The notes under the pieces: model-generated
Database searches by the model: none
What the model was told of the DNA's origin: nothing
Seen by the model: the letters and a program-made list of their open reading frames with translations, nothing else
Shown: positions 1 through 64,000 of the stretch, one piece after another
Numbering within the stretch: the first letter of the stretch is position 1
Layout: each line of letters begins with the position of its first letter
Assembly (NCBI RefSeq): GCF_022810305.1
Contig: NZ_JALGQH010000001.1
Coordinates: 1 to 64,000 of the forward strand
DNA from: Rhodococcus sp. ARC_M6
GTDB lineage: Bacteria > Actinomycetota > Actinomycetes > Mycobacteriales > Mycobacteriaceae
DNA length: 64,000 nucleotides
Direction of reading: 5' to 3'
Position numbers and translations under genes: made by a program

Positions 1-106
1 GGGTCCAGGTGCCGGTGAGGGTGGTGGCGGCGACTGCGCTGGCTCCGGCGGCTGCGGCGATGAATCCGCGGCGGGTCAGTCGGGTTGTTTCGTTGTGGGC
101 CGTCAT
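1..106 (-). CDS. 5' end of a Tat-exported protein (partial)
   Basis: Only the first 35 codons lie inside the window; the gene runs off the left edge. The ATG at 106 opens a peptide with a twin-arginine motif (TRLTRRGFIAAAAG) followed by an Ala-rich hydrophobic stretch, so export by the Tat system is predicted. It starts 54 bp downstream of hsd4B on the same strand and could belong to the kstD-hsd4B transcription unit. The mature domain is not visible, so no function is assigned. Confidence 0.6.
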   Translation of the reverse strand, partial: MTAHNETTRLTRRGFIAAAAGASAVAATTLTGTWT

Positions 107-160
107 GGTGGGGCTACTCCATCGGGGGTTGAGAACTGCAATGAATTCGACAGGTGGATA

Positions 161-1018
161 TCAAGCAAGGGTGAGAACTACATCGGCCAGGGCGGGAGTT
201 TCACGCTCCTGCACCAATGCAGAGATCAAGAGTTGCCCTTGGTCTTTCCAGATCCGGATACTCAAGTTCTCGCCCGGAAATACTACACCGGCAAATCGGG
301 CGCGAAATCCGGCTACCTGCGAACTGTCGCCGTCAAGCATCGTATCTACGGCGGCCTTGCAGACCATTCCGTACGTGCACAATCCGTGCAGGATTGGTGC
401 CGGAAATCCTGCTGCGGAGGCGAATTGAGGATCCGAGTGCAGCGGATTGCGATCACCGCACATCCGGTACAGCAGAGCCTGCTGGGGGAGAACCGGCAGC
501 AGAATCTCGGCGTCCGGCTCGCGATCAGGCAACGAAACCGACTCCGAGGGGCCACGTTCACCGCCGAATCCGCCTTCTCCGCGCGCGAAGATAGAGGAGC
601 GCGCAGTCCACAGCGGATTGCCTTCGGCGTCGACGGTCACCGATTCCTGGACGATGACTGCAGCCTTGCCCTTATCCCATATCTCGGAAATTCGGGTTGT
701 GGTGCGTCCGCTCCCACTAGCCGGGATCGGTTGGTGGACTGTAACTTCCTGGCTTCCGTGAACGACCTTGGCCAGATCTATTTCGATGCCGGGGAACGAA
801 ACCTTGGGAGCTTCGGTGGCGTGGAAATTGGCTGCGACTGTCGCGAAGGTTGGCAGCACCTGCGGCTTGGTGTCGTCGAGGTAGCGCAATTCGTTCGTGT
901 CGAGCGGGCGTGCTCCGGCGCCGAGCGCGAGATGGTAGTGCTGCACGTCCGACGGGGTCCACGAAAATTCTTGTGGCGCAAGCTCTGCGCCCAGAGCGAT
1001 GCTGGGATCAATTGGCAT
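161..1018 (-). CDS. hsd4B: MaoC-like 2-enoyl-CoA hydratase, Hsd4B type
   Basis: 285-residue double hot-dog protein. The C-terminal half carries the hydratase-2 signature (YRMCGDRNPLHSDPQFA, then GFPAPILHG) with the catalytic Asp/His pair; the N-terminal half is the degenerate hot dog usual in two-domain MaoC enzymes. Length and position directly after kstD match the M. tuberculosis pair Rv3537 (kstD)-Rv3538 (hsd4B). The known role of this family is hydration of enoyl-CoA intermediates during steroid side-chain beta-oxidation. The ATG at 1018 overlaps the kstD stop by 11 bp, so the two are translationally coupled and should share the KstR operator at 2722-2735. Confidence 0.85.
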   Translation of the reverse strand: MPIDPSIALGAELAPQEFSWTPSDVQHYHLALGAGARPLDTNELRYLDDTKPQVLPTFATVAANFHATEAPKVSFPGIEIDLAKVVHGSQEVTVHQPIPASGSGRTTTRISEIWDKGKAAVIVQESVTVDAEGNPLWTARSSIFARGEGGFGGERGPSESVSLPDREPDAEILLPVLPQQALLYRMCGDRNPLHSDPQFASAAGFPAPILHGLCTYGMVCKAAVDTMLDGDSSQVAGFRARFAGVVFPGENLSIRIWKDQGQLLISALVQERETPALADVVLTLA

Positions 1019-2720
1019 TGTCGACTCCGGCGTCTGCGGTGCTGGCCTTGGCCTTCTTCACACGATCGGCAATGTCGAGAACGGCAAGGTAGCCGAAAGT
1101 CATTGCGGGACCGATGGTTGCGCCCGGACCGGCGTAGGTATGGCCCATGACGGGCGCGCTGGCATTGCCCGCGGCGTAGAGGCCGTCGATGACACTGCCG
1201 TCTTCGCGAAGTGCGCGACCGTTGACGTCGGTGCAGATTCCGCCCTTGGTTCCGAGGTCTCCCGGAACCATCTTGATGGCGTAGAACGGCGCCTTGGTGA
1301 TCTCGCCGAGGCTGGGGTTCTTCAGTCGCGGGTCGCCGTAGTATGCGTCGTAGCCGCTGTCGCCGCGACCGAAGTCTTCGTCCTTGCCGCTGCGTGCGAA
1401 ACCGTTGAACCGCTCCACCGTCTCGGTCAGAGCGGACACGGGAAGCCCTGTCTTCTCGGCCAATTCGGCGATTGTTCCAGCCTTCACGACGACGCCGGCC
1501 TTGAGCCAGCGGCCGGGGAAGGGTGAGCGCGGCGTGATGCCGGCGAACGTGTAGCGGTTGCGGTAACGCTGATCGAGGATCATCCATGTCGGGATGTTCT
1601 CGCCCGGACCTTCACCCTGGCCAAATTCTCCGCCGTACATCGCATGCGTTGCCTCCACGTACGGTGCCGCTTCGTTGCCGAAACGCTTGCCGGACGTGTT
1701 GACCATCATCGAGCCGGGGAGTGTGCGCTCCGACAAAGCGAACCACGGTCCGCCAGTCAGCGGGATTGACGGACCCCACCAAGCGTCGTCCATGAAATCG
1801 ACTGCAGCGCCCAGTTTCTGGCCCGCCACGATGCCGTCGCCGGTGTTTGCTTTGGCGCCGACTGTCCATTCGGTGCCGATGGGGCCGCGCTGGTACTTCT
1901 CGCGCATTTCTTTGTTGTGCTCGAACCCGCCCGAGCCGAGGACGACTCCGTGGCGAGCATGGATGACCTGCTCCTCGCCGTCGATCAGGACGTTGACGCC
2001 GCGAACTGCGCCGTCTTCGGTGTGCAGCGAGGTAAGCGGTGTGCTCAGCAGGATGGGGACACCGGCCGACTGGAGGCCGAGTCGCATGCCGGCAACAAGC
2101 GCCTGTCCGCGAACGAGGAGGTCCTTGCGGGTTGCCTTGGCTGCGAGGAATCGCATGCCGACCTTCATTGCGCGCAGCGGTCCGCGCGGGTTGCGCATCA
2201 GCAAGTTGAGCCACTTGTAGTCGGCCTGGGTGATGACGAAGTTCTTGGGTGCTTTGACGTAGTCGGGTTCGAGGTTCTTGCGGTCGGCGCCCAATTTGTT
2301 GCCGTCGAACGGGGTGGGTTCGACGCTGCGTCCGCCGACGCGTCCGCCGGGGGCTTCGGGATAGTAGTCGGAGTATCCGGGAACCCACTGCAGTTCGAGG
2401 GGGCTGTTCTTCAGGACGAAGGACAGCATTTCCGGTCCGCGGTCGAGATAGGTGTCGATCCGCTCAGGGGCGACGACGTCGCCGATGATGCTGTGCAGGT
2501 AGGAACGCGCAGCCTCTGGTGTATCGCTCACCCCTGCAGCCTGAAGTGCTTCGTTGTTGGGGATCCAGACGCCGCCGCCTGAACGGGCGGTGGATCCGCC
2601 GTAATGGGCGGCCTTCTCCACGATGACCACACTCAAACCCTGATGGGCCGCGGTCAAGGCCGCTGTCATACCTGCTGCACCACTACCGACGACGACGATG
2701 TCGTATTCCTGCTTGCTCAT
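1008..2720 (-). CDS. kstD: 3-ketosteroid delta1-dehydrogenase
   Basis: 570-residue flavoprotein that introduces the C1-C2 double bond into 3-keto-4-ene steroids; with KshA this opens ring B. The FAD motif is at the N terminus (VVVGSGAAGMTAA), followed by the family segment GGSTARSGGGVWIPN. Near the C terminus is HTYAGPGATIGPA, where the Tyr and the Gly four residues later match the catalytic Tyr/Gly pair known in KstD enzymes. I chose ATG at 2720 (MSKQEYD). An in-frame GTG at 2729 would add three residues but lies inside the KstR box, and no Shine-Dalgarno precedes either start, so a leaderless or nearly leaderless mRNA is likely. Rhodococci carry several kstD paralogues; I do not assign a number. 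Confidence 0.93.
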   Translation of the reverse strand: MSKQEYDIVVVGSGAAGMTAALTAAHQGLSVVIVEKAAHYGGSTARSGGGVWIPNNEALQAAGVSDTPEAARSYLHSIIGDVVAPERIDTYLDRGPEMLSFVLKNSPLELQWVPGYSDYYPEAPGGRVGGRSVEPTPFDGNKLGADRKNLEPDYVKAPKNFVITQADYKWLNLLMRNPRGPLRAMKVGMRFLAAKATRKDLLVRGQALVAGMRLGLQSAGVPILLSTPLTSLHTEDGAVRGVNVLIDGEEQVIHARHGVVLGSGGFEHNKEMREKYQRGPIGTEWTVGAKANTGDGIVAGQKLGAAVDFMDDAWWGPSIPLTGGPWFALSERTLPGSMMVNTSGKRFGNEAAPYVEATHAMYGGEFGQGEGPGENIPTWMILDQRYRNRYTFAGITPRSPFPGRWLKAGVVVKAGTIAELAEKTGLPVSALTETVERFNGFARSGKDEDFGRGDSGYDAYYGDPRLKNPSLGEITKAPFYAIKMVPGDLGTKGGICTDVNGRALREDGSVIDGLYAAGNASAPVMGHTYAGPGATIGPAMTFGYLAVLDIADRVKKAKASTADAGVDNAN

Positions 2721-2721
2721 G

Positions 2722-2735
2722 TAGAACACGTTATA
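2722..2735 (-). promoter_or_regulatory. KstR operator of kstD-hsd4B
   Basis: TAGAACACGTTATA fits the KstR consensus TNNAACNNGTTNNA at all eight fixed positions. It begins 2 bp upstream of the kstD ATG and contains a TATAAC-like -10 on the minus strand, so bound repressor would block initiation directly. Confidence 0.88.
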
Positions 2736-2799
2736 GAATGATGGGGGTGTCAGTCCATGCTTTCTGCCAGGAAGTATTTCCGAACGCCGTCAGTGATAA

Positions 2800-2813
2800 C
2801 GAAACACGTTGCA
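2800..2813 (+). promoter_or_regulatory. Probable KstR operator of the 2836-5711 operon
   Basis: CGAAACACGTTGCA matches the KstR consensus at seven of eight fixed positions (first T replaced by C). It lies 22 bp upstream of the GTG at 2836. The mismatch makes this weaker than the kstD and kshA boxes. Confidence 0.5.
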
Positions 2814-2835
2814 GTGAAATTGAGGATGGTGCGGT

Positions 2836-4434
2836 GTGACCTGGGATACTTCGGTTGATGTCCTCGTGGTCGGGTTCGGGGTGGCGGGCGCCAGCGCGGC
2901 ACTCGAAGCCGTAGCGGCAGGTTCGTCGGTGATGGCGATCGACCGGGCATTGGGAGGCGGCGCCAGCACCATTTCGGGTGGCGTCGTCTACGCGGGCGGC
3001 GGAACGTCGGTTCAGCAGGAAGCCGGAATCGACGACAGCCCGGAGGCCATGCTCGCGTATCTCGAACGCGAGGTCGGCGACGCGGTAGCTCCCGAGACCT
3101 TGCGGCGTTTTGTCGACGAAAGCCCCGCGATGATCGACTGGCTGGCTAGTCACGGCGTGCCGTTCGAAGCGTCACTCTGCCCGTACAAGACCTCCTACCC
3201 GAGCAACAAGTACTACCTGTACTACTCGGGCAGTGAGTCCGCCGGCGGATTCCGGGACGCGGCCAAACCTGCACCTCGCGGACATCGCGCCAAAGGTCCC
3301 GGTACGTCCGGGAAGATGCTCTACGGTCCCATGGCAAAATCGGCTGCAGCCAAAGGCGTGCAGCTGCTCGGCCAAACCCGTGCGGACCAGTTGATCATCG
3401 AAGACGGACGAGTCATCGGCGTCGAGGCATTCACGCTCCGTGATGCACCGGCAAGTGTTCGGCGTCGTCACGCCATGCTCGGCTCGATTTCATCCAAGCC
3501 TGGTGTCTACGCTCCACAGTTGCGCACGATTCTCGATGCCCGTATCCGCAAGATCGAGAAGAAGTACGCCAAAAGGATTCGCATCCAGGCTCGCGGCGGC
3601 GTGATTCTCTCTGCCGGCGGGTTCGTGTCCAACCGCGACATGATGCGGACCCACGCCCCCGCGTACAAGGGCGGAATCCCGCTCGGCACTTCCGGTGACG
3701 ACGGCAAGGGAATTCAACTCGGTATTGATGCCGGCGGCGCCACCGACAAGCTCGGCAACGTTTCCGCCTGGCGATTCATCGTGCCGCCCAGCGCTTTCCT
3801 CGGTTCCCTTCTGGTGAATCCGACGGGCGAACGAATGGTCGACGAGTCGCGCTACGGCGCGGCCCTCGGCCATGCGATGGTCGAGAAGAGCAGTGGAATC
3901 GGCTGGCTTCTTGCCGATTCCGATCTGGTTCGTGAAGCGAAGGCTCAGATCCCCGATCAATCGATGTGGTTTCAGCGGATCCAGACCACGGGAATGATGC
4001 GGACCGCAGTACACGGCAACACCATTGCCGAGGTGGCGAAGAAGGCTGGTATCGACGAGGCCGGACTCCAGGCAACCGTCGACGCCCACAATGCTGCGGC
4101 TGCAAGCGGACAACCCGATCCGATGGGCAAACCAGCCGACTTCGTGCGGCCTGCGCTGACGGCGCCGTTCACGATGTACGACGTCTCGGTCAAGCCCAGC
4201 ATGATGAATCCGTGCCCGATGTTGACACTTGGCGGATTGGTTGTCGACGAGAACACCGGTGCTGTGAAAAACGAAGACGGACAGGGAATTCCCGGCCTTT
4301 ATGCAGCCGGTCGCAGTGCTGTCGGAATTTGTTCGAACTCGTACGTAAGCGGTCTGTCGCTCGCTGACTGTGTGTTCTCGGGCCGCCGCGCCGGACTGCA
4401 CGCGGCCACTTTCTCCGACGCTCGGAAAGTCTGA
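2836..4434 (+). CDS. FAD-dependent 3-ketosteroid dehydrogenase-like protein (delta4-(5alpha) type possible)
   Basis: 532-residue member of the fumarate reductase/KstD flavoprotein superfamily. An N-terminal Rossmann motif (VVGFGVAGASAALEA) is followed by a GGGASTISGG segment, and the C-terminal FAD lobe has YAAGRSAVGICSNSY then VSGLSLADCVFSGRRAG. The Tyr-Val-Ser near the end resembles the Tyr/Ser pair reported as catalytic in 3-keto-5alpha-steroid delta4-dehydrogenases rather than the Tyr/Gly of KstD, so a different ring-A dehydrogenation is my inference. GTG start at 2836 with AGGA at 2823-2826. It heads an operon with an SDR and a VOC protein behind a KstR-like box. The exact substrate is unknown. 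Confidence 0.7.
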   Translation: MTWDTSVDVLVVGFGVAGASAALEAVAAGSSVMAIDRALGGGASTISGGVVYAGGGTSVQQEAGIDDSPEAMLAYLEREVGDAVAPETLRRFVDESPAMIDWLASHGVPFEASLCPYKTSYPSNKYYLYYSGSESAGGFRDAAKPAPRGHRAKGPGTSGKMLYGPMAKSAAAKGVQLLGQTRADQLIIEDGRVIGVEAFTLRDAPASVRRRHAMLGSISSKPGVYAPQLRTILDARIRKIEKKYAKRIRIQARGGVILSAGGFVSNRDMMRTHAPAYKGGIPLGTSGDDGKGIQLGIDAGGATDKLGNVSAWRFIVPPSAFLGSLLVNPTGERMVDESRYGAALGHAMVEKSSGIGWLLADSDLVREAKAQIPDQSMWFQRIQTTGMMRTAVHGNTIAEVAKKAGIDEAGLQATVDAHNAAAASGQPDPMGKPADFVRPALTAPFTMYDVSVKPSMMNPCPMLTLGGLVVDENTGAVKNEDGQGIPGLYAAGRSAVGICSNSYVSGLSLADCVFSGRRAGLHAATFSDARKV

Positions 4435-4461
4435 AAGCCACGCGAAGCTGCGGCAGCGTCG

Positions 4462-4467
4462 TAAGCT
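4462..4467 (+). promoter_or_regulatory. -10 element (TAAGCT) of a leaderless SDR transcript
   Basis: TAAGCT ends exactly 6 nt before the GTG at 4474, the geometry expected when transcription starts at the first base of the start codon. It suggests the SDR-VOC pair can also be transcribed independently of the dehydrogenase upstream. Confidence 0.5.
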
Positions 4468-4473
4468 CGGTGT

Positions 4474-5226
4474 GTGACTGACGTATTGGACGGAAAAATT
4501 GCATTGGTGACCGGCGCGTCCTCAGGTTTGGGGCGCGCCGTAGCCGAAATTCTGACCCGAAGGGGTGCGCAGGTTTTCGGCGTTGCCCGCGGCGAAGAGC
4601 AGCTTCGACAATCGATGATCGATGTGGTCGGTGCCGTTGGTGAGCAGAGGTATTCGGCTTCCGATGTTTCTGATTCCGCGCAATGTGCTGCGGCGGTTCA
4701 GAAGTGCGTCGACACTATCGGCGGTATCGATATCCTGGTCAACGTGGCCGGTTCGCACACGCTCCGCCACACGGCCGAGATTGCCGATGACGAGTGGGCA
4801 CATGACCTCGCCGTGAACCTCAACGGACCGTTCTTCCTTTCTCGCGCAGCACTTCCGCATCTGCTCGAGCGCGGTGGCAACATTGTCAACGTGTCCTCGA
4901 TTGCCGGGCTCGAAGGGCAGGCCTACTCCGCCGGATACTGCTCCGCCAAGCATGGACTGATCGGGCTCACCCGAGCCATGGCGATGGAGTTTACCGGGAA
5001 GACCTTGCGCGTCAACGCCATCTGCCCCGGCGGCATGATGACTCCTCAGGTCACCGGATTCACCTTTCCGGACGGCGTCGATTTCGACCTCGTGATGAAG
5101 GTTGCCTCGCCTCGTGGGCTCATGGAAGCAGAAGACGTCGCGAAGATGGTGGCGTTCATCGCCTCGGACGACGCGTCCGCGATCCACGGTGCCGTGTACT
5201 CGGTAGACAACGGGAAAATGGCATGA
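4474..5226 (+). CDS. Short-chain dehydrogenase/reductase
   Basis: 250-residue classical SDR with an NAD(P)-binding Rossmann fold. Cofactor motif TGASSGLG is near residue 13, NVAG replaces the usual NNAG, the catalytic Ser is in NVSSIAG, and the Tyr/Lys pair is in YCSAK. It ends with the usual DNG segment. GTG start is 47-49 bp from the dehydrogenase stop, with no Shine-Dalgarno but a well-placed -10 box. Its stop overlaps the VOC gene (ATGA). A steroid hydroxyl/keto oxidoreductase is plausible from context, but the substrate cannot be read from the sequence. Confidence 0.85.
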   Translation: MTDVLDGKIALVTGASSGLGRAVAEILTRRGAQVFGVARGEEQLRQSMIDVVGAVGEQRYSASDVSDSAQCAAAVQKCVDTIGGIDILVNVAGSHTLRHTAEIADDEWAHDLAVNLNGPFFLSRAALPHLLERGGNIVNVSSIAGLEGQAYSAGYCSAKHGLIGLTRAMAMEFTGKTLRVNAICPGGMMTPQVTGFTFPDGVDFDLVMKVASPRGLMEAEDVAKMVAFIASDDASAIHGAVYSVDNGKMA

Positions 5227-5711
5227 CACCGCTGGTCTCGGGACCGATCTTCCAGATCTGCTGGGTGGTGGAGGATATTGCCGCTGCCGAGCGAGAGTTC
5301 ACCGAGAAATGGGGAGTTCGGCGCTGGCTACGGTTGCCCGACATTGCATTCGGCCCCGAGACCACCACGTACCGCGGCAAGCCGGCCGAGTACACCATCG
5401 ATGTGTCACTGGGCTATGTCGGAACCCAGCAGATCGAGCTGATCCAGCCGGTTTCGGGGCAAAACCTCTACACGGAGTTCCTCGAGAAACGTGGAGTGGG
5501 TGTCCACCATGTGGCCTGGGTACCCGACGATTACGAGGAAACTCTCGCCGAAGCCGGCCGTCGTGGGATGCCGATCCTGCAACAGGGCCGTGTCGAGGGT
5601 GCCGGTATGGAATTTGCGTACCTCGATGGCGGGGCCTTGGGTGGATACGTGGAACTGATGAAACTCACTCCGGAGATTCGCTTGATGTTCGACTCTCTTG
5701 TCGACGATTGA
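5223..5711 (+). CDS. VOC (glyoxalase/dioxygenase-fold) family protein
   Basis: 162 residues with two beta-alpha-beta-beta-beta modules of the vicinal-oxygen-chelate fold: FQICWVVEDIAAAEREF opens the first and GVGVHHVAWVPDDYEETL the second, where His-His could provide a metal ligand; YVELMK supplies a terminal Glu. The start overlaps the SDR stop by 4 bp, indicating translational coupling. Its 3' end overlaps the convergent monooxygenase gene by 47 bp. It could be an isomerase, a lyase or a non-enzymatic binding protein; only the fold is supported. Confidence 0.75.
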   Translation: MTPLVSGPIFQICWVVEDIAAAEREFTEKWGVRRWLRLPDIAFGPETTTYRGKPAEYTIDVSLGYVGTQQIELIQPVSGQNLYTEFLEKRGVGVHHVAWVPDDYEETLAEAGRRGMPILQQGRVEGAGMEFAYLDGGALGGYVELMKLTPEIRLMFDSLVDD

Positions 5712-7287
5712 AAACTTTCGACCAGTAAGCGTTCGTCTCGGCGGGAGTTCCACGAAAACCCAGATACCCGTCGGGGCGAATGATGAAGGCGGAGTGCTGT
5801 TCTACTCCGTAGGCGGCGCAGAACTCGGAGTGGCCGTCACAAATGACCGGGAGGGTGGAGTCGGCGACCGCCGCTGCAATCACGTAGACATCCACACGGC
5901 CGTGCGTGCTTCGACGTGCTGCGGCAGCGCATTCCTCCAATCGGCTGATGCTCGTTGATGATCCGTCGGTACACAGAAGTAGTGTGTGGTTCACACCGGT
6001 GAACAATTCGAACAACCTGAACGAGAATTGAACGCCGTCGCGCTGGAGGCCCCGCGCATCGGGGGCACGCTCGCCAGGCTGAACAGCATGGCTTGTAGCC
6101 ACCCGTCCGGTGTTGAGCGGGCTGGCCGGATAGTCGATCAGTAATTGCGCCTGACGACGCATCGCGGTATCGAGGGAGGGCTCGCCGGCACCGATACCTT
6201 CACGCGCATTGCGTACCGTCATTCCGACGACTTCCTCACCGACGGGACGCCTTTCGGCGTCGTAAGTGTCGAGAAGCTCAGGTGTGGCGATACGGTCGAC
6301 GGCCAGCGCAAGTTTCCAGGCAAGGTTGTGGGCATCTTGAATTCCGGTGTTCATGCCCTGTGCGCCGGTCGGTGGATGAATATGGGCGGCATCGCCGGCA
6401 ATGAAAACCTTTCCCCGGCTGTAGGCGTCGACGATTCGGTGGCTGATACGGAAGACAGATGACCAGCGCAACGACGACGCCGTTGTGGGTTCGGGAGACA
6501 GTCGGTCCAGAACTGCTTGAATGTGATGAAGCTGCGGAGCCTTGTCCGACGAAAATCCATGGGCGACAGCGTCAGCGCTCGCCGGATCGGGCATCAGTTC
6601 ATCGGGGACGAGCATAGACATCCGATATCTCTTGTGGCCGGGCAACGGGATACAGACCAACAGATCGTCGACCGCTCCCACATTGTCGACATGGCTCGCC
6701 CGGATCGCATATCCACAGGGGACCGACCAATCTACTTCGACGTCGCCGAGCATGTAACTTTCGGCGAATGCAGCGCCCTCGAACGTCAATCCCAAACCTT
6801 TACGGACAACGCTGTGCGCGCCGTCGCAACCCACCAGGTAGCGAGCCTGCACCTCGGTTCCGTCGCTGAGGACGCACGTGACGCCGTCGTCGGTCTGCTC
6901 GAAACCGGTGAGGGCGATACCGCGCTGGATCGCCGTGCCCAGTTCGCTCAGTCTGGCGGTCAGGATATTTTCGGTCTCGTATTGAGGCAGGCCCATGAAG
7001 GTGTACGGGACGTCCTCGGGCAGCGTGAGATCTATCCGTCCCACTTCCGTGCCATTGGTGTACATGATCTGTCCGCGAAGGATGGCTGACGCGTCGAGGA
7101 TCTGCCCGAGGACACCCATATTCTCGAAGACTTCGAGAGTCCGGGGTTGAATGCCAACAGCTTTGGCGTACGGGAGTGGTTTCGCGAGGGGATCGACGAT
7201 CCGAAGGTCGACCCCGCGTCGGCGCAATTCGATGGCGGTGGTCAATCCGATCGGGCCTGCGCCTGCGACGAGTACATCGATATCCAT
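5665..7287 (-). CDS. Class A FAD monooxygenase (PHBH/MhpA-like)
   Basis: 540 residues. It has the FAD dinucleotide motif GAGPIGLTTAIELRRRG at the N terminus, the DG motif (YLVGCDGAHSVVRK) in the middle and the second FAD motif FIAGDAAHIHPPTGAQGMN, the full set for NAD(P)H-dependent aromatic hydroxylases. The last ~150 residues form the thioredoxin-like tail common in MhpA/PheA relatives. It is alone on its strand between two KstR-controlled units; an imperfect inverted repeat (CCTAC-TGAG-GTAGG, 7293-7306) precedes the ATG. A role on a phenolic steroid ring or side product is inference from location only. Confidence 0.85.
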   Translation of the reverse strand: MDIDVLVAGAGPIGLTTAIELRRRGVDLRIVDPLAKPLPYAKAVGIQPRTLEVFENMGVLGQILDASAILRGQIMYTNGTEVGRIDLTLPEDVPYTFMGLPQYETENILTARLSELGTAIQRGIALTGFEQTDDGVTCVLSDGTEVQARYLVGCDGAHSVVRKGLGLTFEGAAFAESYMLGDVEVDWSVPCGYAIRASHVDNVGAVDDLLVCIPLPGHKRYRMSMLVPDELMPDPASADAVAHGFSSDKAPQLHHIQAVLDRLSPEPTTASSLRWSSVFRISHRIVDAYSRGKVFIAGDAAHIHPPTGAQGMNTGIQDAHNLAWKLALAVDRIATPELLDTYDAERRPVGEEVVGMTVRNAREGIGAGEPSLDTAMRRQAQLLIDYPASPLNTGRVATSHAVQPGERAPDARGLQRDGVQFSFRLFELFTGVNHTLLLCTDGSSTSISRLEECAAAARRSTHGRVDVYVIAAAVADSTLPVICDGHSEFCAAYGVEQHSAFIIRPDGYLGFRGTPAETNAYWSKVFNRRQESRTSSESPE

Positions 7288-7524
7288 AAGGACCTACTGA
7301 GGTAGGGGACTTTCACTGAAACTCAGTATGCGCGACCAACGGAGTGAATTTCCGGTTTTCAAAGGTTGTACTTTCACAGCCAGGTGCACCGCTGCTGCCA
7401 ACTGATCCAACATCACGGCCCGCAGGTCCGGAACAGCTAATACGAGGTGCGTTCGCTCGCACATGGTGAATTTCTCGGACTCGGACAGCCTGGCGAACGC
7501 TATCCGGCGACTGACAACGAGAAA

Positions 7525-7550
7525 AGGGCCGACCCAATCGGGTCGGCCCT
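7525..7550 (-). terminator. Intrinsic terminator of the kshA unit
   Basis: Perfect 11-bp stem (AGGGCCGACCC / GGGTCGGCCCT) with a 4-nt loop. On the minus strand it is followed by TTTTCTCGTTG, a usable U tract. It lies 19 bp past the 7570-7929 gene and closes the kshA transcript. Confidence 0.9.
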
Positions 7551-7569
7551 CACTCTGACGTAATTGTGG

Positions 7570-7929
7570 TCAGCTGGTTTCCGGATCCCGGACCGAAATT
7601 GTGCCGTCCACAACGGCGTCGGCGATGCTGTCGTGGAGCTGCGGGCACCCATCTTTCAGAGCCGAAGTCTGCCCCGACGCGATGGCGTCCTTGAAGGTGT
7701 GGCACCGAAGCGCCGGATCGGAGGTCCACTGAATGCTGGTGTGCTTGTACGTGTTCTTTCGAACCAATACGCAAGCGCCACAAGCTTTGCAGTCGACTTC
7801 CTGCAAACCCGAATCCAGGTATTCGTGTTTGTCTTCGACGGTCTGAGCGGCGATTGCGCCTCGCCGTGCCGGCTGCCCGGCAAAGTCCGGAGCCTTGGCC
7901 CAGCGGTAGTCACGAATCGAGGCGCTCAC
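7570..7929 (-). CDS. Cys-rich conserved protein next to KshA (Rv3527-like)
   Basis: 119 residues, no signal peptide or membrane segment. A CKACGAC cluster near residue 47 plus later Cys (LRCHTF, DGCPQL) suggests metal or iron-sulfur binding. GTG start at 7929, 2 bp after the kshA stop, and both share one terminator. M. tuberculosis kshA (Rv3526) is likewise next to a small hypothetical gene (Rv3527), so the association is probably conserved. A role in KshA maturation or electron transfer is inference; the known reductase partner KshB is not in this window. Confidence 0.7.
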   Translation of the reverse strand: MSASIRDYRWAKAPDFAGQPARRGAIAAQTVEDKHEYLDSGLQEVDCKACGACVLVRKNTYKHTSIQWTSDPALRCHTFKDAIASGQTSALKDGCPQLHDSIADAVVDGTISVRDPETS

Positions 7930-7931
7930 GA

Positions 7932-9092
7932 TTAAACCTCTGCTTCGTTCTTTGCCGCAGCTTCGGCGGCTTCCTTCTCGGCTTTCTGGCGCGCGAGGTT
8001 TTCTTCGACCTCGAGGTGCCAGGCTTCGTTGGCTTTGGTGGTGTCTACCTCGAACTCGAAGCGTTGCGTCATCTTCTCGGTGACGTCAGCCTTGTCGACG
8101 TAGAACTGCTCGTACCAGCGTCGAAGCTGGTAGACCGGGCCGTCTTCTTCGCAGAGCAACGGGTTTTCGATCTTGGTCTTGTTCTTCCAGATCACGACGT
8201 CCTGGAGGAAACCTTCGCTGATGCCCTCGGTGAACTTGGCAGCAAGCTTGTCGGAAACCTCGTCTGTGAGGCCCGTGGGCTTCTTGACCGTGACACCCCA
8301 CTGCAGCACGAAGGAATCCGGGCTGATCGGGTAGTGGCAATTGATGAGAACGCTCTCGACCTCGAACCCGCTGTAGCTGTTCCACAGGGGGTTGACCATG
8401 TACGACGGTCCGTAATACGCGGCCTCGGACCGAAGCAGGGAGTCTCCGCCGTACTGCGACGCCATTCCGATGTCGGGGCGTCCCGTGGTGTTGAGGTACT
8501 GGGTTGCGACTTCACCTTCGAAGACGTTCTTGAAGTAGGTCGGGAAGGCGTAGTGGATGTAGTAGAAATGCGCCATGTCCACGACGTTGTCGATGATCTC
8601 GCGGCAGTTGGAGCCTTCGATGACCATGGAGTTCCAGGTCCAGTCGGTCCACTCGTCGCTGTAGGCGCCTTCGATGCGCGGGATGACGATGTCCTCGGGC
8701 GGAGGATTGCCCTCGGGGTCGTTCCAGACGAAGAGCTGAGCGTTCTGCTCGAGGGTGTGCCAAGCGCGCGTGCGAGCGAGCGGGGGGACACGACGTGCGT
8801 AGGGAATCGCGGTGCATTTTCCGTTGCCGCCCCAGCGCCAGTCGTGGAACGGGCAAGCGATGGAATCGCCCTTGACCTCGCCTTGTGTGAGGTCACCGCC
8901 CATGTGGCGGCAGTAGCCGTCAAGGACCTTGATATCGCCCTTGGTGTCTGCGAACACTACGAGCTTGGTACCGAAAGCCTCGATCGCGTGCGGTTTGCCG
9001 TCTTTGAAGGTCTTCAGAAGACCCAGGCAATGCCACCCGCGGGCGAAACGGGTCTGTACCGTTCCCACGTCGATCTCGCGAATTTGCGCCAT
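7932..9092 (-). CDS. kshA: 3-ketosteroid 9alpha-hydroxylase oxygenase component
   Basis: Rieske non-heme iron oxygenase that hydroxylates C9 of 3-ketosteroids using electrons from KshB. With the start at 9092 (MAQIREIDVG) the protein is 386 residues. The Rieske [2Fe-2S] ligands are C61-X-H63 and C80-X2-H83, and the mononuclear iron site is in DNVVDMAHFYYIHYAF. An upstream in-frame ATG at 9113 would add seven residues; I prefer 9092 because AAGGGA (9105-9110) precedes it and known KshA proteins begin at MAQIREI. The C-terminal 25 residues are Ala/Glu/Lys-rich and charged. A KstR box lies at 9122-9135. Confidence 0.95.
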   Translation of the reverse strand: MAQIREIDVGTVQTRFARGWHCLGLLKTFKDGKPHAIEAFGTKLVVFADTKGDIKVLDGYCRHMGGDLTQGEVKGDSIACPFHDWRWGGNGKCTAIPYARRVPPLARTRAWHTLEQNAQLFVWNDPEGNPPPEDIVIPRIEGAYSDEWTDWTWNSMVIEGSNCREIIDNVVDMAHFYYIHYAFPTYFKNVFEGEVATQYLNTTGRPDIGMASQYGGDSLLRSEAAYYGPSYMVNPLWNSYSGFEVESVLINCHYPISPDSFVLQWGVTVKKPTGLTDEVSDKLAAKFTEGISEGFLQDVVIWKNKTKIENPLLCEEDGPVYQLRRWYEQFYVDKADVTEKMTQRFEFEVDTTKANEAWHLEVEENLARQKAEKEAAEAAAKNEAEV

Positions 9093-9121
9093 TGTGACGT
9101 CACATCCCTTCATGCTGTTAA

Positions 9122-9135
9122 TAGAACACGTTATA
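9122..9135 (-). promoter_or_regulatory. KstR operator of kshA
   Basis: TAGAACACGTTATA, identical to the kstD box and matching TNNAACNNGTTNNA at all fixed positions. It is 9 bp upstream of the ATG at 9113 and covers a TATAAC-like -10. Confidence 0.9.
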
Positions 9136-9224
9136 GAACGAACTTCAGTTTCGCTAGATATCGGAGGTACTTGTTACAGCATTGCGGCTACAAACGAGAC
9201 CTTTGTCGACGTCTCGACAGAAAA

Positions 9225-9238
9225 GAGAACGTGTTCTA
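9225..9238 (+). promoter_or_regulatory. KstR operator of hsaADCB
   Basis: GAGAACGTGTTCTA matches seven of the eight fixed KstR positions and is almost perfectly palindromic in its core (AGAACGTGTTCT). It lies 49 bp upstream of the hsaA GTG and about 90 bp from the kshA box, so each divergent gene has its own box. Confidence 0.85.
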
Positions 9239-9287
9239 GTCTCAAGTGTAAGTGAACCATCCGATCGGGAAAGACAGGAGCGTCGAA

Positions 9288-12812
<3,525 letters not shown>

Positions 12813-12823
12813 AAGCCTTTGCT

Positions 12824-12859
12824 CACTGCGCGCCTCGTGGTTCCATGAGGCGCGCAGTG
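12824..12859. terminator. Bidirectional terminator between hsaB and the Abi-alpha gene
   Basis: Perfect 13-bp stem CACTGCGCGCCTC / GAGGCGCGCAGTG around a 10-nt loop, in the 51-bp gap between two convergent genes. On the plus strand it is followed by CTGTTTATA. Confidence 0.8.
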
Positions 12860-12863
12860 CTGT

Positions 12864-13700
12864 TTATACGCTCGGTTGAGCGTTCGGCAACGAGAAGCAG
12901 GTGTGGCAGAAGTCCTCGCCGAATGCCGTCAGCACGATGCTGCGACGCACGATCTTGTTGGAACGCCCAGCGCGGCGGACGGCGTCGAGCACTGAAGGTT
13001 GCACCTCGACCACCTGGTATCGGTTGGCTTCGACAGGTTCGCGGGAGAATGACACCAGCCCCAGTCGATGCAGGTTGTTGAGATAGGCATTGGTGCGATC
13101 CAGGTGCCGGCAGCCGGCCAGTTCGCCGATCATCGACAATCCCTCTTCGATCATTTCCGATCCCACGCCAAAGGGCCGAGCAGTACGCACATCGACGCTC
13201 GGTTGTGCACCGGAGATGGCGAGCAGCCTCAGGATTCGCGCTTCGTCGGGAGCTGTTTCGTCGAGGATCCGGTCGTAGGCCGGGTGGAGATCGTCGCTCT
13301 CGGTGACGTCGGCGGAGCGGTCGAGCAGGTTGTCGCCGCGCAGGCGCAGGGCAGCGAGGGCTGATTCGGCGCTTTGCTTGCGAGAGGGCCGTGCCATCAT
13401 CGCTGACCGTAGGTTCTCGGATCGGGAAGGTGTTTCGCCGGTGGGACGCGGCTGGATATTGGCGGATTGGGCAGCCTCTGCGGCCGCTTCCGTCGCAGCT
13501 TGAACGATCTGCCGGGTGGCCTCTCGCGCTGTGCCGAAGGCCCATCCTGTCAGCTTCAGCGACGTGAGCGTGGTGGTGGCGGTCAAGCCGACAAGGCTGC
13601 GGATGAGTCGCTTCTCGACGGACTCTTCTGATGCCATGTCGGTATCCCATTCGTCGGCGGGTTCGTCGAGTATGAATCGATGATCGTGTTGTTCAGTCAT
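12864..13700 (-). CDS. Abi-alpha-like protein
   Basis: 278 residues. The N-terminal third is charged, then comes an Ala-rich helical region (residues ~40-80). The second half resembles the Abi-alpha (formerly DUF4393) family, with DEARILRLLAISGAQPSVDV and a CRHLDRTNAYLNNLHRLG segment. ATG at 13700 is preferred: GGAG lies 7 nt upstream inside the end of the DUF445 gene. An ATG at 13706 overlaps that gene's stop (ATGA) and is the alternative. Paired with DUF445 in one operon. The family name comes from abortive-infection proteins, but an anti-phage role here is untested. Confidence 0.65.
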   Translation of the reverse strand: MTEQHDHRFILDEPADEWDTDMASEESVEKRLIRSLVGLTATTTLTSLKLTGWAFGTAREATRQIVQAATEAAAEAAQSANIQPRPTGETPSRSENLRSAMMARPSRKQSAESALAALRLRGDNLLDRSADVTESDDLHPAYDRILDETAPDEARILRLLAISGAQPSVDVRTARPFGVGSEMIEEGLSMIGELAGCRHLDRTNAYLNNLHRLGLVSFSREPVEANRYQVVEVQPSVLDAVRRAGRSNKIVRRSIVLTAFGEDFCHTCFSLPNAQPSV

Positions 13701-13702
13701 GG

Positions 13703-14977
13703 TCATACTCCGAATATCGCGAGGTGCAGGAAACCGGCCAATGAGCCGAGTACGGCTCCGTGCACGAACAGCAGCCATTCATCTTGTTTGACGGCTGATC
13801 GCAGTAGTTCGCTGAAATCTTCGGGCGACAGTTTGTTCATCTGAACCGTGACAAAGACCCGGATTTTCTCGGACTGGCTTTCGGCGAATGCCGCGTCCTC
13901 GAAAACGCGGGGGACAAGGTCGAGGACTTCGGTAGTCGCCAGGCTCGGAAGACGGTTGTAGCTCTGTGAACCCACAGTCATTTTGACGACGGATCGTGCC
14001 CAGCCGACGGCGTCGTCGACGGATTCTCGTAGTACCTGATCGAGCATTCGTCGAGTGCGGTCCGAACGCGGGCCTTCGAGTAGTTCGGTGCCGATGTTCT
14101 CGAGGGTGACAACGTGATCGGCCAGTGTCTTTGCATAGCCGGCAATGATTTCCGTACGGCGCTTGAGGAAGAGTCCTTGCCTCCACGGAACCCAGCGGTT
14201 GGGCGTGATGGGTTCGAAGATCATCTTGATGCCGAGGTAGTTCACGACGTAGCCGATGATGACGCCGCCGATGGGCAGCACCCACCAGAACGGCAGGAAA
14301 TGGAGCACGGCTACCAGTACGAAGCCCATCGGGAAACCGAAGTAGAAACCGAAGTTCTGCATGAAGCGCAGTTCTTTGTTTCCCATGGTTCGGAAGATGT
14401 CGTTGAGGAGTTTCGGGTGCGAAGACAGGTATCGGATCACCATGAGTTTGGCGTCGATGAACTCGTCGATGTTCTCTTCGATACGGGCCGTGATGGTGCG
14501 AACGCTGGCCGGTAGGTCATCTTCGACCTTGCGGAAGACGGCTTCCTTCACAGGGTTCGGGAGGTTGTGCCAGAGCTGAGGATTCTCGGCGGTCATGATT
14601 CGGGTGACTACACCGCGGACTTCGCTCCGCGAGATGGTGACCAGATGCTCCGCGATGCTGTCGGGATCGAGTTCACGATAGAAGTCGGCGATACTGCCGA
14701 CTTTTGCCAGTGACTTGTCCACCGCGATCGACGCCATTTTCTCGGCGCGAGAGGGCACGATGCCTTGCCAACCGAAACGGCCGTCACTGGTGATTGCCGG
14801 GATCACCTGAACTCGGCGCGGCAACAGCGGGAACAAGAACTTGAGTCCCGGAACTTTGATTCCGTGGAAATTGATCGGCGCAAACAACATCAGCACACCA
14901 GACCAATTGGTGATGTACCCGATGATTCCGGTGAACAACGGGATGGTGATCAACTGTTCGAGCAAGTGGTCCGGCAC
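13703..14977 (-). CDS. DUF445 membrane protein
   Basis: 424 residues. Hydrophobic segments are at the N terminus (LITIPLFTGIIGYITNWSGV), in the middle (FVLVAVLHFLPFWWVLPIGG then VIIGYVVNYLGIKMIFEPI) and at the extreme C terminus (FVHGAVLGSLAGFLHLAIFG). The duplicated GYxxNxxGxxM motif is typical of DUF445. GTG at 14977 is chosen because AGGAGG at 14988-14993 is 10 nt away; a TTG at 14986 would be only 1 nt from it. Function of the family is unknown. Coupled to the Abi-alpha-like gene downstream. Confidence 0.75.
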   Translation of the reverse strand: MPDHLLEQLITIPLFTGIIGYITNWSGVLMLFAPINFHGIKVPGLKFLFPLLPRRVQVIPAITSDGRFGWQGIVPSRAEKMASIAVDKSLAKVGSIADFYRELDPDSIAEHLVTISRSEVRGVVTRIMTAENPQLWHNLPNPVKEAVFRKVEDDLPASVRTITARIEENIDEFIDAKLMVIRYLSSHPKLLNDIFRTMGNKELRFMQNFGFYFGFPMGFVLVAVLHFLPFWWVLPIGGVIIGYVVNYLGIKMIFEPITPNRWVPWRQGLFLKRRTEIIAGYAKTLADHVVTLENIGTELLEGPRSDRTRRMLDQVLRESVDDAVGWARSVVKMTVGSQSYNRLPSLATTEVLDLVPRVFEDAAFAESQSEKIRVFVTVQMNKLSPEDFSELLRSAVKQDEWLLFVHGAVLGSLAGFLHLAIFGV

Positions 14978-15122
14978 CGTTGCCAATCCTCCTCATATCC
15001 GAGAATCTCACGTTCGGACATGATCGCCGAAGTTGTGTGTCACTGGCCCGAGAACTGCCATCCCGGTTGCGTCAGCATAGAGTGCCGACAAACTGGGTCT
15101 GGGATCGGTTCCGAAGTTAATG

Positions 15123-15128
15123 TAACCT
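15123..15128 (+). promoter_or_regulatory. -10 element (TAACCT) of the thrS-like leader
   Basis: TAACCT sits 7 nt before the leader-peptide ATG, matching the TANNNT pattern of leaderless actinobacterial promoters. No clear -35 was found. No Shine-Dalgarno precedes the leader ATG, which fits leaderless initiation. Confidence 0.5.
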
Positions 15129-15135
15129 GACGTCC

Positions 15136-15192
15136 ATGGTCAGCTTTATGCAGTACACGACGACGCCGGTTTTCTTCCGGCGCATCGATTAG
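15136..15192 (+). CDS. Threonine-rich leader peptide (attenuation)
   Basis: Eighteen codons reading MVSFMQYTTTPVFFRRID, with three consecutive ACG threonine codons at 15157-15165. It precedes a threonyl-tRNA synthetase gene and ends 26 nt before a terminator hairpin, the layout of a ribosome-mediated attenuator: stalling on the Thr codons when Thr-tRNA is short would expose the antiterminator. No other function is likely for so short a product. Confidence 0.75.
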   Translation: MVSFMQYTTTPVFFRRID

Positions 15193-15241
15193 CTACTGCT
15201 GACCGAACCCATTACCCGCCCCGGGAGTTATCGCCCGGGGC
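15164..15241 (+). promoter_or_regulatory. Threonine attenuator: mutually exclusive hairpins
   Basis: Three pairings were found. (1) Pause hairpin CGCCGG 15164-15169 with CCGGCG 15177-15182, whose 5' arm overlaps the last Thr codon. (2) Antiterminator CTTCCGG 15174-15180 with CCGGGAG 15221-15227 (one G-U pair). (3) Terminator GCCCCGGG 15218-15225 with CCCGGGGC 15234-15241. Pairings 1 and 2 compete, and 2 and 3 compete. A ribosome stalled on the Thr codons blocks pairing 1 and so favours 2 and read-through into the synthetase gene. Confidence 0.75.
15218..15241 (+). terminator. Attenuator terminator upstream of the ThrRS-like gene
   Basis: 8-bp all-GC stem with an 8-nt loop, followed by ATTGTTATTTCTT, a T-rich tract. 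It lies 54 bp upstream of the ATG at 15296 and between no two annotated genes, so it acts as a regulatory rather than an end-of-gene terminator. Confidence 0.8.
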
Positions 15242-15295
15242 ATTGTTATTTCTTGGGCGTGCGGCTCCCGGTTCATCCGAAACGGAGCACTCGTC

Positions 15296-16516
15296 ATGAG
15301 CATCGACCACCGCGTACTCGGACGCGAATTGGAACTGTTTGCCACTAATCCCGCCGTCGGCGCAGGCCTGCCGTTGTGGCTGCCCGACGGCGCAGTCATC
15401 AGAGCTGAACTCGAAAAGCTGGCTGCCGAGGAGGCGGCCAGGTCCGGTTGCCGGGGCGTCTACACACCAGTCCTTGCCAAGAAGGAGTTGTACGAGCGTT
15501 CCGGCCATTGGTCCAAATTTTCCGACGATATGTTTCCGGAAATGAAGATCGGCGGTGAGTCGTTCCTGTTGCGGCCGGCCAACTGTCCGCATCACGCGCA
15601 GATATTTGCCGCGCGAGGACGCAGTTATCGAGAGTTGCCTTTTCGAGTCCGCGAACTCGGTTCGATGTTCCGAAGCGAACTGTCCGGGGTTCTCGGTGGG
15701 CTGAGTCGGGTCAGGCAGATCAATCTTGACGACGCACATGTCTTCTGCAGTCCCGCGCAGGTACAGGCGGAGGTGATGGTGGCGCTCGACGCAATCGAGC
15801 GGTGCTACTCGATCCTGGGGATTTCGGACCGCGAGTATCGACTTTCGATTCGCGGGGCAGAAGGTCAGTATCTCGGTAGTGACAACCAATGGGCGGACGC
15901 CGAGGACCAATTGCGTCGTGCCTTGGCGGAGCGGTCGATAAGCTATGTGGAAGCGAAAGGCGAAGCTGCCTTCTACGGACCCAAGATCGACGTCCAGGTA
16001 CGCGACGCACAGGGCCGGGAAGAAACTCTCTCGACCGTTCAACTCGACTTCAACCAACCTGAGCGATTCGAGTTGGAGTACACCGACGAGGACGGATCCA
16101 AAGCGCGCCCGATCATGATTCACCGTGGGCTGCTGGGTTCCATGGAGCGGTTGACCGCGCTGTTGATCGAACGATTCGAGGGCCGAATGCCGCCGTGGTT
16201 GGCGCCCAATCAGGTGTCGGTCCTACCGATCGGCGACGAGCATGTAGTCGCTGCTGAAGAACTTCGATGCCGTCTCGCGGATCGTGGCGTCCGGGTTGTT
16301 GTTGCGTCGGGCGGATCGTTGGGGCGACGCATTCGTGAAGCGCGAACCCATCGGGATCCCTACATCGCGGTGATCGGGGACAGTGAAATACGTGACGACG
16401 CAGTCAATGTTCTGGTTCCAGCGCACGATCAGAAGTCAGTAGTTGATGCGGGAGTCTTTGTGGATCAAGTTGTTTCGGATATCTCGCGCCGATCGCTTAC
16501 CTCGAGTGCGTACTAG
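15296..16516 (+). CDS. Threonyl-tRNA synthetase lacking TGS and editing domains
   Basis: 406 residues, only the class II catalytic core plus anticodon-binding domain; a usual bacterial ThrRS is ~640-690. Motif 1 region reads GLPLWLPDGAVIR. The zinc/active-site ligands are kept: Cys97 (RPANCPHH), His148 (DDAHVFC) and His276 (IMIHRGLLGSMER). The motif 2 Arg125 is in FRSE, where most ThrRS have YRYE. The anticodon-binding domain starts at about WLAPNQVSVLPIGD. ATG has CGGAG 8 nt upstream. Probably a second, inducible ThrRS; without its own editing site it cannot clear mischarged Ser-tRNA(Thr). A resistance form against ThrRS inhibitors is possible. Confidence 0.85.
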   Translation: MSIDHRVLGRELELFATNPAVGAGLPLWLPDGAVIRAELEKLAAEEAARSGCRGVYTPVLAKKELYERSGHWSKFSDDMFPEMKIGGESFLLRPANCPHHAQIFAARGRSYRELPFRVRELGSMFRSELSGVLGGLSRVRQINLDDAHVFCSPAQVQAEVMVALDAIERCYSILGISDREYRLSIRGAEGQYLGSDNQWADAEDQLRRALAERSISYVEAKGEAAFYGPKIDVQVRDAQGREETLSTVQLDFNQPERFELEYTDEDGSKARPIMIHRGLLGSMERLTALLIERFEGRMPPWLAPNQVSVLPIGDEHVVAAEELRCRLADRGVRVVVASGGSLGRRIREARTHRDPYIAVIGDSEIRDDAVNVLVPAHDQKSVVDAGVFVDQVVSDISRRSLTSSAY

Positions 16517-16962
16517 CCGCCTGCCGGGAGCTCATGGAGAGCGCGAACCAAAGGTGCGAGTTCCGGTGTCTTGCAGGCTTCTTCGAGCGCGGCTTCGAGG
16601 GTCGCGTCGTGTGTCGGTCGGGCGCTGTCGAGCAGTTCCCGGCCGGCCGGGGTGAGTTCGGTGTAGATGCCGCGGCGGTCGTCGGCGCACAGAATGCGGG
16701 TGAGGAGGTCGCGGTCTTCGAGGCGATTGACCAAGCGGGTGGTGGCGCTGCTGCTCAACGCGGCCGCGCGAGCCAGCTGAGCCATCCGCATGTGCCAGCC
16801 GTCCTGGCGGCTCAAGGCGTCGAGAACGGTGTATTCGACGACGGACAGTTTGTGCTCACGCTGGAGGGCGCGTTCGAGTTCGGTATCGAGAGCGCCGTGG
16901 AGAGCGGCGAGAGTGCGCCACCCCTGCGAGCGGATTTCGACAGCGTCGTCGGCGATCCCCAT
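16513..16962 (-). CDS. MarR-family transcriptional regulator
   Basis: 149-residue winged-helix repressor. The recognition helix region reads AALSSSATTRLVNRLEDRDLL, followed by the wing ADDRRGIYTELTPAGRELL typical of MarR. ATG at 16962 is preceded by AAGGAG. Divergent from the MFS gene across a 143-bp gap with three direct repeats, so it most likely represses the transporter and itself. Its stop codon overlaps the stop of the convergent ThrRS-like gene. Confidence 0.9.
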   Translation of the reverse strand: MGIADDAVEIRSQGWRTLAALHGALDTELERALQREHKLSVVEYTVLDALSRQDGWHMRMAQLARAAALSSSATTRLVNRLEDRDLLTRILCADDRRGIYTELTPAGRELLDSARPTHDATLEAALEEACKTPELAPLVRALHELPAGG

Positions 16963-17017
16963 GTGATTCTCCTTGTCGGTTTCCTACGGCCTCAGGTTAC
17001 CAGCTTGCGCATGTAGC

Positions 17018-17071
17018 ACGCGCATGCAACTATTTATGACGCGCCTGCAACTACTGCATACGCCTGCTACA
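17018..17071. promoter_or_regulatory. Three 21-bp-phased direct repeats, candidate MarR binding region
   Basis: ACGCGCATGCAACTA (17018-17032), ACGCGCCTGCAACTA (17039-17053) and the shorter ACGCCTGCTACA (17060-17071) start exactly 21 bp apart, two helical turns, on the same face of the DNA. They fill the marR-MFS intergenic region. Function inferred from position. Confidence 0.6.
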
Positions 17072-17105
17072 GGCTGACGCGTAAATCTGTGAAAGGAACA
17101 TCGAG

Positions 17106-18299
17106 ATGCCATTGGGTCTCATTGCCCTCGCCATGGGCGGGTTCGGGATCGGCCTCACCGAATTTGTCATCATGGGCCTCCTTCCCGAGGTCTCGGCTGA
17201 CTTCGAGGTGTCCGAATCCGTCGCCGGCTACCTCATCTCGGGCTATGCACTGTCCGTTGCGATCGGTGCGATCCTGCTGACCGCGGCCGTCATCCGCTTC
17301 GAGCGCAAGAAAGTGCTGCTCTCGCTGATGGTGCTGTTCATCATCGGAAACCTGATGTCGGCACTCGCGCCCTCCTACGAGGTGATGATGGGCGGCCGCG
17401 TCATCGCAGCCCTGTGCCACGGAGCGTTCTTCGGAATCGGATCCGTCGTGGCAGCAGACATGGTTGCGCCCAACAAGCGCGCCGGAGCCATCGCGATGAT
17501 GTTTGCCGGTCTCACCATCGCCAATGTTCTTGGTGTGCCGTTCGGAACTCTGCTCGGCCAGCAACTCGGATGGCGCTCGACGTTCTGGGCCATCACCGTC
17601 ATCGGCATCATCGCAATGATCGGAATTGCCGCACTGGTTCCGACGACGCCCGCAAATGCGTCCAACGGTGGACTGCGCAATGAATTGGGCGCCTTCCGCA
17701 ACAAGCAGGTCTGGTTCTCGATCGCCATCACAATCCTCGGCTACGGCGGAATGTTCGGCGCATTCACCTACATTGCCTTCAGCCTCACCGAGGTAAGTGG
17801 CTTTGCGACGTCCAGCGTTCCGTGGCTTCTCATCCTCTTCGGCACGGGCTTGTTCGTCGGAAACTTCTTGGGCGCCAAGGCAGCTGATCGTGCGCTGACG
17901 AAGTCACTCGTGTGGACTCTGGCAATTCTGACCGTCGTACTGATCGTGTTCGCAGCTACTGCGGAGAGCAAGATCATGACCGTCATCTCGCTGTTCCTGA
18001 TGGGCGCCTTCGGCTTTGCGACGGTACCCAGCTTGCAGATGAGGATCATGAATTACGCGTCGGCGGCACCGACTATGGCGTCGGGGGCAAATATCGCGGC
18101 CTTCAACGTCGGCAATGCATTGGGCGCGTGGCTGGGTGGTATCACCATCGCCGCAGGATTCGGGTTCACGTCACCGATCTGGATGGGAGCAGTAGTCACG
18201 GTAGTCGGCTTGCTGGTGCTGCTGGTCGCGTCGTCGGTGGATCGTTCGCCGAAGGTGCCGCCCCAATCACCGCGTGAACGTATCGCTTCCCTCGTCTAA
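17106..18299 (+). CDS. MFS drug/arabinose-type exporter (DHA1 family)
   Basis: 397 residues with about 12 hydrophobic segments. TM1 contains GLTEFVIMGLLPEVS, the hallmark of AraJ/CmlA-type DHA1 carriers. Motif A-like sequence follows TM2 (RFERKKVLL), and the antiporter segment LTIANVLGVPFGTLLGQQLG is in TM5. ATG at 17106 has GAAAGGA upstream. MarR control suggests efflux of a toxic compound; the substrate cannot be predicted. Confidence 0.88.
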   Translation: MPLGLIALAMGGFGIGLTEFVIMGLLPEVSADFEVSESVAGYLISGYALSVAIGAILLTAAVIRFERKKVLLSLMVLFIIGNLMSALAPSYEVMMGGRVIAALCHGAFFGIGSVVAADMVAPNKRAGAIAMMFAGLTIANVLGVPFGTLLGQQLGWRSTFWAITVIGIIAMIGIAALVPTTPANASNGGLRNELGAFRNKQVWFSIAITILGYGGMFGAFTYIAFSLTEVSGFATSSVPWLLILFGTGLFVGNFLGAKAADRALTKSLVWTLAILTVVLIVFAATAESKIMTVISLFLMGAFGFATVPSLQMRIMNYASAAPTMASGANIAAFNVGNALGAWLGGITIAAGFGFTSPIWMGAVVTVVGLLVLLVASSVDRSPKVPPQSPRERIASLV

Positions 18300-18320
18300 C
18301 AAGGGGAGCGATACGTTCAC
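18274..18320. terminator. Bidirectional hairpin between MFS and ceramidase genes
   Basis: 19-bp stem GTGAACGTATCGCTTCCCT / AGGGGAGCGATACGTTCAC with one G-U pair and a 9-nt loop. Its left arm overlaps the last codons of the MFS gene. No clear T tract on either side. Confidence 0.75.
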
Positions 18321-18325
18321 GTGAT

Positions 18326-20353
18326 TCAGGAAACCTGGAATTCCGTCGTCATGCCGCTGAAAGGCGTGATTTGCCCGGTACCGCGAGCCTTCGACGCACC
18401 GAAATGCTGGATCCGGTAGGTGCCGGCCTTGGTTCCGGCGGGTACATCCCAGGTGACGCGGGCGACGGAACTGTTGCTGCCGACGCGACGCCAATGGAGT
18501 TTGGTGGACCAGTCGGCGTCGTCGGCGACGCGAGTCCACTGTCCACCGGCGTTGCGCTGGACTTCGTAGAACGTCCCGTTGCGCTGGGTGTCGTTTTTGG
18601 GGTGGCCGGTGACAAATTCGACGGCAACCTGCTGACCAGCGGTGCTGTCAGTGGGTTGGATTGTCGCCGTGCCGAATTGTGTTCCGGGCAACGGCTCGTC
18701 GAAGTCGACGCCGGGGCCGAAGCTGGGCTGGAAGCCGGACAGGTCAGCGGGTGCGGGGCCACGCGGCGGTTCGACGCCGTCCCGCATGGAGGCTGCGAGC
18801 GCGGCGTATCCCTGCTGGTAGGCGGGGAGGGTGTAGCGGCCGAACATCGTCGAACCACCCTCGTACTGCTGGGAATCGTATTCCTGGGGAGTGGTGCAGT
18901 AACTCGAGTACGAGTTGGCGTAGCCCTGGAAGATGACGTTTTCGAGCGGTACGCCCAACTCTGCGGCAACTGTTCGACGCACCCGTAGGCCGGAGACGAT
19001 GGTGAATTCTGCTGGGCCGCCGACGATGTAGAACTGGCCGATGCGCAGGATCTGAATCTTCAAGACGTTGGGGACCCAGCCGCCGGGTGGGAGCAGGCCG
19101 ACAGGCACTACGACGAGCTTGGGGGCTTGTGCATCTTGAAGCCACTGGGGGACAGGTGCATCCATGCCGCCGAGGGCGTCGATCATGGGATTGCGAGTGC
19201 CCTCGGGGAAGATCGGGATTGCCGGACCGTCTTCGATGCTGCCCGCGCTCATGGCGGCACCGATTGCCGCGGGAGCAGTGCGATGTTCGCGTCCGTCCGG
19301 GGTGAACTTTCCGCTGACGATCTGGTTTGCCATGTCCAGGTACATGATTCGGCTGTCGACGCCACCGGTGAGAGTTTCCGACGCGGAGTCGAAGGCGGCC
19401 TGGGCGGCGGCGACCTGGCGTTGCCCGATGATGCGGGCGTTCTCGAACTCGTCTTCGGTGGGGCCACGTCCCGGTTCGAGGAACAGGTTCGGGGACATGT
19501 CGCCACTGTTGGTCTGGGGGAATGCGGCCACAAAGTTGGGAGTGCCGTCGAGGTAGCGGACGCCCTTGTCGTCGTGCTCCCAGAAGTAGGCGGCTGCGCC
19601 CTTGTTGTCGCCGGAGATCAGGTGGTTCTCGTTGGTGAGGGACGCGCAGTGGGTGGCGAACCAGTTGATCGAGCCGATGTCCGTGCCACTCTGGCTGATT
19701 CGCATGACGCGCATGTGATGGTCGTTGCCACCGGGGTAGTAGGACTTGTCCTCTGCCGGGTTGAGGTCGAAGGCAACTCGGGAGCGGTTGACGCTGGCGT
19801 CGGTCAGATCGGAGCGTCCGAACCGCACGGTGCCCGGCGCAAGATCGGCGTGCGCGGCGCTGATTGCTTCGACAATGCCGTTCACCTCGGCTTCGAACAC
19901 CTGAAGTTCGAAGCCGAGAACCGCGAGGTTGTAGGCGTAGTTGTGGGAGGCGCCGCCACAGGCCGCATGGGAGTGGATGGCTGTCAGCATGACGTTGCGT
20001 TCGGTGTACAGGTCACCGAACTTCTGGCCGAGTCGACGCAGTACCTCGTCGTGAACGGACTGGAAGATCATGCAGTTGTCGACGCAGACGTACATCACGC
20101 GCGCATTGCCGTCGCCGAAAGCGAAGGCGCGGGCACGCATTCGCTGATGTAGACCTTCGGCGCGCTGCTCGAAGCTCGAGTAACCCATCATGCCGACCTC
20201 GGCGACCGGGCCGGTGACGTCGGAGATTCCGACGCCTACCTGCATGGAACCTGAGGGTGCCGAGGCTTCGGCAAAAGCATGCGTCGAGCCCAGTACTGCG
20301 AGCGCTGGAGCAACGGCGGCACCTGCCAAGACGGTGCGTCGAGTGATGTTCAC
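18326..20353 (-). CDS. Tat-exported neutral ceramidase
   Basis: 675 residues. The N terminus has a twin-arginine signal (NITRRTVLAGAAVAPALAVLG) ending near THAFA. The neutral/alkaline ceramidase core follows: GVGISDVTGPVAEVGMMGY, a metal-binding AIHSHAACGG, and TNSGDMSPN holding the nucleophile Ser. A C-terminal Ig-like domain starts near residue 530. The family hydrolyses the N-acyl bond of ceramide. GTG at 20353 is preferred over the longer in-frame start at 20389 because AAAGGA precedes it and the Tat motif then falls at the usual distance. Exported, so it likely attacks host or environmental sphingolipids. Confidence 0.9.
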   Translation of the reverse strand: MNITRRTVLAGAAVAPALAVLGSTHAFAEASAPSGSMQVGVGISDVTGPVAEVGMMGYSSFEQRAEGLHQRMRARAFAFGDGNARVMYVCVDNCMIFQSVHDEVLRRLGQKFGDLYTERNVMLTAIHSHAACGGASHNYAYNLAVLGFELQVFEAEVNGIVEAISAAHADLAPGTVRFGRSDLTDASVNRSRVAFDLNPAEDKSYYPGGNDHHMRVMRISQSGTDIGSINWFATHCASLTNENHLISGDNKGAAAYFWEHDDKGVRYLDGTPNFVAAFPQTNSGDMSPNLFLEPGRGPTEDEFENARIIGQRQVAAAQAAFDSASETLTGGVDSRIMYLDMANQIVSGKFTPDGREHRTAPAAIGAAMSAGSIEDGPAIPIFPEGTRNPMIDALGGMDAPVPQWLQDAQAPKLVVVPVGLLPPGGWVPNVLKIQILRIGQFYIVGGPAEFTIVSGLRVRRTVAAELGVPLENVIFQGYANSYSSYCTTPQEYDSQQYEGGSTMFGRYTLPAYQQGYAALAASMRDGVEPPRGPAPADLSGFQPSFGPGVDFDEPLPGTQFGTATIQPTDSTAGQQVAVEFVTGHPKNDTQRNGTFYEVQRNAGGQWTRVADDADWSTKLHWRRVGSNSSVARVTWDVPAGTKAGTYRIQHFGASKARGTGQITPFSGMTTEFQVS

Positions 20354-20440
20354 GGGTGTCCTTTCCGGCGGCCGACGCCAGTTGGTCAACCGTCCAGCAG
20401 TGTAGCCCGTGTCACATATGTGTGGAAAGGGTAGTCGCTC

Positions 20441-21193
20441 TTAGATTTCTGTCGCCTCTCCGAACGTCATGGAGAGGTTCGAAATCGTGGTGGTCATCAG
20501 GGCGCGGCGAGGCAACCCGAGGCGTCGTAGTTCGGCCGCCATCGGATGGCTGCCGAGTTGAAGTTCTGCGCCGCCGGGGCGTGACTTCACGCCCGTCGGT
20601 GCCATGTCCCACGACGTGCAGCGGGTGACGCCGTCGAGGTGCGAGTAGGCGGCCAGTGACATGTTCGCTCCCGACCCGGGAACACTCAGTCCGGACTTCA
20701 CGCTCAACTGGGTGATGAGCTTTCCGTCCCGGGACACTGAACCGCGCTTGACGGACCCCGTGTGCTCGGTATCGAACTCTGCCAACACTTTCGGGAATCC
20801 CCAGATCCCGCGGCCCGCGGCTTTGGTGAATTCGCCGTCGACGGGAAGTTCGTGAATGAGTGCGCCTGCGGTGCCGGAAGCCAGCGACCGTAGATCGCTC
20901 AGTACCGAGGTCCCTGGCGGGGCGGTATGGCTTCGTACCATGTACGTCACACCGAATTCGTTGTAAGGACCCAGATCTCCGTCCACGTAGTCGACAAATA
21001 CCAGCCCGCACAGGGCGCGTCCGGGTCGGTACTGAAGCACCGTCAAACCGGTGTAGTCGATGATCGACTGAGCGGTCACGCTGGGCACGGAATACATCGC
21101 CATGAAGGCAGATGCGGTCCGGACCTCGACGGGCATTTCGACGATCTTGCCCAGGATGCTGTAACTCACGACGCCACCCCGCTGATCGCACAT
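20441..21193 (-). CDS. Acetoacetate-decarboxylase-superfamily protein
   Basis: 250 residues. Pattern of the ADC fold: VLQYRPGRALCGLVFVDY, PYNEFGVTYMV (the NE-x-x family signature), then AAGRGIWGFPKVLAEFD. I see no certain Schiff-base lysine equivalent to that of true acetoacetate decarboxylase; Lys in the GFPK segment is a candidate. ATG at 21193 has GGAAG upstream. A KstR-like box is at 21254-21267, which would place the gene in the cholesterol regulon. Substrate unknown. Confidence 0.7.
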   Translation of the reverse strand: MCDQRGGVVSYSILGKIVEMPVEVRTASAFMAMYSVPSVTAQSIIDYTGLTVLQYRPGRALCGLVFVDYVDGDLGPYNEFGVTYMVRSHTAPPGTSVLSDLRSLASGTAGALIHELPVDGEFTKAAGRGIWGFPKVLAEFDTEHTGSVKRGSVSRDGKLITQLSVKSGLSVPGSGANMSLAAYSHLDGVTRCTSWDMAPTGVKSRPGGAELQLGSHPMAAELRRLGLPRRALMTTTISNLSMTFGEATEI

Positions 21194-21253
21194 GATCTTC
21201 CGGTCATCGATATCTCCTGCTCCTAGGTGCGCTCGCGCAGTCTTGTGCTCTAT

Positions 21254-21267
21254 AGGAACAGGTTCTA
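21254..21267 (-). promoter_or_regulatory. Probable KstR operator of the decarboxylase-like gene
   Basis: AGGAACAGGTTCTA matches seven of the eight fixed positions of TNNAACNNGTTNNA (first T replaced) and has the palindromic core GAAC-AG-GTTC. It is 60 bp upstream of the gene's ATG, in the gap before the cupin gene. Confidence 0.55.
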
Positions 21268-21294
21268 CTTAGAGAGGCAAGGGGGAGTAGGCCG

Positions 21295-21729
21295 TCAGTT
21301 GGGCAATTGGCAGCTGGGCTGCGGCGCGTCCTCGGACAGGGGGCTGCCGGTGGGGTTCACGTAGACGATCATGAGGACCAGCGGTGTGGTCTGCGAATTG
21401 TTGCCGATGTGAATATTTCCGGATCCACTCGGCTCGACGAGGGTGTTGCCGGTCTGATAGATACCGTCGACGGTGCAGTCGGAGCGGTAGTGGCTCAACG
21501 TGCCGGCAGCTACAAATCCGTACAGCGTCCCGTCGTGGAAGTGCCAGCCGGTGGATCCGCCCGGGTCGACGGTGATCTTGCGCAGGACGTAGTCCTTGTC
21601 GCCGAATGTCACCTTGCCGAGGATTTCACCGTGCACGCCGGTGCCAGGGGTCGCCGATGCGGTCAGTGGCGTCAGAGACAGGCCGACTGCGGCGGACAGG
21701 GCGAGCAGAACCTGATGTCGTTTACGCAT
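21295..21729 (-). CDS. Secreted small cupin-domain protein
   Basis: 144 residues. A Sec signal peptide (MRKRHQVLLALSAAVGLSL, cleavage probably after ASA) precedes a single cupin barrel. Motif 1 reads PGGSTGWHFHDG with two His metal ligands; motif 2 is weak (GNIHIGNN). Two Cys (DCTV, PSCQL) could form a disulfide. ATG has GAGAGG 7 nt upstream. Function unknown; upstream of and same strand as the decarboxylase-like gene, but a KstR-like box separates them. Confidence 0.75.
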   Translation of the reverse strand: MRKRHQVLLALSAAVGLSLTPLTASATPGTGVHGEILGKVTFGDKDYVLRKITVDPGGSTGWHFHDGTLYGFVAAGTLSHYRSDCTVDGIYQTGNTLVEPSGSGNIHIGNNSQTTPLVLMIVYVNPTGSPLSEDAPQPSCQLPN

Positions 21730-21808
21730 GTGCGGCCTCTCGGAGGGATGTAATCGACAGTTTCCTCCATTTACGTCCGAATTACCCGGGTTTGAAAGAT
21801 TGTTTCGA

Positions 21809-23050
21809 CTACACCGGATGTTCGTCTCGATCCGATGGAGGATAGAGATAGTGAAAACGCTCGATGAGTCCGTCGATCCAGTCCAATCGCGCCGTGAACA
21901 CTCGGTGGTGGTGAGGCTGGGATCGGGATCGGGTGCCTACAAGAACCGCTCGAATTCGATTGAGTGCCAACGGTGATTTCACGGATGCGGCGATCAGGTC
22001 GTCGAGTCCGGCACGGACGAAGGAGTCCAGGCCGGGCAGTGGGATGACGACGCGCAGTGCGCCGGCATCGTCGGCAATGCTCAGCGGAACGGTATTCAGA
22101 GATGACGCTCGAACCAGCAGATCCTCGATTTCGTCGAGAGTTTGGACGGCGGTCGCTGGATCGTTGACCGCCGGCGACAGCGCGCGCAACCCGATGTCGG
22201 CGAGCAATCGCAGTGCTAGCAGCGGATCCTGGGTGAAGGTTCTTTCTCGTCCACCGACGAGGCAGTCCACGACGGTTGCGTCGGGGAGATAGCCATTGTG
22301 CACTTCAGCGATGGGAGTTCCGTATTGCAAGGTAGTGCCCGGAATCTGGAGCAGGACAACCAGCGCGTCGGCCGCTTGCGCTGCGCCCCGGAGTTGATTG
22401 ACCAGAATTTGTTGGAGCACCGCAGGTGGGTGGGGCCAGATGATTGTCGAATGCATCGTCGATCCCGATAGTGTTGGGGCCGATCGATTTTCATCAGTCG
22501 GTGGATAGACGGAGTCAAGAACGAGGCGTCCGCGATCTGCGATGGACGCCAGTGCCGGTGCCAACTGTATTGATGCAAAAGCTCTCAACTGGAGCACCCG
22601 TAGGAGCGACAACATCGCCAGCAACAACAGAACTGCGACGGTCGGAATGATTACCGACACGTCGTTGTGACCGCTGATCGCAAGGGCAGTGGTGAGGTCG
22701 AAGACCGACTGGCCGATGGCGAAGGCGAAAGTTCGCCAAACAATCGGATCGTCGCGAAAAAGCGTCAACCGTGGGGTGAACGTGGTGGACGCCCACTGCA
22801 CGACCAGGAAAAGGAGTGAGAAGATCACGGCGATCACGCCTAGTACTCCCAGCCCGATGGCCACCAGCATGTCGGACACTTGGCGAGCAGGCAACACGGG
22901 TCCACGCTGAACCAACGGAATCGCAAGTCCGGCCGCCAAACCCGCCAGCATCATGACAAGTTGAGCGAACCCAGCCCGCCACCGCCGACGGCGGAGGAGG
23001 AAGGCTTTTCCGATCGGGGTCGAATAGCGCTGATCCACCTCTTCGAACAT
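21809..23050 (-). CDS. DUF2254 membrane protein
   Basis: 413 residues. Four hydrophobic helices lie in the first ~150 residues (AQLVMMLAGLAAGLAIPLV, MLVAIGLGVLGVIAVIFSLL, a weaker one near TFAFAIGQSVFDLTTALAIS, and VIIPTVAVLLLLAMLSLLRV). A soluble domain follows with the family segment ALRLLADIGLRALSPAVNDP and ATAVQTLDEIEDLL. No enzymatic motif is evident. Divergent from the sulfatase with only 81 bp between starts. Confidence 0.75.
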   Translation of the reverse strand: MFEEVDQRYSTPIGKAFLLRRRRWRAGFAQLVMMLAGLAAGLAIPLVQRGPVLPARQVSDMLVAIGLGVLGVIAVIFSLLFLVVQWASTTFTPRLTLFRDDPIVWRTFAFAIGQSVFDLTTALAISGHNDVSVIIPTVAVLLLLAMLSLLRVLQLRAFASIQLAPALASIADRGRLVLDSVYPPTDENRSAPTLSGSTMHSTIIWPHPPAVLQQILVNQLRGAAQAADALVVLLQIPGTTLQYGTPIAEVHNGYLPDATVVDCLVGGRERTFTQDPLLALRLLADIGLRALSPAVNDPATAVQTLDEIEDLLVRASSLNTVPLSIADDAGALRVVIPLPGLDSFVRAGLDDLIAASVKSPLALNRIRAVLVGTRSRSQPHHHRVFTARLDWIDGLIERFHYLYPPSDRDEHPV

Positions 23051-23131
23051 GGGTTATGTCGCGAACCGGGGCATCACCCGAAACGGATGATGTTGTTCCG
23101 TCAGCGTCCCTGCGACCCTGGAAAGGAGTCA

Positions 23132-25525
23132 ATGCAAACGGACGGGGTGCAAATTGCCATGACGGATCCGATGAGTCAGCGACGCGAGGTACTGCCGGTC
23201 CCGGATCGCCAATATCTGGGGTTGGTGACCTACGACGCGAAGGATCCGGATACGACGTTCCCGCCGATCACACCGCAGTTGCCTCCGGTAGGGGCACCGA
23301 ACGTGCTGGTGATTCTGCTCGACGATGTGGGGTTCGGTGCCAGTAGTGCTTTCGGTGGGCCGTCGAATAATCCCACCGCGGAGCGATTGCAGCAGAACGG
23401 GCTCACCTACAACCGTTTTCACACCACAGCACTCTGTGCGCCGACGAGAGCTGCTCTTCTGAGCGGGCGCAACCATCACTCGGTCGGGATGGGTTCGGTC
23501 ACGGAGACTGCAACGTCGGCTCCCGGCCTGTCCGGTTTGAAGTCGAATACCAAAGCAGCACTGCCGATGACGTTGAAACTGAACGGATATTCGACGGCTC
23601 AATTCGGCAAGTGTCATGAGGTGCCGCCCTGGCAGACATCGCCGGTCGGTCCGTTCACGGCTTGGCCTACCGGAGAGGGAGGGTTCGAGCACTTCTACGG
23701 TTTCATCGGCGGAGAGAACAATCAGTACTATCCCGCGCTGTACGAGGGAATCGCTCCGGTGGAACCGGAGAAGACGCCGGAGGAGGGTTATCACCTCACC
23801 GAGGACCTCGCGGACCACGCGATCGACTGGGTTCGGACGCAGAAGGCCTTGGCGCCGGAAAAGCCGTTCTTCATGTACTTTGCGCCCGGCGCTACGCATG
23901 CGCCGCACCATGTTCCGCAAGAATGGACGGATAGATATGCCGGCCGATTCTCGGGCGGTTGGGATGCTCAGCGGGAAACCATTCTGGAGCAGCAGAAGCA
24001 GCGAGGCGTCGTACCCGCGGATGCGGTACTGACTTCTCGACCCGATGAGATTCCGGCGTGGGACGAGATGAGTGACGAACTCAAACCGGTACTCGAGCGT
24101 CAAATGGAGGTTTACGCAGGCTTTCTCGAACACACCGACTATCACGTGGGACGCGTGGTCGATGCCATCGAGGAACTCGGTGCACTCGAAAATACGTTGG
24201 TGTACTACATCATCGGAGACAACGGCGCCTCGGCAGAAGGAACCGTCAACGGTGCCTTCAACGAGATGGCCAATTTCAACGGGCTCGCGGCAATCGAGAC
24301 GCCGGAGTTCATGGTGGAAGTCAAGGACCTATTTGGTACCAAGGACGCGTACAACCACTACTCGGTCGGGTGGGCATGGGCGATGTGCACTCCGTTCCAA
24401 TGGACCAAACAGGTTGCCTCGCACTGGGGTGGCACGCGTAACGGCACCATCGTGCATTGGCCGGCGGGAATCGAGAGCAAGGGCGAGACGCGTTCACAGT
24501 TCACCCACGTCATCGATGTCGCACCAACGATTCTCGAGGCTGCACGACTGCCAGAGCCTACCTTCGTGAACGGTGTGCAGCAGTCGCCCATCGAGGGCAC
24601 GAGTATGACGTACTCCTTCGCAGACGCATCGGCGCCGGAACGTCATGATCTGCAGTACTTCGAGATGGCCGGAAATCGCGGAATCTATTACAAGGGTTGG
24701 AGTGCCGTCACTCGGCACAGTATCCCGTGGCTGTTCAGTCAGGAGTTGCCGGCACTCGACGACGACGTGTGGGAGTTGTACGACGGAACAAAGGATTGGA
24801 CGCAAGCGAACGACCTCGCTGCTGAGATGCCCGAGCGGCTGGCGTCACTGCAGCGACTGTGGCTGATCGAGGCCGTGAAGTACAACGTACTGCCGATCGA
24901 CGATCGAAGATTCGAGCGGTTCAATCCTGCCATTGCCGGACGGCCACAATTGATTTCAGGTAAACGTCAGGTCCTGTTTCCGGGCATGAAACGCCTGAGT
25001 GAGCACAGTGTGCTCAGCATCAAGAATCGATCGTTCAGTGTCACTGCGGTAGTAGATATTCCTGAGGGAGTTGCCTCGCAGGGTGTAGTGATCGCGCAGG
25101 GCGGCCGATTTGGCGGGTGGGGTCTCTACGTCAAAGAAGGCCGCGTCAAGTTCGTGTACAACCTCCTCGGTATGGCCGAGTTCATTACCGAGGCCGGTGA
25201 GGATCTCCCGTCGGGCAAGCATCAGATTCGAGCCGAATTTGCTTACGACGGTGGTGGTCTCGCCAAAGGCGGAGATGTCACCTTGTTCTACGACGGAAAG
25301 CCGGTGGGAACCGGCCGCGTCGAGCTGACCCAGCCGATGGTTTTCTCGGCGGACGAAACAACCGATGTCGGAGACGATTACGGAATGCCGGTCAGTACCG
25401 ATTACGGCGATATCACCAAATTCAACGGACGCATAGACGTCGTGCAGTTGGATGTCGGAGACGATGACCATTCCCACCTCATTGATCCGGAAGAAGTAGC
25501 ACGGGTAGCGATTTCACGGCAGTAA
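23132..25525 (+). CDS. Type I arylsulfatase
   Basis: 797 residues. The N-terminal alkaline-phosphatase-fold domain has metal-binding NVLVILLDDVGFG (Asp64, Asp65) and the formylglycine signature Cys102-Ala-Pro-Thr-Arg106. GDNGAS near residue 370 supplies further Ca2+ ligands, and a C-terminal jelly-roll-like domain starts around residue 640. It hydrolyses sulfate esters after Cys-to-formylglycine conversion. I chose ATG at 23132 because GAAAGGAG ends 4 nt upstream; the open frame extends 84 codons further but overlaps the divergent DUF2254 gene. No signal peptide, so probably cytoplasmic. Confidence 0.9.
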   Translation: MQTDGVQIAMTDPMSQRREVLPVPDRQYLGLVTYDAKDPDTTFPPITPQLPPVGAPNVLVILLDDVGFGASSAFGGPSNNPTAERLQQNGLTYNRFHTTALCAPTRAALLSGRNHHSVGMGSVTETATSAPGLSGLKSNTKAALPMTLKLNGYSTAQFGKCHEVPPWQTSPVGPFTAWPTGEGGFEHFYGFIGGENNQYYPALYEGIAPVEPEKTPEEGYHLTEDLADHAIDWVRTQKALAPEKPFFMYFAPGATHAPHHVPQEWTDRYAGRFSGGWDAQRETILEQQKQRGVVPADAVLTSRPDEIPAWDEMSDELKPVLERQMEVYAGFLEHTDYHVGRVVDAIEELGALENTLVYYIIGDNGASAEGTVNGAFNEMANFNGLAAIETPEFMVEVKDLFGTKDAYNHYSVGWAWAMCTPFQWTKQVASHWGGTRNGTIVHWPAGIESKGETRSQFTHVIDVAPTILEAARLPEPTFVNGVQQSPIEGTSMTYSFADASAPERHDLQYFEMAGNRGIYYKGWSAVTRHSIPWLFSQELPALDDDVWELYDGTKDWTQANDLAAEMPERLASLQRLWLIEAVKYNVLPIDDRRFERFNPAIAGRPQLISGKRQVLFPGMKRLSEHSVLSIKNRSFSVTAVVDIPEGVASQGVVIAQGGRFGGWGLYVKEGRVKFVYNLLGMAEFITEAGEDLPSGKHQIRAEFAYDGGGLAKGGDVTLFYDGKPVGTGRVELTQPMVFSADETTDVGDDYGMPVSTDYGDITKFNGRIDVVQLDVGDDDHSHLIDPEEVARVAISRQ

Positions 25526-25549
25526 CACCCCCCGTTCGGAAGGGCTGTC

Positions 25550-25690
25550 ATGTCAAACGTCATTCGAAGTATTCACGACCTCGTTCGTCATGCTCGCGGT
25601 CCGACGCATCATCACCATCATCGATCACCGCATGCGTCCCGGCGGCTGCGTGCGCATCACTTACTGGTGACTCCCCACGCGTTCGACTGA
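25550..25690 (+). CDS. His-rich micro-ORF after the sulfatase
   Basis: 46 codons, 11 of them His, including a run of five (PTHHHHHR), and strongly basic (many Arg). ATG is preceded by GGAAGGG at a 5-nt spacing and lies 24 bp past the sulfatase stop, so it could be translated from the same mRNA. No homologue is recognised; a metal-binding peptide is a guess. It may also be a chance ORF. Confidence 0.4.
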   Translation: MSNVIRSIHDLVRHARGPTHHHHHRSPHASRRLRAHHLLVTPHAFD

Positions 25691-25713
25691 ACGGTCTGTC
25701 CCGGCGCAGCAGC

Positions 25714-25719
25714 TAGGCT
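25714..25719 (+). promoter_or_regulatory. -10 element (TAGGCT), leaderless
   Basis: TAGGCT ends 6 nt before the ATG at 25726, and no Shine-Dalgarno is present; this geometry fits transcription beginning at the start codon. Confidence 0.6.
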
Positions 25720-25725
25720 CCTGGC

Positions 25726-26022
25726 ATGTATCAGGTCGCTAGTCGACGCCGAAGCCAACCGCCTCCGGCGCGGTTCGTGTTCGAGGCGTTGGTCGAACCA
25801 CACTGGGAGCCCGTCCGGCATTGGCTTGATCTGATGGAGGGCGAGACCGAACCCGAGATTGTCAGGACAGTCGATCCTGAGTTGGTGGTCTGGTCGTCGA
25901 TCTGGCGGGATCGACCCGACGCGATTATTCGATTCGACATCGAATCAATCGGAAACAGCACGATGCTGTGTTGGACGCTGTTCGTGGATGACCCGATACC
26001 GTCAGACTCGGAGGTGTCCTGA
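25726..26022 (+). CDS. SRPBCC-like small protein, apparently cut short by a frameshift
   Basis: 98 residues beginning MYQVASRRRSQPPPARFVFEAL, consistent with the START/SRPBCC ligand-binding fold (WSSIWRDRPDAIIRFDIE, then LCWTLFVDDPIP). The frame ends at TGA 26020-26022 just where the usual C-terminal helix should begin. That helix (LNVLINANLRFTFGQ) is encoded immediately afterwards in the -1 frame. Either the gene carries a single-base indel or the product is made by frameshifting or reinitiation. Start chosen from the leaderless promoter. Confidence 0.65.
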   Translation: MYQVASRRRSQPPPARFVFEALVEPHWEPVRHWLDLMEGETEPEIVRTVDPELVVWSSIWRDRPDAIIRFDIESIGNSTMLCWTLFVDDPIPSDSEVS

Positions 26023-26081
26023 TGCGCCGTCGGCTGAACGTACTGATTAACGCCAATCTACGATTCACATTTGGTCAGTAG
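26022..26081 (+). other. Displaced C-terminal segment of the SRPBCC-like gene
   Basis: Nineteen codons (MRRRLNVLINANLRFTFGQ) in the -1 frame relative to 25726-26022, sharing the TGATG stop/start. The sequence looks like the terminal helix of a SRPBCC protein rather than an independent gene. Confidence 0.5.
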
Positions 26082-26163
26082 TACTTCGCAGGGGTCCAGC
26101 AAGCGAGACGTGTCGGTGCGCCGTGGTGAGATAGAACCTCATCGGGTGAAAAGGGGCGTTCGA

Positions 26164-29100
26164 GTGTTGACGTTGTATCGCGCGGAGCGCTCCGACACAC
26201 TGGTCGCAGCTCTGGCCACTCTCCTTCGTACGCCGCTATCGGACCCCTTTGCCCGGGAAATTATCGCCGTTCCCGCGAAAGGTGTGGAACGTTGGCTCAA
26301 CCAGCAGCTTTCGGCACGATTGGGCACCACGACGGTGTCGTCGCACGACGGAATTTCTGCGAACATCAGCTTCCCGTCTCCCGCTCGTCTGGTCGACCAG
26401 TCCCTCGCCACTGTCAGTGGCATCAGCGCAGACAACGATCCCTGGTCGTCGACGCGTCTGGTGTGGACGGTTCTTGATGCGATCGACGATTCCATTACTG
26501 AACCGTGGTGCGGAGTCTTGGCGAAGCACCTTCGGGGGCTCGGGGTGGGCCGACGGTTCGCGTCGGCGTCGCACGTCACCGACTTGTTCCGCAGCTACAG
26601 CGCGCAGCGTCCGCAGATGCTGATCGACTGGGCAGCGGGACGGTTCACCGATGGTCAGGGTTCGCCGCTGGCCGAGGATTTCGAGTGGCAGGCCAGATTG
26701 TGGACCATTGTTGCAGACCGAATTGATGCGCCTGGCCCAGCTGAACGTCTTGTATCGGTGTGCCGGGCATTGCGCGAGGATGCGTCGTTGGTTGATCTGC
26801 CCGAACGATTTTCGGTGTTCGGACCTACCCGACTTCCGGTCGATCAGCGTCTAGTTCTCGATGCATTGGCCGTTCACCGCGATGTGCATGTGTGGTTGCC
26901 ACATCCCAGCCCGGCACTGTGGGAGCAGCTCGGCAAGGAGTTGCCGACGGCTGCCCGTCGTTCGGGGGATACTTCTGCCCTGATCTCGCCGAATCCATTG
27001 TTGTCCAGCCTGGCCCGAGACGTTCGAGAGATGCAGTCGAGTTTTGCAACCATCGATTTCACATCGGTACAGCTGCCCGCTGAGCCCAGAACTCAGACCC
27101 TGCTTGCGGCCGTGCAAGCGGACATCATTGCGGACCGTGCACCAGTATCCGGTGTAAAACCTGATGGGACAGTGCAGGTTCATGCCTGTCACGGTCCTGC
27201 TCGTCAAGTCGAAGTTCTGCGGGAATCTCTGCTGCGATTGTTCGAGGATGATCCCACTCTCGAGCCTCGAGACGTTCTTGTCATGTGCCCGGACGTCGAA
27301 ACATTTTCACCCTTGGTACGCGCGGCATTCGGCCAGGGAATTCACGGCCACCCCGGACACCGGCTTCGTGTCCGCCTGGCTGATCGCGGTCTACGCCAAA
27401 CCAATCCGATGCTGGCTGTGCTGGCCACCCTGCTCGAACTTGCCGACGGTCGTGCAACCGCCAGCCAGGTTCTCGACCTTGCCGCGAGCGAACCGATACG
27501 CACACGTTTCTCGTTCTCCGACGACGAGTTGGAGCGGCTCCGTGAATGGGCCACAGCGGCCGGCGCACGGTGGGGAATCGACAGTCGGCAACGCGCAAAC
27601 TTCGGTCTGGCAGGTTTCAAACAGAACACCTTCAATACGGCTGTCGACCGAATCTTGTTGGGCGCAAGTGCAGACGAATCGGAGAATGCCTGGCTGGATC
27701 TGGCGTTGCCGCTCGACGACGTCGAGAGCACCGACATCGACCTCAGTGGACGGTTCGCCGAGTACATCGACCGAATGGCGGTATCGCTGCGCGATCTGGC
27801 CGGCCCTCATTCGCCGTCGGAGTGGCTTCGAGTACTCGTCCGAGCTCTCGATCTGCTCACCGATGCGGCCCCGGCCGACGCATGGCAGAGCGCGTCGGCG
27901 CACAGCGAACTCGCGAGTGCGCTCCAGTACGGTTCCGACACCACACTTGCGCTCTCCGATATCCGCACGCTTCTCTCGAAAGGCCTGGCCGGCAAGCCGA
28001 CTCGCGCCAACTTCCGTACCGGTGAATTGACTGTGTGCACCATGGTGCCGATGCGCTCGGTACCGCACCGCGTCGTTGTTCTCCTCGGTCTCGACGACGA
28101 GGTATTCCCGCGATCCGGGGGCGTCGACGGGGATGACATCCTGGCCCGCGATCCTATTGTCGGGGAAAGGGATCTGCGAAGCGAAGACAGGCAGCTTCTC
28201 CTCGACGCAGTCATGTCGGCCGGCGAGCATCTCCTTCTTCTGTACACCGGAGCAGATCCGGTCACGGGAGCAATCCGTCCACCGGCAATTCCTCTGAGTG
28301 GCTTGCTCGATGTACTGAAATCGACTGTCGAACAGGACGGTATGGCGCAGGTACTCACGCGGCATCCGTTGCAGTCCTTCGACCGGCGGAACTTCCAACT
28401 CGGTAGTCCGTTCAGCTTCGACGCCGCCGCGCTGGCAGGCGCACGGGCAATCGGGGAAACGCCGATCGAACTGCAGACGGTCCGCTCGGCGTCATTGCCC
28501 CTGATGCCGAACGATGACGTGGATCTGGCAGATCTGGTGTCTTTCCTGATTCATCCCGCGCGGGGGTTCCTCCGTCAACGGCTCGGTGTAAAGATTCCGG
28601 AGACGGGCGACGACATCGCAGATTCACTCGATGCGGAACTCGACGGGCTGGCAACCTGGGAGTTGGGAGATCGAATGCTCGCCTCCCGCTTGGCCGGTCG
28701 CAGTTCCGCAGACTTTCGGGCAGCCGAATGGCGCCGTGGAACCTTACCGCCATACTCGCTCGGTAACACGGTGTTGGGCAACGTCGAGTGGGTAGTGGAC
28801 CAGCTGGCGGGCCTCACGTTGCCGCATATGAGCGGTGACGCGACCGCTGTCGACGTATCGGTCGAGATCGGTGACGGTCGACGACTCAACGGAACCGTGA
28901 CGGGCGTCTATGGCAATTCGATTGTCCGGGCGCAGTATTCGTCGCTGGCGGCAAAACATAGGTTGACGGAGTGGGTTAATCTCTTGGCGCTGGCAGCGGC
29001 GGGTACTGACGAACAGGTCAATGCGGTGACGGTGGGCCGTGGCGGGAACAGGCGCCCAGCCACTCGGTCGATTCTGGCTGCACCGACCAACGCGCTGGAC

Positions 29101-29433
29101 GTACTGCGTCAGCTAGTCGATCTTCGTGATCGAGGTTTGCATACGCCGATTCCGCTGTGGACCAATGCCACTGCCGAATATGCGAACCGGCGTTTTGGTG
29201 GTCTGTCGATCGACAACGCGATGAGTAGTGCCGAGGCAACCTGGGGACGCGCGTTCGGCGACAGAGTTGATCCGAGCAATGTTTACGTATTCGGAGAATC
29301 GAGCGCCTTTGCCGATCTCGCGGCAAGCGCACCTCTCGAGGACGAATGTGTGTGGGCCGAAGAACCTACCCGGTTCGGGGTTCTGGCGAATCGACTCTGG
29401 CTACCGTTGTTGGCCAATGAAAGTGCGGAGTAG
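26164..29433 (+). CDS. recC: Exodeoxyribonuclease V gamma subunit
   Basis: 1089 residues. Starts MLTLYRAERSDTLVAAL, characteristic of RecC, followed by the inactive helicase-like domains (VPAKGVERWLNQQLS, VHACHGPARQVEVLRESL, HRLRVRLADR) and the C-terminal inactive nuclease-like domain. GTG at 26164 has AAAGGGG 8 nt upstream; the open frame reaches back to 26071 without a ribosome site. RecC splits the duplex and recognises Chi in the RecBCD double-strand-break repair complex. It is followed after 2 bp by recB. The order recC-recB-recD is the same as in mycobacteria. Confidence 0.92.
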   Translation: MLTLYRAERSDTLVAALATLLRTPLSDPFAREIIAVPAKGVERWLNQQLSARLGTTTVSSHDGISANISFPSPARLVDQSLATVSGISADNDPWSSTRLVWTVLDAIDDSITEPWCGVLAKHLRGLGVGRRFASASHVTDLFRSYSAQRPQMLIDWAAGRFTDGQGSPLAEDFEWQARLWTIVADRIDAPGPAERLVSVCRALREDASLVDLPERFSVFGPTRLPVDQRLVLDALAVHRDVHVWLPHPSPALWEQLGKELPTAARRSGDTSALISPNPLLSSLARDVREMQSSFATIDFTSVQLPAEPRTQTLLAAVQADIIADRAPVSGVKPDGTVQVHACHGPARQVEVLRESLLRLFEDDPTLEPRDVLVMCPDVETFSPLVRAAFGQGIHGHPGHRLRVRLADRGLRQTNPMLAVLATLLELADGRATASQVLDLAASEPIRTRFSFSDDELERLREWATAAGARWGIDSRQRANFGLAGFKQNTFNTAVDRILLGASADESENAWLDLALPLDDVESTDIDLSGRFAEYIDRMAVSLRDLAGPHSPSEWLRVLVRALDLLTDAAPADAWQSASAHSELASALQYGSDTTLALSDIRTLLSKGLAGKPTRANFRTGELTVCTMVPMRSVPHRVVVLLGLDDEVFPRSGGVDGDDILARDPIVGERDLRSEDRQLLLDAVMSAGEHLLLLYTGADPVTGAIRPPAIPLSGLLDVLKSTVEQDGMAQVLTRHPLQSFDRRNFQLGSPFSFDAAALAGARAIGETPIELQTVRSASLPLMPNDDVDLADLVSFLIHPARGFLRQRLGVKIPETGDDIADSLDAELDGLATWELGDRMLASRLAGRSSADFRAAEWRRGTLPPYSLGNTVLGNVEWVVDQLAGLTLPHMSGDATAVDVSVEIGDGRRLNGTVTGVYGNSIVRAQYSSLAAKHRLTEWVNLLALAAAGTDEQVNAVTVGRGGNRRPATRSILAAPTNALDVLRQLVDLRDRGLHTPIPLWTNATAEYANRRFGGLSIDNAMSSAEATWGRAFGDRVDPSNVYVFGESSAFADLAASAPLEDECVWAEEPTRFGVLANRLWLPLLANESAE

Positions 29434-29435
29434 AC

Positions 29436-32400
29436 ATGGACTTCGATCTGTTGGGGAAGCTTCCCACCGGAACAACGGTGCTGGAGGCGAGTGCCGGTAC
29501 CGGCAAGACGTACGCCATTGTCGGACTGGCAACTCGGTGCGTAGCCGAGGGCGTTGCCGACATTTCGCAGGTACTGCTGGTGACATTCAGTAGGGCTGCC
29601 ACACAAGAACTTCGGGAACGTACGCGTGAGCGGTTTGCGGGCGTTTCGGCAGCGTTGGCCGATGTCGACAACGCTCGGTCATCCCAGGACGAGCTCATAA
29701 GCTATCTGGCCTCCACCGCTGATGACGAGGTAGCGCTCCGTCGTCGTCGACTCCTCCGGGCACTTGCCGAGTTCGATTCCGGAACTATGACCACGACGCA
29801 CAGCTTCTGTCAGCGGATGCTCGACAGCCTGGGTATCGCGGGCGAACGGGAACCTGACGCGACGTTTGTCGAATCGGTGGACGACCTGATTGCCGAGGTC
29901 GTCACCGACCTCTATCTCATTCGGTACAGCGCTCTGGATACGTCGCCGCCGTTCTCGATGAACGATGCGTTGGCAATTGCGCGCAGTGCGGTGGCGGATG
30001 GACAGGCGGTCCTCGAACCGGATGCCGATGAAGAAACCGTCCCCGGCCAGCGAGTATTGTTCGCGGCTGCGGCAAGAATCGAGGTCGAACGACGTAAGCG
30101 GGCCAAAGGGATTCGCGACTTCAACGATCTCTTGACCCTCCTGCACGGTGTGCTCGCGGATCCGGACTGCGGGTCCGAAGCATGCCGTCGAGTGCGCGAG
30201 AAGTTCCGGGTAGTTCTTATCGACGAGTTTCAGGACACCGACCCACTGCAGTGGGAAATCCTAAGGCTCGCGTTTCACGGACAGACGACGCTCGTCCTGG
30301 TTGGTGACCCCAAGCAGGCCATCTACGCGTTCCGTGGTGCCGAGGTGCTGAGTTATCTGGACGCAGTCCGTCAGGCCGATTCACATCAGGAACTCACCAC
30401 CAATTGGCGCAGCGATCCGGGAGTTCTGACTGCGCTTCAACATCTGTACGGTGGCGCGGCGCTCGGTAACGAAGACATCGTGGCGCATCCGGTTGCGCCG
30501 TCGCACAAGGTTTCCCGGCTCTCTGATCAGCCTCCCTTGCGGTTGCGTTATCTGCCTCGAACAGGTGCGGGTCCGCTCAACCGGTCGCAGTTCCCGGCGG
30601 TCGGTCGATTGCGTAGTCGAATCGCCGAGGATCTTGCCGCCGACGTCGTGCGTCTGTTGCACAGTGGTTCGAGTTTGACTCTCGGTGGTTCCACACGCCC
30701 GGTAGTGCCCGGTGATATCGCAGTCTTGGTGCGTAATCACAAGCAGGCCGAGATGATTCGCGGCACCCTCGAGAGAGTGGGTGTTCCCTCGGTGTTGGCG
30801 GGAGGCTCGAGCGTATTCGCGACACCGAGTGCCCAGCACTGGTTGTGGCTGTTGCAGGCCGTCGAGCAGCCGCATCGCAGCGACAGAGTGCGGTTGGCCG
30901 CACTGTCCCCGATCCTGGGGTATACGCCGGAGATGGTGGATTCCGATGGCAACACCGTAGTGGCTGCCGTATCGGGTCAGTTGCGGGTGTTTGCCGAGCT
31001 GTTCGGGCGTATCGGTTTTGCCGCGGTGTTCGAACGTATCTCTTCTGAAACAGGCTTGGAGAGAAGGATATTGTCGGCACCTGCGGGTGAGCGGCAGTTC
31101 ACCGACCTGCGACATATCGCGCAGATGCTGGGCCGAGTAGCGGCCGAAGAGTCCTTCGGGTTGAGTGCGCTGGTGCGTTGGCTCAGTGATCGAATCAAGG
31201 ATCCGGCTTCGGGAAGCGTGACTGATCGCAGCCGACGTTTGGACAGTGACGCGGCGGCGGTGCAGATCGCGACGGTTCACGCCAGCAAGGGGCTCGAGTT
31301 CCCGATTGTGTACGTGCCCTTCGGTTGGGACAGCGTCGGCGGATTCGCGGCGGCCACTCAGATGCTTCACGACGGAGACGGACGCAGACTGCTCGATGTC
31401 GGAGGGGAATACGGTCCGGGATACGGCGCCAGGAAGCTGACGGCTGAAACTGAAAGTGCGGGCGAGGAATTGCGTCTGCTGTACGTGGCACTCACCCGGG
31501 CTCAATGTCAGGTGGTCTTGTGGTGGGCACCGGCATTCGGCACGTCCCGGTCTGCGTTGCACCGGCTACTACTCGGGCGCAGTCCCGGAATTTCCGAGCC
31601 GACGCGCGTAGTGAAGGTGCTTGACGACGGCGTCATTGCGGCACGTTTGGAATCGTGGCCGGCCGAGAGGTCGGACGTGATTTCTGTTGAATCCGTGGGT
31701 CCGCACCCGCCGTCCGTCGAGCGATGGTCTGAATCCGGCACCGAGGCTTACACATTGGAAGCCGCACGATTCGATCGTGATCTGGACTCGTTGTGGCGTC
31801 GGACATCGTATTCGGCGTTGACGGCGGGCGCTCACCACGCACCCACTGCTGACAGTGAGGCAGAGAATCCGGGGAAGGATGACGAACCGGAAGAATCCGT
31901 CGAGGCCGGTCCGGTAGTAGCGTCGCCGCTGGAAGCGCTACCGTCGCCGATGAACGGTTTACCGGCCGGCGCAGCGTTCGGCACGCTCGTTCACGAAATC
32001 TTTGAAGTAGTAGACACGTCGGCGCAGGATTTGCGCAGCGAACTCGGCGATCGGTGCAGTGAGGCAGTATCCGCCCGCGCTGCGGACATCGACCCGGATG
32101 CACTGGCCGATGCCTTGTTGCTGGTGATGCAGACGCCCTTGGGTTTCGGAACCTTGGCAAGTATTGCACCGTCGAATCGACTGCCGGAGTTGGATTTCGA
32201 GCTGCCGTTGGCCGGTGGTGACGATCCGGTGTCCTTGAGTGTCACGCTCCACCGGGTGGCGGACCTCCTCCGAAAGCACTTGCCGCACGACGACATTCTT
32301 GTGGGTTACGCCGACCATCTCGATCGTGTCGAGACCATGCCGATGCGGGGATTTCTGACGGGAAGCATCGATGCGGTACTGCGGATCCCCGGGCCGTCGT

Positions 32401-32750
32401 TTGTGATCGTCGACTACAAGACCAACCGATTGGGTCGAGGCGATCTCACTGCGGCCCACTACACTCGGGACTTGATGGCGGCCGAAATGATCCGTTCGCA
32501 CTACCCACTTCAAGCCTTGTTGTATTCGGTTGCGCTGCACCGGTATCTGCGTTGGCGGCTCGCGGATTACGATCCACATCGGCATCTCGGCGGTGCTCAG
32601 TACCAGTTCGTCCGCGGCATGCTCGGCCCCGGAAGCCCAGCAGGCTGCGGCGTGTTCGAGTGGAAGCCGCCGGCCGCACTTGTAGTTGAGCTTTCGGATC
32701 TCCTTGCAGGCCATGTCCCGTCCGTCGATGCAGTGCAGGAGTCCCGATGA
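29436..32750 (+). CDS. recB: Exodeoxyribonuclease V beta subunit (helicase-nuclease)
   Basis: 1104 residues. Superfamily 1A 3'-5' helicase: Walker A GTGKT at residues 21-25 (EASAGTGKTYAIV), Walker B VVLIDEFQDTDP, motif III LVLVGDPKQAIYAFRGA and motif VI LLYVALTRAQCQVVLW. The C-terminal nuclease has GTLVHEIFE and IVDYKTNR with the catalytic Asp and Lys. It starts 2 bp after recC and overlaps recD by 4 bp (ATGA). The linker of ~80 residues before the nuclease is acidic (EAENPGKDDEPEESVEAG). Confidence 0.93.
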   Translation: MDFDLLGKLPTGTTVLEASAGTGKTYAIVGLATRCVAEGVADISQVLLVTFSRAATQELRERTRERFAGVSAALADVDNARSSQDELISYLASTADDEVALRRRRLLRALAEFDSGTMTTTHSFCQRMLDSLGIAGEREPDATFVESVDDLIAEVVTDLYLIRYSALDTSPPFSMNDALAIARSAVADGQAVLEPDADEETVPGQRVLFAAAARIEVERRKRAKGIRDFNDLLTLLHGVLADPDCGSEACRRVREKFRVVLIDEFQDTDPLQWEILRLAFHGQTTLVLVGDPKQAIYAFRGAEVLSYLDAVRQADSHQELTTNWRSDPGVLTALQHLYGGAALGNEDIVAHPVAPSHKVSRLSDQPPLRLRYLPRTGAGPLNRSQFPAVGRLRSRIAEDLAADVVRLLHSGSSLTLGGSTRPVVPGDIAVLVRNHKQAEMIRGTLERVGVPSVLAGGSSVFATPSAQHWLWLLQAVEQPHRSDRVRLAALSPILGYTPEMVDSDGNTVVAAVSGQLRVFAELFGRIGFAAVFERISSETGLERRILSAPAGERQFTDLRHIAQMLGRVAAEESFGLSALVRWLSDRIKDPASGSVTDRSRRLDSDAAAVQIATVHASKGLEFPIVYVPFGWDSVGGFAAATQMLHDGDGRRLLDVGGEYGPGYGARKLTAETESAGEELRLLYVALTRAQCQVVLWWAPAFGTSRSALHRLLLGRSPGISEPTRVVKVLDDGVIAARLESWPAERSDVISVESVGPHPPSVERWSESGTEAYTLEAARFDRDLDSLWRRTSYSALTAGAHHAPTADSEAENPGKDDEPEESVEAGPVVASPLEALPSPMNGLPAGAAFGTLVHEIFEVVDTSAQDLRSELGDRCSEAVSARAADIDPDALADALLLVMQTPLGFGTLASIAPSNRLPELDFELPLAGGDDPVSLSVTLHRVADLLRKHLPHDDILVGYADHLDRVETMPMRGFLTGSIDAVLRIPGPSFVIVDYKTNRLGRGDLTAAHYTRDLMAAEMIRSHYPLQALLYSVALHRYLRWRLADYDPHRHLGGAQYQFVRGMLGPGSPAGCGVFEWKPPAALVVELSDLLAGHVPSVDAVQESR

Positions 32751-34612
32751 CCGACTCGCAACTGGCTCAGCGAGCGCGGGGGATAGTGCGCACGTTCAAT
32801 GAGGCTGGAGTTCTTGTGGCCGCCGACGTCCATGTGGCCGCCAGGCTGTGCGCGTTGGGCGGGGAACCGTCGCACGACGTCATGCTGGTTGCGGCCCTGG
32901 CTGTGCGCGCGGTGCGCTCGGGATCGGTATGCCTGGATCTGCGACGCATGCATCTGGTCATCGTCGACGGCGCCACCGAAGCAGACCTCGCGGCGTTGCC
33001 GTGGCCGGAACCCGACGCGATTGTCAGCGCGCTGCGGCTCAGTCCATTGGTGATCGGTGGAACTGCCGGCCCGCTGCGGCCACTGCGTCTGGTGGATACC
33101 GATGACGGCGAATTGTTGTACCTCGATCGGTACTTCTTGCAGGAGCAGACTATTCGTCGGGTGCTCGACGAACGAGCCGCCACACATCCGGCCATCGACT
33201 CGGATGCGGTTCGTGCCGGGTTGGATAGATTCTTCGTTGACAATACGGTGCCCACACCCAGTCCGGACCGCCAGCGTGTGGCGGCGGCGCTCGCGCTCAC
33301 ACACTGGACCACCGTCGTTGCCGGCGGTCCGGGAACCGGCAAGACTCACACGGTGGCACGCATTCTTGCGCTCCTCGTAACCGAGCATGGTTCCACGGTC
33401 AGGATCGGACTCGCCGCGCCCACCGGTAAAGCCGCTGCGCGACTGCAGGAATCGGTACGTGAGCAAGCCGAGCTGTTGGAACTTCCATCGGAACTGACCG
33501 CGATGACCCTGCACCGGTTGTTGGGTTGGCAGCGCGGCAGTGCCAGTAGGTTCAAGTACAACGCGTCCAATCGGCTGCCGTACGACGTGGTGGTGGTAGA
33601 CGAGACCTCGATGGTGTCGTTGACGTTGATGGCACGTTTGCTCGAGGCTGTGCGTCCTGATGCGAGGTTGCTGCTGGTCGGTGACCCGGATCAGCTGACC
33701 TCCGTCGATGCCGGCGCTGTTCTCGCCGACCTTGTTGCGAGGCCGTCACAAGCCCCGGGCAACCCGGTGCTCGACGATGTGGTCGCCGAAGACCTTGCAG
33801 ATCGCGATGCGGAAGAATCGCTCTCCGATCATGATCGAGATCGGCTTCGCGCCGGCATAGTGCAGCTTTCCCGCGGCAGAAGATTCGACGGAACCATTGC
33901 GCAATTGGCGCACGCGGTTCGGGAGGGCAAAGGTGCCGAGGTCATGGCAATCCTCCGCAGCGACGATCCTGCCGTGTCGTTCCACTCACCCGACGATCTG
34001 GACTCCTTGCGTGCAGACCTAGTCGGCAGTTCCGAGGCCGTGACCAGGTTCGCAGAACGGGGCGACGCGTCAGGCGCCGTGAAAAGCATGGAAACGCACC
34101 GGCTGCTGTGCGCTCACCGTGACGGTCCGTACGGAGTCAGCCGCTGGGCGCAGCAGGCCATGGACTGGGTTGGCAGCGCATCCGGGCAGTTCTTGAACCC
34201 CGCGCAGTGGTATCCCGGTCAGCCGTTGCTGGTGACAGCCAATGACTACGAGGTGGGCATCTACAACGGTGATACCGGGGTGATCGTCGATAGCGGCGAC
34301 GGCGTACTCATGGCTGCCTTCCAACGAGGGAACGAGACCTTCGAGTTGCATCCGAGCTCGTTGTCGGCTGTGCAGACGGTGTACGCGATGACCATTCACC
34401 GAAGCCAAGGCAGCCAGTACGACACGGTCTCGGTGATGCTGCCGGCGGAGGCGTCGTCGCTACTGACCCGAGAGTTGTTGTACACCGCCATCACTCGCGC
34501 ACGAACCCATGTACGGGTGATCGGAACGGAGGAATCCGTGCGGGCGGGCGTCGAGCGTCAAGTGCTCCGGGCCAGTGGATTGCGTCGCGAAATTCGGCCC
34601 TACTCGGGTTAA
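32747..34612 (+). CDS. recD: Exodeoxyribonuclease V alpha subunit (5'-3' helicase)
   Basis: 621 residues. Superfamily 1B helicase with Walker A AGGPGTGKTHTV near residue 197, a Q-motif/Ia LAAPTGKAAARLQES, Walker B VVVDETSMVSL, LLLVGDPDQLTSVDAG and the C-terminal motif VYAMTIHRSQGSQYDTV then LLYTAITRARTHV. The N-terminal ~150 residues are the RecC-binding domain. Translation is coupled to recB. It completes a standard RecBCD set with no missing key motif. Confidence 0.93.
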   Translation: MTDSQLAQRARGIVRTFNEAGVLVAADVHVAARLCALGGEPSHDVMLVAALAVRAVRSGSVCLDLRRMHLVIVDGATEADLAALPWPEPDAIVSALRLSPLVIGGTAGPLRPLRLVDTDDGELLYLDRYFLQEQTIRRVLDERAATHPAIDSDAVRAGLDRFFVDNTVPTPSPDRQRVAAALALTHWTTVVAGGPGTGKTHTVARILALLVTEHGSTVRIGLAAPTGKAAARLQESVREQAELLELPSELTAMTLHRLLGWQRGSASRFKYNASNRLPYDVVVVDETSMVSLTLMARLLEAVRPDARLLLVGDPDQLTSVDAGAVLADLVARPSQAPGNPVLDDVVAEDLADRDAEESLSDHDRDRLRAGIVQLSRGRRFDGTIAQLAHAVREGKGAEVMAILRSDDPAVSFHSPDDLDSLRADLVGSSEAVTRFAERGDASGAVKSMETHRLLCAHRDGPYGVSRWAQQAMDWVGSASGQFLNPAQWYPGQPLLVTANDYEVGIYNGDTGVIVDSGDGVLMAAFQRGNETFELHPSSLSAVQTVYAMTIHRSQGSQYDTVSVMLPAEASSLLTRELLYTAITRARTHVRVIGTEESVRAGVERQVLRASGLRREIRPYSG

Positions 34613-34688
34613 GAGTGCGGATGCCGGGTACTTATTGAGGGCATTGCCTCCGCTGTCGACGCTTGATCGAGCGATACCGAGACCCCAT

Positions 34689-36026
34689 ATGGAATCCGCA
34701 GATGCCCAACCACTCAGCATTTCGGAGCGCGCTGAACTGGAGAAGTTACGCGCCCAACTGGCGGCGACCAGCGGAGAGAACCATGACGACGGGAAGCATG
34801 GTGGCCACTCGGGTGTGCGGTGGACCGGCGTCGGGATTCTCCTCGTCTTGATTCTGGTGCTGTCGTTTTGCGGTGTTCTGGCTCGGTATGCGCGCAGCGA
34901 AGTGCTCGATACCGACCGCTATGTGCAGACCATCGCCCCACTGGGGTCCAATTCGGTCCTGCAAGGCGAAATCACCGACCGAATCACCGATGAGATCGAT
35001 TCCCAATTGGATATCGAAAAGGTGACCGCAGACGCGTTGACGTCTCTGACCGAGAACGCGGAGCGTGTGCCCCCGGTTGTTGTGGGGCTTGCGCCTGTGA
35101 TTGCGAGTCAAGCGAAATCATTCATCCATCAGACGGTGGGATCGTTGGTGGCCTCGGATCAGTTCGAAACGCTGTGGATCGAGGCGAACAAACAGGCCCA
35201 TCAATCGTTGACGGCCGTGTTGACCGGCGATACACGAGCTGGAATTCAGATCAATGATCAGGGCGCGGTCAGCATCTCGCTTGCACCGATCATCGAAAGG
35301 GCCAGCACGGTACTCACCGATCGTGGGTTTGCATTTGCCGACAAGATCCCGGACGTGAACAAGACGTTCGTGATTTTCGAATCACCGAACCTGGTCAAGG
35401 CGCAGCGGCTGGTGTCAGCTCTGGACAAAGCGTCGGCTGTGTTGCCGTGGTTGATTCTGATTGCTGCCGCGGGGGCAATCTGGTGTGCACCGGCCGGGTC
35501 GCGTCGACGCGCTCTCGCCCTGGTCGGCGTCAGTATTGCAGTGGCGATGGCGCTCCTGGCGATAGCGCTGAGCATTGGGCGGGCGGTGTATCTGGACGAT
35601 ATTCCGTCGGATGTCCTCTCACCTCAAGCGGCGGCGGTGCTCATCGACACGCTTCTCTTGCCGCTCAAGACCAGCCTGCGCGCTGTATTCATTCTCGCTA
35701 TTGTCATCGCGGTGGTCGGCTACCTCACCGGTCACTCGGCGTCGGCCAGTGCCGTGCGCCGCGGGTTCAGCAGGGCTGTCGGCTCGGTAAGATCGGATTC
35801 GGATCGCGAGCCCAATGCGTTCGAGGTGATTTGCGCTAAATACACTGTGGCGCTTCGAGTTTTGTTTGTTGCCATTGCTGTAGCCGTATTGATTTTCTGG
35901 CGATATCCGTCCGGGGTCGTGGTGGCGGTGACAGTGCTCATTACCGTACTGGCCCTACTTGCTCTCGAGCTGATTGCGCGGCCGGCCCGCGCCCGCGGGA
36001 ACGTGGTCGGTACTCAAAAGATGTGA
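34689..36026 (+). CDS. Multi-pass membrane protein, function unknown
   Basis: 445 residues. A cytoplasmic N terminus has a short coiled-coil-like helix (SERAELEKLRAQLAA), then TM1 (VGILLVLILVLSFCGVLARY) and a ~170-residue, probably extracytoplasmic domain rich in Asp/Thr. At least five helices follow (AVLPWLILIAAAGAIWC, LVGVSIAVAMALLAIAL, VFILAIVIAVVGYL, VLFVAIAVAVLIFW, VVVAVTVLITVLALLAL). The first ATG of good composition is at 34689; in-frame codons back to 34575 overlap recD. No known domain recognised. Its stop is inside the promoter for the following riboswitch. Confidence 0.75.
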   Translation: MESADAQPLSISERAELEKLRAQLAATSGENHDDGKHGGHSGVRWTGVGILLVLILVLSFCGVLARYARSEVLDTDRYVQTIAPLGSNSVLQGEITDRITDEIDSQLDIEKVTADALTSLTENAERVPPVVVGLAPVIASQAKSFIHQTVGSLVASDQFETLWIEANKQAHQSLTAVLTGDTRAGIQINDQGAVSISLAPIIERASTVLTDRGFAFADKIPDVNKTFVIFESPNLVKAQRLVSALDKASAVLPWLILIAAAGAIWCAPAGSRRRALALVGVSIAVAMALLAIALSIGRAVYLDDIPSDVLSPQAAAVLIDTLLLPLKTSLRAVFILAIVIAVVGYLTGHSASASAVRRGFSRAVGSVRSDSDREPNAFEVICAKYTVALRVLFVAIAVAVLIFWRYPSGVVVAVTVLITVLALLALELIARPARARGNVVGTQKM

Positions 36027-36050
36027 CATGTCGAAGGGTTCATGTACTCT
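36023..36050 (+). promoter_or_regulatory. Promoter of the riboswitch transcript
   Basis: GTGACA (36023-36028), a 16-bp spacer and TACTCT (36045-36050). Transcription would begin near 36057, the first base of the riboswitch P1 stem region. Confidence 0.55.
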
Positions 36051-36057
36051 TGGGTCA

Positions 36058-36152
36058 GCTTCACGAGATGCGGTGCCAAGCTCCGACTGGCCGCACACCA
36101 ACCCCACTGGCGTTCCGGGGTGGTTCGGATGACGAAGCGGTCCGCACCGACC
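36058..36152 (+). ncRNA. SAM-IV-like riboswitch
   Basis: The fold matches the SAM-IV architecture element by element. P1: GCTTC 36058-36062 with GAAGC 36134-36138, flanked by ACGAG and ATGAC. P2: TGCGG..GCC 36069-36078 with 36088-36095. P3: ACC-AA-CCCC 36097-36105 with GGGG-T-GGT 36117-36124. Pseudoknot: P2 loop TCCGA 36082-36086 with TCGGA 36125-36129, located directly 5' of TGACGA as in SAM-IV. A short downstream hairpin GGTC/GACC is at 36139-36152. The pseudoknot bases differ from those I remember for SAM-IV but still pair. Class call is by memory and pairing, not a covariance search. Confidence 0.75.
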
Positions 36153-36177
36153 GGTATGGGCAAGAGCGCCCCCGTCC

Positions 36178-36199
36178 GCGGCGGGCCAAGCCGCAGGAG
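36178..36199 (+). promoter_or_regulatory. Shine-Dalgarno-adjacent hairpin
   Basis: GCGGC 36178-36182 pairs with GCCGC 36190-36194, immediately followed by the ribosome site AGGAG 36195-36199 and the ATG at 36206. This is a plausible expression platform controlling translation in response to the upstream aptamer. Confidence 0.5.
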
Positions 36200-36205
36200 T
36201 TCGTA

Positions 36206-36652
36206 ATGAGTGAAAATGTGTTTGATCACGCTGAGTTGAGTCCCGAAGAGCTGCTCGATCCAGCAACCTTGGTCCCGGGAGACTTGATCGTTGCCGGGGG
36301 AGGTCGCGTCCTGGTAGTGGGATTTCCGCAGTCGCACAGGGATTCTCGGGGAAAAATTGTCTTCACCGTGGATACGGTTGCTCGCGATGAAACGGTCGGC
36401 GTCACAGTCCTCGGAGAGGAGACCGTCTGGCGCAGAGATCTTTTCGATCCCAGCAGGTACGAGTATGAGGTTGCCCCCACCCGCAGTGGTCTTCAGGAGA
36501 TCCGGGCGCTCACGAGGAACGGTGTCAAGGTCGGCGCACTCAGAAGGTCGCTGTCGGACGGCGCGATCGTCGAAATCAGTCCGGCCAGTTCATTTCATCC
36601 GTTGCACGCGTTACTTCTCGATCAGGCTCGCAGAGTGCGTACTGCGGCGTGA
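36206..36652 (+). CDS. Uncharacterised 148-residue protein under the SAM-IV-like riboswitch
   Basis: No domain recognised. The sequence begins MSENVFDHAELSPEELLDP. It has a beta-rich middle (VPGDLIVAGGGRVLVVGF, KIVFTVDTVARDETVGVTV) and a helical C terminus (HPLHALLLDQARRVRTAA), with no Cys, no signal peptide and no membrane segment. ATG at 36206 has AGGAG 6 nt upstream; the open frame back to 36023 runs through the riboswitch and is not coding. Riboswitch control would link it to methionine/SAM status, but no enzymatic motif confirms this. Confidence 0.75.
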   Translation: MSENVFDHAELSPEELLDPATLVPGDLIVAGGGRVLVVGFPQSHRDSRGKIVFTVDTVARDETVGVTVLGEETVWRRDLFDPSRYEYEVAPTRSGLQEIRALTRNGVKVGALRRSLSDGAIVEISPASSFHPLHALLLDQARRVRTAA

Positions 36653-36656
36653 CCGG

Positions 36657-36696
36657 TGGTGTCGGTACCTCCCGGAAACGGGAGGTACCGACACCA
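36657..36696. terminator. Bidirectional terminator with a GAAA tetraloop
   Basis: Perfect 18-bp stem TGGTGTCGGTACCTCCCG / CGGGAGGTACCGACACCA closed by GAAA, in the 49-bp gap between two convergent genes. Confidence 0.85.
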
Positions 36697-36701
36697 GTTC
36701 G

Positions 36702-38003
36702 TCAGACGTACTGCGAGTACGCGGGCAGATCCAGCTGACCGTTGCCGGACAAACCGATCACGATCACCTCCGGCTCGGTCGCGTTGCGTGCGTGGGCAAT
36801 TGCTCCGGCGACGGCGTGAGTCGATTCCGGTGCGGGGATGATGCCTTCGGCGCGGGCAAATACCAGCCCGGCCTGCAGTGCCTCGTCCTGGCCAACTGCA
36901 ATGGCGTCCATCAAACCGAGGTTGACAGCGTGCGAGACCATCGGCGACATGCCGTGGTAGCGCAGGCCGCCGGCGTGGATGGCCGGGGGAACAAAATCCT
37001 TGCCCAGCGTGTGCATCTTGAGCAGCGGCGTCAGGCCCGCAACGTCACCGAAGTCGTAGCGGTACTCACCCTCGGTCAGGGACGGGCACGCTGACGGCTC
37101 GCAAGCGACGAGACGAGTCTTGGTGCCCTCACGCAAATTGCGTCCGAGGAACGGGAACGTCAGACCAGCCAGGTTGGAACCTCCACCAGCACAACCGAAC
37201 ACGATGTCCGGTACGGCGTCGCCGGCCTCTTCGAGCTGAACCATTGCTTCCTGGCCGATGACGGTCTGGTGCAGCATGACGTGGTTCAGGACGGAACCGA
37301 GGGAGTAGTGGGTATTGGGATCCTGAGCAGCAACCTCGACTGCCTCACTGATCGCCATACCCAGTGAACCCGAGGTGCCGGGATGTGATTTCAGAAGCGC
37401 GCGACCAGCTTCCGTCAGATCCGACGGCGACGGATGGCAGATTCCACCGTAGGCCTCCATCTGGATACGACGGTACGGCTTCGAGTCGAAGGACGAGCGG
37501 ACCTGCCAGACCTCGACCTCGAGTCCGAGAAGAGCACCGGCGAAGGACAACGATGCACCCCACTGGCCCGCGCCCGTTTCGGTGGTGAGCTTGGTGGTTC
37601 CTTCAAGAGCGTTGTAGTACGCCTGAGCCACAGCGGTATTCGGCTTGTGCGAGCCGACGGGGCTCACGCCCTCGTACTTGTAGTAGATGCGGGCCGGCGT
37701 TCCCAGGGCGCGCTCGAGTCGGTGTGCCCGGACCAGCGGAGAGGGTCTCCACATGCCGTAGATCTCGCGGACGGTCTCCGGGATCTCGATGTACCGCTCC
37801 GTTGCCACTTCCTGCATGATGAGGCTCATCGGGAACAGCGGCGCAAGATCCTCGGGGCCCAGCGGCTCACGGGTACCGGGGTGCAAGTGCGGCGGGACGG
37901 GTTCGGGGAGGTCAGCCGCCAGGTTGTACCAGTGCGTCGGAACCTTCGACGGGATGGATACGCCCAAAGGCTCGAGCGAACGGTTGAGTGGTGTGGTGGT
38001 CAA
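36702..38003 (-). CDS. TrpB2-type tryptophan synthase beta-like enzyme
   Basis: 433-residue PLP enzyme of fold type II. The PLP lysine is in [11 protein letters not shown], the phosphate-binding loop is [11 protein letters not shown], and the C terminus has [19 protein letters not shown]. The long N-terminal extension ([22 protein letters not shown]) and the segment [15 protein letters not shown] mark the TrpB2 branch rather than the TrpA-dependent TrpB1. TTG start at 38003 is supported by AAGGAGAG upstream. No trpA or other trp gene is nearby, so stand-alone indole salvage or another beta-replacement reaction is possible. Confidence 0.85.
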
Positions 38004-38220
38004 CTAACTCTCCTTCATGGATTCGAGTACCTGATACGAGTATCGGGTGATCCAATGCAGGAGCGTGCGGACCACCCGATCTGATTCGGGGCAGCACGCA
38101 GTTGCGGCTGACCGTCAGCGGTCAAGCCACCAGGTGTGTGTGGGAAGCAAGGTCACGACGCGATGGTACATCGCGGGTTCGGAACCGGTGTGTGTCGGCT
38201 CGGTGAACGGGCCACAATCC

Positions 38221-38301
38221 TAGTGAGCACCGTTTGTCTCGAGCTAGTGCCGCTTTCAGCAGGCAAGAACGGGTGCTCACTACGCACAGAAGGTGCTCAC
38301 T
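38221..38301. repeat. Three copies of AGTGAGCACC in the trpB2-tetR gap
   Basis: AGTGAGCACC on the plus strand (38222-38231), and its complement GGTGCTCACT at 38272-38281 and 38292-38301. The first two form an inverted repeat 40 bp apart; the last two are a direct repeat 20 bp apart. Position upstream of the TetR gene suggests operator sites. Confidence 0.55.
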
Positions 38302-38378
38302 CCCGGCCTGAATCACTGCTCCCATGAAGTAGCGTGGTGGTGAATCCAGTCCACGAGATGCGTGAAGGAGCTGCGGCG

Positions 38379-38957
38379 ATGGTAGAGGTGAGCTCACGTG
38401 ACCGGATGATCCGCAGCGCAGTCGAGTTGATCAGCCGCAACGGCGTCGACGCGACCTCGTTCAACGACGTGATCAAGCACAGCGGGGCGCCGCGTGGTTC
38501 CATCTACCACCACTTTCCCGGTGGAAAGACGCAGTTGATGGTCGAGGCGGTGCAGGCGGCCGGCGCGATAATCACCCGCAGGATCAGCGCGGCAGCCGTC
38601 ACGGGTTCGCCCGCCGACGTCATCGATGCGGTCGGCGATATCTGGCGTCGTAACCTCGCGCAATCCGACTATGCGATCGGCTGCCCAGTCATCGCCGGCG
38701 GGCTGGCCAGAGCCAGTGAGCCCGAAGTTGCGGAGGCTGCTGCCGAGGTACTGCTCGGCTGGCAGAAACTCGTCGAGACTGCGCTGGAAGCCGCAGGTTC
38801 ACCGGCAGCGCAGGCTCAGTCGATGGCAAACCTGACGATCGCCTCGATCGAGGGGGCCGTTGCGCTGTGTCAGACGACGCGCAGCATCGAACCCCTCGAA
38901 CGGGTAATGACGACCTTGCAGGAACTGTCGAAAATTACTGTGGCGCACCAATATTAA
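38379..38957 (+). CDS. TetR-family regulator (LmrA/YxaF-like)
   Basis: 192 residues. The N-terminal helix-turn-helix reads SRNGVDATSFNDVIKHSGAPRG, then SIYHHFPGGKTQL. The C-terminal ligand domain contains DYAIGCPVIAGGLARASEPEV, seen in the LmrA/YxaF type. ATG at 38379 is preferred because AAGGAG is 8 nt upstream; earlier in-frame starts at 38334 and 38358 lack one. Repeats at 38221-38301 are candidate sites. It overlaps the convergent aldo/keto reductase gene by 23 bp. Confidence 0.85.
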   Translation: MVEVSSRDRMIRSAVELISRNGVDATSFNDVIKHSGAPRGSIYHHFPGGKTQLMVEAVQAAGAIITRRISAAAVTGSPADVIDAVGDIWRRNLAQSDYAIGCPVIAGGLARASEPEVAEAAAEVLLGWQKLVETALEAAGSPAAQAQSMANLTIASIEGAVALCQTTRSIEPLERVMTTLQELSKITVAHQY

Positions 38958-39810
38958 GTTCGTCCGGATGTGCGCCGACGCGGGTGCCGTCGTCGAGCGT
39001 CGCAATTTCGCTGAGGTCGAGTTCGGTGAGTTCGAAGTCGAAGACATCGATATTTGCGGCTATGCGGGCATCGTGAACGGACTTGGGAATGACGATCAAA
39101 CCGTTCTGCAGATGCCAACGAATCAATACCTGCGCCGCTGACTTGCTGTGGCGGTCACCGATGCGGGTAATGATCGGATCCGTCAGGAGCGTGTTCGGCT
39201 TGGATGCCGGACCCCATCCTGCGTTGCTGGTACCGCCGAGCGGGCTCCATGACTCGACGGCAATTCCATGCTCGGCAGCCTTCTCGCGAATAGTGGACTG
39301 GGGGAGGTGCGGATGCAGTTCCACCTGATCCACCGCCGGGAGCAGCCCACCACGGTCGACGAGAAGCTGCAGGTGGTGGGGTTCGAAATTGCAAACACCG
39401 ACGGCTTTCGCGCGGCCGGATTCTGCGATCTTCTCCATCGCGTCCCAGGTGCGGAGCAGACGTTCCTTGTCCTGAAGAGGCCAGTGAACGAGGTAGAGAT
39501 CGACGTAATCGACGCCCAGCTTGTCGATGCTCGTATCAAACGCCTTCAATGCAGGTTCGTAACCCTGATCCGAGTTCCACAGCTTGGTGGTCAGGAAGAC
39601 GTCTTCGCGGGCAACTGATGAACGTGCAAGGCCGCGTCCGACGCCTTCCTCGTTGCCATACGCCGAGGCCGTGTCGATGTGGCGGTAACCGGCCTCGTCG
39701 AGCGCAAATCGCACGGCATGTTCGGTTTCGTCGTTGGTGGCCTGCCAGACGCCGAGGCCGAGTTGCGGGATGGTTGTTCCGGAATTCAGCGTGATGTCGG
39801 GGATACTCAT
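38935..39810 (-). CDS. Aldo/keto reductase (AKR5-like)
   Basis: 291 residues, (alpha/beta)8 NADPH-dependent carbonyl reductase. The catalytic tetrad is visible: Asp in GYRHIDTASAYGNE with the Tyr five residues later, Lys in FLTTKLWN and His in DLYLVHWPL. The NADPH-binding C-terminal region has IPKSVHDARIAANIDVFDF. ATG at 39810. Typical AKR length; substrate probably a small aldehyde or alpha-ketoacyl compound. No operon partner. Confidence 0.9.
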   Translation of the reverse strand: MSIPDITLNSGTTIPQLGLGVWQATNDETEHAVRFALDEAGYRHIDTASAYGNEEGVGRGLARSSVAREDVFLTTKLWNSDQGYEPALKAFDTSIDKLGVDYVDLYLVHWPLQDKERLLRTWDAMEKIAESGRAKAVGVCNFEPHHLQLLVDRGGLLPAVDQVELHPHLPQSTIREKAAEHGIAVESWSPLGGTSNAGWGPASKPNTLLTDPIITRIGDRHSKSAAQVLIRWHLQNGLIVIPKSVHDARIAANIDVFDFELTELDLSEIATLDDGTRVGAHPDELNIGAPQ

Positions 39811-39861
39811 GCAACCAGGCTAGCGAGGGTGGCTGAGGTTTTCCTGGCATCATTGACCTAC

Positions 39862-40680
39862 GTGACTGGAATCCGAATGTTTGCCACCGACCTCGACGGC
39901 ACTCTGCTGCGCTCCGATCGAACAATTTCCGAGCGTACGGCGCTGGCGATGGAGAATGCGCGGCTCGCCGGGATCGAAGTTGTGTGGGCTACAGCGCGAG
40001 CGCGCCATTCCGTGCACACGCTCGCACGCTCCTGCGGATTCCGAGGGAAAGCGGTGTGCGCCAATGGTGCCGTCATTCTCGATCTTGCCGACGGTACCCC
40101 GAGGATCGTCGATACTATCTCGATCGAAACATCTTTGGCAGCAATGGCAATGGAACAAATTCGAGCGTTGATTCCGGGCGTTGTCTTTGCGAACGTCGGT
40201 CCTACCCAGTTCTTTGCAGAACCGGAATACGCTGCGCTGTGTGACTTCTCGGATCATCACCGACACCTCCACGAGATGGTTCTCGCGGACGCCTTGCCGC
40301 TGGATATCGAACCTATGGTGAAGATTGTTGCCCGGCACCCGCACGTTCCGAGTGCTGATTTGTACCGGACTGCGGTGGCTGCCGGGATTGCCGGCGTCGA
40401 ACTGACTCATTCGGGTGCCCCGTACCTGGAAATGGCGGCGGCCGGTGTATCCAAAGCCAGTGCGCTGGCACAGTTGTGCGCGGCAGAAGGCATCGAACCT
40501 TCGCAGGTTGCAGCCGCGGGTGACGCCTTCAACGACATGGCGATGCTGATGTGGGCGGGCACCGCTCTGGCACCGTCGAACGCTCTGTCCGAGATCCTCG
40601 AACTAGCCGATCGGGTATTGCCCAGCCACAACGACGACGGGGTGGCGAGCTATCTCGAGGAGTTGGTGGCAGGTCAGTAG
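39862..40680 (+). CDS. HAD superfamily phosphatase, Cof-type
   Basis: 272 residues. HAD motif I FATDLDGTLL with nucleophile Asp, the Cof-type cap inserted after residue ~85, and motif IV AAGDAFNDMAML. The signature LEMAAAGVSKASAL carries the motif III Lys. GTG at 39862 is chosen since translation upstream overlaps the divergent aldo/keto reductase. Cof-type enzymes dephosphorylate sugar phosphates or PLP; the substrate is open. It ends 2 bp before the convergent hydrolase gene. Confidence 0.88.
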   Translation: MTGIRMFATDLDGTLLRSDRTISERTALAMENARLAGIEVVWATARARHSVHTLARSCGFRGKAVCANGAVILDLADGTPRIVDTISIETSLAAMAMEQIRALIPGVVFANVGPTQFFAEPEYAALCDFSDHHRHLHEMVLADALPLDIEPMVKIVARHPHVPSADLYRTAVAAGIAGVELTHSGAPYLEMAAAGVSKASALAQLCAAEGIEPSQVAAAGDAFNDMAMLMWAGTALAPSNALSEILELADRVLPSHNDDGVASYLEELVAGQ

Positions 40681-40682
40681 TT

Positions 40683-41564
40683 TCAGCTGTTGACGGCTGT
40701 TGGTCCGAAACCCACGCCGCAGTCCGTCATGAACTCCGCGAATACTCGATCGAAGCGATCCGGATAGTCAAGATGCGGGAAATGCCCGGCGCGAGGGAAG
40801 ATTTCGACGCGTCCGAGAGGGAGCTCTGCAACCGCATTCTGGGTGTGGGCGTTGGGGATGATGCTGTCTTCCGCACCCCAGACCAGTAGCGCCTGCAGGT
40901 TCTTGAACTTCCCGAAATGTGTTGTAGCCGTGACAGTCTGGCCTTGGTAGTTGATTACGGATCGGGCTGTCGCCAGAAATGCTTGTCGAGTGGACGCGTC
41001 GGCGACGGAGGCGAAGCTCTTGCGCGCCTCGGTGGCGCTCGCACCTAATTTGAACAGGCCGATCTTGTTGAACTGCTCGAGGACCTTGTTCGTGGCATCG
41101 GTCAGTGCCTTCGAAGCGAGGAGGGGAAGCACCAACTCACTGCCCGGCAACGTTGCCGCGCGGAGGAGTGGGCTGACCTCTGGTCCCAAGCCGCCACTGG
41201 CGACCAAGCACAGGCGCTCGACGCGGTCGGGGAACAAGTACAGCGTTTGCATGGCGACCCCGCCGCCGAGTGAATGGCCCACCAGCGTGGCCGACGGGAT
41301 ATCGAGGGCTTCGAGTAGATCGCGCACGGTTGCTGCATGCGCGCTCAGTGAGTAATCGCCGGCAGGCTTGTCGGAGGCGCCATGGCCGAACAGATCGGGC
41401 GCGATGACGCGGTAGCGCCGGGAAAGCGTCTCGATCTGCGGCTCCCAGTTGGAGTGCGCTCCGAGAAGACCGTGGATCAACACCACGACGGGCCCGTCGC
41501 CCTGATCAACGTATTTCAGCTGGTCACCGTGCAGTACAACGGTCTGCAGTTGGTCGGTTGCCAT
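40683..41564 (-). CDS. Alpha/beta hydrolase
   Basis: 293 residues. Oxyanion segment LIHGLLGAHSNWEPQ, nucleophile Ser in GHSLGGGVAM, acidic residue in VWGAEDSIIP and His in RAGHFPHLDYP. These give a complete triad resembling meta-cleavage hydrolases and haloperoxidase-like esterases. ATG at 41564 has GGAAGG 7 nt upstream; the extra 11 codons to 41597 lack one. Substrate unknown. Confidence 0.88.
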   Translation of the reverse strand: MATDQLQTVVLHGDQLKYVDQGDGPVVVLIHGLLGAHSNWEPQIETLSRRYRVIAPDLFGHGASDKPAGDYSLSAHAATVRDLLEALDIPSATLVGHSLGGGVAMQTLYLFPDRVERLCLVASGGLGPEVSPLLRAATLPGSELVLPLLASKALTDATNKVLEQFNKIGLFKLGASATEARKSFASVADASTRQAFLATARSVINYQGQTVTATTHFGKFKNLQALLVWGAEDSIIPNAHTQNAVAELPLGRVEIFPRAGHFPHLDYPDRFDRVFAEFMTDCGVGFGPTAVNS

Positions 41565-42043
41565 GATTGAACCTTCCAGAGTGGCCAGTCGTTCCAAGTC
41601 ACTCGCGTGTTGTGAGGGCCGCAGTTCCGCCCCGACGCGGCCTCGCTGTATTTGTAACCGGGAGTACCCAGTGTCCTTAGTATGCAGACCTCAAGGCATT
41701 CTGTCGTGGGGATCGGAGTGCGTTGTGATCAAAGGTGAATGATGCGGCACGAGGAGACGTAGGACTCATCGATATGAAGATTAGACGAAACTCTGACCTG
41801 GCACGTAGGTCGCGCAGATGGGACTGACAATGGCCGAACACGCAGTTGTAGCCAAGACGAGCGCATTTCGTAACAAGTGCATGCAAGAGTCGCACATACG
41901 CAACGGATTTGCAGGAACGGAATGCTCCGGACTGATATTGCCGAAATTTTCGGTTTCGGCGGAACTGCGCTGTACCTCCATTTGAAGTAATCGAGTACGA
42001 AACAGTGTGATCAGGTTCAGCAAGCTTGACCAATGGAGACGCC
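41565..42043. other. Gene-poor, more AT-rich stretch
   Basis: No ORF here has convincing codon composition or a ribosome site; the open frames are short and rich in Arg/Ser/Cys. Base composition falls noticeably from about 41690 onward compared with flanking genes. No tRNA, terminal repeats or transposase remnant was recognised. Confidence 0.5.
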
Positions 42044-42907
42044 TTAAAATGGCGGTTCGCCGGCTTGAGCATCGTCAACCTGCACATAATCGGACTGCTC
42101 TGGATATCGCACCGGCCGCAAATGCATCGCTGCCTTGTGGAACGCCTCGTGGAGATTGTTTTCATAGCGCTCGATCAAGGTTGCCGAATTTGAACTTGGA
42201 TCAACCAATCGTGCACTGGTGTGGTAAGTCTCGATAACGTACGGGCGGTTGGCAGCTCTCGGATTGTGCCGCAGAAGCCGTTCCCATGCATCCTGCGCCA
42301 CCCGGCCATGAAGCATGACCGCCGTCAGGTTTGGAAGCAGTTCAAGTAGTTCTTCAAGTGCGAGTGTTGCCTGACGTTCCTCTTTGAGTGATCTGTTCTT
42401 GTCGTAGCCGCTCCAAGGAAATGCATTCCAGGAAACAACGTCCTCGATGTCTATTTTGTATTCATCGAGAAAATTCTTGTGACGAATCGAAGACGAATCG
42501 ACGTTTTCGTGACATATCATCCCCGGTCCGTCGTGATGAGGGGTCGAACTCCAACCTGGCGACTGAAAAAGGGCGAGTATGCGTGCGTTCCTGCCGCCGT
42601 AGGTGGGGGCAACGTGGGGTATGAAACGATCAGGATGCTCAGCGTGAAGCCTGTCGACAAGTTCGTTGATTGGCTTGACGTTAGGAGCGTAAATATGGCG
42701 TCGAAGTTCTCTGACGTACGCCGGATCGGCGCAGCGCTGACTGGGTGACGGTTCGGCGCAGCGTTGACTGGGTGACGGTTCGGCGCAGCGTTGACTGGGT
42801 GACGGTTCGTTGAACTGTTTCGCGAACTCTGCAACTTTTGTCACCAATCCGACTCGGTACGTGCTTGCTTGATTCACTAACCTGTCGAACCGACGCTTTC
42901 GCTCCAT
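42044..42907 (-). CDS. UDG-superfamily protein with an internal 9-residue repeat
   Basis: 287 residues. The core resembles uracil-DNA glycosylase family proteins: ILALFQSPGW (motif A position), VVSWNAFPW, AVMLHGRVAQDAW and IETYHTSAR (motif B position, with Ser after the His-Thr). Key catalytic residues differ from the classical GEAPG/HPSP, so activity on uracil is uncertain. Between residues ~35 and 60 the peptide EPSPSQRCA occurs three times in tandem. ATG at 42907 has GGGAGAAAG upstream. It stands alone in an AT-rich patch and may be horizontally acquired. Confidence 0.65.
   Translation of the reverse strand: MERKRRFDRLVNQASTYRVGLVTKVAEFAKQFNEPSPSQRCAEPSPSQRCAEPSPSQRCADPAYVRELRRHIYAPNVKPINELVDRLHAEHPDRFIPHVAPTYGGRNARILALFQSPGWSSTPHHDGPGMICHENVDSSSIRHKNFLDEYKIDIEDVVSWNAFPWSGYDKNRSLKEERQATLALEELLELLPNLTAVMLHGRVAQDAWERLLRHNPRAANRPYVIETYHTSARLVDPSSNSATLIERYENNLHEAFHKAAMHLRPVRYPEQSDYVQVDDAQAGEPPF
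42727..42807. repeat. 27-bp tandem repeat, 3 copies, inside the UDG-like gene
   Basis: Units at 42727-42753, 42754-42780 and 42781-42807; the last two are identical and the first differs by one base. The 27-bp length keeps the reading frame, adding nine residues per unit, so copy number could vary without breaking the gene. Confidence 0.9.
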
Positions 42908-43562
42908 GCTTTCTCCCATCTCGGCGCTCGTACTACTGCACGAGCACTTACGACTACCTCGACTTGCTGACTCGTCGATCTGTCCCAGGGCTTGTAGCCC
43001 TTCAATATTGAGGCTGACCTGGATCCGACTTCTCACTGGACATGACGAATCTACGTGAACACAGATGAAGAGGCTTAGATGGGCTGTCCTTCTATTTGGC
43101 GTGGTTCAGAACAAGTTCGCAGTACACTCTGGCCATCCAACGATGAGTGGCGGGCATTGTTGGATGGTCGTCGATTGAAGCTCGTACAGTTCGATCCAGT
43201 TCTAAGAGAGCAACACAGGGGTCTTGAGCATCTGTGCGTTACCCAACTCTTTGCAACTCTGACATAGGTTGCGCCACTACCATCGATGGTTGTTGAAAAC
43301 AGGTTTGAAGAGATTCGAACCTTGTTCGAATCTTGAACTTGCACGAGTTGAATGATATTCCGGTTATTCTCGCTGCCGCCGAGGGTTCTCGAGTGTGGAC
43401 TTATCGGTAGGTTGCGTTGGTTCTGTATTCAGCCCGTGTACCCGTGAAGCCCTCGTACTGGAGTCGTTCGATCAGTCCCTGCACAAAAGCGCCTGCTGAT
43501 CGAGCAGTCCTGTGACCGTGCGGGGATTCGCATTCTGCGACTGGGGAATTGCCGATTGAGCG
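42908..43562. other. AT-richer gap without a convincing gene
   Basis: Short open frames only (for example 62 codons at 43079-43267 on the plus strand) with no ribosome site or recognisable motif. It separates the UDG-like gene from the 43563-44228 gene. Confidence 0.5.
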
Positions 43563-44228
43563 TCAGGCAAAATCCTCGAGTTTCCCGAACGTCAGGGCGA
43601 CATCCCACGGATGGACGTTCCACGTTTGGATCGCTGCTGTGGCGAAGATGCCGGCGGCCTCGATGGTGTCCTGTGATGCCGGGGCGGCCACCGACACTCC
43701 TGGTTGATCGTTCGGAACTTCAGGCCAGACGCCGGTATCGGCGGGCACCGGCGCTGCTTCCATGACGGCATTGGCCGTGCCGTCTTCGCTGATCACGGCA
43801 AACAGGCAATGTGGTTGCGGCGGAGCGTCCCATCCGCCGAGTTCGGCGAGCCAGAATTCGCCACGCCCGGCCGCCGAGAGTGCGACCGATGCGAGTGCAA
43901 GTTCGAGATCGTCCCACGGATCTCCGACGACGGGAATTGCATCACCGAGTTGGAAAGGTTCGGCGAGGGCGGCGCTGTCGGGGGATGCGAAACGCGGCTG
44001 AACAGTGAGTGTTCCGGCTTGCATATCCAGCATGGCGACTTCACGAAATCTGTTGTCCGGCATCATCGTGCGGGAGATTATTCCGCGTCCGAGAAGTTTG
44101 CCGAGGGCTTCGGGATTGTCGACGCTCCACAAGTGGGTCTCGTCCTCGGACCAGGTGCGGATCATGCCGCTGACGACGGGACTGATCAACACAGGCTCGA
44201 GTTGCGTGTTGCCTATCAGTTCGCTCAT
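43563..44228 (-). CDS. Uncharacterised 221-residue protein
   Basis: No family recognised. Acidic, with several Trp (IRTWSEDETHLWS, GDPWDDLELAL, EFWLAELGGWDAPPQP, TWNVHPWDVAL) and no Cys-metal motif, signal peptide or membrane helix. The WDAPPQPHCLFAVI region and alternating hydrophobic pattern suggest an alpha/beta fold. ATG at 44228, 67 bp upstream of which begins a palindromic repeat. Not obviously part of the HIP pathway that follows. Confidence 0.7.
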   Translation of the reverse strand: MSELIGNTQLEPVLISPVVSGMIRTWSEDETHLWSVDNPEALGKLLGRGIISRTMMPDNRFREVAMLDMQAGTLTVQPRFASPDSAALAEPFQLGDAIPVVGDPWDDLELALASVALSAAGRGEFWLAELGGWDAPPQPHCLFAVISEDGTANAVMEAAPVPADTGVWPEVPNDQPGVSVAAPASQDTIEAAGIFATAAIQTWNVHPWDVALTFGKLEDFA

Positions 44229-44295
44229 CGCTGGCTCCCGCCGAAGTTTGTGCCGCCGGGCGCGTTCCGGGCGACACCATAAGTATGCAGCCTCT

Positions 44296-44343
44296 TGCTG
44301 TGCGCCTTTATTACCCGCCCGCGGTTAATAAAGGCGCACAGCA
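44296..44343. repeat. Palindromic repeat copy 1 (terminator-like)
   Basis: 18-bp perfect arms TGCTGTGCGCCTTTATTA and TAATAAAGGCGCACAGCA around CCCGCCCGCGGT. It lies 6 bp past the stop of the SDR at 44350. Nearly identical copies occur at 53085-53130 and 54971-55014. Confidence 0.9.
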
Positions 44344-44349
44344 GTTCGG

Positions 44350-45114
44350 TCACATATGTGTGCCGCCGTCAATGCGGATTTCTGTTCCGGTGACGAAGGA
44401 TCCGTCTTCGGATGCGAGCATCGCGATGACGCCGGCCACTGCGGACGGGGGAGCGAAGCCGTTGCCGATGGCCGGTAGCAACTTACTGATGAGGGAGTAG
44501 TCGATCTCTTCGGGGAACCCGGGGTTGGAGGTCATTCCCGACGCGATGCTGCCCGGCGCGACGGCAACAGCGCGCAGGCCCTGCTTGCTGTATTCGAGAG
44601 CGATTGCGTGCGTGAAGGACTGGATTGCGCCCTTGGATGCGGCGTACGCAGCCATGTACGGGTGGGCGAATGTTGCGGACGTGGAGCTGAAGTTGACCAC
44701 TACGCCGTTGCCGGTTTCGAGCAGCGCCGGGAGAGCCTCACGCGTCATGAGGAATGTGCCGGTGAGGTTGACGCCGATGACGGTGTTCCAGAAGTCGAGT
44801 GACATCTCGTGGGTGTGTGCGGAACGCAGAATTCCGGCCGCATTGACCAGCACGTCAAGTCCGCCGAGTGCGGTGATGGCAGAACCGATCTGCTCGTGCA
44901 CGGAAGTTTCGTTGGAGATGTCGACGGTGACGATGGTCAGCCGGTCGCTGTCACCGGCTGCTACGGCTGCGGCCCGAGTGAGTTCCAGTCCGTCTTCCGA
45001 AATATCGGCTGCGACAACGGTGCCGCCTTCGGACAGGATCCGAGCAACTGTGGCCTGTCCGATGCCGGACCCTGCACCACTGATGAGGACACGTTTGTTG
45101 TCGAAGCGATTCAT
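44350..45114 (-). CDS. Short-chain dehydrogenase/reductase
   Basis: 254-residue classical SDR: cofactor motif ISGAGSGIGQATV, NNAG position replaced by VNAAGIL, Ser in NFSSTSATF, Tyr/Lys pair in YAASKGA and the C-terminal GTEIRIDGG. ATG at 45114 has GGAGAG upstream. It follows fadE33 on the same strand but is separated by 280 bp and a terminator, so it is probably its own unit. An inverted repeat CGTTC-N8-GAACG lies at 45189-45206. A role in HIP or side-chain metabolism is inference from location. Confidence 0.85.
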   Translation of the reverse strand: MNRFDNKRVLISGAGSGIGQATVARILSEGGTVVAADISEDGLELTRAAAVAAGDSDRLTIVTVDISNETSVHEQIGSAITALGGLDVLVNAAGILRSAHTHEMSLDFWNTVIGVNLTGTFLMTREALPALLETGNGVVVNFSSTSATFAHPYMAAYAASKGAIQSFTHAIALEYSKQGLRAVAVAPGSIASGMTSNPGFPEEIDYSLISKLLPAIGNGFAPPSAVAGVIAMLASEDGSFVTGTEIRIDGGTHM

Positions 45115-45325
45115 GAAGACTCTCCGGTCTGTCGAAGTGGATTGTGCCGTTTCCCATTCTGCGCGCTGAAGCACACCGAACCAGGGGGCGTTCCATTCAG
45201 TGAACGAAGACAGCTTGAATCTCGCGTGGCGCTGGTCGGGTTACGGCGAGAAGAAAGGCCTCCTCAGCTAGCCGGCCATGCATTCCCTTCCCGCAATGTC
45301 AGACGGTCTGGGTGAGTTTGACGCC

Positions 45326-45361
45326 AATGCCCCCTCAGCATATTTCGGCTGAGGGGGCATT
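45326..45361 (-). terminator. Terminator of the fadD3-fadE33 operon
   Basis: Perfect 14-bp stem AATGCCCCCTCAGC / GCTGAGGGGGCATT with an 8-nt loop, 33 bp past the fadE33 stop. Confidence 0.85.
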
Positions 45362-45394
45362 CGGGCGGTTTTGCTCAGAGATCCAACTTAAGTA

Positions 45395-46447
45395 CTAGAG
45401 CCCTGCGGCAGTTGCCAACTCGGGGAGATAGTCACTTGGCTGACCGAACAACTGTGCACTGCTGTGTGCACGTTTGAAGTACAGCTGAGCGTCGTGCTCC
45501 CACGTGATGGCGATTCCGCCGTGAAGCTGGACGGCCTCGGACGTGATCTCCTGCAGTGCTTCCGAGCAGTACACCTTGGCGATGGCGGCATCACCGGCAG
45601 ACTGTGTTGCCACAGCCGCGTAGGTCATGGACCGGGCGGTCTCGACCAGCGTGTACATGTCGGCCATCCGGTGCTTGAGGGCCTGGAAGGAACCGATCGC
45701 GCGACCGAACTGCTTGCGGGACTTCGTGTATTCCACAGTCTGTTCGACGATTGCTGCAGCCGCGCCCACCTGTTCGGCGGACAGTGCGATCAAGACAACC
45801 GTTCGGATGCGATCGACCAGATCCTCAGACCACTGCAACGGGCGTCCGCGAACACCGGAGAACGTGACCTCCGACAGGGTTCGCGTCGGATCCATCGTGG
45901 GAACCCGTCGCCGGGAGACACCTTCGGCGGCGGGATCCACTTCGTAGAAACCGTCGGCCGTCAGTACCAGCAGAGTGTCGGCGACATGCCCGTCGAGGAC
46001 ATACGCCGCTGTGCCGTTCAGTGCATCTTCGGTGGCTTCGACGCCGAAGGTGTTCCAGCCGGCAGCACCGGCCCAGCACAGTGCGAGGATGCTTTCGCCG
46101 GCGGCGACACCGGGGAGCAGACGCGAGCACGCGTCGGCGTCACCGGAGAGCAGCAGTGCCTGCGCCGCGAGAATCGCGGAACCCAGCATCGGCGACGGCG
46201 TCAGTGTGCGGCCCAGTTCTTCCTGGACCACATGAACTTCAGCCAAGCTTGCTCCGACGCCGTCGAACTCCTCGGGGATCGCCAGTGCGGCGATGCCGAT
46301 CTGTTCGCACAGCTTGTTCCACAGAGCGGCGTCGTAGCCGATGTCGGTGGTGATGGCTGCGCGGACGGCAGCGGAGTCGGAGTGCTTGCTCAGGAGGTCG
46401 CGTACCGACGCGCGCAGCGCCGCCTGATCTTCGGTGTCGATGCTCAT
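45395..46447 (-). CDS. fadE33: Acyl-CoA dehydrogenase subunit, FadE33/IpdE2 type
   Basis: 350 residues. N-terminal helical domain (RDLLSKHSDSAAVRAAI), the segment GIAALAIPEEFDGVGASLAEVHVV, and the C-terminal four-helix domain with EYTKSRKQFGRAIGSFQALKH and LHGGIAITWEHDAQLYFKRA. Order fadD3-fadE31-fadE32-fadE33 equals Rv3561-Rv3564. In M. tuberculosis this type pairs with FadE30 as IpdE1-IpdE2, acting on a HIP-derived CoA ester. ATG at 46447 overlaps the fadE32 stop (ATGA). Last gene of the operon. Confidence 0.85.
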   Translation of the reverse strand: MSIDTEDQAALRASVRDLLSKHSDSAAVRAAITTDIGYDAALWNKLCEQIGIAALAIPEEFDGVGASLAEVHVVQEELGRTLTPSPMLGSAILAAQALLLSGDADACSRLLPGVAAGESILALCWAGAAGWNTFGVEATEDALNGTAAYVLDGHVADTLLVLTADGFYEVDPAAEGVSRRRVPTMDPTRTLSEVTFSGVRGRPLQWSEDLVDRIRTVVLIALSAEQVGAAAAIVEQTVEYTKSRKQFGRAIGSFQALKHRMADMYTLVETARSMTYAAVATQSAGDAAIAKVYCSEALQEITSEAVQLHGGIAITWEHDAQLYFKRAHSSAQLFGQPSDYLPELATAAGL

Positions 46448-47412
46448 GACGCCGAGACTAGCGATTCGACGACGCGTGCGCGGTGCATTGCCGGAGTACC
46501 CCAGGCGGTGAGCAGTGCTCGTACCTTGGTGAGCCACAGCGAGAGATCATGTTCCATCGTGTAACCGATGGCACCGTGAACCTGGAGACCGACGCGAGCA
46601 GCCTTGTAGGCGGCATCGCCGCAGGCGACCTTGGCGGCGGAGATGTCACGCGAAGCATCTGCGGAGCCGTCACGAACCGACAGTGCGGCACCGTGAAGCA
46701 GCGGGCGAGCCATTTCGAGGGAAACGGCAACCTCGGCGAGGTGATGCTTGATTGCCTGGAACTGTCCGATGACCTTGCCGAACTGCTTGCGCTGCTTCGC
46801 ATATTCGGTGCTGATCTCGAGCAGGGTCTGTCCGAGGCCCAGGAGCTGAGCTGCCGTAGCCAGCGCGCCCAGGTCGAAGGCTGCCGCGAAGTCGGCGTTG
46901 CCGAGCGAATCACCGGCGGTGACCTCGAAGAGCTTGCGGGAGAGGTCTACCGACGCCTTGGCTTCGCCGATGACACCCAGGTTGACTGCGCCACCCTGTG
47001 CGAGCAGAACCAGGTCCACGGAGTTGGCGTCGAGTGCGAACGGCGTGTTCGGGGGAGCGGCAACAGTCGCGAGGGAACCCTCGGCGAGGGCGGAGAGGCG
47101 TTCCGGTGCAACCGAAGCCAGAAGCGTCGGTACTACTGCGATGGTTTCGACAACCGGGCCGGGAACGGCATGGCGGCCGAGCTGTTCGATCGCGACAACG
47201 AGGTCGATGGCGTCGGCGCCCAGACCGTCGTGCTCTTCGGCGATGACGAGGCCGTTGACGCCGGTCTCGGCGAGGCGCTGCCACACCTTCTTGCCGGGTG
47301 CGGTGTCACCGTCGTTCCAGGCGCGGATGACGGCGGGCATGTCGGACTTGGTGAGCAACGCATCGATGCTCGCAGCGAAGTCCTGGTGGGAGGAGTCGAG
47401 CGCGAATCTCAT
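46444..47412 (-). CDS. fadE32: Acyl-CoA dehydrogenase subunit, FadE32 type
   Basis: 322 residues, shorter than the ~390 of a homodimeric/tetrameric ACAD, as expected for one half of an alpha2beta2 enzyme. Landmarks: GVNGLVIAEEHDGLGADAIDL, EYAKQRKQFGKVIGQFQAIKH and LQVHGAIGYTMEHDLSLWL. Overlaps fadE31 by 4 bp upstream and fadE33 by 4 bp downstream. Position matches Rv3563. It likely works with FadE31 in C/D-ring breakdown. Confidence 0.85.
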   Translation of the reverse strand: MRFALDSSHQDFAASIDALLTKSDMPAVIRAWNDGDTAPGKKVWQRLAETGVNGLVIAEEHDGLGADAIDLVVAIEQLGRHAVPGPVVETIAVVPTLLASVAPERLSALAEGSLATVAAPPNTPFALDANSVDLVLLAQGGAVNLGVIGEAKASVDLSRKLFEVTAGDSLGNADFAAAFDLGALATAAQLLGLGQTLLEISTEYAKQRKQFGKVIGQFQAIKHHLAEVAVSLEMARPLLHGAALSVRDGSADASRDISAAKVACGDAAYKAARVGLQVHGAIGYTMEHDLSLWLTKVRALLTAWGTPAMHRARVVESLVSAS

Positions 47413-48569
47413 CGGTCCGCCTTAGGTAGGCCGAGCAGACGCTCAGCGATGACATTTTTCTGAATCTCGTTGGTGCCGGCGTAGATCGGGCCCGACAGGG
47501 AGAACAGATATCCGTCCATCCAGTTGTCGGCCAGCTCGGCTTCGGGACCCTGCAGGTCGAGAGCGGTCTCGTGGGTAGCGATATCCCACTCGGACCAGAA
47601 GACCTTGTTGATCGAGGACTCGGCGCCGAGCTGTCCGCCGTCGGCGAGACGTGTCACGGTGCCGAAAGTGTTGAGCTGGTAGGCCCGAGCGCCGATCCAG
47701 GCGTCGGCGACCTTGTTGCGCAGTGCGCTGTCGTCCGTACGGCCGCTGGCCTTGTACAGCTCAAGCAGGCGGTCGACGGTGGCGAGGAAGCGGCCGGGGC
47801 TACGCAGAGACAGTCCGCGCTCGTTGCTGGCGGTGCTCATTGCGACGCGCCAGCCCTCGTTGACGCTACCGATCACACCGGACTCGCCGGGGTTGGCCGG
47901 GTCGTCCGGAACGAAGACGTCTTCGAGGAAGATCTCGGCAAAGCCAGGCTCTCCGTCGAGCTGATCGATGGGGCGAACGGTGACGCCCTTCGACCGGATG
48001 TCGAACATGAAGTACGTGATGCCCTTGTGGCGCTGCGCATCCGGATCGGAGCGGAACAGGCCGAAGCCCCAGTCCGCGAAGCTGGCACGCGAGCTCCACG
48101 TCTTCTGGCCGTTGAGCAGCCAGCCGCCGTCGACCTTCGTGGCGCTCGAACGCAGGCTTGCGAGGTCGGAGCCGGACTCGGGCTCGGACCAGGCTTGGGC
48201 CCAGATGTCGTCGGCACGGGCCATGCGCGGCATGATGCGAGCGAGCTGCTCGGCATTGGCATGCTCGAAAAGTGTGGGCGCCAAGAGGAAGATGCCGTTC
48301 TGGCTCACACGTCCCGGTGCGCCGGAGCGGTAGTACTCCTCTTCGAAGATGACCCACTCGAGCAGCGACGCGTCGCGTCCGCCGAGTTCCTTGGGCCACG
48401 AGACGACGGCGTAGCCGGCGTCGGCGAGAGTGTGCTCCCACTGACGGTGCTCTTCGAAGCCCTCGGCGGTATCCATCGATTTCAGAGGTGTGGCGGGCAC
48501 ATTCGCCTCCAGGAACGAGCGGACCTCGTCACGGAATGCGGTTGTGGCGTCGTCGAATACGAGATCCAC
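47409..48569 (-). CDS. fadE31: Acyl-CoA dehydrogenase, FadE31 type
   Basis: 386 residues with the full ACAD fold: YAVVSWPKELGGRDASLLE, the FAD-binding AQAWSEPESGSDLASL, GWLLNGQKTWSSRASFADWG and the C-terminal FSLSGPIYAGTNEIQKNVIAERLLGLPK. GTG start overlaps the hydratase stop by one base (TAGTG). Equivalent to Rv3562 by order and length; it is expected to partner with FadE32. Confidence 0.85.
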   Translation of the reverse strand: MDLVFDDATTAFRDEVRSFLEANVPATPLKSMDTAEGFEEHRQWEHTLADAGYAVVSWPKELGGRDASLLEWVIFEEEYYRSGAPGRVSQNGIFLLAPTLFEHANAEQLARIMPRMARADDIWAQAWSEPESGSDLASLRSSATKVDGGWLLNGQKTWSSRASFADWGFGLFRSDPDAQRHKGITYFMFDIRSKGVTVRPIDQLDGEPGFAEIFLEDVFVPDDPANPGESGVIGSVNEGWRVAMSTASNERGLSLRSPGRFLATVDRLLELYKASGRTDDSALRNKVADAWIGARAYQLNTFGTVTRLADGGQLGAESSINKVFWSEWDIATHETALDLQGPEAELADNWMDGYLFSLSGPIYAGTNEIQKNVIAERLLGLPKADR

Positions 48570-49441
48570 TAGTTTGTTCCTTCCTGCGGCTTGCGAGCGC
48601 TGGCAGCCATTGCCTTGGCATCGAGACCGCCAAGTGAATCTTTGCCTACTTCGGCATTGTGGGCGTGAGCAAAATGATGGAGACCGAAGACGGAGTCGAT
48701 GCCGTTGCGCATCCCCATCTGATCCTCACACTGGTTGACTGCTTTCTTGGTGAGCGCCAAGCCGAAGCGTGGCATCTCCGAGATACGTTCGGCGAGTGCG
48801 AACGTCTCCGTTTCGAGTTCGTCGCGAGCGACGACGCGGTTGACCATGCCGATTTCGTAGGCGCGCTGCGCCGTGAATCGGTCACCGGTGAACAGCATCT
48901 CCTTGGCGAACCGCGATCCGACCATCCACGGGTGTGCAAAGTACTCCACGCCGGGAATGCCCATGCGGACAACAGGATCGGAGAAGAATGCGTCGTCGGA
49001 GGCGACGATCATGTCGCAGACCCAGGCGAGCATGAGTCCGCCGGCGATGCAGGCGCCGTGGACCATGGCGATGGTGGGCTTGGGGATCTCCCGCCAGCGG
49101 CGGCACATTCCCAGGTACACCTCCATCTCGCGAGCGAAACGTTGGTCACCACCGGGCTTGTCGACATGGTCCCACCACATGGTGGCCTTGTTTTCGTACT
49201 CGACGTGATGGTCGCGGCCCGGAGTTCCCAGGTCGTGTCCGGCACTGAAGTGAGGTCCGTTGCCCGCCAAGACGATGACCTTGACGTCGTCGTCTTCGAC
49301 GGCGCGCTGGAATGCTGCGTCGAGAGCGTAGGTCACTACCGAGTTCTGGGCATTGCGGTAGTCGGGCCGGTTCAAGGACACAAGCGCGACGGGTCCGCGA
49401 ACCTCGTAGGTTACGACATCAACTTCGATAGGAACGGTCAT
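48569..49441 (-). CDS. Enoyl-CoA hydratase/isomerase family protein
   Basis: 290-residue crotonase. Oxyanion-hole segments are LAGNGPHFSAGHDLGTPG and VHGACIAGGLMLAWVCDMIVAS, the two usual backbone-NH sites. ATG overlaps the fadD3 stop (ATGA). The M. tuberculosis fadD3-fadE31 neighbourhood has no such gene between the two, so this is an added member of the rhodococcal operon. KstR2 control is expected from the operon; the substrate is presumably a HIP-derived CoA ester. Confidence 0.85.
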   Translation of the reverse strand: MTVPIEVDVVTYEVRGPVALVSLNRPDYRNAQNSVVTYALDAAFQRAVEDDDVKVIVLAGNGPHFSAGHDLGTPGRDHHVEYENKATMWWDHVDKPGGDQRFAREMEVYLGMCRRWREIPKPTIAMVHGACIAGGLMLAWVCDMIVASDDAFFSDPVVRMGIPGVEYFAHPWMVGSRFAKEMLFTGDRFTAQRAYEIGMVNRVVARDELETETFALAERISEMPRFGLALTKKAVNQCEDQMGMRNGIDSVFGLHHFAHAHNAEVGKDSLGGLDAKAMAASARKPQEGTN

Positions 49442-50979
49442 GACTGTTCCTCGCGCAGAACTGTTTTGAGAATCTTGCCCGAAGGGTTGCGCGGGAGATG
49501 ATCGACGAAGCGAACCTCACGGGGAACCTTGAAGCCCGCGATCTTCTCCTTGAGGAAGGCGATGACCGACTCTTCGGTGAGACCGGCGCCGTCGAGTTGA
49601 GCGATGTAGACGCGTCCCACCTCGCCCATCCGATGATCGGGGATGCCGATGGCAGCCGATTCGTGGACGCCGGGCAGACGAGCCAGCATTCCTTCGATTT
49701 CGGCGGGGTAGACGTTGAATCCACCGCTGACGTACATGTCCTTGAGACGGTCGGTGATATCGAGATATCCACGCTCGTCCAGGGTTCCGATGTCACCGGT
49801 GTGCAACCAGCCGTCGGCGTCGATGGCCTTGGCGGTTGATTCGGGATCGTCGAGGTATCCGAGCATCACGTTCGGTCCACGAAGCAGGATCTCGTTCTGA
49901 TCGCCCAGCTTGACCTCGAAATCGGCTGTCGCACGGCCCGAAGAGGTGGAGACGGTGACCGGGTCGTCGTCGGTGCGGCACATGGTGGCGACGACTGCCT
50001 CGGTCAGACCGTAGGCGGTGAGAACTGCGTCGAACAGTTCGCTCTGCATACGCTCGACCAGCGCGACCGGAACCGGAGCGGCACCCGTGATCGCGATGCG
50101 CAGTGACGACAAGTCGTATTCGCCGCGGCGGGGGTGATCGAGGATGGTCTGGTAGATCGTCGGAGCGCCCGGCAGGATGCTGACCTGCTCACTGTTGATC
50201 AGTGCAAGAGTCTCGTCGATGTTGAAGACGGACACCGGAACGATGGTCGCACCGTTGAGCAGGCACACCAGAATTCCGGCCTTGTAGCCGAAGGTGTGGA
50301 AGAACGGGCTGATGATGAGGAAGTTGTCTCTTTCCGTCACCTCGGCATTTTCTCCCCAGGCTTGCGCTACGCCGATGGACTGGCGATGTGCGCTGATCGC
50401 GCCCTTGCTGCGTCCCGTCGTGCCGGAGGTGAAGAGGATGTCGCTGATGTCGTCAGGCTGCACTGCTACTGCCCGAGCATCTGCTTCGGTGCGAGCGTCG
50501 TCGGTGGCGAGGGCAACGAAGTCCTCGAACTCGATGACGCCGTCGCGTGCGTCGTCCCCGTCGACGGTGATCCGGATGACGGTGGGAATGGACAGCTCAG
50601 GATTCGCGTCGAGTAGCTGCTGGTAGCGATCGGCCTTGAGGAACTTGCCGACGATGACCAGGGCAGCGGCGTCGACGCGCTCGATGATGTCGAGTGCCTC
50701 GGTTCCGGTGTACCGGGTGTTGATCGGGATAATCGCTGCTCCGACGTACTGCGCGCCGAGCAGAGCGATCACCCAATGGTGGGTGTTGGGTGCCCAGATC
50801 ACGACGCGGTCGCCGGCCTTCACGCCACGAGTGATCAGTGCGCCCGCGAAATCGCGGACACGCTGGTGCAGCTCTGCAAAGGTCAGTCGGGTGTCGCCAT
50901 CGGCGATTGCCGCGCGATCACCGAACTCCTCGGCGGCCCGGATGAGGGCTGATGGGATGGTTCTCGGTTGTTCGGTCAC
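49438..50979 (-). CDS. fadD3: HIP-CoA ligase
   Basis: 513-residue acyl-adenylate-forming enzyme. P-loop-like DILFTSGTTGRSKGAISAH, A5 motif LTAYGLTEAVV, GWLHTGDIGTLDERGYLDI and the A10 lysine in PRNPSGKILKTVLRE. FadD3 activates HIP, the CD-ring propionate, with CoA and ATP and so starts ring C/D degradation. GTG at 50979 has AGGAG 5-6 nt upstream; the longer frame to 51009 begins inside the KstR2 box and is rejected. First gene of the minus-strand HIP operon, divergent from fadE30. Confidence 0.92.
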   Translation of the reverse strand: MTEQPRTIPSALIRAAEEFGDRAAIADGDTRLTFAELHQRVRDFAGALITRGVKAGDRVVIWAPNTHHWVIALLGAQYVGAAIIPINTRYTGTEALDIIERVDAAALVIVGKFLKADRYQQLLDANPELSIPTVIRITVDGDDARDGVIEFEDFVALATDDARTEADARAVAVQPDDISDILFTSGTTGRSKGAISAHRQSIGVAQAWGENAEVTERDNFLIISPFFHTFGYKAGILVCLLNGATIVPVSVFNIDETLALINSEQVSILPGAPTIYQTILDHPRRGEYDLSSLRIAITGAAPVPVALVERMQSELFDAVLTAYGLTEAVVATMCRTDDDPVTVSTSSGRATADFEVKLGDQNEILLRGPNVMLGYLDDPESTAKAIDADGWLHTGDIGTLDERGYLDITDRLKDMYVSGGFNVYPAEIEGMLARLPGVHESAAIGIPDHRMGEVGRVYIAQLDGAGLTEESVIAFLKEKIAGFKVPREVRFVDHLPRNPSGKILKTVLREEQS

Positions 50980-51004
50980 TGGACTCCTACCTGACACGCT
51001 ACCT

Positions 51005-51018
51005 AGCAAGTGCTTGGT
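51005..51018. promoter_or_regulatory. KstR2 operator in the fadD3-fadE30 divergent promoter
   Basis: AGCAAGTGCTTGGT matches the KstR2 consensus ANCAAGNNCTTGNT at every fixed position. It is 16 bp upstream of the fadE30 GTG and 25 bp upstream of the fadD3 GTG, so one site can control both operons. Confidence 0.93.
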
Positions 51019-51022
51019 AGGT

Positions 51023-51028
51023 TATCTT
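51023..51028 (+). promoter_or_regulatory. -10 element (TATCTT) of fadE30, leaderless
   Basis: TATCTT ends 6 nt before the GTG at 51035. The spacing fixes that GTG as start and first transcribed codon. Confidence 0.6.
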
Positions 51029-51034
51029 ACATAT

Positions 51035-52264
51035 GTGGACCAGAGCGAGAGCCCGGACGGGCAGATGACGGACGACGAGTTTGCAGCGGAAGTTTCGCAG
51101 TGGCTGGCAGAGAACCTGACGGGCAAATTTGCCCAGCTCAAGGGCAAGGGCGGCCCGGGTAGCGAGCACGAGTTCTTTGAGCAGCGACTCGAATGGGACA
51201 AGCACCTTGCTGCCGCCGGATGGACGTGCCTGGGGTGGCCGAAGGAGTTCGGCGGCCGCGGAGCCACCATCGCCCAGCAGGTCATCTTCCATCAGGAGTA
51301 CGCCAAGTCGGGTGCGCCCGCACGCGTCAGCCACATCGGTGAAGAGCTACTCGGCCCGACGCTGATCGCCTACGGAACCGATGAACAGAAGCGCCGCTTC
51401 CTGCCGGGCATCAACACCGTCAGCGAACTCTGGTCGCAGGGATACTCCGAACCCGGAGCCGGTTCCGACCTCGCCAACGTCTCGACGACGGCTCGTCTCG
51501 AAGACGGCAAGTGGATCATCAACGGCCAGAAGGTCTGGACGTCGCTGGCTCACGTTGCCCAGTGGTGCTTCGTCGTCTGCCGCACCGAGGTGGGCTCCAA
51601 GCGTCACCAGGGTCTGAGCTTCCTGCTCGTTCCGCTGGACCAGCCCGGCGTGACCGTGCGTCCCATCCAGCAGCTCACCGGCACCTCCGAATTCAACGAG
51701 GTCTTCTTCGACGACGCCGTCACTGAAGCCGAACTGGTTGTCGGCCAACCGGGCGAAGGCTGGAAGATCGCCATGGGCCTGCTCACCTTCGAGCGCGGTG
51801 TGTCCACCCTCGGCCAGCAGATCGGCTTCGCCCGCGAACTCAAGGGCGTCGTTGATCTCGCGAAAGCCAATGGCAGTGACCAAGATCCGCACATCCGCGA
51901 AAAGATCGCTCGTGCCTGGGTCGGCCTACGTGTCATGCGCGCCCACGCAATGCGAACTCTCGACGCAGTCGATGCCGGAACCGGCGGCGGCGAAGCATCG
52001 GTCGCAAAACTGTTGTGGGCCAACTGGCATCGCGACCTCGGCCAGCTGTCGATGGACGTGCAGGGTGCGTCGTCATTGGTTGCTCCGTGGGCCGATTCCG
52101 AGGGAAATCCGTCGGACATCACCGATCCCGAGCACCTCGAGCTGGACGAGTGGCAGCGACTCTTCCTCTTCACGCGCGCCGACACGATCTACGGCGGCTC
52201 CAACGAAATTCAACGCAACATCATTTCCGAGCGTGTGCTCGGTCTTCCCCGAGAGGCTCGTTAA
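51035..52264 (+). CDS. fadE30: Acyl-CoA dehydrogenase, FadE30/IpdE1 type
   Basis: 409 residues, complete ACAD: GWTCLGWPKEFGGRGATIAQQ, SQGYSEPGAGSDLANV, WIINGQKVWTSLAHVAQW and the C-terminal LFTRADTIYGGSNEIQRN followed by IISERVLGLPREAR. FadE30 acts early in HIP-CoA degradation, with FadE33 as partner in M. tuberculosis. The GTG at 51035 is supported by the leaderless promoter; the alternative ATG at 51065 (MTDDEFAAEV) aligns better with the mycobacterial N terminus but has only a weak ribosome site. ipdF follows with no gap. Confidence 0.9.
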   Translation: MDQSESPDGQMTDDEFAAEVSQWLAENLTGKFAQLKGKGGPGSEHEFFEQRLEWDKHLAAAGWTCLGWPKEFGGRGATIAQQVIFHQEYAKSGAPARVSHIGEELLGPTLIAYGTDEQKRRFLPGINTVSELWSQGYSEPGAGSDLANVSTTARLEDGKWIINGQKVWTSLAHVAQWCFVVCRTEVGSKRHQGLSFLLVPLDQPGVTVRPIQQLTGTSEFNEVFFDDAVTEAELVVGQPGEGWKIAMGLLTFERGVSTLGQQIGFARELKGVVDLAKANGSDQDPHIREKIARAWVGLRVMRAHAMRTLDAVDAGTGGGEASVAKLLWANWHRDLGQLSMDVQGASSLVAPWADSEGNPSDITDPEHLELDEWQRLFLFTRADTIYGGSNEIQRNIISERVLGLPREAR

Positions 52265-53077
52265 ATGTCTGACTCCACAGTAGTTTCGCCCCTGTCCGTC
52301 GTTCCGGAAGAAACCCCGGGCCACGGATTGCTCAAGGGCAAGAAGGCAATCATCACCGCCGCAGCCGGCACCGGCATCGGCTTCTCCACCGCGCGACGCG
52401 TTCTCCTGGAAGGCGGCGACGTCCTGGTCTCCGACTTCCACGAGCGTCGTCTCGGCGAGACGGTCGAGAAGCTGAAGGCTGAATTCCCCGGCCAGCAGGT
52501 CGAATCGATCATCTGCGACGTTTCCAGCACCGCGCAGGTCGACGCACTGTTCGACGGCGCAGTCGAGAAGATGGGCCGCATCGACATCGTGGTCAACAAC
52601 GCCGGCCTGGGCGGCGAAACCCCCGTCGTCGATATGACCGATGATCAGTGGGATCGCGTCCTCGACATCACTCTCAACAGCACGTTCCGTGCGACGCGTG
52701 CTGCTCTGCGTTACTTCAAGGGTGTCGAACACGGCGGCGTTCTGGTGAACAACGCGTCGGTTCTCGGCTGGCGTGCGCAGCATTCGCAGGCTCACTACGC
52801 CGCCGCCAAGGCCGGCGTCATGGCTTTGACTCGTTGCAGCGCAATCGAGGCCGCCGAATACGGCGTCCGCATCAACGCCGTCTCGCCTTCCATTGCGCGC
52901 CATGCCTTCCTGGCCAAGGTCACCAGCGAAGAACTGCTGGATCAGCTGGCTTCCGGTGAGGCTTACGGCCGCGCAGCCGAGGTCTGGGAAATCGCTTCGG
53001 TGATCGCGATGCTCGCGAGCGATTACACGACGTACATGACCGGCGAGATCGTTTCCGTTTCTTCGCAGCGGGCGTAG
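52265..53077 (+). CDS. ipdF: HIP-pathway short-chain dehydrogenase
   Basis: 270-residue SDR. Cofactor motif ITAAAGTGIGFSTA (a TAAAGTGIG variant instead of TGxxxGIG), NNAGLGGETPVVDMTDDQW, Ser in NNASVLGWRAQHSQ and the Tyr/Lys pair in YAAAKAGVM. The segment RCSAIEAAEYGVRINAVSPS is typical of Rv3559c. IpdF oxidises the 5-hydroxyl in the HIP pathway. Immediately follows fadE30 as Rv3559c follows Rv3560c. A palindromic repeat lies 8 bp past its stop. Confidence 0.9.
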   Translation: MSDSTVVSPLSVVPEETPGHGLLKGKKAIITAAAGTGIGFSTARRVLLEGGDVLVSDFHERRLGETVEKLKAEFPGQQVESIICDVSSTAQVDALFDGAVEKMGRIDIVVNNAGLGGETPVVDMTDDQWDRVLDITLNSTFRATRAALRYFKGVEHGGVLVNNASVLGWRAQHSQAHYAAAKAGVMALTRCSAIEAAEYGVRINAVSPSIARHAFLAKVTSEELLDQLASGEAYGRAAEVWEIASVIAMLASDYTTYMTGEIVSVSSQRA

Positions 53078-53084
53078 TTCTCCT

Positions 53085-53130
53085 GCTGTGCGCCTTTATT
53101 ACCCGCCCGGGGTTAATAAAGGCGCACAGC
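53085..53130. repeat. Palindromic repeat copy 2 (terminator-like)
   Basis: 17-bp perfect arms GCTGTGCGCCTTTATTA and TAATAAAGGCGCACAGC with a GC-rich 12-nt centre. Located between ipdF and the kstR2 promoter. Confidence 0.9.
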
Positions 53131-53141
53131 GAGGCCCTGGA

Positions 53142-53147
53142 TAGGAT
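53142..53147 (+). promoter_or_regulatory. -10 element (TAGGAT) of kstR2, leaderless
   Basis: TAGGAT ends 7 nt before the ATG at 53155 and begins 11 bp after repeat copy 2, suggesting kstR2 has its own promoter insulated from ipdF. Confidence 0.5.
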
Positions 53148-53154
53148 GAAATTC

Positions 53155-53802
53155 ATGACGCCACCCCGCAATCCCGACGAAACGACAGGGAAATCCGGCC
53201 GCCGCGACGAACTGCTCGCGATCGCAGCCGGCCTGTTCGCCGACCGCGGAGTACGTGCAACGACGGTACGAGATATCGCCGATGCTGCCGGAATTCTGTC
53301 CGGCAGTCTCTACCACCATTTTGATTCCAAGGAGTCGATGGTTGACGAGATCCTGCACCAGTTCCTCGACGAGTTGTTCGGCAAGTACCGCGAAATCGTC
53401 GCCGCCGGCCTTGACAGCCGCGCAACGATCGAAGCGTTGATCGTCACTTCGTACGAGGCGATCGACGCCTCTCACTCGGCCGTCGCGATCTACCAGGACG
53501 AAGTCAAGCATCTGGTCGCGAACGAGCGATTCTCGTATCTGGTGGAACGTAATACAGAGTTCCGGGACCTGTGGGTGGGAGTGCTCGAGGCGGGCGTTGC
53601 CGACGGTAGCTTCCGCTCCGACATCGACGTGGAACTTGTTTTCCGTTTCATGCGCGACACCGTCTGGGTTGCCGTGCGCTGGTACCGCCCGGGTGGCTCG
53701 TTGACCGCGCACACCGTGGCAGCTCAGTACCTGGCGATCGTGCTCGACGGGCTCTCGGATCCAGTTGCGTCATCTAAAACTATTGCTGCACAACAAAACT
53801 AG
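53155..53802 (+). CDS. kstR2: TetR-family repressor of the HIP regulon
   Basis: 215 residues. Helix-turn-helix region ADRGVRATTVRDIADAAGIL then SGSLYHHFDSKESMVDEIL is nearly that of M. tuberculosis KstR2 (Rv3557c). The ligand domain has IYQDEVKHLVANERFSYL and FMRDTVWVAVRWYRPGGSLT. KstR2 releases DNA on binding HIP-CoA. ATG at 53155 is preferred because of the leaderless promoter; an in-frame ATG at 53146 lies inside that -10 region. Followed after 11 bp by fadA6. The matching operator is at 51005-51018. Confidence 0.93.
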   Translation: MTPPRNPDETTGKSGRRDELLAIAAGLFADRGVRATTVRDIADAAGILSGSLYHHFDSKESMVDEILHQFLDELFGKYREIVAAGLDSRATIEALIVTSYEAIDASHSAVAIYQDEVKHLVANERFSYLVERNTEFRDLWVGVLEAGVADGSFRSDIDVELVFRFMRDTVWVAVRWYRPGGSLTAHTVAAQYLAIVLDGLSDPVASSKTIAAQQN

Positions 53803-53813
53803 GAGTGAAGATA

Positions 53814-54962
53814 ATGTCCGAGGTATACATCGTCGATGCAATCCGCACCCCGATCGGCAAGCGCGGCGGCGCACTGTCGGCTGTGCACCCCATTGACTTG
53901 GGTGCTCACGTAGTCAAGGCCGTTGTCGAGCGCACCGGCATTGATCCCGCAGACGTCGACGACGTCATCTTCGGTTGCGTCGACGCCATCGGCGGCCAGG
54001 CCGGCAACATCGCCCGTATGGCTTGGCTCGCAGCGGGATACCCGCAGCACGTCCCCGGCGTGACGGTTGACCGTCAGTGTGGTTCCAGCCAGCAGGCTGT
54101 GCACTTCGGCGCGCAGGCCATCCTATCCGGCACCGCAGATCTGATCGTTGCCGGCGGCGTTCAGAACATGAGCCAGATCCCGATCTCGGCAGCCATGATC
54201 GTCGGCCAGCAGTACGGATTCGAGACCCCGACTTCAGGTTCCGTGGGTTGGACCGAGCGTTACGGCAACCAGGAAGTCTCGCAGTTCAAGGGCGCCGAAA
54301 TGATCGCCGAGAAGTGGGACGTCAGCCGCGAAGAGCTCGAGAAGTGGGCTCTGCAGAGCCATGAGCGCGCCAAGGCCGCTATCGCAGCAGGACGCTTCGA
54401 CAACGAAATCGTCACCATGGGCGACGCGACAGTCGACGAAGGCCCGCGTGAGACCAGCCTCGAAAAGATGGCGACCCTCAAGGTCCTCGTCGAAGACGGC
54501 CGCATGACCGCTGCTGTCGCAAGCCAGATCTCGGACGGTGCCAGTGCACTGCTGCTGGCGTCGGAAGAAGCAGTCAAGAAGCACGGCCTCAAGCCGCGCG
54601 CGCGCATCCATCACCTCAGTGCACGCGGCGACGACCCCATCTTCATGCTCAGCGCGCCGATTCCGGCAACGCAGCACGCCTTGAAGAAGGCCGGCCTGAC
54701 CATCGAAGACATCGACCTGGTCGAGATCAACGAGGCTTTCGCCCCCGTCGTCCTCGCCTGGATCAAGGAAATCGGCGCAGACCCGGCCAAGGTCAACGTC
54801 AACGGCGGCGCAATCGCACTCGGCCACCCGCTCGGTGCTACCGGCACCAAGCTGATGGCAACGCTCCTCAACGAGCTCGAGCGCACCGGCGGACGCTACG
54901 GATTGCTCACCATCTGTGAGGGTGGCGGAACCGCAAACGTGACGATTATCGAGCGTCTCTGA
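53814..54962 (+). CDS. fadA6: Acetyl-CoA acyltransferase (thiolase) of the HIP pathway
   Basis: 382-residue thiolase. Nucleophile Cys89 in VDRQCGSSQQAVHFG; NEAF (EINEAFAPVVLAW), GGAIALGHPLGATG with the catalytic His, and CEGGGTAN with the second Cys complete the active site. ATG at 53814 has AGGAG 8 nt upstream. Order kstR2-fadA6 equals Rv3557c-Rv3556c. Family role: thiolysis near the end of C/D-ring degradation. Palindromic repeat copy 3 follows 8 bp after the stop. Confidence 0.92.
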   Translation: MSEVYIVDAIRTPIGKRGGALSAVHPIDLGAHVVKAVVERTGIDPADVDDVIFGCVDAIGGQAGNIARMAWLAAGYPQHVPGVTVDRQCGSSQQAVHFGAQAILSGTADLIVAGGVQNMSQIPISAAMIVGQQYGFETPTSGSVGWTERYGNQEVSQFKGAEMIAEKWDVSREELEKWALQSHERAKAAIAAGRFDNEIVTMGDATVDEGPRETSLEKMATLKVLVEDGRMTAAVASQISDGASALLLASEEAVKKHGLKPRARIHHLSARGDDPIFMLSAPIPATQHALKKAGLTIEDIDLVEINEAFAPVVLAWIKEIGADPAKVNVNGGAIALGHPLGATGTKLMATLLNELERTGGRYGLLTICEGGGTANVTIIERL

Positions 54963-54970
54963 CCTAATTG

Positions 54971-55014
54971 CTGTGCGCCTTTATTAACCGCCCGCGGTTA
55001 ATAAAGGCGCACAG
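54971..55014. repeat. Palindromic repeat copy 3 (terminator-like)
   Basis: 20-bp perfect arms CTGTGCGCCTTTATTAACCG and CGGTTAATAAAGGCGCACAG around a 4-nt centre; the most complete copy. Located between fadA6 and the DUF4333 remnant. Confidence 0.9.
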
Positions 55015-55018
55015 TGGG

Positions 55019-55225
55019 TTAGCTCTGCGGAGTATCCGCTACCTGGACGTCGAACTTCACGTTGTCACCGTCGACGCTGGTCATGGTTCCGGTGACGTCG
55101 TATTTGGTGCCCTGATCCGTCAGTGTGCAGGTGACGGTTGCATCTACCTCGGCGTCGAGACCTTCGGGGCAGGCCTCGGACCGAAGGTCCTCGCTGGTAT
55201 TAGACCCAGATTCACCTTTTCGGAC
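55019..55225 (-). pseudogene. DUF4333 domain remnant
   Basis: The 68 sense codons before TAA at 55019-55021 encode a DUF4333-like C terminus (ACPEGLDAEVDATVTCTL, then GTKYDVTGTMTSVDG). This is normally the end of a secreted or lipoprotein-anchored actinobacterial protein. The frame is closed by TGA at 55226-55228 with no start codon after it, and no signal peptide or lipobox is present upstream. I read it as the 3' remainder of a truncated gene. Confidence 0.6.
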
Positions 55226-55263
55226 TCATCGGGCACGCCATTTTTTTCTGGAGTTCTTCGAGG

Positions 55264-56661
55264 TCAGCGGCGTCGTACCGTCAGCTGGAACCCTTCGGGC
55301 ATCAGTGTCAGTCGCTCGGCCACCTTCAGTTGATATTCGGGATCCGGTTCGATGGTGTACTTCTGCAAAATTGTGCCGAGAACAAGAACTGCCTCGTGAA
55401 TCGCGAATTGTCTACCGATGCAAGCACGTTCACCGGTTCCGAAAGGCTTGTACGCGTGCGCCGGTCTGGCCTTGATGTTGGCCGGCAAGAATCGGTCCGG
55501 GTCGAAGGCTTCAGGATCGTTGCCCCACACGGGATCTCGATGCAGGGACGGGATGAGTACCAGCATCCAATCGCCCTTCTTCATTGGATACTTGCCAACC
55601 AAGGTGGTGTCCTGCCGTGCTGCGCGGGCGTAGGCCGGGGCTGTCGGCCACAGTCGCAAAGACTCGTCGAGGACGCGTCGTACATGCCGTAATTTGGCGA
55701 TCTTCTCGAACGGCGGTTCTTCCTCGCCCCAAATCTGATCGACCTCGGCCTGAGCTTTGGCGAGAACATCCGGATTTTTTGCGAGGTAATACAAGGCGAA
55801 TGACAAAGCGCCGGAAGTTGTTTCATGTCCGGCAACCAGGAATGTGACTACCTGGTGGCGAATGTTCAGTTCGTCGATTCGGTTCGGATCGTTCTCCCGG
55901 GCCGCGCGCAACATGAGTTCCAGAAGGTCTTCGTGCACCCCGCCAGGATTCTCGCGGCGAACGCGAATCACCTCGTCCACCACTTCGGCCATGTAGGCCT
56001 TGCGGACTTCGTCGCGTCGGTCGGCTCGGCGCGCGAGAAGGCGGCCGACCGCAGTCGATTTGATGAAGGTGGTCTGCTGCGAATGTGAGAGCGCACCGAT
56101 CATCGCTTTGACAAACGGATGCGGTTCTTCACGATCGAACGAGTCGAAGGAGTAGCTGAACCCGGTTCGGCCGATAGTTTCGAGCGTCAATTTGGTCATG
56201 TCGGCGGAGACGTCGACGGGGGAGTTGCTGCCGTGGTTGTCCCAGTATCCGACGAGTTCGCTCGCCACATCGAGCATCGTGCGGTGATACGAGCGCATCG
56301 CGGCCTGGCTGAACGCCGGGGCCAGGAGGTTGTGGGCTTTGCCCCAGTTGGGCTCGTGATTGTAGGCGGTGAAGAGGCCGTCGCCGCCGATGCCGCGCAG
56401 AGCTTTCACACCCGGGGCCAGGTGTTTTACAAATCGTGACTCGTCGGAGAGTTCCGCGACCATGTCTGCTCCGGACACGAACACGAATCGATTGCCGAGC
56501 ACATATCTTTCGAAGATCGGACCCAGTTCGCGGCCGATACTCACGGAGTTCTGCAGTGGTGTCCTGATGTTGATGCCGAGGACGTCGCCGACGATGGGGA
56601 GTCGCCGCGCTGGGTGCGGAATGGTGGCTTCGCCGCTAATCGGCGTTGCGTCGACGCTCAT
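55264..56661 (-). CDS. Cytochrome P450, CYP102-like heme domain without reductase
   Basis: 465 residues, almost exactly the length of the CYP102 (P450 BM3) heme domain. I-helix FLVAGHETTSGALSFALYYL, ExxR in LDESLRLWPTAPAYAR and heme loop PFGTGERACIGRQFA with the Cys ligand. It stops at LTVRRR, and no FAD/FMN reductase follows. So it needs separate redox partners, or the reductase was lost. BM3-type enzymes hydroxylate fatty acids near the chain end. ATG at 56661 has GGGGGA upstream. Divergent from a TetR gene across 95 bp with two operator-like repeats. Confidence 0.88.
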   Translation of the reverse strand: MSVDATPISGEATIPHPARRLPIVGDVLGINIRTPLQNSVSIGRELGPIFERYVLGNRFVFVSGADMVAELSDESRFVKHLAPGVKALRGIGGDGLFTAYNHEPNWGKAHNLLAPAFSQAAMRSYHRTMLDVASELVGYWDNHGSNSPVDVSADMTKLTLETIGRTGFSYSFDSFDREEPHPFVKAMIGALSHSQQTTFIKSTAVGRLLARRADRRDEVRKAYMAEVVDEVIRVRRENPGGVHEDLLELMLRAARENDPNRIDELNIRHQVVTFLVAGHETTSGALSFALYYLAKNPDVLAKAQAEVDQIWGEEEPPFEKIAKLRHVRRVLDESLRLWPTAPAYARAARQDTTLVGKYPMKKGDWMLVLIPSLHRDPVWGNDPEAFDPDRFLPANIKARPAHAYKPFGTGERACIGRQFAIHEAVLVLGTILQKYTIEPDPEYQLKVAERLTLMPEGFQLTVRRR

Positions 56662-56684
56662 CGTTGTCCCCCGAGAAGAGTTCG

Positions 56685-56740
56685 CTTACTGAATTAGTGT
56701 CTAGTACGCAAAGTACGCCTTACTGAATCGGTGTCAAGTA
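56685..56740. promoter_or_regulatory. Two 22-bp operator-like repeats in the P450-tetR gap
   Basis: CTTACTGAATTAGTGTCTAGTA (56685-56706) and CTTACTGAATCGGTGTCAAGTA (56719-56740) differ at three positions. Each has TACT...AGTA ends, an imperfect palindrome. Most likely the binding sites of the adjacent TetR protein. Confidence 0.7.
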
Positions 56741-56756
56741 GTACTCTGATTTTGCT

Positions 56757-57332
56757 ATGGCCACTCCACGAAAACGTCTGGATCGCGAGCAGCGCCGCAC
56801 GCAGTTGCTCGATATCGGTATACAACTTTTTGCCGACCGATCGTACGAGGACGTCTGGATCGAAGAGGTCGCCGAGATCGCCGGGGTGTCTCGGGGACTC
56901 ATGTACCACTACTTCCCGACCAAACGGGATTTCTTTGCGGCGATCGTCGAGCGCGAATCGAAGCATCTCCTCGACGTGACCGCGCCCGACGCGTCGCTGC
57001 CGGTCCACGAGCAAATCGCCGCTGGATTGGACGCCTACTTCGAGTACGTCAAAACCCACAGTCATGGTGTCCGTGCGATCAACATCGGCACGTTGTCAGC
57101 GGAAGCCGCGATCCGCGAGATCGTCGAACACGAATTGGCGGAGCAGCAGACGCGCATTCTCGACGCGTGGGGATTCGAGGGTGAGCGTCGAGTGCTTGCT
57201 GCCGTTGCTGTTCGGGGATGGATCGCATTCGTTCGGGCGGTCTGTCTGGACTGGCTGGATCACCCGGCAATTCCGCAGGAAGAGCTGCGGGTGATCTGCT
57301 TGCGCACGTTGGCCGGAGCGCTCGGGAATTAG
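56757..57332 (+). CDS. TetR-family regulator of the P450 gene
   Basis: 191 residues. N-terminal helix-turn-helix ADRSYEDVWIEEVAEIAGVS then RGLMYHYFPTKRDFF. The C-terminal domain has HGVRAINIGTLSAEAAIREI and VLAAVAVRGWIAFVRAV. ATG at 56757; TACTCT at 56742-56747 is a candidate -10, so the mRNA has little or no leader. Expected to repress the divergent P450 through the two repeats. Its end overlaps the convergent transporter gene by 4 bp. Confidence 0.88.
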   Translation: MATPRKRLDREQRRTQLLDIGIQLFADRSYEDVWIEEVAEIAGVSRGLMYHYFPTKRDFFAAIVERESKHLLDVTAPDASLPVHEQIAAGLDAYFEYVKTHSHGVRAINIGTLSAEAAIREIVEHELAEQQTRILDAWGFEGERRVLAAVAVRGWIAFVRAVCLDWLDHPAIPQEELRVICLRTLAGALGN

Positions 57333-58207
57333 TCGACTTCAGCAAACTTTCGCGACTTGTTGGTGATAATCGCACCGAATGCTGCTGCAAGAGGGAACAT
57401 TACGACGCCGTAGACCGCTGCCGGAACTGCCAGTTGAACGTTGTCCATCAGGCTCACTGCGATGGTGATCGCCAAAGTGCTGTTGTGGATACCGATTTCC
57501 ATGGAACTGGCGATGGCTTGACGATCCTCGAGGCCGAAGATCTTGGGTACGACGTATCCGATGGAGAGGCTCAGTACGCAGAACAAAGCTGCAACGATGC
57601 CGATGTCGAGAAGGTAGTCCGCGATGTTCGCGCGCTCCGAGATGACGGTTCCGACAATGACCAGTGCCAGCACGGCGGCAGATCCGATGCGAACCGGCTT
57701 GTCCATACGCTCGGCAAAGGCACTCGAGCGCAAGCGAACCCACATGCCGATAGCTACGGGGATCAGGACGACGGCAAAAACTTGAAGGACCTTCGTGAAC
57801 TGGAGGCCGAGGGTGCCGTCGGCATCGTCAGGTTCGAAGTAACTGAGCGCGAAGTTGGTGATCAGCGGCAGGGTGACGACGGCGATCACTGAATTGACCG
57901 CTGTGAGCGTCACATTGAGCGCGACATCGCCCCGGAAGAGATGACTGAAGAGATTGGCTGTGGTTCCGCCCGGTGACGCGGCGAGGAGCATCATGCCGAC
58001 TGCCAACAGTGGATCGAGATCGAAGAGGGTGACCAGCCCGAAGGCGGCGGCGGGCAGCAATATCAGTTGGCAGACGAGAGCGATGGACACAGCTTTGGGT
58101 GCCTTCGCAACGCGGGCAAAATCACCGACGGTCAGTGAGAGTCCGAGGCCGAACATGATGATGGCGAGCGCGACCGGCAAGCCGACCGACGTGAGAGCTG
58201 AGTCCAT
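57329..58207 (-). CDS. Bile acid:sodium symporter family (BASS) transporter
   Basis: 292 residues with about nine or ten hydrophobic helices. BASS hallmarks are LAASPGGTTANLFSHLFRGD in the first repeat and SMEIGIHNSTLAITIAVSL in the second, both of which line the sodium sites in this fold. ATG at 58207 has GGAAGAAG upstream; 28 further in-frame codons lack a ribosome site. Substrates of bacterial BASS members include bile acids, pantoate and keto acids. Location near steroid genes makes a steroid acid possible but unproven. Confidence 0.85.
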   Translation of the reverse strand: MDSALTSVGLPVALAIIMFGLGLSLTVGDFARVAKAPKAVSIALVCQLILLPAAAFGLVTLFDLDPLLAVGMMLLAASPGGTTANLFSHLFRGDVALNVTLTAVNSVIAVVTLPLITNFALSYFEPDDADGTLGLQFTKVLQVFAVVLIPVAIGMWVRLRSSAFAERMDKPVRIGSAAVLALVIVGTVISERANIADYLLDIGIVAALFCVLSLSIGYVVPKIFGLEDRQAIASSMEIGIHNSTLAITIAVSLMDNVQLAVPAAVYGVVMFPLAAAFGAIITNKSRKFAEVD

Positions 58208-58328
58208 GGGTAATGGCTTCTTCCAGTTACTTGGGGAGAATTTTACTGAAACTACCGCGATGCCCGATTCTGCGTGGCCATTTGGATACATTGGTGTATC
58301 GGGCCGTGACGGAGTGCCCGGGCACGGT

Positions 58329-58334
58329 TATCGT
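58329..58334 (+). promoter_or_regulatory. -10 element (TATCGT), leaderless DUF2277 gene
   Basis: TATCGT ends 6 nt before the ATG at 58341; no Shine-Dalgarno is present. Confidence 0.6.
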
Positions 58335-58340
58335 CGAACT

Positions 58341-58613
58341 ATGTGCCGAAACATCACCGAACTCCGTGGACTCGAACCGCCGGCCACACCGGAGGAGATC
58401 GAGGCAGCATCTCGCCAATACATACGTAAGGTGAGTGGAATCGCCAAAGTCTCCGACGCGAACCGCGATGCCTTCGAGCAGGCTGTCCGTGAGGTCACCG
58501 CGACTACGACGCGCCTGCTCAGTGAGCTCCCGCCACGTAAGCAACCGCCGCAGACTGTTCCGCCGCTGCGTCGGCCGGAGGTAGTGGCGCGGATCGCGGC
58601 ACGCGCTACCTAG
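58341..58613 (+). CDS. DUF2277 family small protein
   Basis: 90 residues starting MCRNITELRGLEPPATPEEI, the conserved opening of DUF2277, followed by RQYIRKVSGIAK and a Pro-rich C terminus. The conserved Cys2 and Arg cluster suggest nucleic-acid or metal binding but the function is unknown. The open frame extends upstream to 57954 across the divergent transporter gene; the leaderless promoter fixes the start at 58341. Four bases separate it from the next gene. Confidence 0.8.
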   Translation: MCRNITELRGLEPPATPEEIEAASRQYIRKVSGIAKVSDANRDAFEQAVREVTATTTRLLSELPPRKQPPQTVPPLRRPEVVARIAARAT

Positions 58614-58617
58614 TCCG

Positions 58618-60045
58618 GTGGACCTGACCGATATCGACGCCTGGGACGCCGATTCCCTAGCGGACCTTGCCGGTGGGCTCGAAGGGATGCTGGTCGCCCA
58701 TCGCGTCCGCGACCTGCAACACCGGTTGGCAGCACTACGCGTTGCTGCTCGAGACGACGAACTGCAAGTGCGTGCCGACGGCGAGGTGCGAGCAGCAGTG
58801 GCCGTCGCCGACGGGCATCCGCTGCAGAGGCAGATTTCTGAACTGTCGGCGCAGGTGTCCGAGTTGATAGCCGAAGCAGTTCTGGTCGGGGCAGAATTCG
58901 ACCATGCCCGCGCGTCGGTGACCGCGCCGGTGAGTGCCGATTTTCGCGATAATGTCACTCGGGTCAACAAGGATTGGCGCAATCTCTGTGCAGACGGTCA
59001 AGCAGAAATCGTCAAGAATGCTCCGGAGCTGATCGCTAACCTGGACGGTATCCCCGCTGCGGTGCGCGATGTCGCGAATCGTGCGCGAATCGACACGGAA
59101 CGTCGTCGGCTGCAAGATGACTCGATCCGCATTCAACAGGAATTGCAACGAGAGTTCTTCGGCGGACGTCTCAGCAATACCGGCGCCGGATTGTGGTACG
59201 CCCAGCGCAAACTGGAAGATCTGGACGCACTCGAGGAGTTACTGCGCGAAGATGCCGACTTCATGTTGGTCATGATGGACATGCGTTCCGGCGAACGAGG
59301 CTTCGCGGCAGTTGCCGTGGGTGATCCTGGTACCGCAGATCATCTTTCGGTGACAGTGCCGGGCCTCAATACCAACGTCAAGGATTCCATGCGCGGTATG
59401 GCACTCGAGGCGCGTCGGCTCCGGGACGAGGCCGGGCGCCAACTCCACACGGCGGGGCGTGGACACGAAAAGGTGTGCACCATCGCCTGGATTGGCTACG
59501 ACGCCCCGCAGATGACTGGCCCTGGCAAGTTCGACGTGGGCCGCGCCAGCCTCGACGTCAGCCGAGGCACCAAGGCACGGATCGCCGCCGACGCACTCAG
59601 TAGCTTCTTCCACGGGCTGCGCGCATCGTCGGTGAAGGACAATCCGCACTTCACTGCTCTCGGACACTCATACGGATCGCTCGCCACTTCCCTTGCCTTG
59701 CAACGGAATGGGTATGTGGGAGTCGCGGACGTGGTGTTCTACGGCTCGCCGGGGGTACGGGCGCGTGAAGAATCGCAGCTCGAAGTCGCGGTCGGTCACG
59801 TCTACGTCATGAAGGCAGAGGGCGACGCCATCGCCGGCTTCGGTCGCTTCGGCGGTGATCCGTCCGATTGGTCCTTTCAATGTCTTTCCACCAGAAGTGG
59901 TTACAGTCCGGACGGGATCTATCGTGAGCGTGCATTCGGTCATGCCGAATATGCCAGAACCGGAGACAACGGAGAGCTGAGAATGACCGGCTACAACCTG
60001 GCCGTCGTCATTGCCGGACTACCGGAACGGGCCGTACTGGCCTGA
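58618..60045 (+). CDS. DUF1023 alpha/beta hydrolase
   Basis: 475 residues. The N-terminal ~200 residues are helical and charged, with coiled-coil character. The C-terminal DUF1023 alpha/beta-hydrolase domain has HLSVTVPGLNTNVKDSMRGM, AWIGYDAPQ and the nucleophile elbow TALGHSYGSLATSLAL. A His near the end (RAFGHAEYAR) could complete the triad. GTG at 58618, 4 bp after DUF2277, so co-transcribed. No signal peptide. Substrate unknown. Confidence 0.8.
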   Translation: MDLTDIDAWDADSLADLAGGLEGMLVAHRVRDLQHRLAALRVAARDDELQVRADGEVRAAVAVADGHPLQRQISELSAQVSELIAEAVLVGAEFDHARASVTAPVSADFRDNVTRVNKDWRNLCADGQAEIVKNAPELIANLDGIPAAVRDVANRARIDTERRRLQDDSIRIQQELQREFFGGRLSNTGAGLWYAQRKLEDLDALEELLREDADFMLVMMDMRSGERGFAAVAVGDPGTADHLSVTVPGLNTNVKDSMRGMALEARRLRDEAGRQLHTAGRGHEKVCTIAWIGYDAPQMTGPGKFDVGRASLDVSRGTKARIAADALSSFFHGLRASSVKDNPHFTALGHSYGSLATSLALQRNGYVGVADVVFYGSPGVRAREESQLEVAVGHVYVMKAEGDAIAGFGRFGGDPSDWSFQCLSTRSGYSPDGIYRERAFGHAEYARTGDNGELRMTGYNLAVVIAGLPERAVLA

Positions 60046-60089
60046 ACACGTGTCGTGGCTACTGCACCGCGCATCTGCGCGCTGTTTCT

Positions 60090-60458
60090 TCAACGACTGG
60101 CAAAGAACCTGGTTGCGGCCTTTTCGTCCCGGTTGTTCTGCAGGAGGATGTCGAGAACGTTGCCGTGCTGATCGATGGCCCGCCACAGGTACTGACGTTT
60201 CCCGTTGATCTTCAGGGACACCTCGTCGAGGTGCCATCTGTCGTCCGGCCGGGGTGCACGTCGGCGTAAGGCGGCGGCGTATTCAGGCCCGAACGCCGCG
60301 CACCATGTCCGGATCGTCTCGTACGACACGTCGACGCCGCGAGCGCGCATGAGCACCTCGACCTCGCGGTAGGACAGTGGGAACCGGTGATATAACCACA
60401 CACAATGGGCGATGATCTCCCGGGGAAACCGGTAGCCCTTGTATGTCGACGACATCAT
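60090..60458 (-). mobile_element. Truncated IS6-family transposase fragment
   Basis: Begins MMSSTYKGYRFPREIIAHCV, then LSYREVEVLMRARGVDVSYE, DRWHLDEVSLKINGKRQYLW with the first catalytic Asp, and ends at ATRFFASR. The second Asp and Glu of the DDE triad are absent, so it is inactive. No terminal inverted repeat was recognised on either side; the 3' boundary is within ~50 bp of 60090. Confidence 0.8.
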
Positions 60459-61445
60459 CGAATCCGTTCCGGCCGAAGCAATCTCACCAAGTTGAGAGTG
60501 CATCTTCTTTTCGTGCTTGTACATGTCCGTTGTCGGCTGCCGGCTGGTGGACACGGTGCGCCGGGCTGAGCGCACGACGGCCTCGTCGATCATCCGGCCG
60601 GACTTGTCTACGATGGCACCGCGACCAGCTGCCACACCGGCTTCGAAGCGTTCGAGCATCTGATGTGCCTCGTCGATCGCTCTAACGGACGGCGTAAACA
60701 CCTTGTGTACCAGGGCAACCTGGCTCGGGTGAATACAGGCCCGGCCGAAGAACCCTTGTCGCCGCGCTCGTTCGGTGGACACCTGTAGAGTGTCGAGGTC
60801 GTGAGTGTTGATCGATACCGGCGCGACGGGAGGCGTCGATCCGGCTCCGGCACAGGCGAATACGATCTGGTTGCGCGCCCACGCAGTCTCCGACTCGTCC
60901 GGGCCGGGGTCCAGACCCACTGCAGCACAGAGGTCGTATTCACCCAGTTGCACTCGCGCTACACGGGGAATGCTGAGCAGGTCATCGATCCGACGTACCG
61001 CTTCCGGTGTCTCGATCAACGGGGAAACCAGTAGAGAGTTGTTCAACTGCGTGTCGGCAACTCTCTCGAGGTCGGTCAGGCTGGCCTTGGCCAGGACGAT
61101 TCCGGTGAGTGAGTAGCCGGTGCCGAGGGACGACAGGTCTTCTTCGCCGAGGTGGCCGGGGTTGATTCGTACCCATAGTTCGACGCCGGTGTCGGCCCTG
61201 TGTTGGCTCAGGAAGTCGACAACATTCTGGCGCGCTCGAGCTTTGGCTGCGAGGGGCACTGCGTCTTCCAAATCGAGGATGACTGCGTCGGCGCCCGATG
61301 CGATGGCCTTGTCGAATCGTTCCGGTGCGGTCCCCGGGACGTAGAGGTACGACCGCGGGAGCGGCCGGTTTTCCTCGTCGCGTACGGCGATGGTGTCCAG
61401 GATTTCTTCGTACGCGCAGTCGGCTCGTGTACTGACCTGAATCAT
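60090..61445 (-). CDS. CitE-like CoA-ester lyase fused in frame to a truncated IS6 transposase
   Basis: 451 codons. Residues 1 to ~300 are a HpcH/HpaI-CitE domain: RSYLYVPGTAPERFDKA, ADAVILDLEDAVPL with the metal-binding Asp/Glu, VRINPGHLGEEDL, QLGEYDLCAAVG and RACIHPSQVALVHKVF. After a ~30-residue junction, residues 330-451 are the first half of an IS6-family transposase. The fusion looks like an insertion into the 3' end of the lyase gene; the lyase core is complete, so activity may remain. ATG at 61445 with AGGAG upstream. CitE-like proteins cleave or hydrolyse acyl-CoA esters such as citramalyl- or malyl-CoA. Confidence 0.75.
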   Translation of the reverse strand: MIQVSTRADCAYEEILDTIAVRDEENRPLPRSYLYVPGTAPERFDKAIASGADAVILDLEDAVPLAAKARARQNVVDFLSQHRADTGVELWVRINPGHLGEEDLSSLGTGYSLTGIVLAKASLTDLERVADTQLNNSLLVSPLIETPEAVRRIDDLLSIPRVARVQLGEYDLCAAVGLDPGPDESETAWARNQIVFACAGAGSTPPVAPVSINTHDLDTLQVSTERARRQGFFGRACIHPSQVALVHKVFTPSVRAIDEAHQMLERFEAGVAAGRGAIVDKSGRMIDEAVVRSARRTVSTSRQPTTDMYKHEKKMHSQLGEIASAGTDSMMSSTYKGYRFPREIIAHCVWLYHRFPLSYREVEVLMRARGVDVSYETIRTWCAAFGPEYAAALRRRAPRPDDRWHLDEVSLKINGKRQYLWRAIDQHGNVLDILLQNNRDEKAATRFFASR

Positions 61446-61786
61446 TTATCTCCTGTCTGGGACAGTCGCTAGGCAACCGTCCGACTGGACTAAGTCAAGG
61501 ATGACCGTCCAACTTATGCAATTCGGATCAAGGTAACGCAGCCCAGGCATTCACGGCGGATTTACCATAAAGAATATCGACGAATAATTCAACCGACTGA
61601 CACGTATGATTATCGGGCGACCATACGACTCGCGGTCTAGAAAATCATCCTGGCCTGCATCATTGACATATTAGTCAGGTTGTTGCCAGAAAAGGAAGGG
61701 GGTCGGACGAACAATTCCCGGATCGCGCTCCATGTTCCTGCGCAGTAAATTCTCGACCATCCAGCGGTTTTTCGAATTCTCAATCT
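61446..61786. other. AT-rich intergenic region upstream of the CitE-IS fusion
   Basis: About 340 bp without an ORF of coding character. Contains the promoter region of the lyase gene but no operator was recognised. Confidence 0.4.
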
Positions 61787-61890
61787 CATTAACAACAAAT
61801 GCGACGTCATTGACAACAAACATGACGCCAATAACAATAAGGATGGGTCATTAACAACGAATTCGACGGCATTAACAACAAATACGGGTG
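61787..61890. repeat. Five-unit 21-bp direct repeat array
   Basis: Units begin at 61787, 61808, 61829, 61849 and 61870 (periods 21, 21, 20, 21). Consensus about CATTAACAACAAATNCGACG; each unit keeps the A/C-rich half. Two-helical-turn phasing resembles iterons or an array of regulator sites. It is just beyond the terminator of the LysR gene. Confidence 0.75.
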
Positions 61891-61925
61891 TGATCCCCGA
61901 GATTCCCGGAGGGATTACACCCGTA
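61883..61925 (-). terminator. Intrinsic terminator of the LysR gene
   Basis: 15-bp stem TACGGGTGTGATCCC / GGGATTACACCCGTA with one G-U pair and a 13-nt loop. On the minus strand it is followed by TTTGTTGTTAATG, provided by the last repeat unit of the neighbouring array. Confidence 0.8.
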
Positions 61926-61968
61926 CGACGTCACATCATGGCGTGGTGGATTAGGCGAGGTTCCGTCG

Positions 61969-62940
61969 TCAGCGGGGGATCGTGTCGGGCATGATCAAGT
62001 CGGGAACCATCAAATCGTCGAAGTCCGGTTCCCCGAGCATCGCGACCAGATCCGGCCGCGCGTTGCGCACCGACCGTGCCGCGTCGACGAACGAGCGCAC
62101 CAACACTGAGTTGTTGTCGGAGTGCCACGCCACGGCGACCTCATTCGGTGCGGCGTCCGCGATCGGCACAACCTTCACTCCCGGATAGGGGATCCAGCGA
62201 GCACACGCCCCCGTCACCACGACGCCGACGCCGGCAGCCACCTTCTGGTACTCCTCGAGCACCGTGGTGGAGCGGGACATCACCTTCGCCGGCACTCCGT
62301 CGCGATGGGCATCGAGTTCCCAGTACGCATTCCACGTCGGGTCGGTGTTGGCCGCTCCGAGAAACGGCTCCTCGATCAGTTCGGCGGCAGCGACCGAGGT
62401 GCGGTCGGCGAGGGGATGGTCGGTGCGGAGCATCACCACGAGGGGTTCGGTGAACAGCGGCTCGAACTCGACGCCCTCCGTCGTGAGCGGACGACGCAGG
62501 AACGCCACATCCACCGAGCGGTCGGCCAATCCGGCTGACGGATCGTCATAGTTGAACTGGCGCATCTCCACTGTCACGCCGGGCTGGCGATCGCGGAAGG
62601 CGGACAGGATCGGCTCGGTCAGCATCAGGGCTGCTCCCTCGAGGAATCCCAGTACCAACCGCTCGTGTTCGCTGCGCTGCGCTGCGCGGGCACGCTCGGC
62701 GGCGGCGTCGAGCGCGGCCAGTATCGCGCTGGTGTCCTCGAGGAACGCGGCACCGGCCGCGGTCAGGGTTATGCTGCGCGTGGTCCGGGTCAGTAGCGCT
62801 ACGCCGAGGGTCCGTTCCAACTGCTTGATCTGCACGCTCAGTGCCTGCTGCGCGATGTGCAGTCCTTGAGCGGCGCGCGTGAAGCTCAACTCTTCTGCCA
62901 CCGCGACGAAGTAGCGTAGTTGACGCGTGTGGAGTTCCAT
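61969..62940 (-). CDS. LysR-family transcriptional regulator
   Basis: 323 residues. N-terminal winged helix-turn-helix FVAVAEELSFTRAAQGLHIA then QQALSVQIKQLERTLGVALL; periplasmic-binding-protein-like effector domain from about residue 90 (LVLGFLEGAALMLTEPIL). ATG at 62940 is preceded by a leaderless -10. No divergent target gene lies within 900 bp, so its regulon is unclear. Confidence 0.9.
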   Translation of the reverse strand: MELHTRQLRYFVAVAEELSFTRAAQGLHIAQQALSVQIKQLERTLGVALLTRTTRSITLTAAGAAFLEDTSAILAALDAAAERARAAQRSEHERLVLGFLEGAALMLTEPILSAFRDRQPGVTVEMRQFNYDDPSAGLADRSVDVAFLRRPLTTEGVEFEPLFTEPLVVMLRTDHPLADRTSVAAAELIEEPFLGAANTDPTWNAYWELDAHRDGVPAKVMSRSTTVLEEYQKVAAGVGVVVTGACARWIPYPGVKVVPIADAAPNEVAVAWHSDNNSVLVRSFVDAARSVRNARPDLVAMLGEPDFDDLMVPDLIMPDTIPR

Positions 62941-62946
62941 AGCGGG

Positions 62947-62952
62947 ATTCTA
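62947..62952 (-). promoter_or_regulatory. -10 element (TAGAAT) of the LysR gene, leaderless
   Basis: On the minus strand TAGAAT ends 6 nt before the ATG at 62940; no ribosome site. Confidence 0.6.
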
Positions 62953-63925
62953 TGTCGGGGTTGTCGGGTGAATGTCATTCCAGGCGGTGGATGGGACTAG
63001 CTTCTGCCGTCCTGCCGGCGATCGGTGTCAACCAGGGCATCCCCAGTGGGCTGGCCGCGATCAACTCCTCTCGATCGCGGTGACGGATAGTCCGGTGTCT
63101 CGCGCACCCTCGCCGGACGTCTCCATGCTTCCGGCCGCCGCGGATCCGGATGATCGCCACTCGTCACTGCACCGAAGTGGTCATCCGATTCCCGGTATGG
63201 GTCCCGTCACCAAACAGGCCGCCTCTGCCCTCGGTGATGTTCTTCTGTGTCTGAAAACTGCTGCACTCCACTCAACTTGACAGACGTCGTCGCGACCCGG
63301 AAATCGGCCAACCGCCGAAGTCTACGATTGTGGGTCCCAGCGTGAAATTCGACGACGTGACAGTCATGGTGTCGGTGTGGCCCGAGGTTCGACGTTACTG
63401 GGTAACTTTGACGGGGGCGCTAATGGTCATACTGTCCATGCAAGATCAAAGTGTCTGGGCAAGAGTCATTTTGGGAAACCTAGCGGTTCGCCCTCTCGTT
63501 CTACGGGATCGAGTGGCTGATCATCGACATGCATTGCAGCTATCTCTGGGCAAACCAAATTGCAATGTCGACGGTTGGGCTCCAGAAGTCGAACTATTCG
63601 AATGATCGGCTGAGAACTCCCGAGGTTGCCGGCATCCGGAACTGCGCTTGTCTGATTCTTAGTTGTAGCGAAAAGAGTTGCACTACAAATAACTTGACAG
63701 TGTTTAACTTGACAATCCGGCTTCGATTTCGCGACTGCATCGACCGCTCGAGACGTCCGGTCCGTATGAGCTATCACAATGCCCGATCGCCTAATTACCG
63801 TAATTTTCGTGATTTGCCCTAATTGCTGATCGATTGCGCTACCTTGAGCCGGATCGATGTAACTGGACGCTCGTCTAGGCGCTCGTTTCAGGGCGGTTGC
63901 CGAGACGCCCCAAAGAAAGGGAATC
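62953..63925. other. About 1 kb without a convincing gene
   Basis: Several short overlapping open frames exist on both strands but none has a ribosome site with coding-like composition. The segment from ~63330 is more AT-rich. AACTTGACA occurs twice in tandem near 63690-63715 and once near 63275; the former may include a -35 element for the gene at the right edge. Confidence 0.4.
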
Positions 63926-64000
63926 ATGATGCAGAGCAACACCCTTCGTGCGGTCGGAGGCCTGAGCGTATTAGCTGTGGCCGCCGGATTCGCGGTCACG
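63926..64000 (+). CDS. 5' end of an exported protein (partial)
   Basis: ATG at 63926 (a second ATG at 63929) with AAAGAAAGGG upstream opens MMQSNTLRAVGGLSVLAVAA and then GFAVT, a typical signal-peptide n- and h-region. The reading frame runs off the right edge, so the mature protein is unknown. Confidence 0.6.
   Translation, partial: MMQSNTLRAVGGLSVLAVAAGFAVT

Follow-up and report, generated by a model that had tools for sequence, protein, structure and literature searches.

A divergent SAM-IV riboswitch subclass in Rhodococcus and related genera precedes genes not recognisably tied to sulfur metabolism and is often placed behind promoters resembling those of a DNA damage response

What does a SAM riboswitch control when the gene behind it encodes a protein of an uncharacterised family? 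Feedback control of sulfur metabolism is the textbook role of SAM riboswitches, among which the SAM-IV class was reportedly introduced by Weinberg et al. in 2008. An initial annotation of a leader in Rhodococcus sp. ARC_M6, made from the letters alone, had described a SAM-IV-like element and had supposed that the protein encoded downstream might be a new member of methionine or SAM physiology. We analysed this locus within a stretch of 64,000 nucleotides of contig NZ_JALGQH010000001.1 (hereafter the window) and compared it with related loci in other genomes.

The aptamer itself is readily recognised. The SAM-IV model of Rfam 15 (RF00634) matches positions 36059-36172 of the forward strand with 75.2 bits against a gathering score of 38 (E 1.5e-11), SAM-IV is the best match after clan competition, and it is the sole Rfam family to reach threshold across the 64-kb window. 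This significant match, from the covariance-model search that the initial annotation had proposed, bears out its reading of a SAM-IV-like riboswitch before an uncharacterised protein. The Rfam alignment, which is without P4, and a check of the individual pairs place P1, P2, P3 with its AA loop and the P2-loop pseudoknot at the SAM-IV positions, much as the annotation had drawn them, and P2b is present as well (Table 1). One pseudoknot, PK-1, joins the P2 loop to J3/1. The other, PK-2, is the second pseudoknot that defines SAM-IV and was absent from the earlier account; it is required by the SAM-IV cryo-EM structure, with which the geometry of the window PK-2 agrees (PMC6890682).

Table 1. Features of the leader and its gene, as observed or predicted, in window coordinates
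Feature	Position	Strand	Basis or remark
-26 element ATGTCGAAG, RecA-NDp/PafBC-type (putative)	36028..36036	+	6/9 of tTGTCRgtg, exact 8-nt spacing to -10 box
Predicted -10 box TACTCT (TAnnnT)	36045..36050	+	same hexamer as the RecA-NDp site before host recA
SAM-IV aptamer, divergent subclass	36058..36172	+	RF00634 75.2 bits; subclass model R1 167.5 bits (the window sequence is among those from which R1 was built)
P1 GCUUC/GAAGC	36058-36062 with 36134-36138	+	Rfam alignment, pair check, covariation; closes core 36058..36138
P2a	36067-36074 with 36090-36096	+	Rfam alignment, pair check, covariation
P3	36097-36105 with 36117-36124, AA loop 36100-36101	+	Rfam alignment, pair check, covariation
PK-1 UCCGA:UCGGA	36082..36086 with 36125-36129	+	5/5 pairs in 39/41 subclass members
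P5 hairpin	36140..36161	+	Rfam alignment, pair check; helices 5 and 6 covary
PK-2 GGCGUUC:GAGCGCC	36109..36115 (P3 loop) with 36164-36170 (3' tail)	+	7 bp, one G-U
Hairpin A GCCCCCG-UCCG-CGG-C-GGGC	36168..36186	+	-10.7 kcal/mol; candidate ON state
Hairpin B, UCCGCGGC (36175-36182) with GCCGC(A)GGA (36190-36198)	36175..36198	+	-13.4 kcal/mol; candidate OFF state
Shine-Dalgarno AGGAG	36195..36199	+	sequence; 6 nt before ATG
Target gene, 148-aa P0001 (uncharacterised family)	36206..36652	+	orthologues in G003 and G004 have the same leader

The element therefore shares with SAM-IV the helices P1, P2a/P2b, P3 with the AA loop and P5, both pseudoknots, the pocket positions and a score above gathering. 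It departs from canonical SAM-IV in the sequence of P1, in pairs of P2 and P3, and in PK-1, which is CCCGG:CCGGG in canonical copies and UCCGA:UCGGA or a related version here. Two further SAM-IV copies in the host genome are canonical and score 115.7 and 107.4 bits. Folded as a single sequence, the window leader has an ordinary energy (z +1.1), as is possible for a pseudoknotted GC-rich aptamer, and support for the aptamer is thus comparative. The structure was taken from the Rfam-guided alignment; RNAalifold, given eight sequences, yielded a consensus in which the aptamer is misfolded. A 209-aa ORF from 36023, which would turn the aptamer into coding sequence, was rejected as a real gene because the RNA is conserved before unrelated genes and because the Shine-Dalgarno sequence and ATG fit the start of the 148-aa protein.

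Relatives of the window aptamer form a subclass whose pairings are maintained by compensatory change. The aptamer core is identical in three genomes, and the search for the same leader-gene pair in relatives that the initial annotation had recommended turned it up in two more Rhodococcus genomes (G003 and G004), where the orthologous leaders keep the pairings. A pattern search located the divergent aptamer in 9 of 401 Mycobacteriaceae genomes, spread over four genera, and a subclass covariance model (R1) built from eight of these pattern-search aptamers found many more. Across 41 subclass aptamers aligned to the model, 93.5% of pairs are standard and 24 of the 36 pairs examined (PK-1 excluded) carry compensatory changes, with 148 cells against 41 in shuffles, in an alignment that was fitted to the model and is hence biased towards its structure. 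PK-1 lies outside the structure of the covariance model. Its versions are UCCGA:UCGGA (26), CCCGA:UCGGG (8), UCCGG:CCGGA (3) and UCAGA:UCUGA (1), four co-varying forms that substantiate the covariation suspected earlier from the window copy. For PK-2, with the register set sequence by sequence, pairing over the set is 5.0, versus 3.5 with shuffled tails and 4.8 with tails swapped between members; being barely above the swapped tails, its covariation is weak.

Most of the loci belong to a single bacterial family, so they are not independent of one another. When R1 was run over about 300 sparsely drawn genomes of the phylum, no strong member was found outside the family (best 63.7 bits). One subclass aptamer beyond the family lies on a 1.35-Mb plasmid of Arthrobacter sp. 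StoSoilB13 (L187; NZ_AP024648.1, 4001-4139, 85.1 bits). No subclass aptamer was found in the viral contigs or phages searched, and these searches lend no support to a phage-borne origin, which we had considered. A further copy (L091, G007:C1 near 4175264) is cut after the core by an apparent insertion with inverted repeats, beyond which lie a beta-propeller-like ORF and then an HDAC-like gene, about 1.6-1.8 kb away. In the literature searched, which did not extend to the founding SAM-IV paper, we found no description of the subclass, and this branch of SAM-IV is apparently undescribed so far.

The genes behind these aptamers are unlike those expected of SAM-IV. Nearly all of the 41 aptamers directly precede genes from a limited number of families: small proteins with a GHxxH motif, HDAC-like deacetylases (PF00850), the P0001 family of the window gene, an ADP_ribosyl_GH protein with a DSPc-type phosphatase region, TY-Chap3-like proteins (PF22552, just under its cut-off), a calcineurin-type phosphatase, a vWA protein (weak PF13519 match) and a few unknowns. 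At two of the loci, G340d and G225, the target was left untyped; no recognisable sulfur or methionine gene stands behind the subclass aptamers whose target was typed. An independent protein search found the aptamer directly upstream of GHxxH-family genes in 16 of 20 strong loci. By comparison, the same search recovered five canonical SAM-IV copies, each with a class V aminotransferase gene behind it, and other canonical copies precede metY and luciferase-like genes. The canonical copy on host contig C2 likewise has a class V aminotransferase downstream, and the one on C23 runs off the contig end, its counterparts in relatives preceding metY. Published SAM-IV targets include O-acetylhomoserine sulfhydrylase (PMC3774663) and cysteine desulfurase (PMC8079986). 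Thus, the proposed membership of the window protein in methionine or SAM physiology finds no support, given that the subclass targets are non-sulfur genes behind RecA-NDp/PafBC-like promoters.

Two observations concern the arrangement of these targets. Five subclass aptamers occur in the genome G340. Four of these lie inside a 22-kb stretch (L123/L122, G340:C1 1567361-1589178) and precede GHxxH, TY-Chap3-like and unknown genes, and the fifth, located elsewhere (L124), precedes an ADP-ribosylglycohydrolase gene. Two HDAC-like loci have, upstream, an N6 DNA methylase gene (L084, in G128) and a type IV restriction-like gene (L052, in G003), neighbours that hint at defence neighbourhoods.

The promoters of the subclass also differ from those of canonical SAM-IV leaders. 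A TANNNT box occurs at -13/-12 (one at -14) relative to the first aptamer base in 36 of 41 loci (shuffled mean 3.9, maximum 10), and none is found in the five canonical leaders. This position of the box suggests that transcripts begin at the 5' end of P1, which is also the first aptamer base. Upstream of the -10 box, at a spacing of 8 nt, subclass leaders carry TGTCGG or similar. The RecA-independent damage promoter (RecA-NDp) of mycobacteria has the form tTGTCRgtg-8 nt-TAnnnT (PMC5656591); its activator is PafBC, a WYL-domain protein that responds to single-stranded DNA (PMC11804915). The layout before the aptamers is the same as that of the mycobacterial RecA-NDp or P1 promoter (PMC5656591, PMC6789036, PMC11804915), and in many loci it stands directly before the aptamer. 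Matches of at least 7/9 with the exact N8 spacing are present in 15 of 41 subclass leaders (shuffled mean 0.1, maximum 2). The motif came to our notice on inspecting these sequences, but its consensus comes from the literature (PMC5656591). About one-third of the subclass promoters are without a good -26 element.

The putative -26 element of the window matches the RecA-NDp consensus at 6/9 positions and those of the two orthologous leaders at 5/9; the window match taken alone is moderate, and the pattern is strong as a set over the 41 subclass loci. The host genome has an exact RecA-NDp site before recA, with TACTCT as its -10 box, and tandem WYL genes that adjoin a tatC-like ORF. Tandem WYL genes beside tatC are the usual place of pafBC. 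It is reasonable to suggest that PafBC may control the window promoter as well. The literature searched describes no riboswitch in the leader of a PafBC promoter.

How might the aptamer act on the gene behind it? The initial annotation noted a hairpin that abuts the Shine-Dalgarno sequence. The hairpin is real, but rather than abutting this sequence it runs through it and pairs its GGA. Hairpin A overlaps both PK-2 and this SD-burying hairpin B, and A and B are mutually exclusive. With the PK-2 strand held, the pairing probabilities of the GGA are 0.98/0.98/0.87, and with that strand free they fall to 0.54/0.54/0.46, in an energy model that ignores both pseudoknots and separates the two hairpins by less than 3 kcal/mol. 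These calculations suggest that ligand binding would hide the Shine-Dalgarno sequence of the window gene. In G138, UCC:GGA of hairpin B is replaced by UUC:GAA. The expression platform is not the same in other genera.

The window gene encodes a protein, P0001, whose lack of a known domain, noted in the initial annotation, was borne out by our searches: there was no Pfam match above cut-off, no NCBIfam, PADLOC or PHROGs match, and nothing in the phage, viral-contig and plasmid searches. Its orthologues in G003 and G004 are 97% and 94% identical, and Rhodococcus sp. IEGM 1379 has a protein 94% identical to it. Three other genomes encode proteins with two or three P0001-like domains (24-46% identical). 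A subclass aptamer precedes such multi-domain relatives in G075 and G222, which represent two other genera, and in G222 a GHxxH gene lies between the aptamer and the P0001-family gene. A three-domain relative in G007 has no aptamer and adjoins WXG100 and LpqN-type genes. The P0001 profile yielded nothing below E 0.16 against PDB sequences, and Foldseek with the P0001 model gave no match below 0.001. In an AlphaFold2 model built from 11 sequences (pLDDT 86.8), residues 16-78 share the predicted fold of the N-terminal SH3-like domain of EF-P and eIF5A (EF-P domain I; Z 7.8, rmsd 2.2 over 62 residues), although the identity is only about 10% and the C-terminal half of P0001 is instead a beta-meander plus helix. 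With Z under 8, this match may reflect only a common fold arrangement, and for this reason we claim no function for P0001.

The surroundings of the window gene offer several observations of their own. The P0001 and TrpB-like genes converge on an inverted repeat (36658-36695) of 17 perfectly matched bp around a GAAA loop, which is probably a two-way transcription terminator; the same repeat yields a sub-threshold traJ-II match. The TrpB-like PLP enzyme downstream (36702-38003, minus strand) matches TIGR01415/PRK12391 above cut-off. Two genes upstream of the riboswitch lies recD (exodeoxyribonuclease V alpha, TIGR01447; 32747-34612, plus strand), another gene related to DNA damage.

Several of the subclass targets recall predicted virus-conflict systems. 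ARG-centric systems are predicted to counter viral ADP-ribosylation, and their named parts, in the portion of the source consulted, include an ADP-ribosylglycohydrolase with phosphatase, a calcineurin-type phosphatase, vWA and TY-Chap3 (Iyer et al. 2022, PMC9503650). The subclass targets include counterparts of these: the ADP_ribosyl_GH-DSP-type phosphatase fusion, the calcineurin-type phosphatase, the vWA protein and the TY-Chap3-like proteins. In addition, one subclass locus has a PDDEXK nuclease after the first gene, as in the ARG-centric systems. In that same portion, however, P0001, GHxxH and HDAC-like proteins are not among the parts listed. As regulators the paper gives Nudix or WYL repressors, with no mention of a riboswitch (PMC9503650). 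Nor did the literature searched tie any riboswitch to these conflict systems. Among the selected neighbours scanned around the window locus (recD, a membrane protein that belongs to no Pfam family, the TrpB-like enzyme and a TetR regulator), there was no ARG or other conflict gene. The conflict-system link is carried by the subclass as a whole and not by the window locus.

With respect to the ligand, the pocket positions UCANGAG, CCAACCC, GGGUGG and UGA are canonical in nearly all members of the subclass alignment, the exceptions including UGC for UGA in G128 and single changes in G340d, G197b and G077. This agreement with canonical SAM-IV favours SAM as the probable ligand. We also considered an altered pocket, but the alignment gives no indication of one. 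The third P1 pair is mostly U-A (38 of 41), where canonical SAM-IV has G-C. We take the ligand contacts of the aptamer, including this P1 pair near the sulfonium site, to be those of SAM-I structures. A second divergent SAM-IV type, found before luciferase-like monooxygenase genes (L045-L050, e.g., L045 about 2275-2388) in Rhodococcus genomes G008, G010, G011, G015, G018 and G025, has GGUGCAGAG and GAUCACACC beside the pocket in place of GGUCAUGAG and GUGAUGACC, as well as the PK-1 strand GGACCGG, and is a candidate for an altered ligand preference.

We give roughly even chances to the account in which a SAM-IV riboswitch of a non-sulfur subclass has its transcription raised by damage and its translation held off by SAM. 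The leader RNA would start at the first aptamer base, and DNA damage would raise its transcription through the RecA-NDp/PafBC-type promoter. With SAM bound, the aptamer would hold PK-2 and prevent hairpin A; hairpin B would then pair with the Shine-Dalgarno sequence, and little of the 148-aa protein would be translated. A fall in SAM would open PK-2 and let hairpin A compete with hairpin B, freeing the Shine-Dalgarno sequence, so that the protein would be produced under DNA damage combined with low SAM. The P0001 gene might then be part of a dispersed regulon that includes predicted ADP-ribose-centred conflict-system parts, and P0001 itself might have a role in conflict or damage.

Other explanations must be weighed against this account. 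Perhaps the subclass keeps the SAM-IV scaffold and senses another nucleoside ligand, such as S-adenosylhomocysteine, 5'-methylthioadenosine or an ADP-ribose-type compound. Such a ligand would fit the ADP-ribose-linked targets, a target set unlike the canonical one is a hallmark of variant classes, and the prevailing U-A pair lies beside the expected sulfonium site. However, three members of the subclass retain G-C there, and the remaining expected contacts (J1/2, AA, U and UGA) are unchanged in nearly all members, which leaves a different ligand rather unlikely in our estimation. A more conservative proposal is that this is an ordinary SAM-IV riboswitch with a housekeeping promoter, and that P0001 acts in SAM physiology as a transporter, enzyme or regulator not yet recognised as such. 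No function has been assigned to P0001, the pocket is as in canonical SAM-IV, and sulfur genes are among the published targets of the class (PMC3774663, PMC8079986). Yet no recognisable sulfur gene is found among the typed targets of the subclass to which the window aptamer belongs, the N-terminal half of P0001 resembles the SH3-like barrel of EF-P domain I and not a metabolic enzyme (in a match that may reflect only a common fold), and the subclass promoters are unlike those of canonical SAM-IV. We therefore find the proposal distinctly unlikely.

It is similarly improbable, in our view, that the platform works in reverse, with SAM turning translation on, or acts by transcription attenuation. 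Hairpin A is GC-rich and near hairpin B in energy (-10.7 and -13.4 kcal/mol), and two of the seven leaders folded (G128 and G174) favour it when the PK-2 strand is free. Against attenuation, no U run follows hairpin A, which is thus not an intrinsic terminator; against reversal, holding PK-2, presumably the bound state, raises pairing of the Shine-Dalgarno sequence, and SAM riboswitches characterised so far mostly turn expression off. The idea to which we give almost no credence is that of a chance resemblance or a decayed riboswitch. The Rfam score of 75 is indeed below those of the canonical copies in the same genome (107-116), but lower scores are general to the subclass (64.6-75.5 bits for RF00634 in the seven members tested), the core is identical in three genomes, covariation extends over several genera, and both the promoter and the target have been kept.

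Returning to the account of damage-raised transcription and SAM-repressed translation, a broader reading, which we regard as possible but still doubtful, is that the SAM-IV subclass links the SAM level to an actinobacterial regulon for DNA damage and virus conflict, with a PafBC-type damage input and an input from the loss of SAM. If this reading is true, the loss might arise, for example, from the breakdown or depletion of SAM by a phage, and the joint output would be ADP-ribose-linked and unknown proteins, including P0001. The subclass could then be the first branch of a riboswitch class devoted to immunity or stress genes, and a metabolite aptamer would have been recruited as a sensor of stress or infection. 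The common leader also provides a regulatory handle on families of unknown function, namely P0001, GHxxH and the HDAC-like/vWA cassette. Whether low SAM serves as a signal beyond sulfur starvation thereby becomes a question that can be tested directly with reporters.
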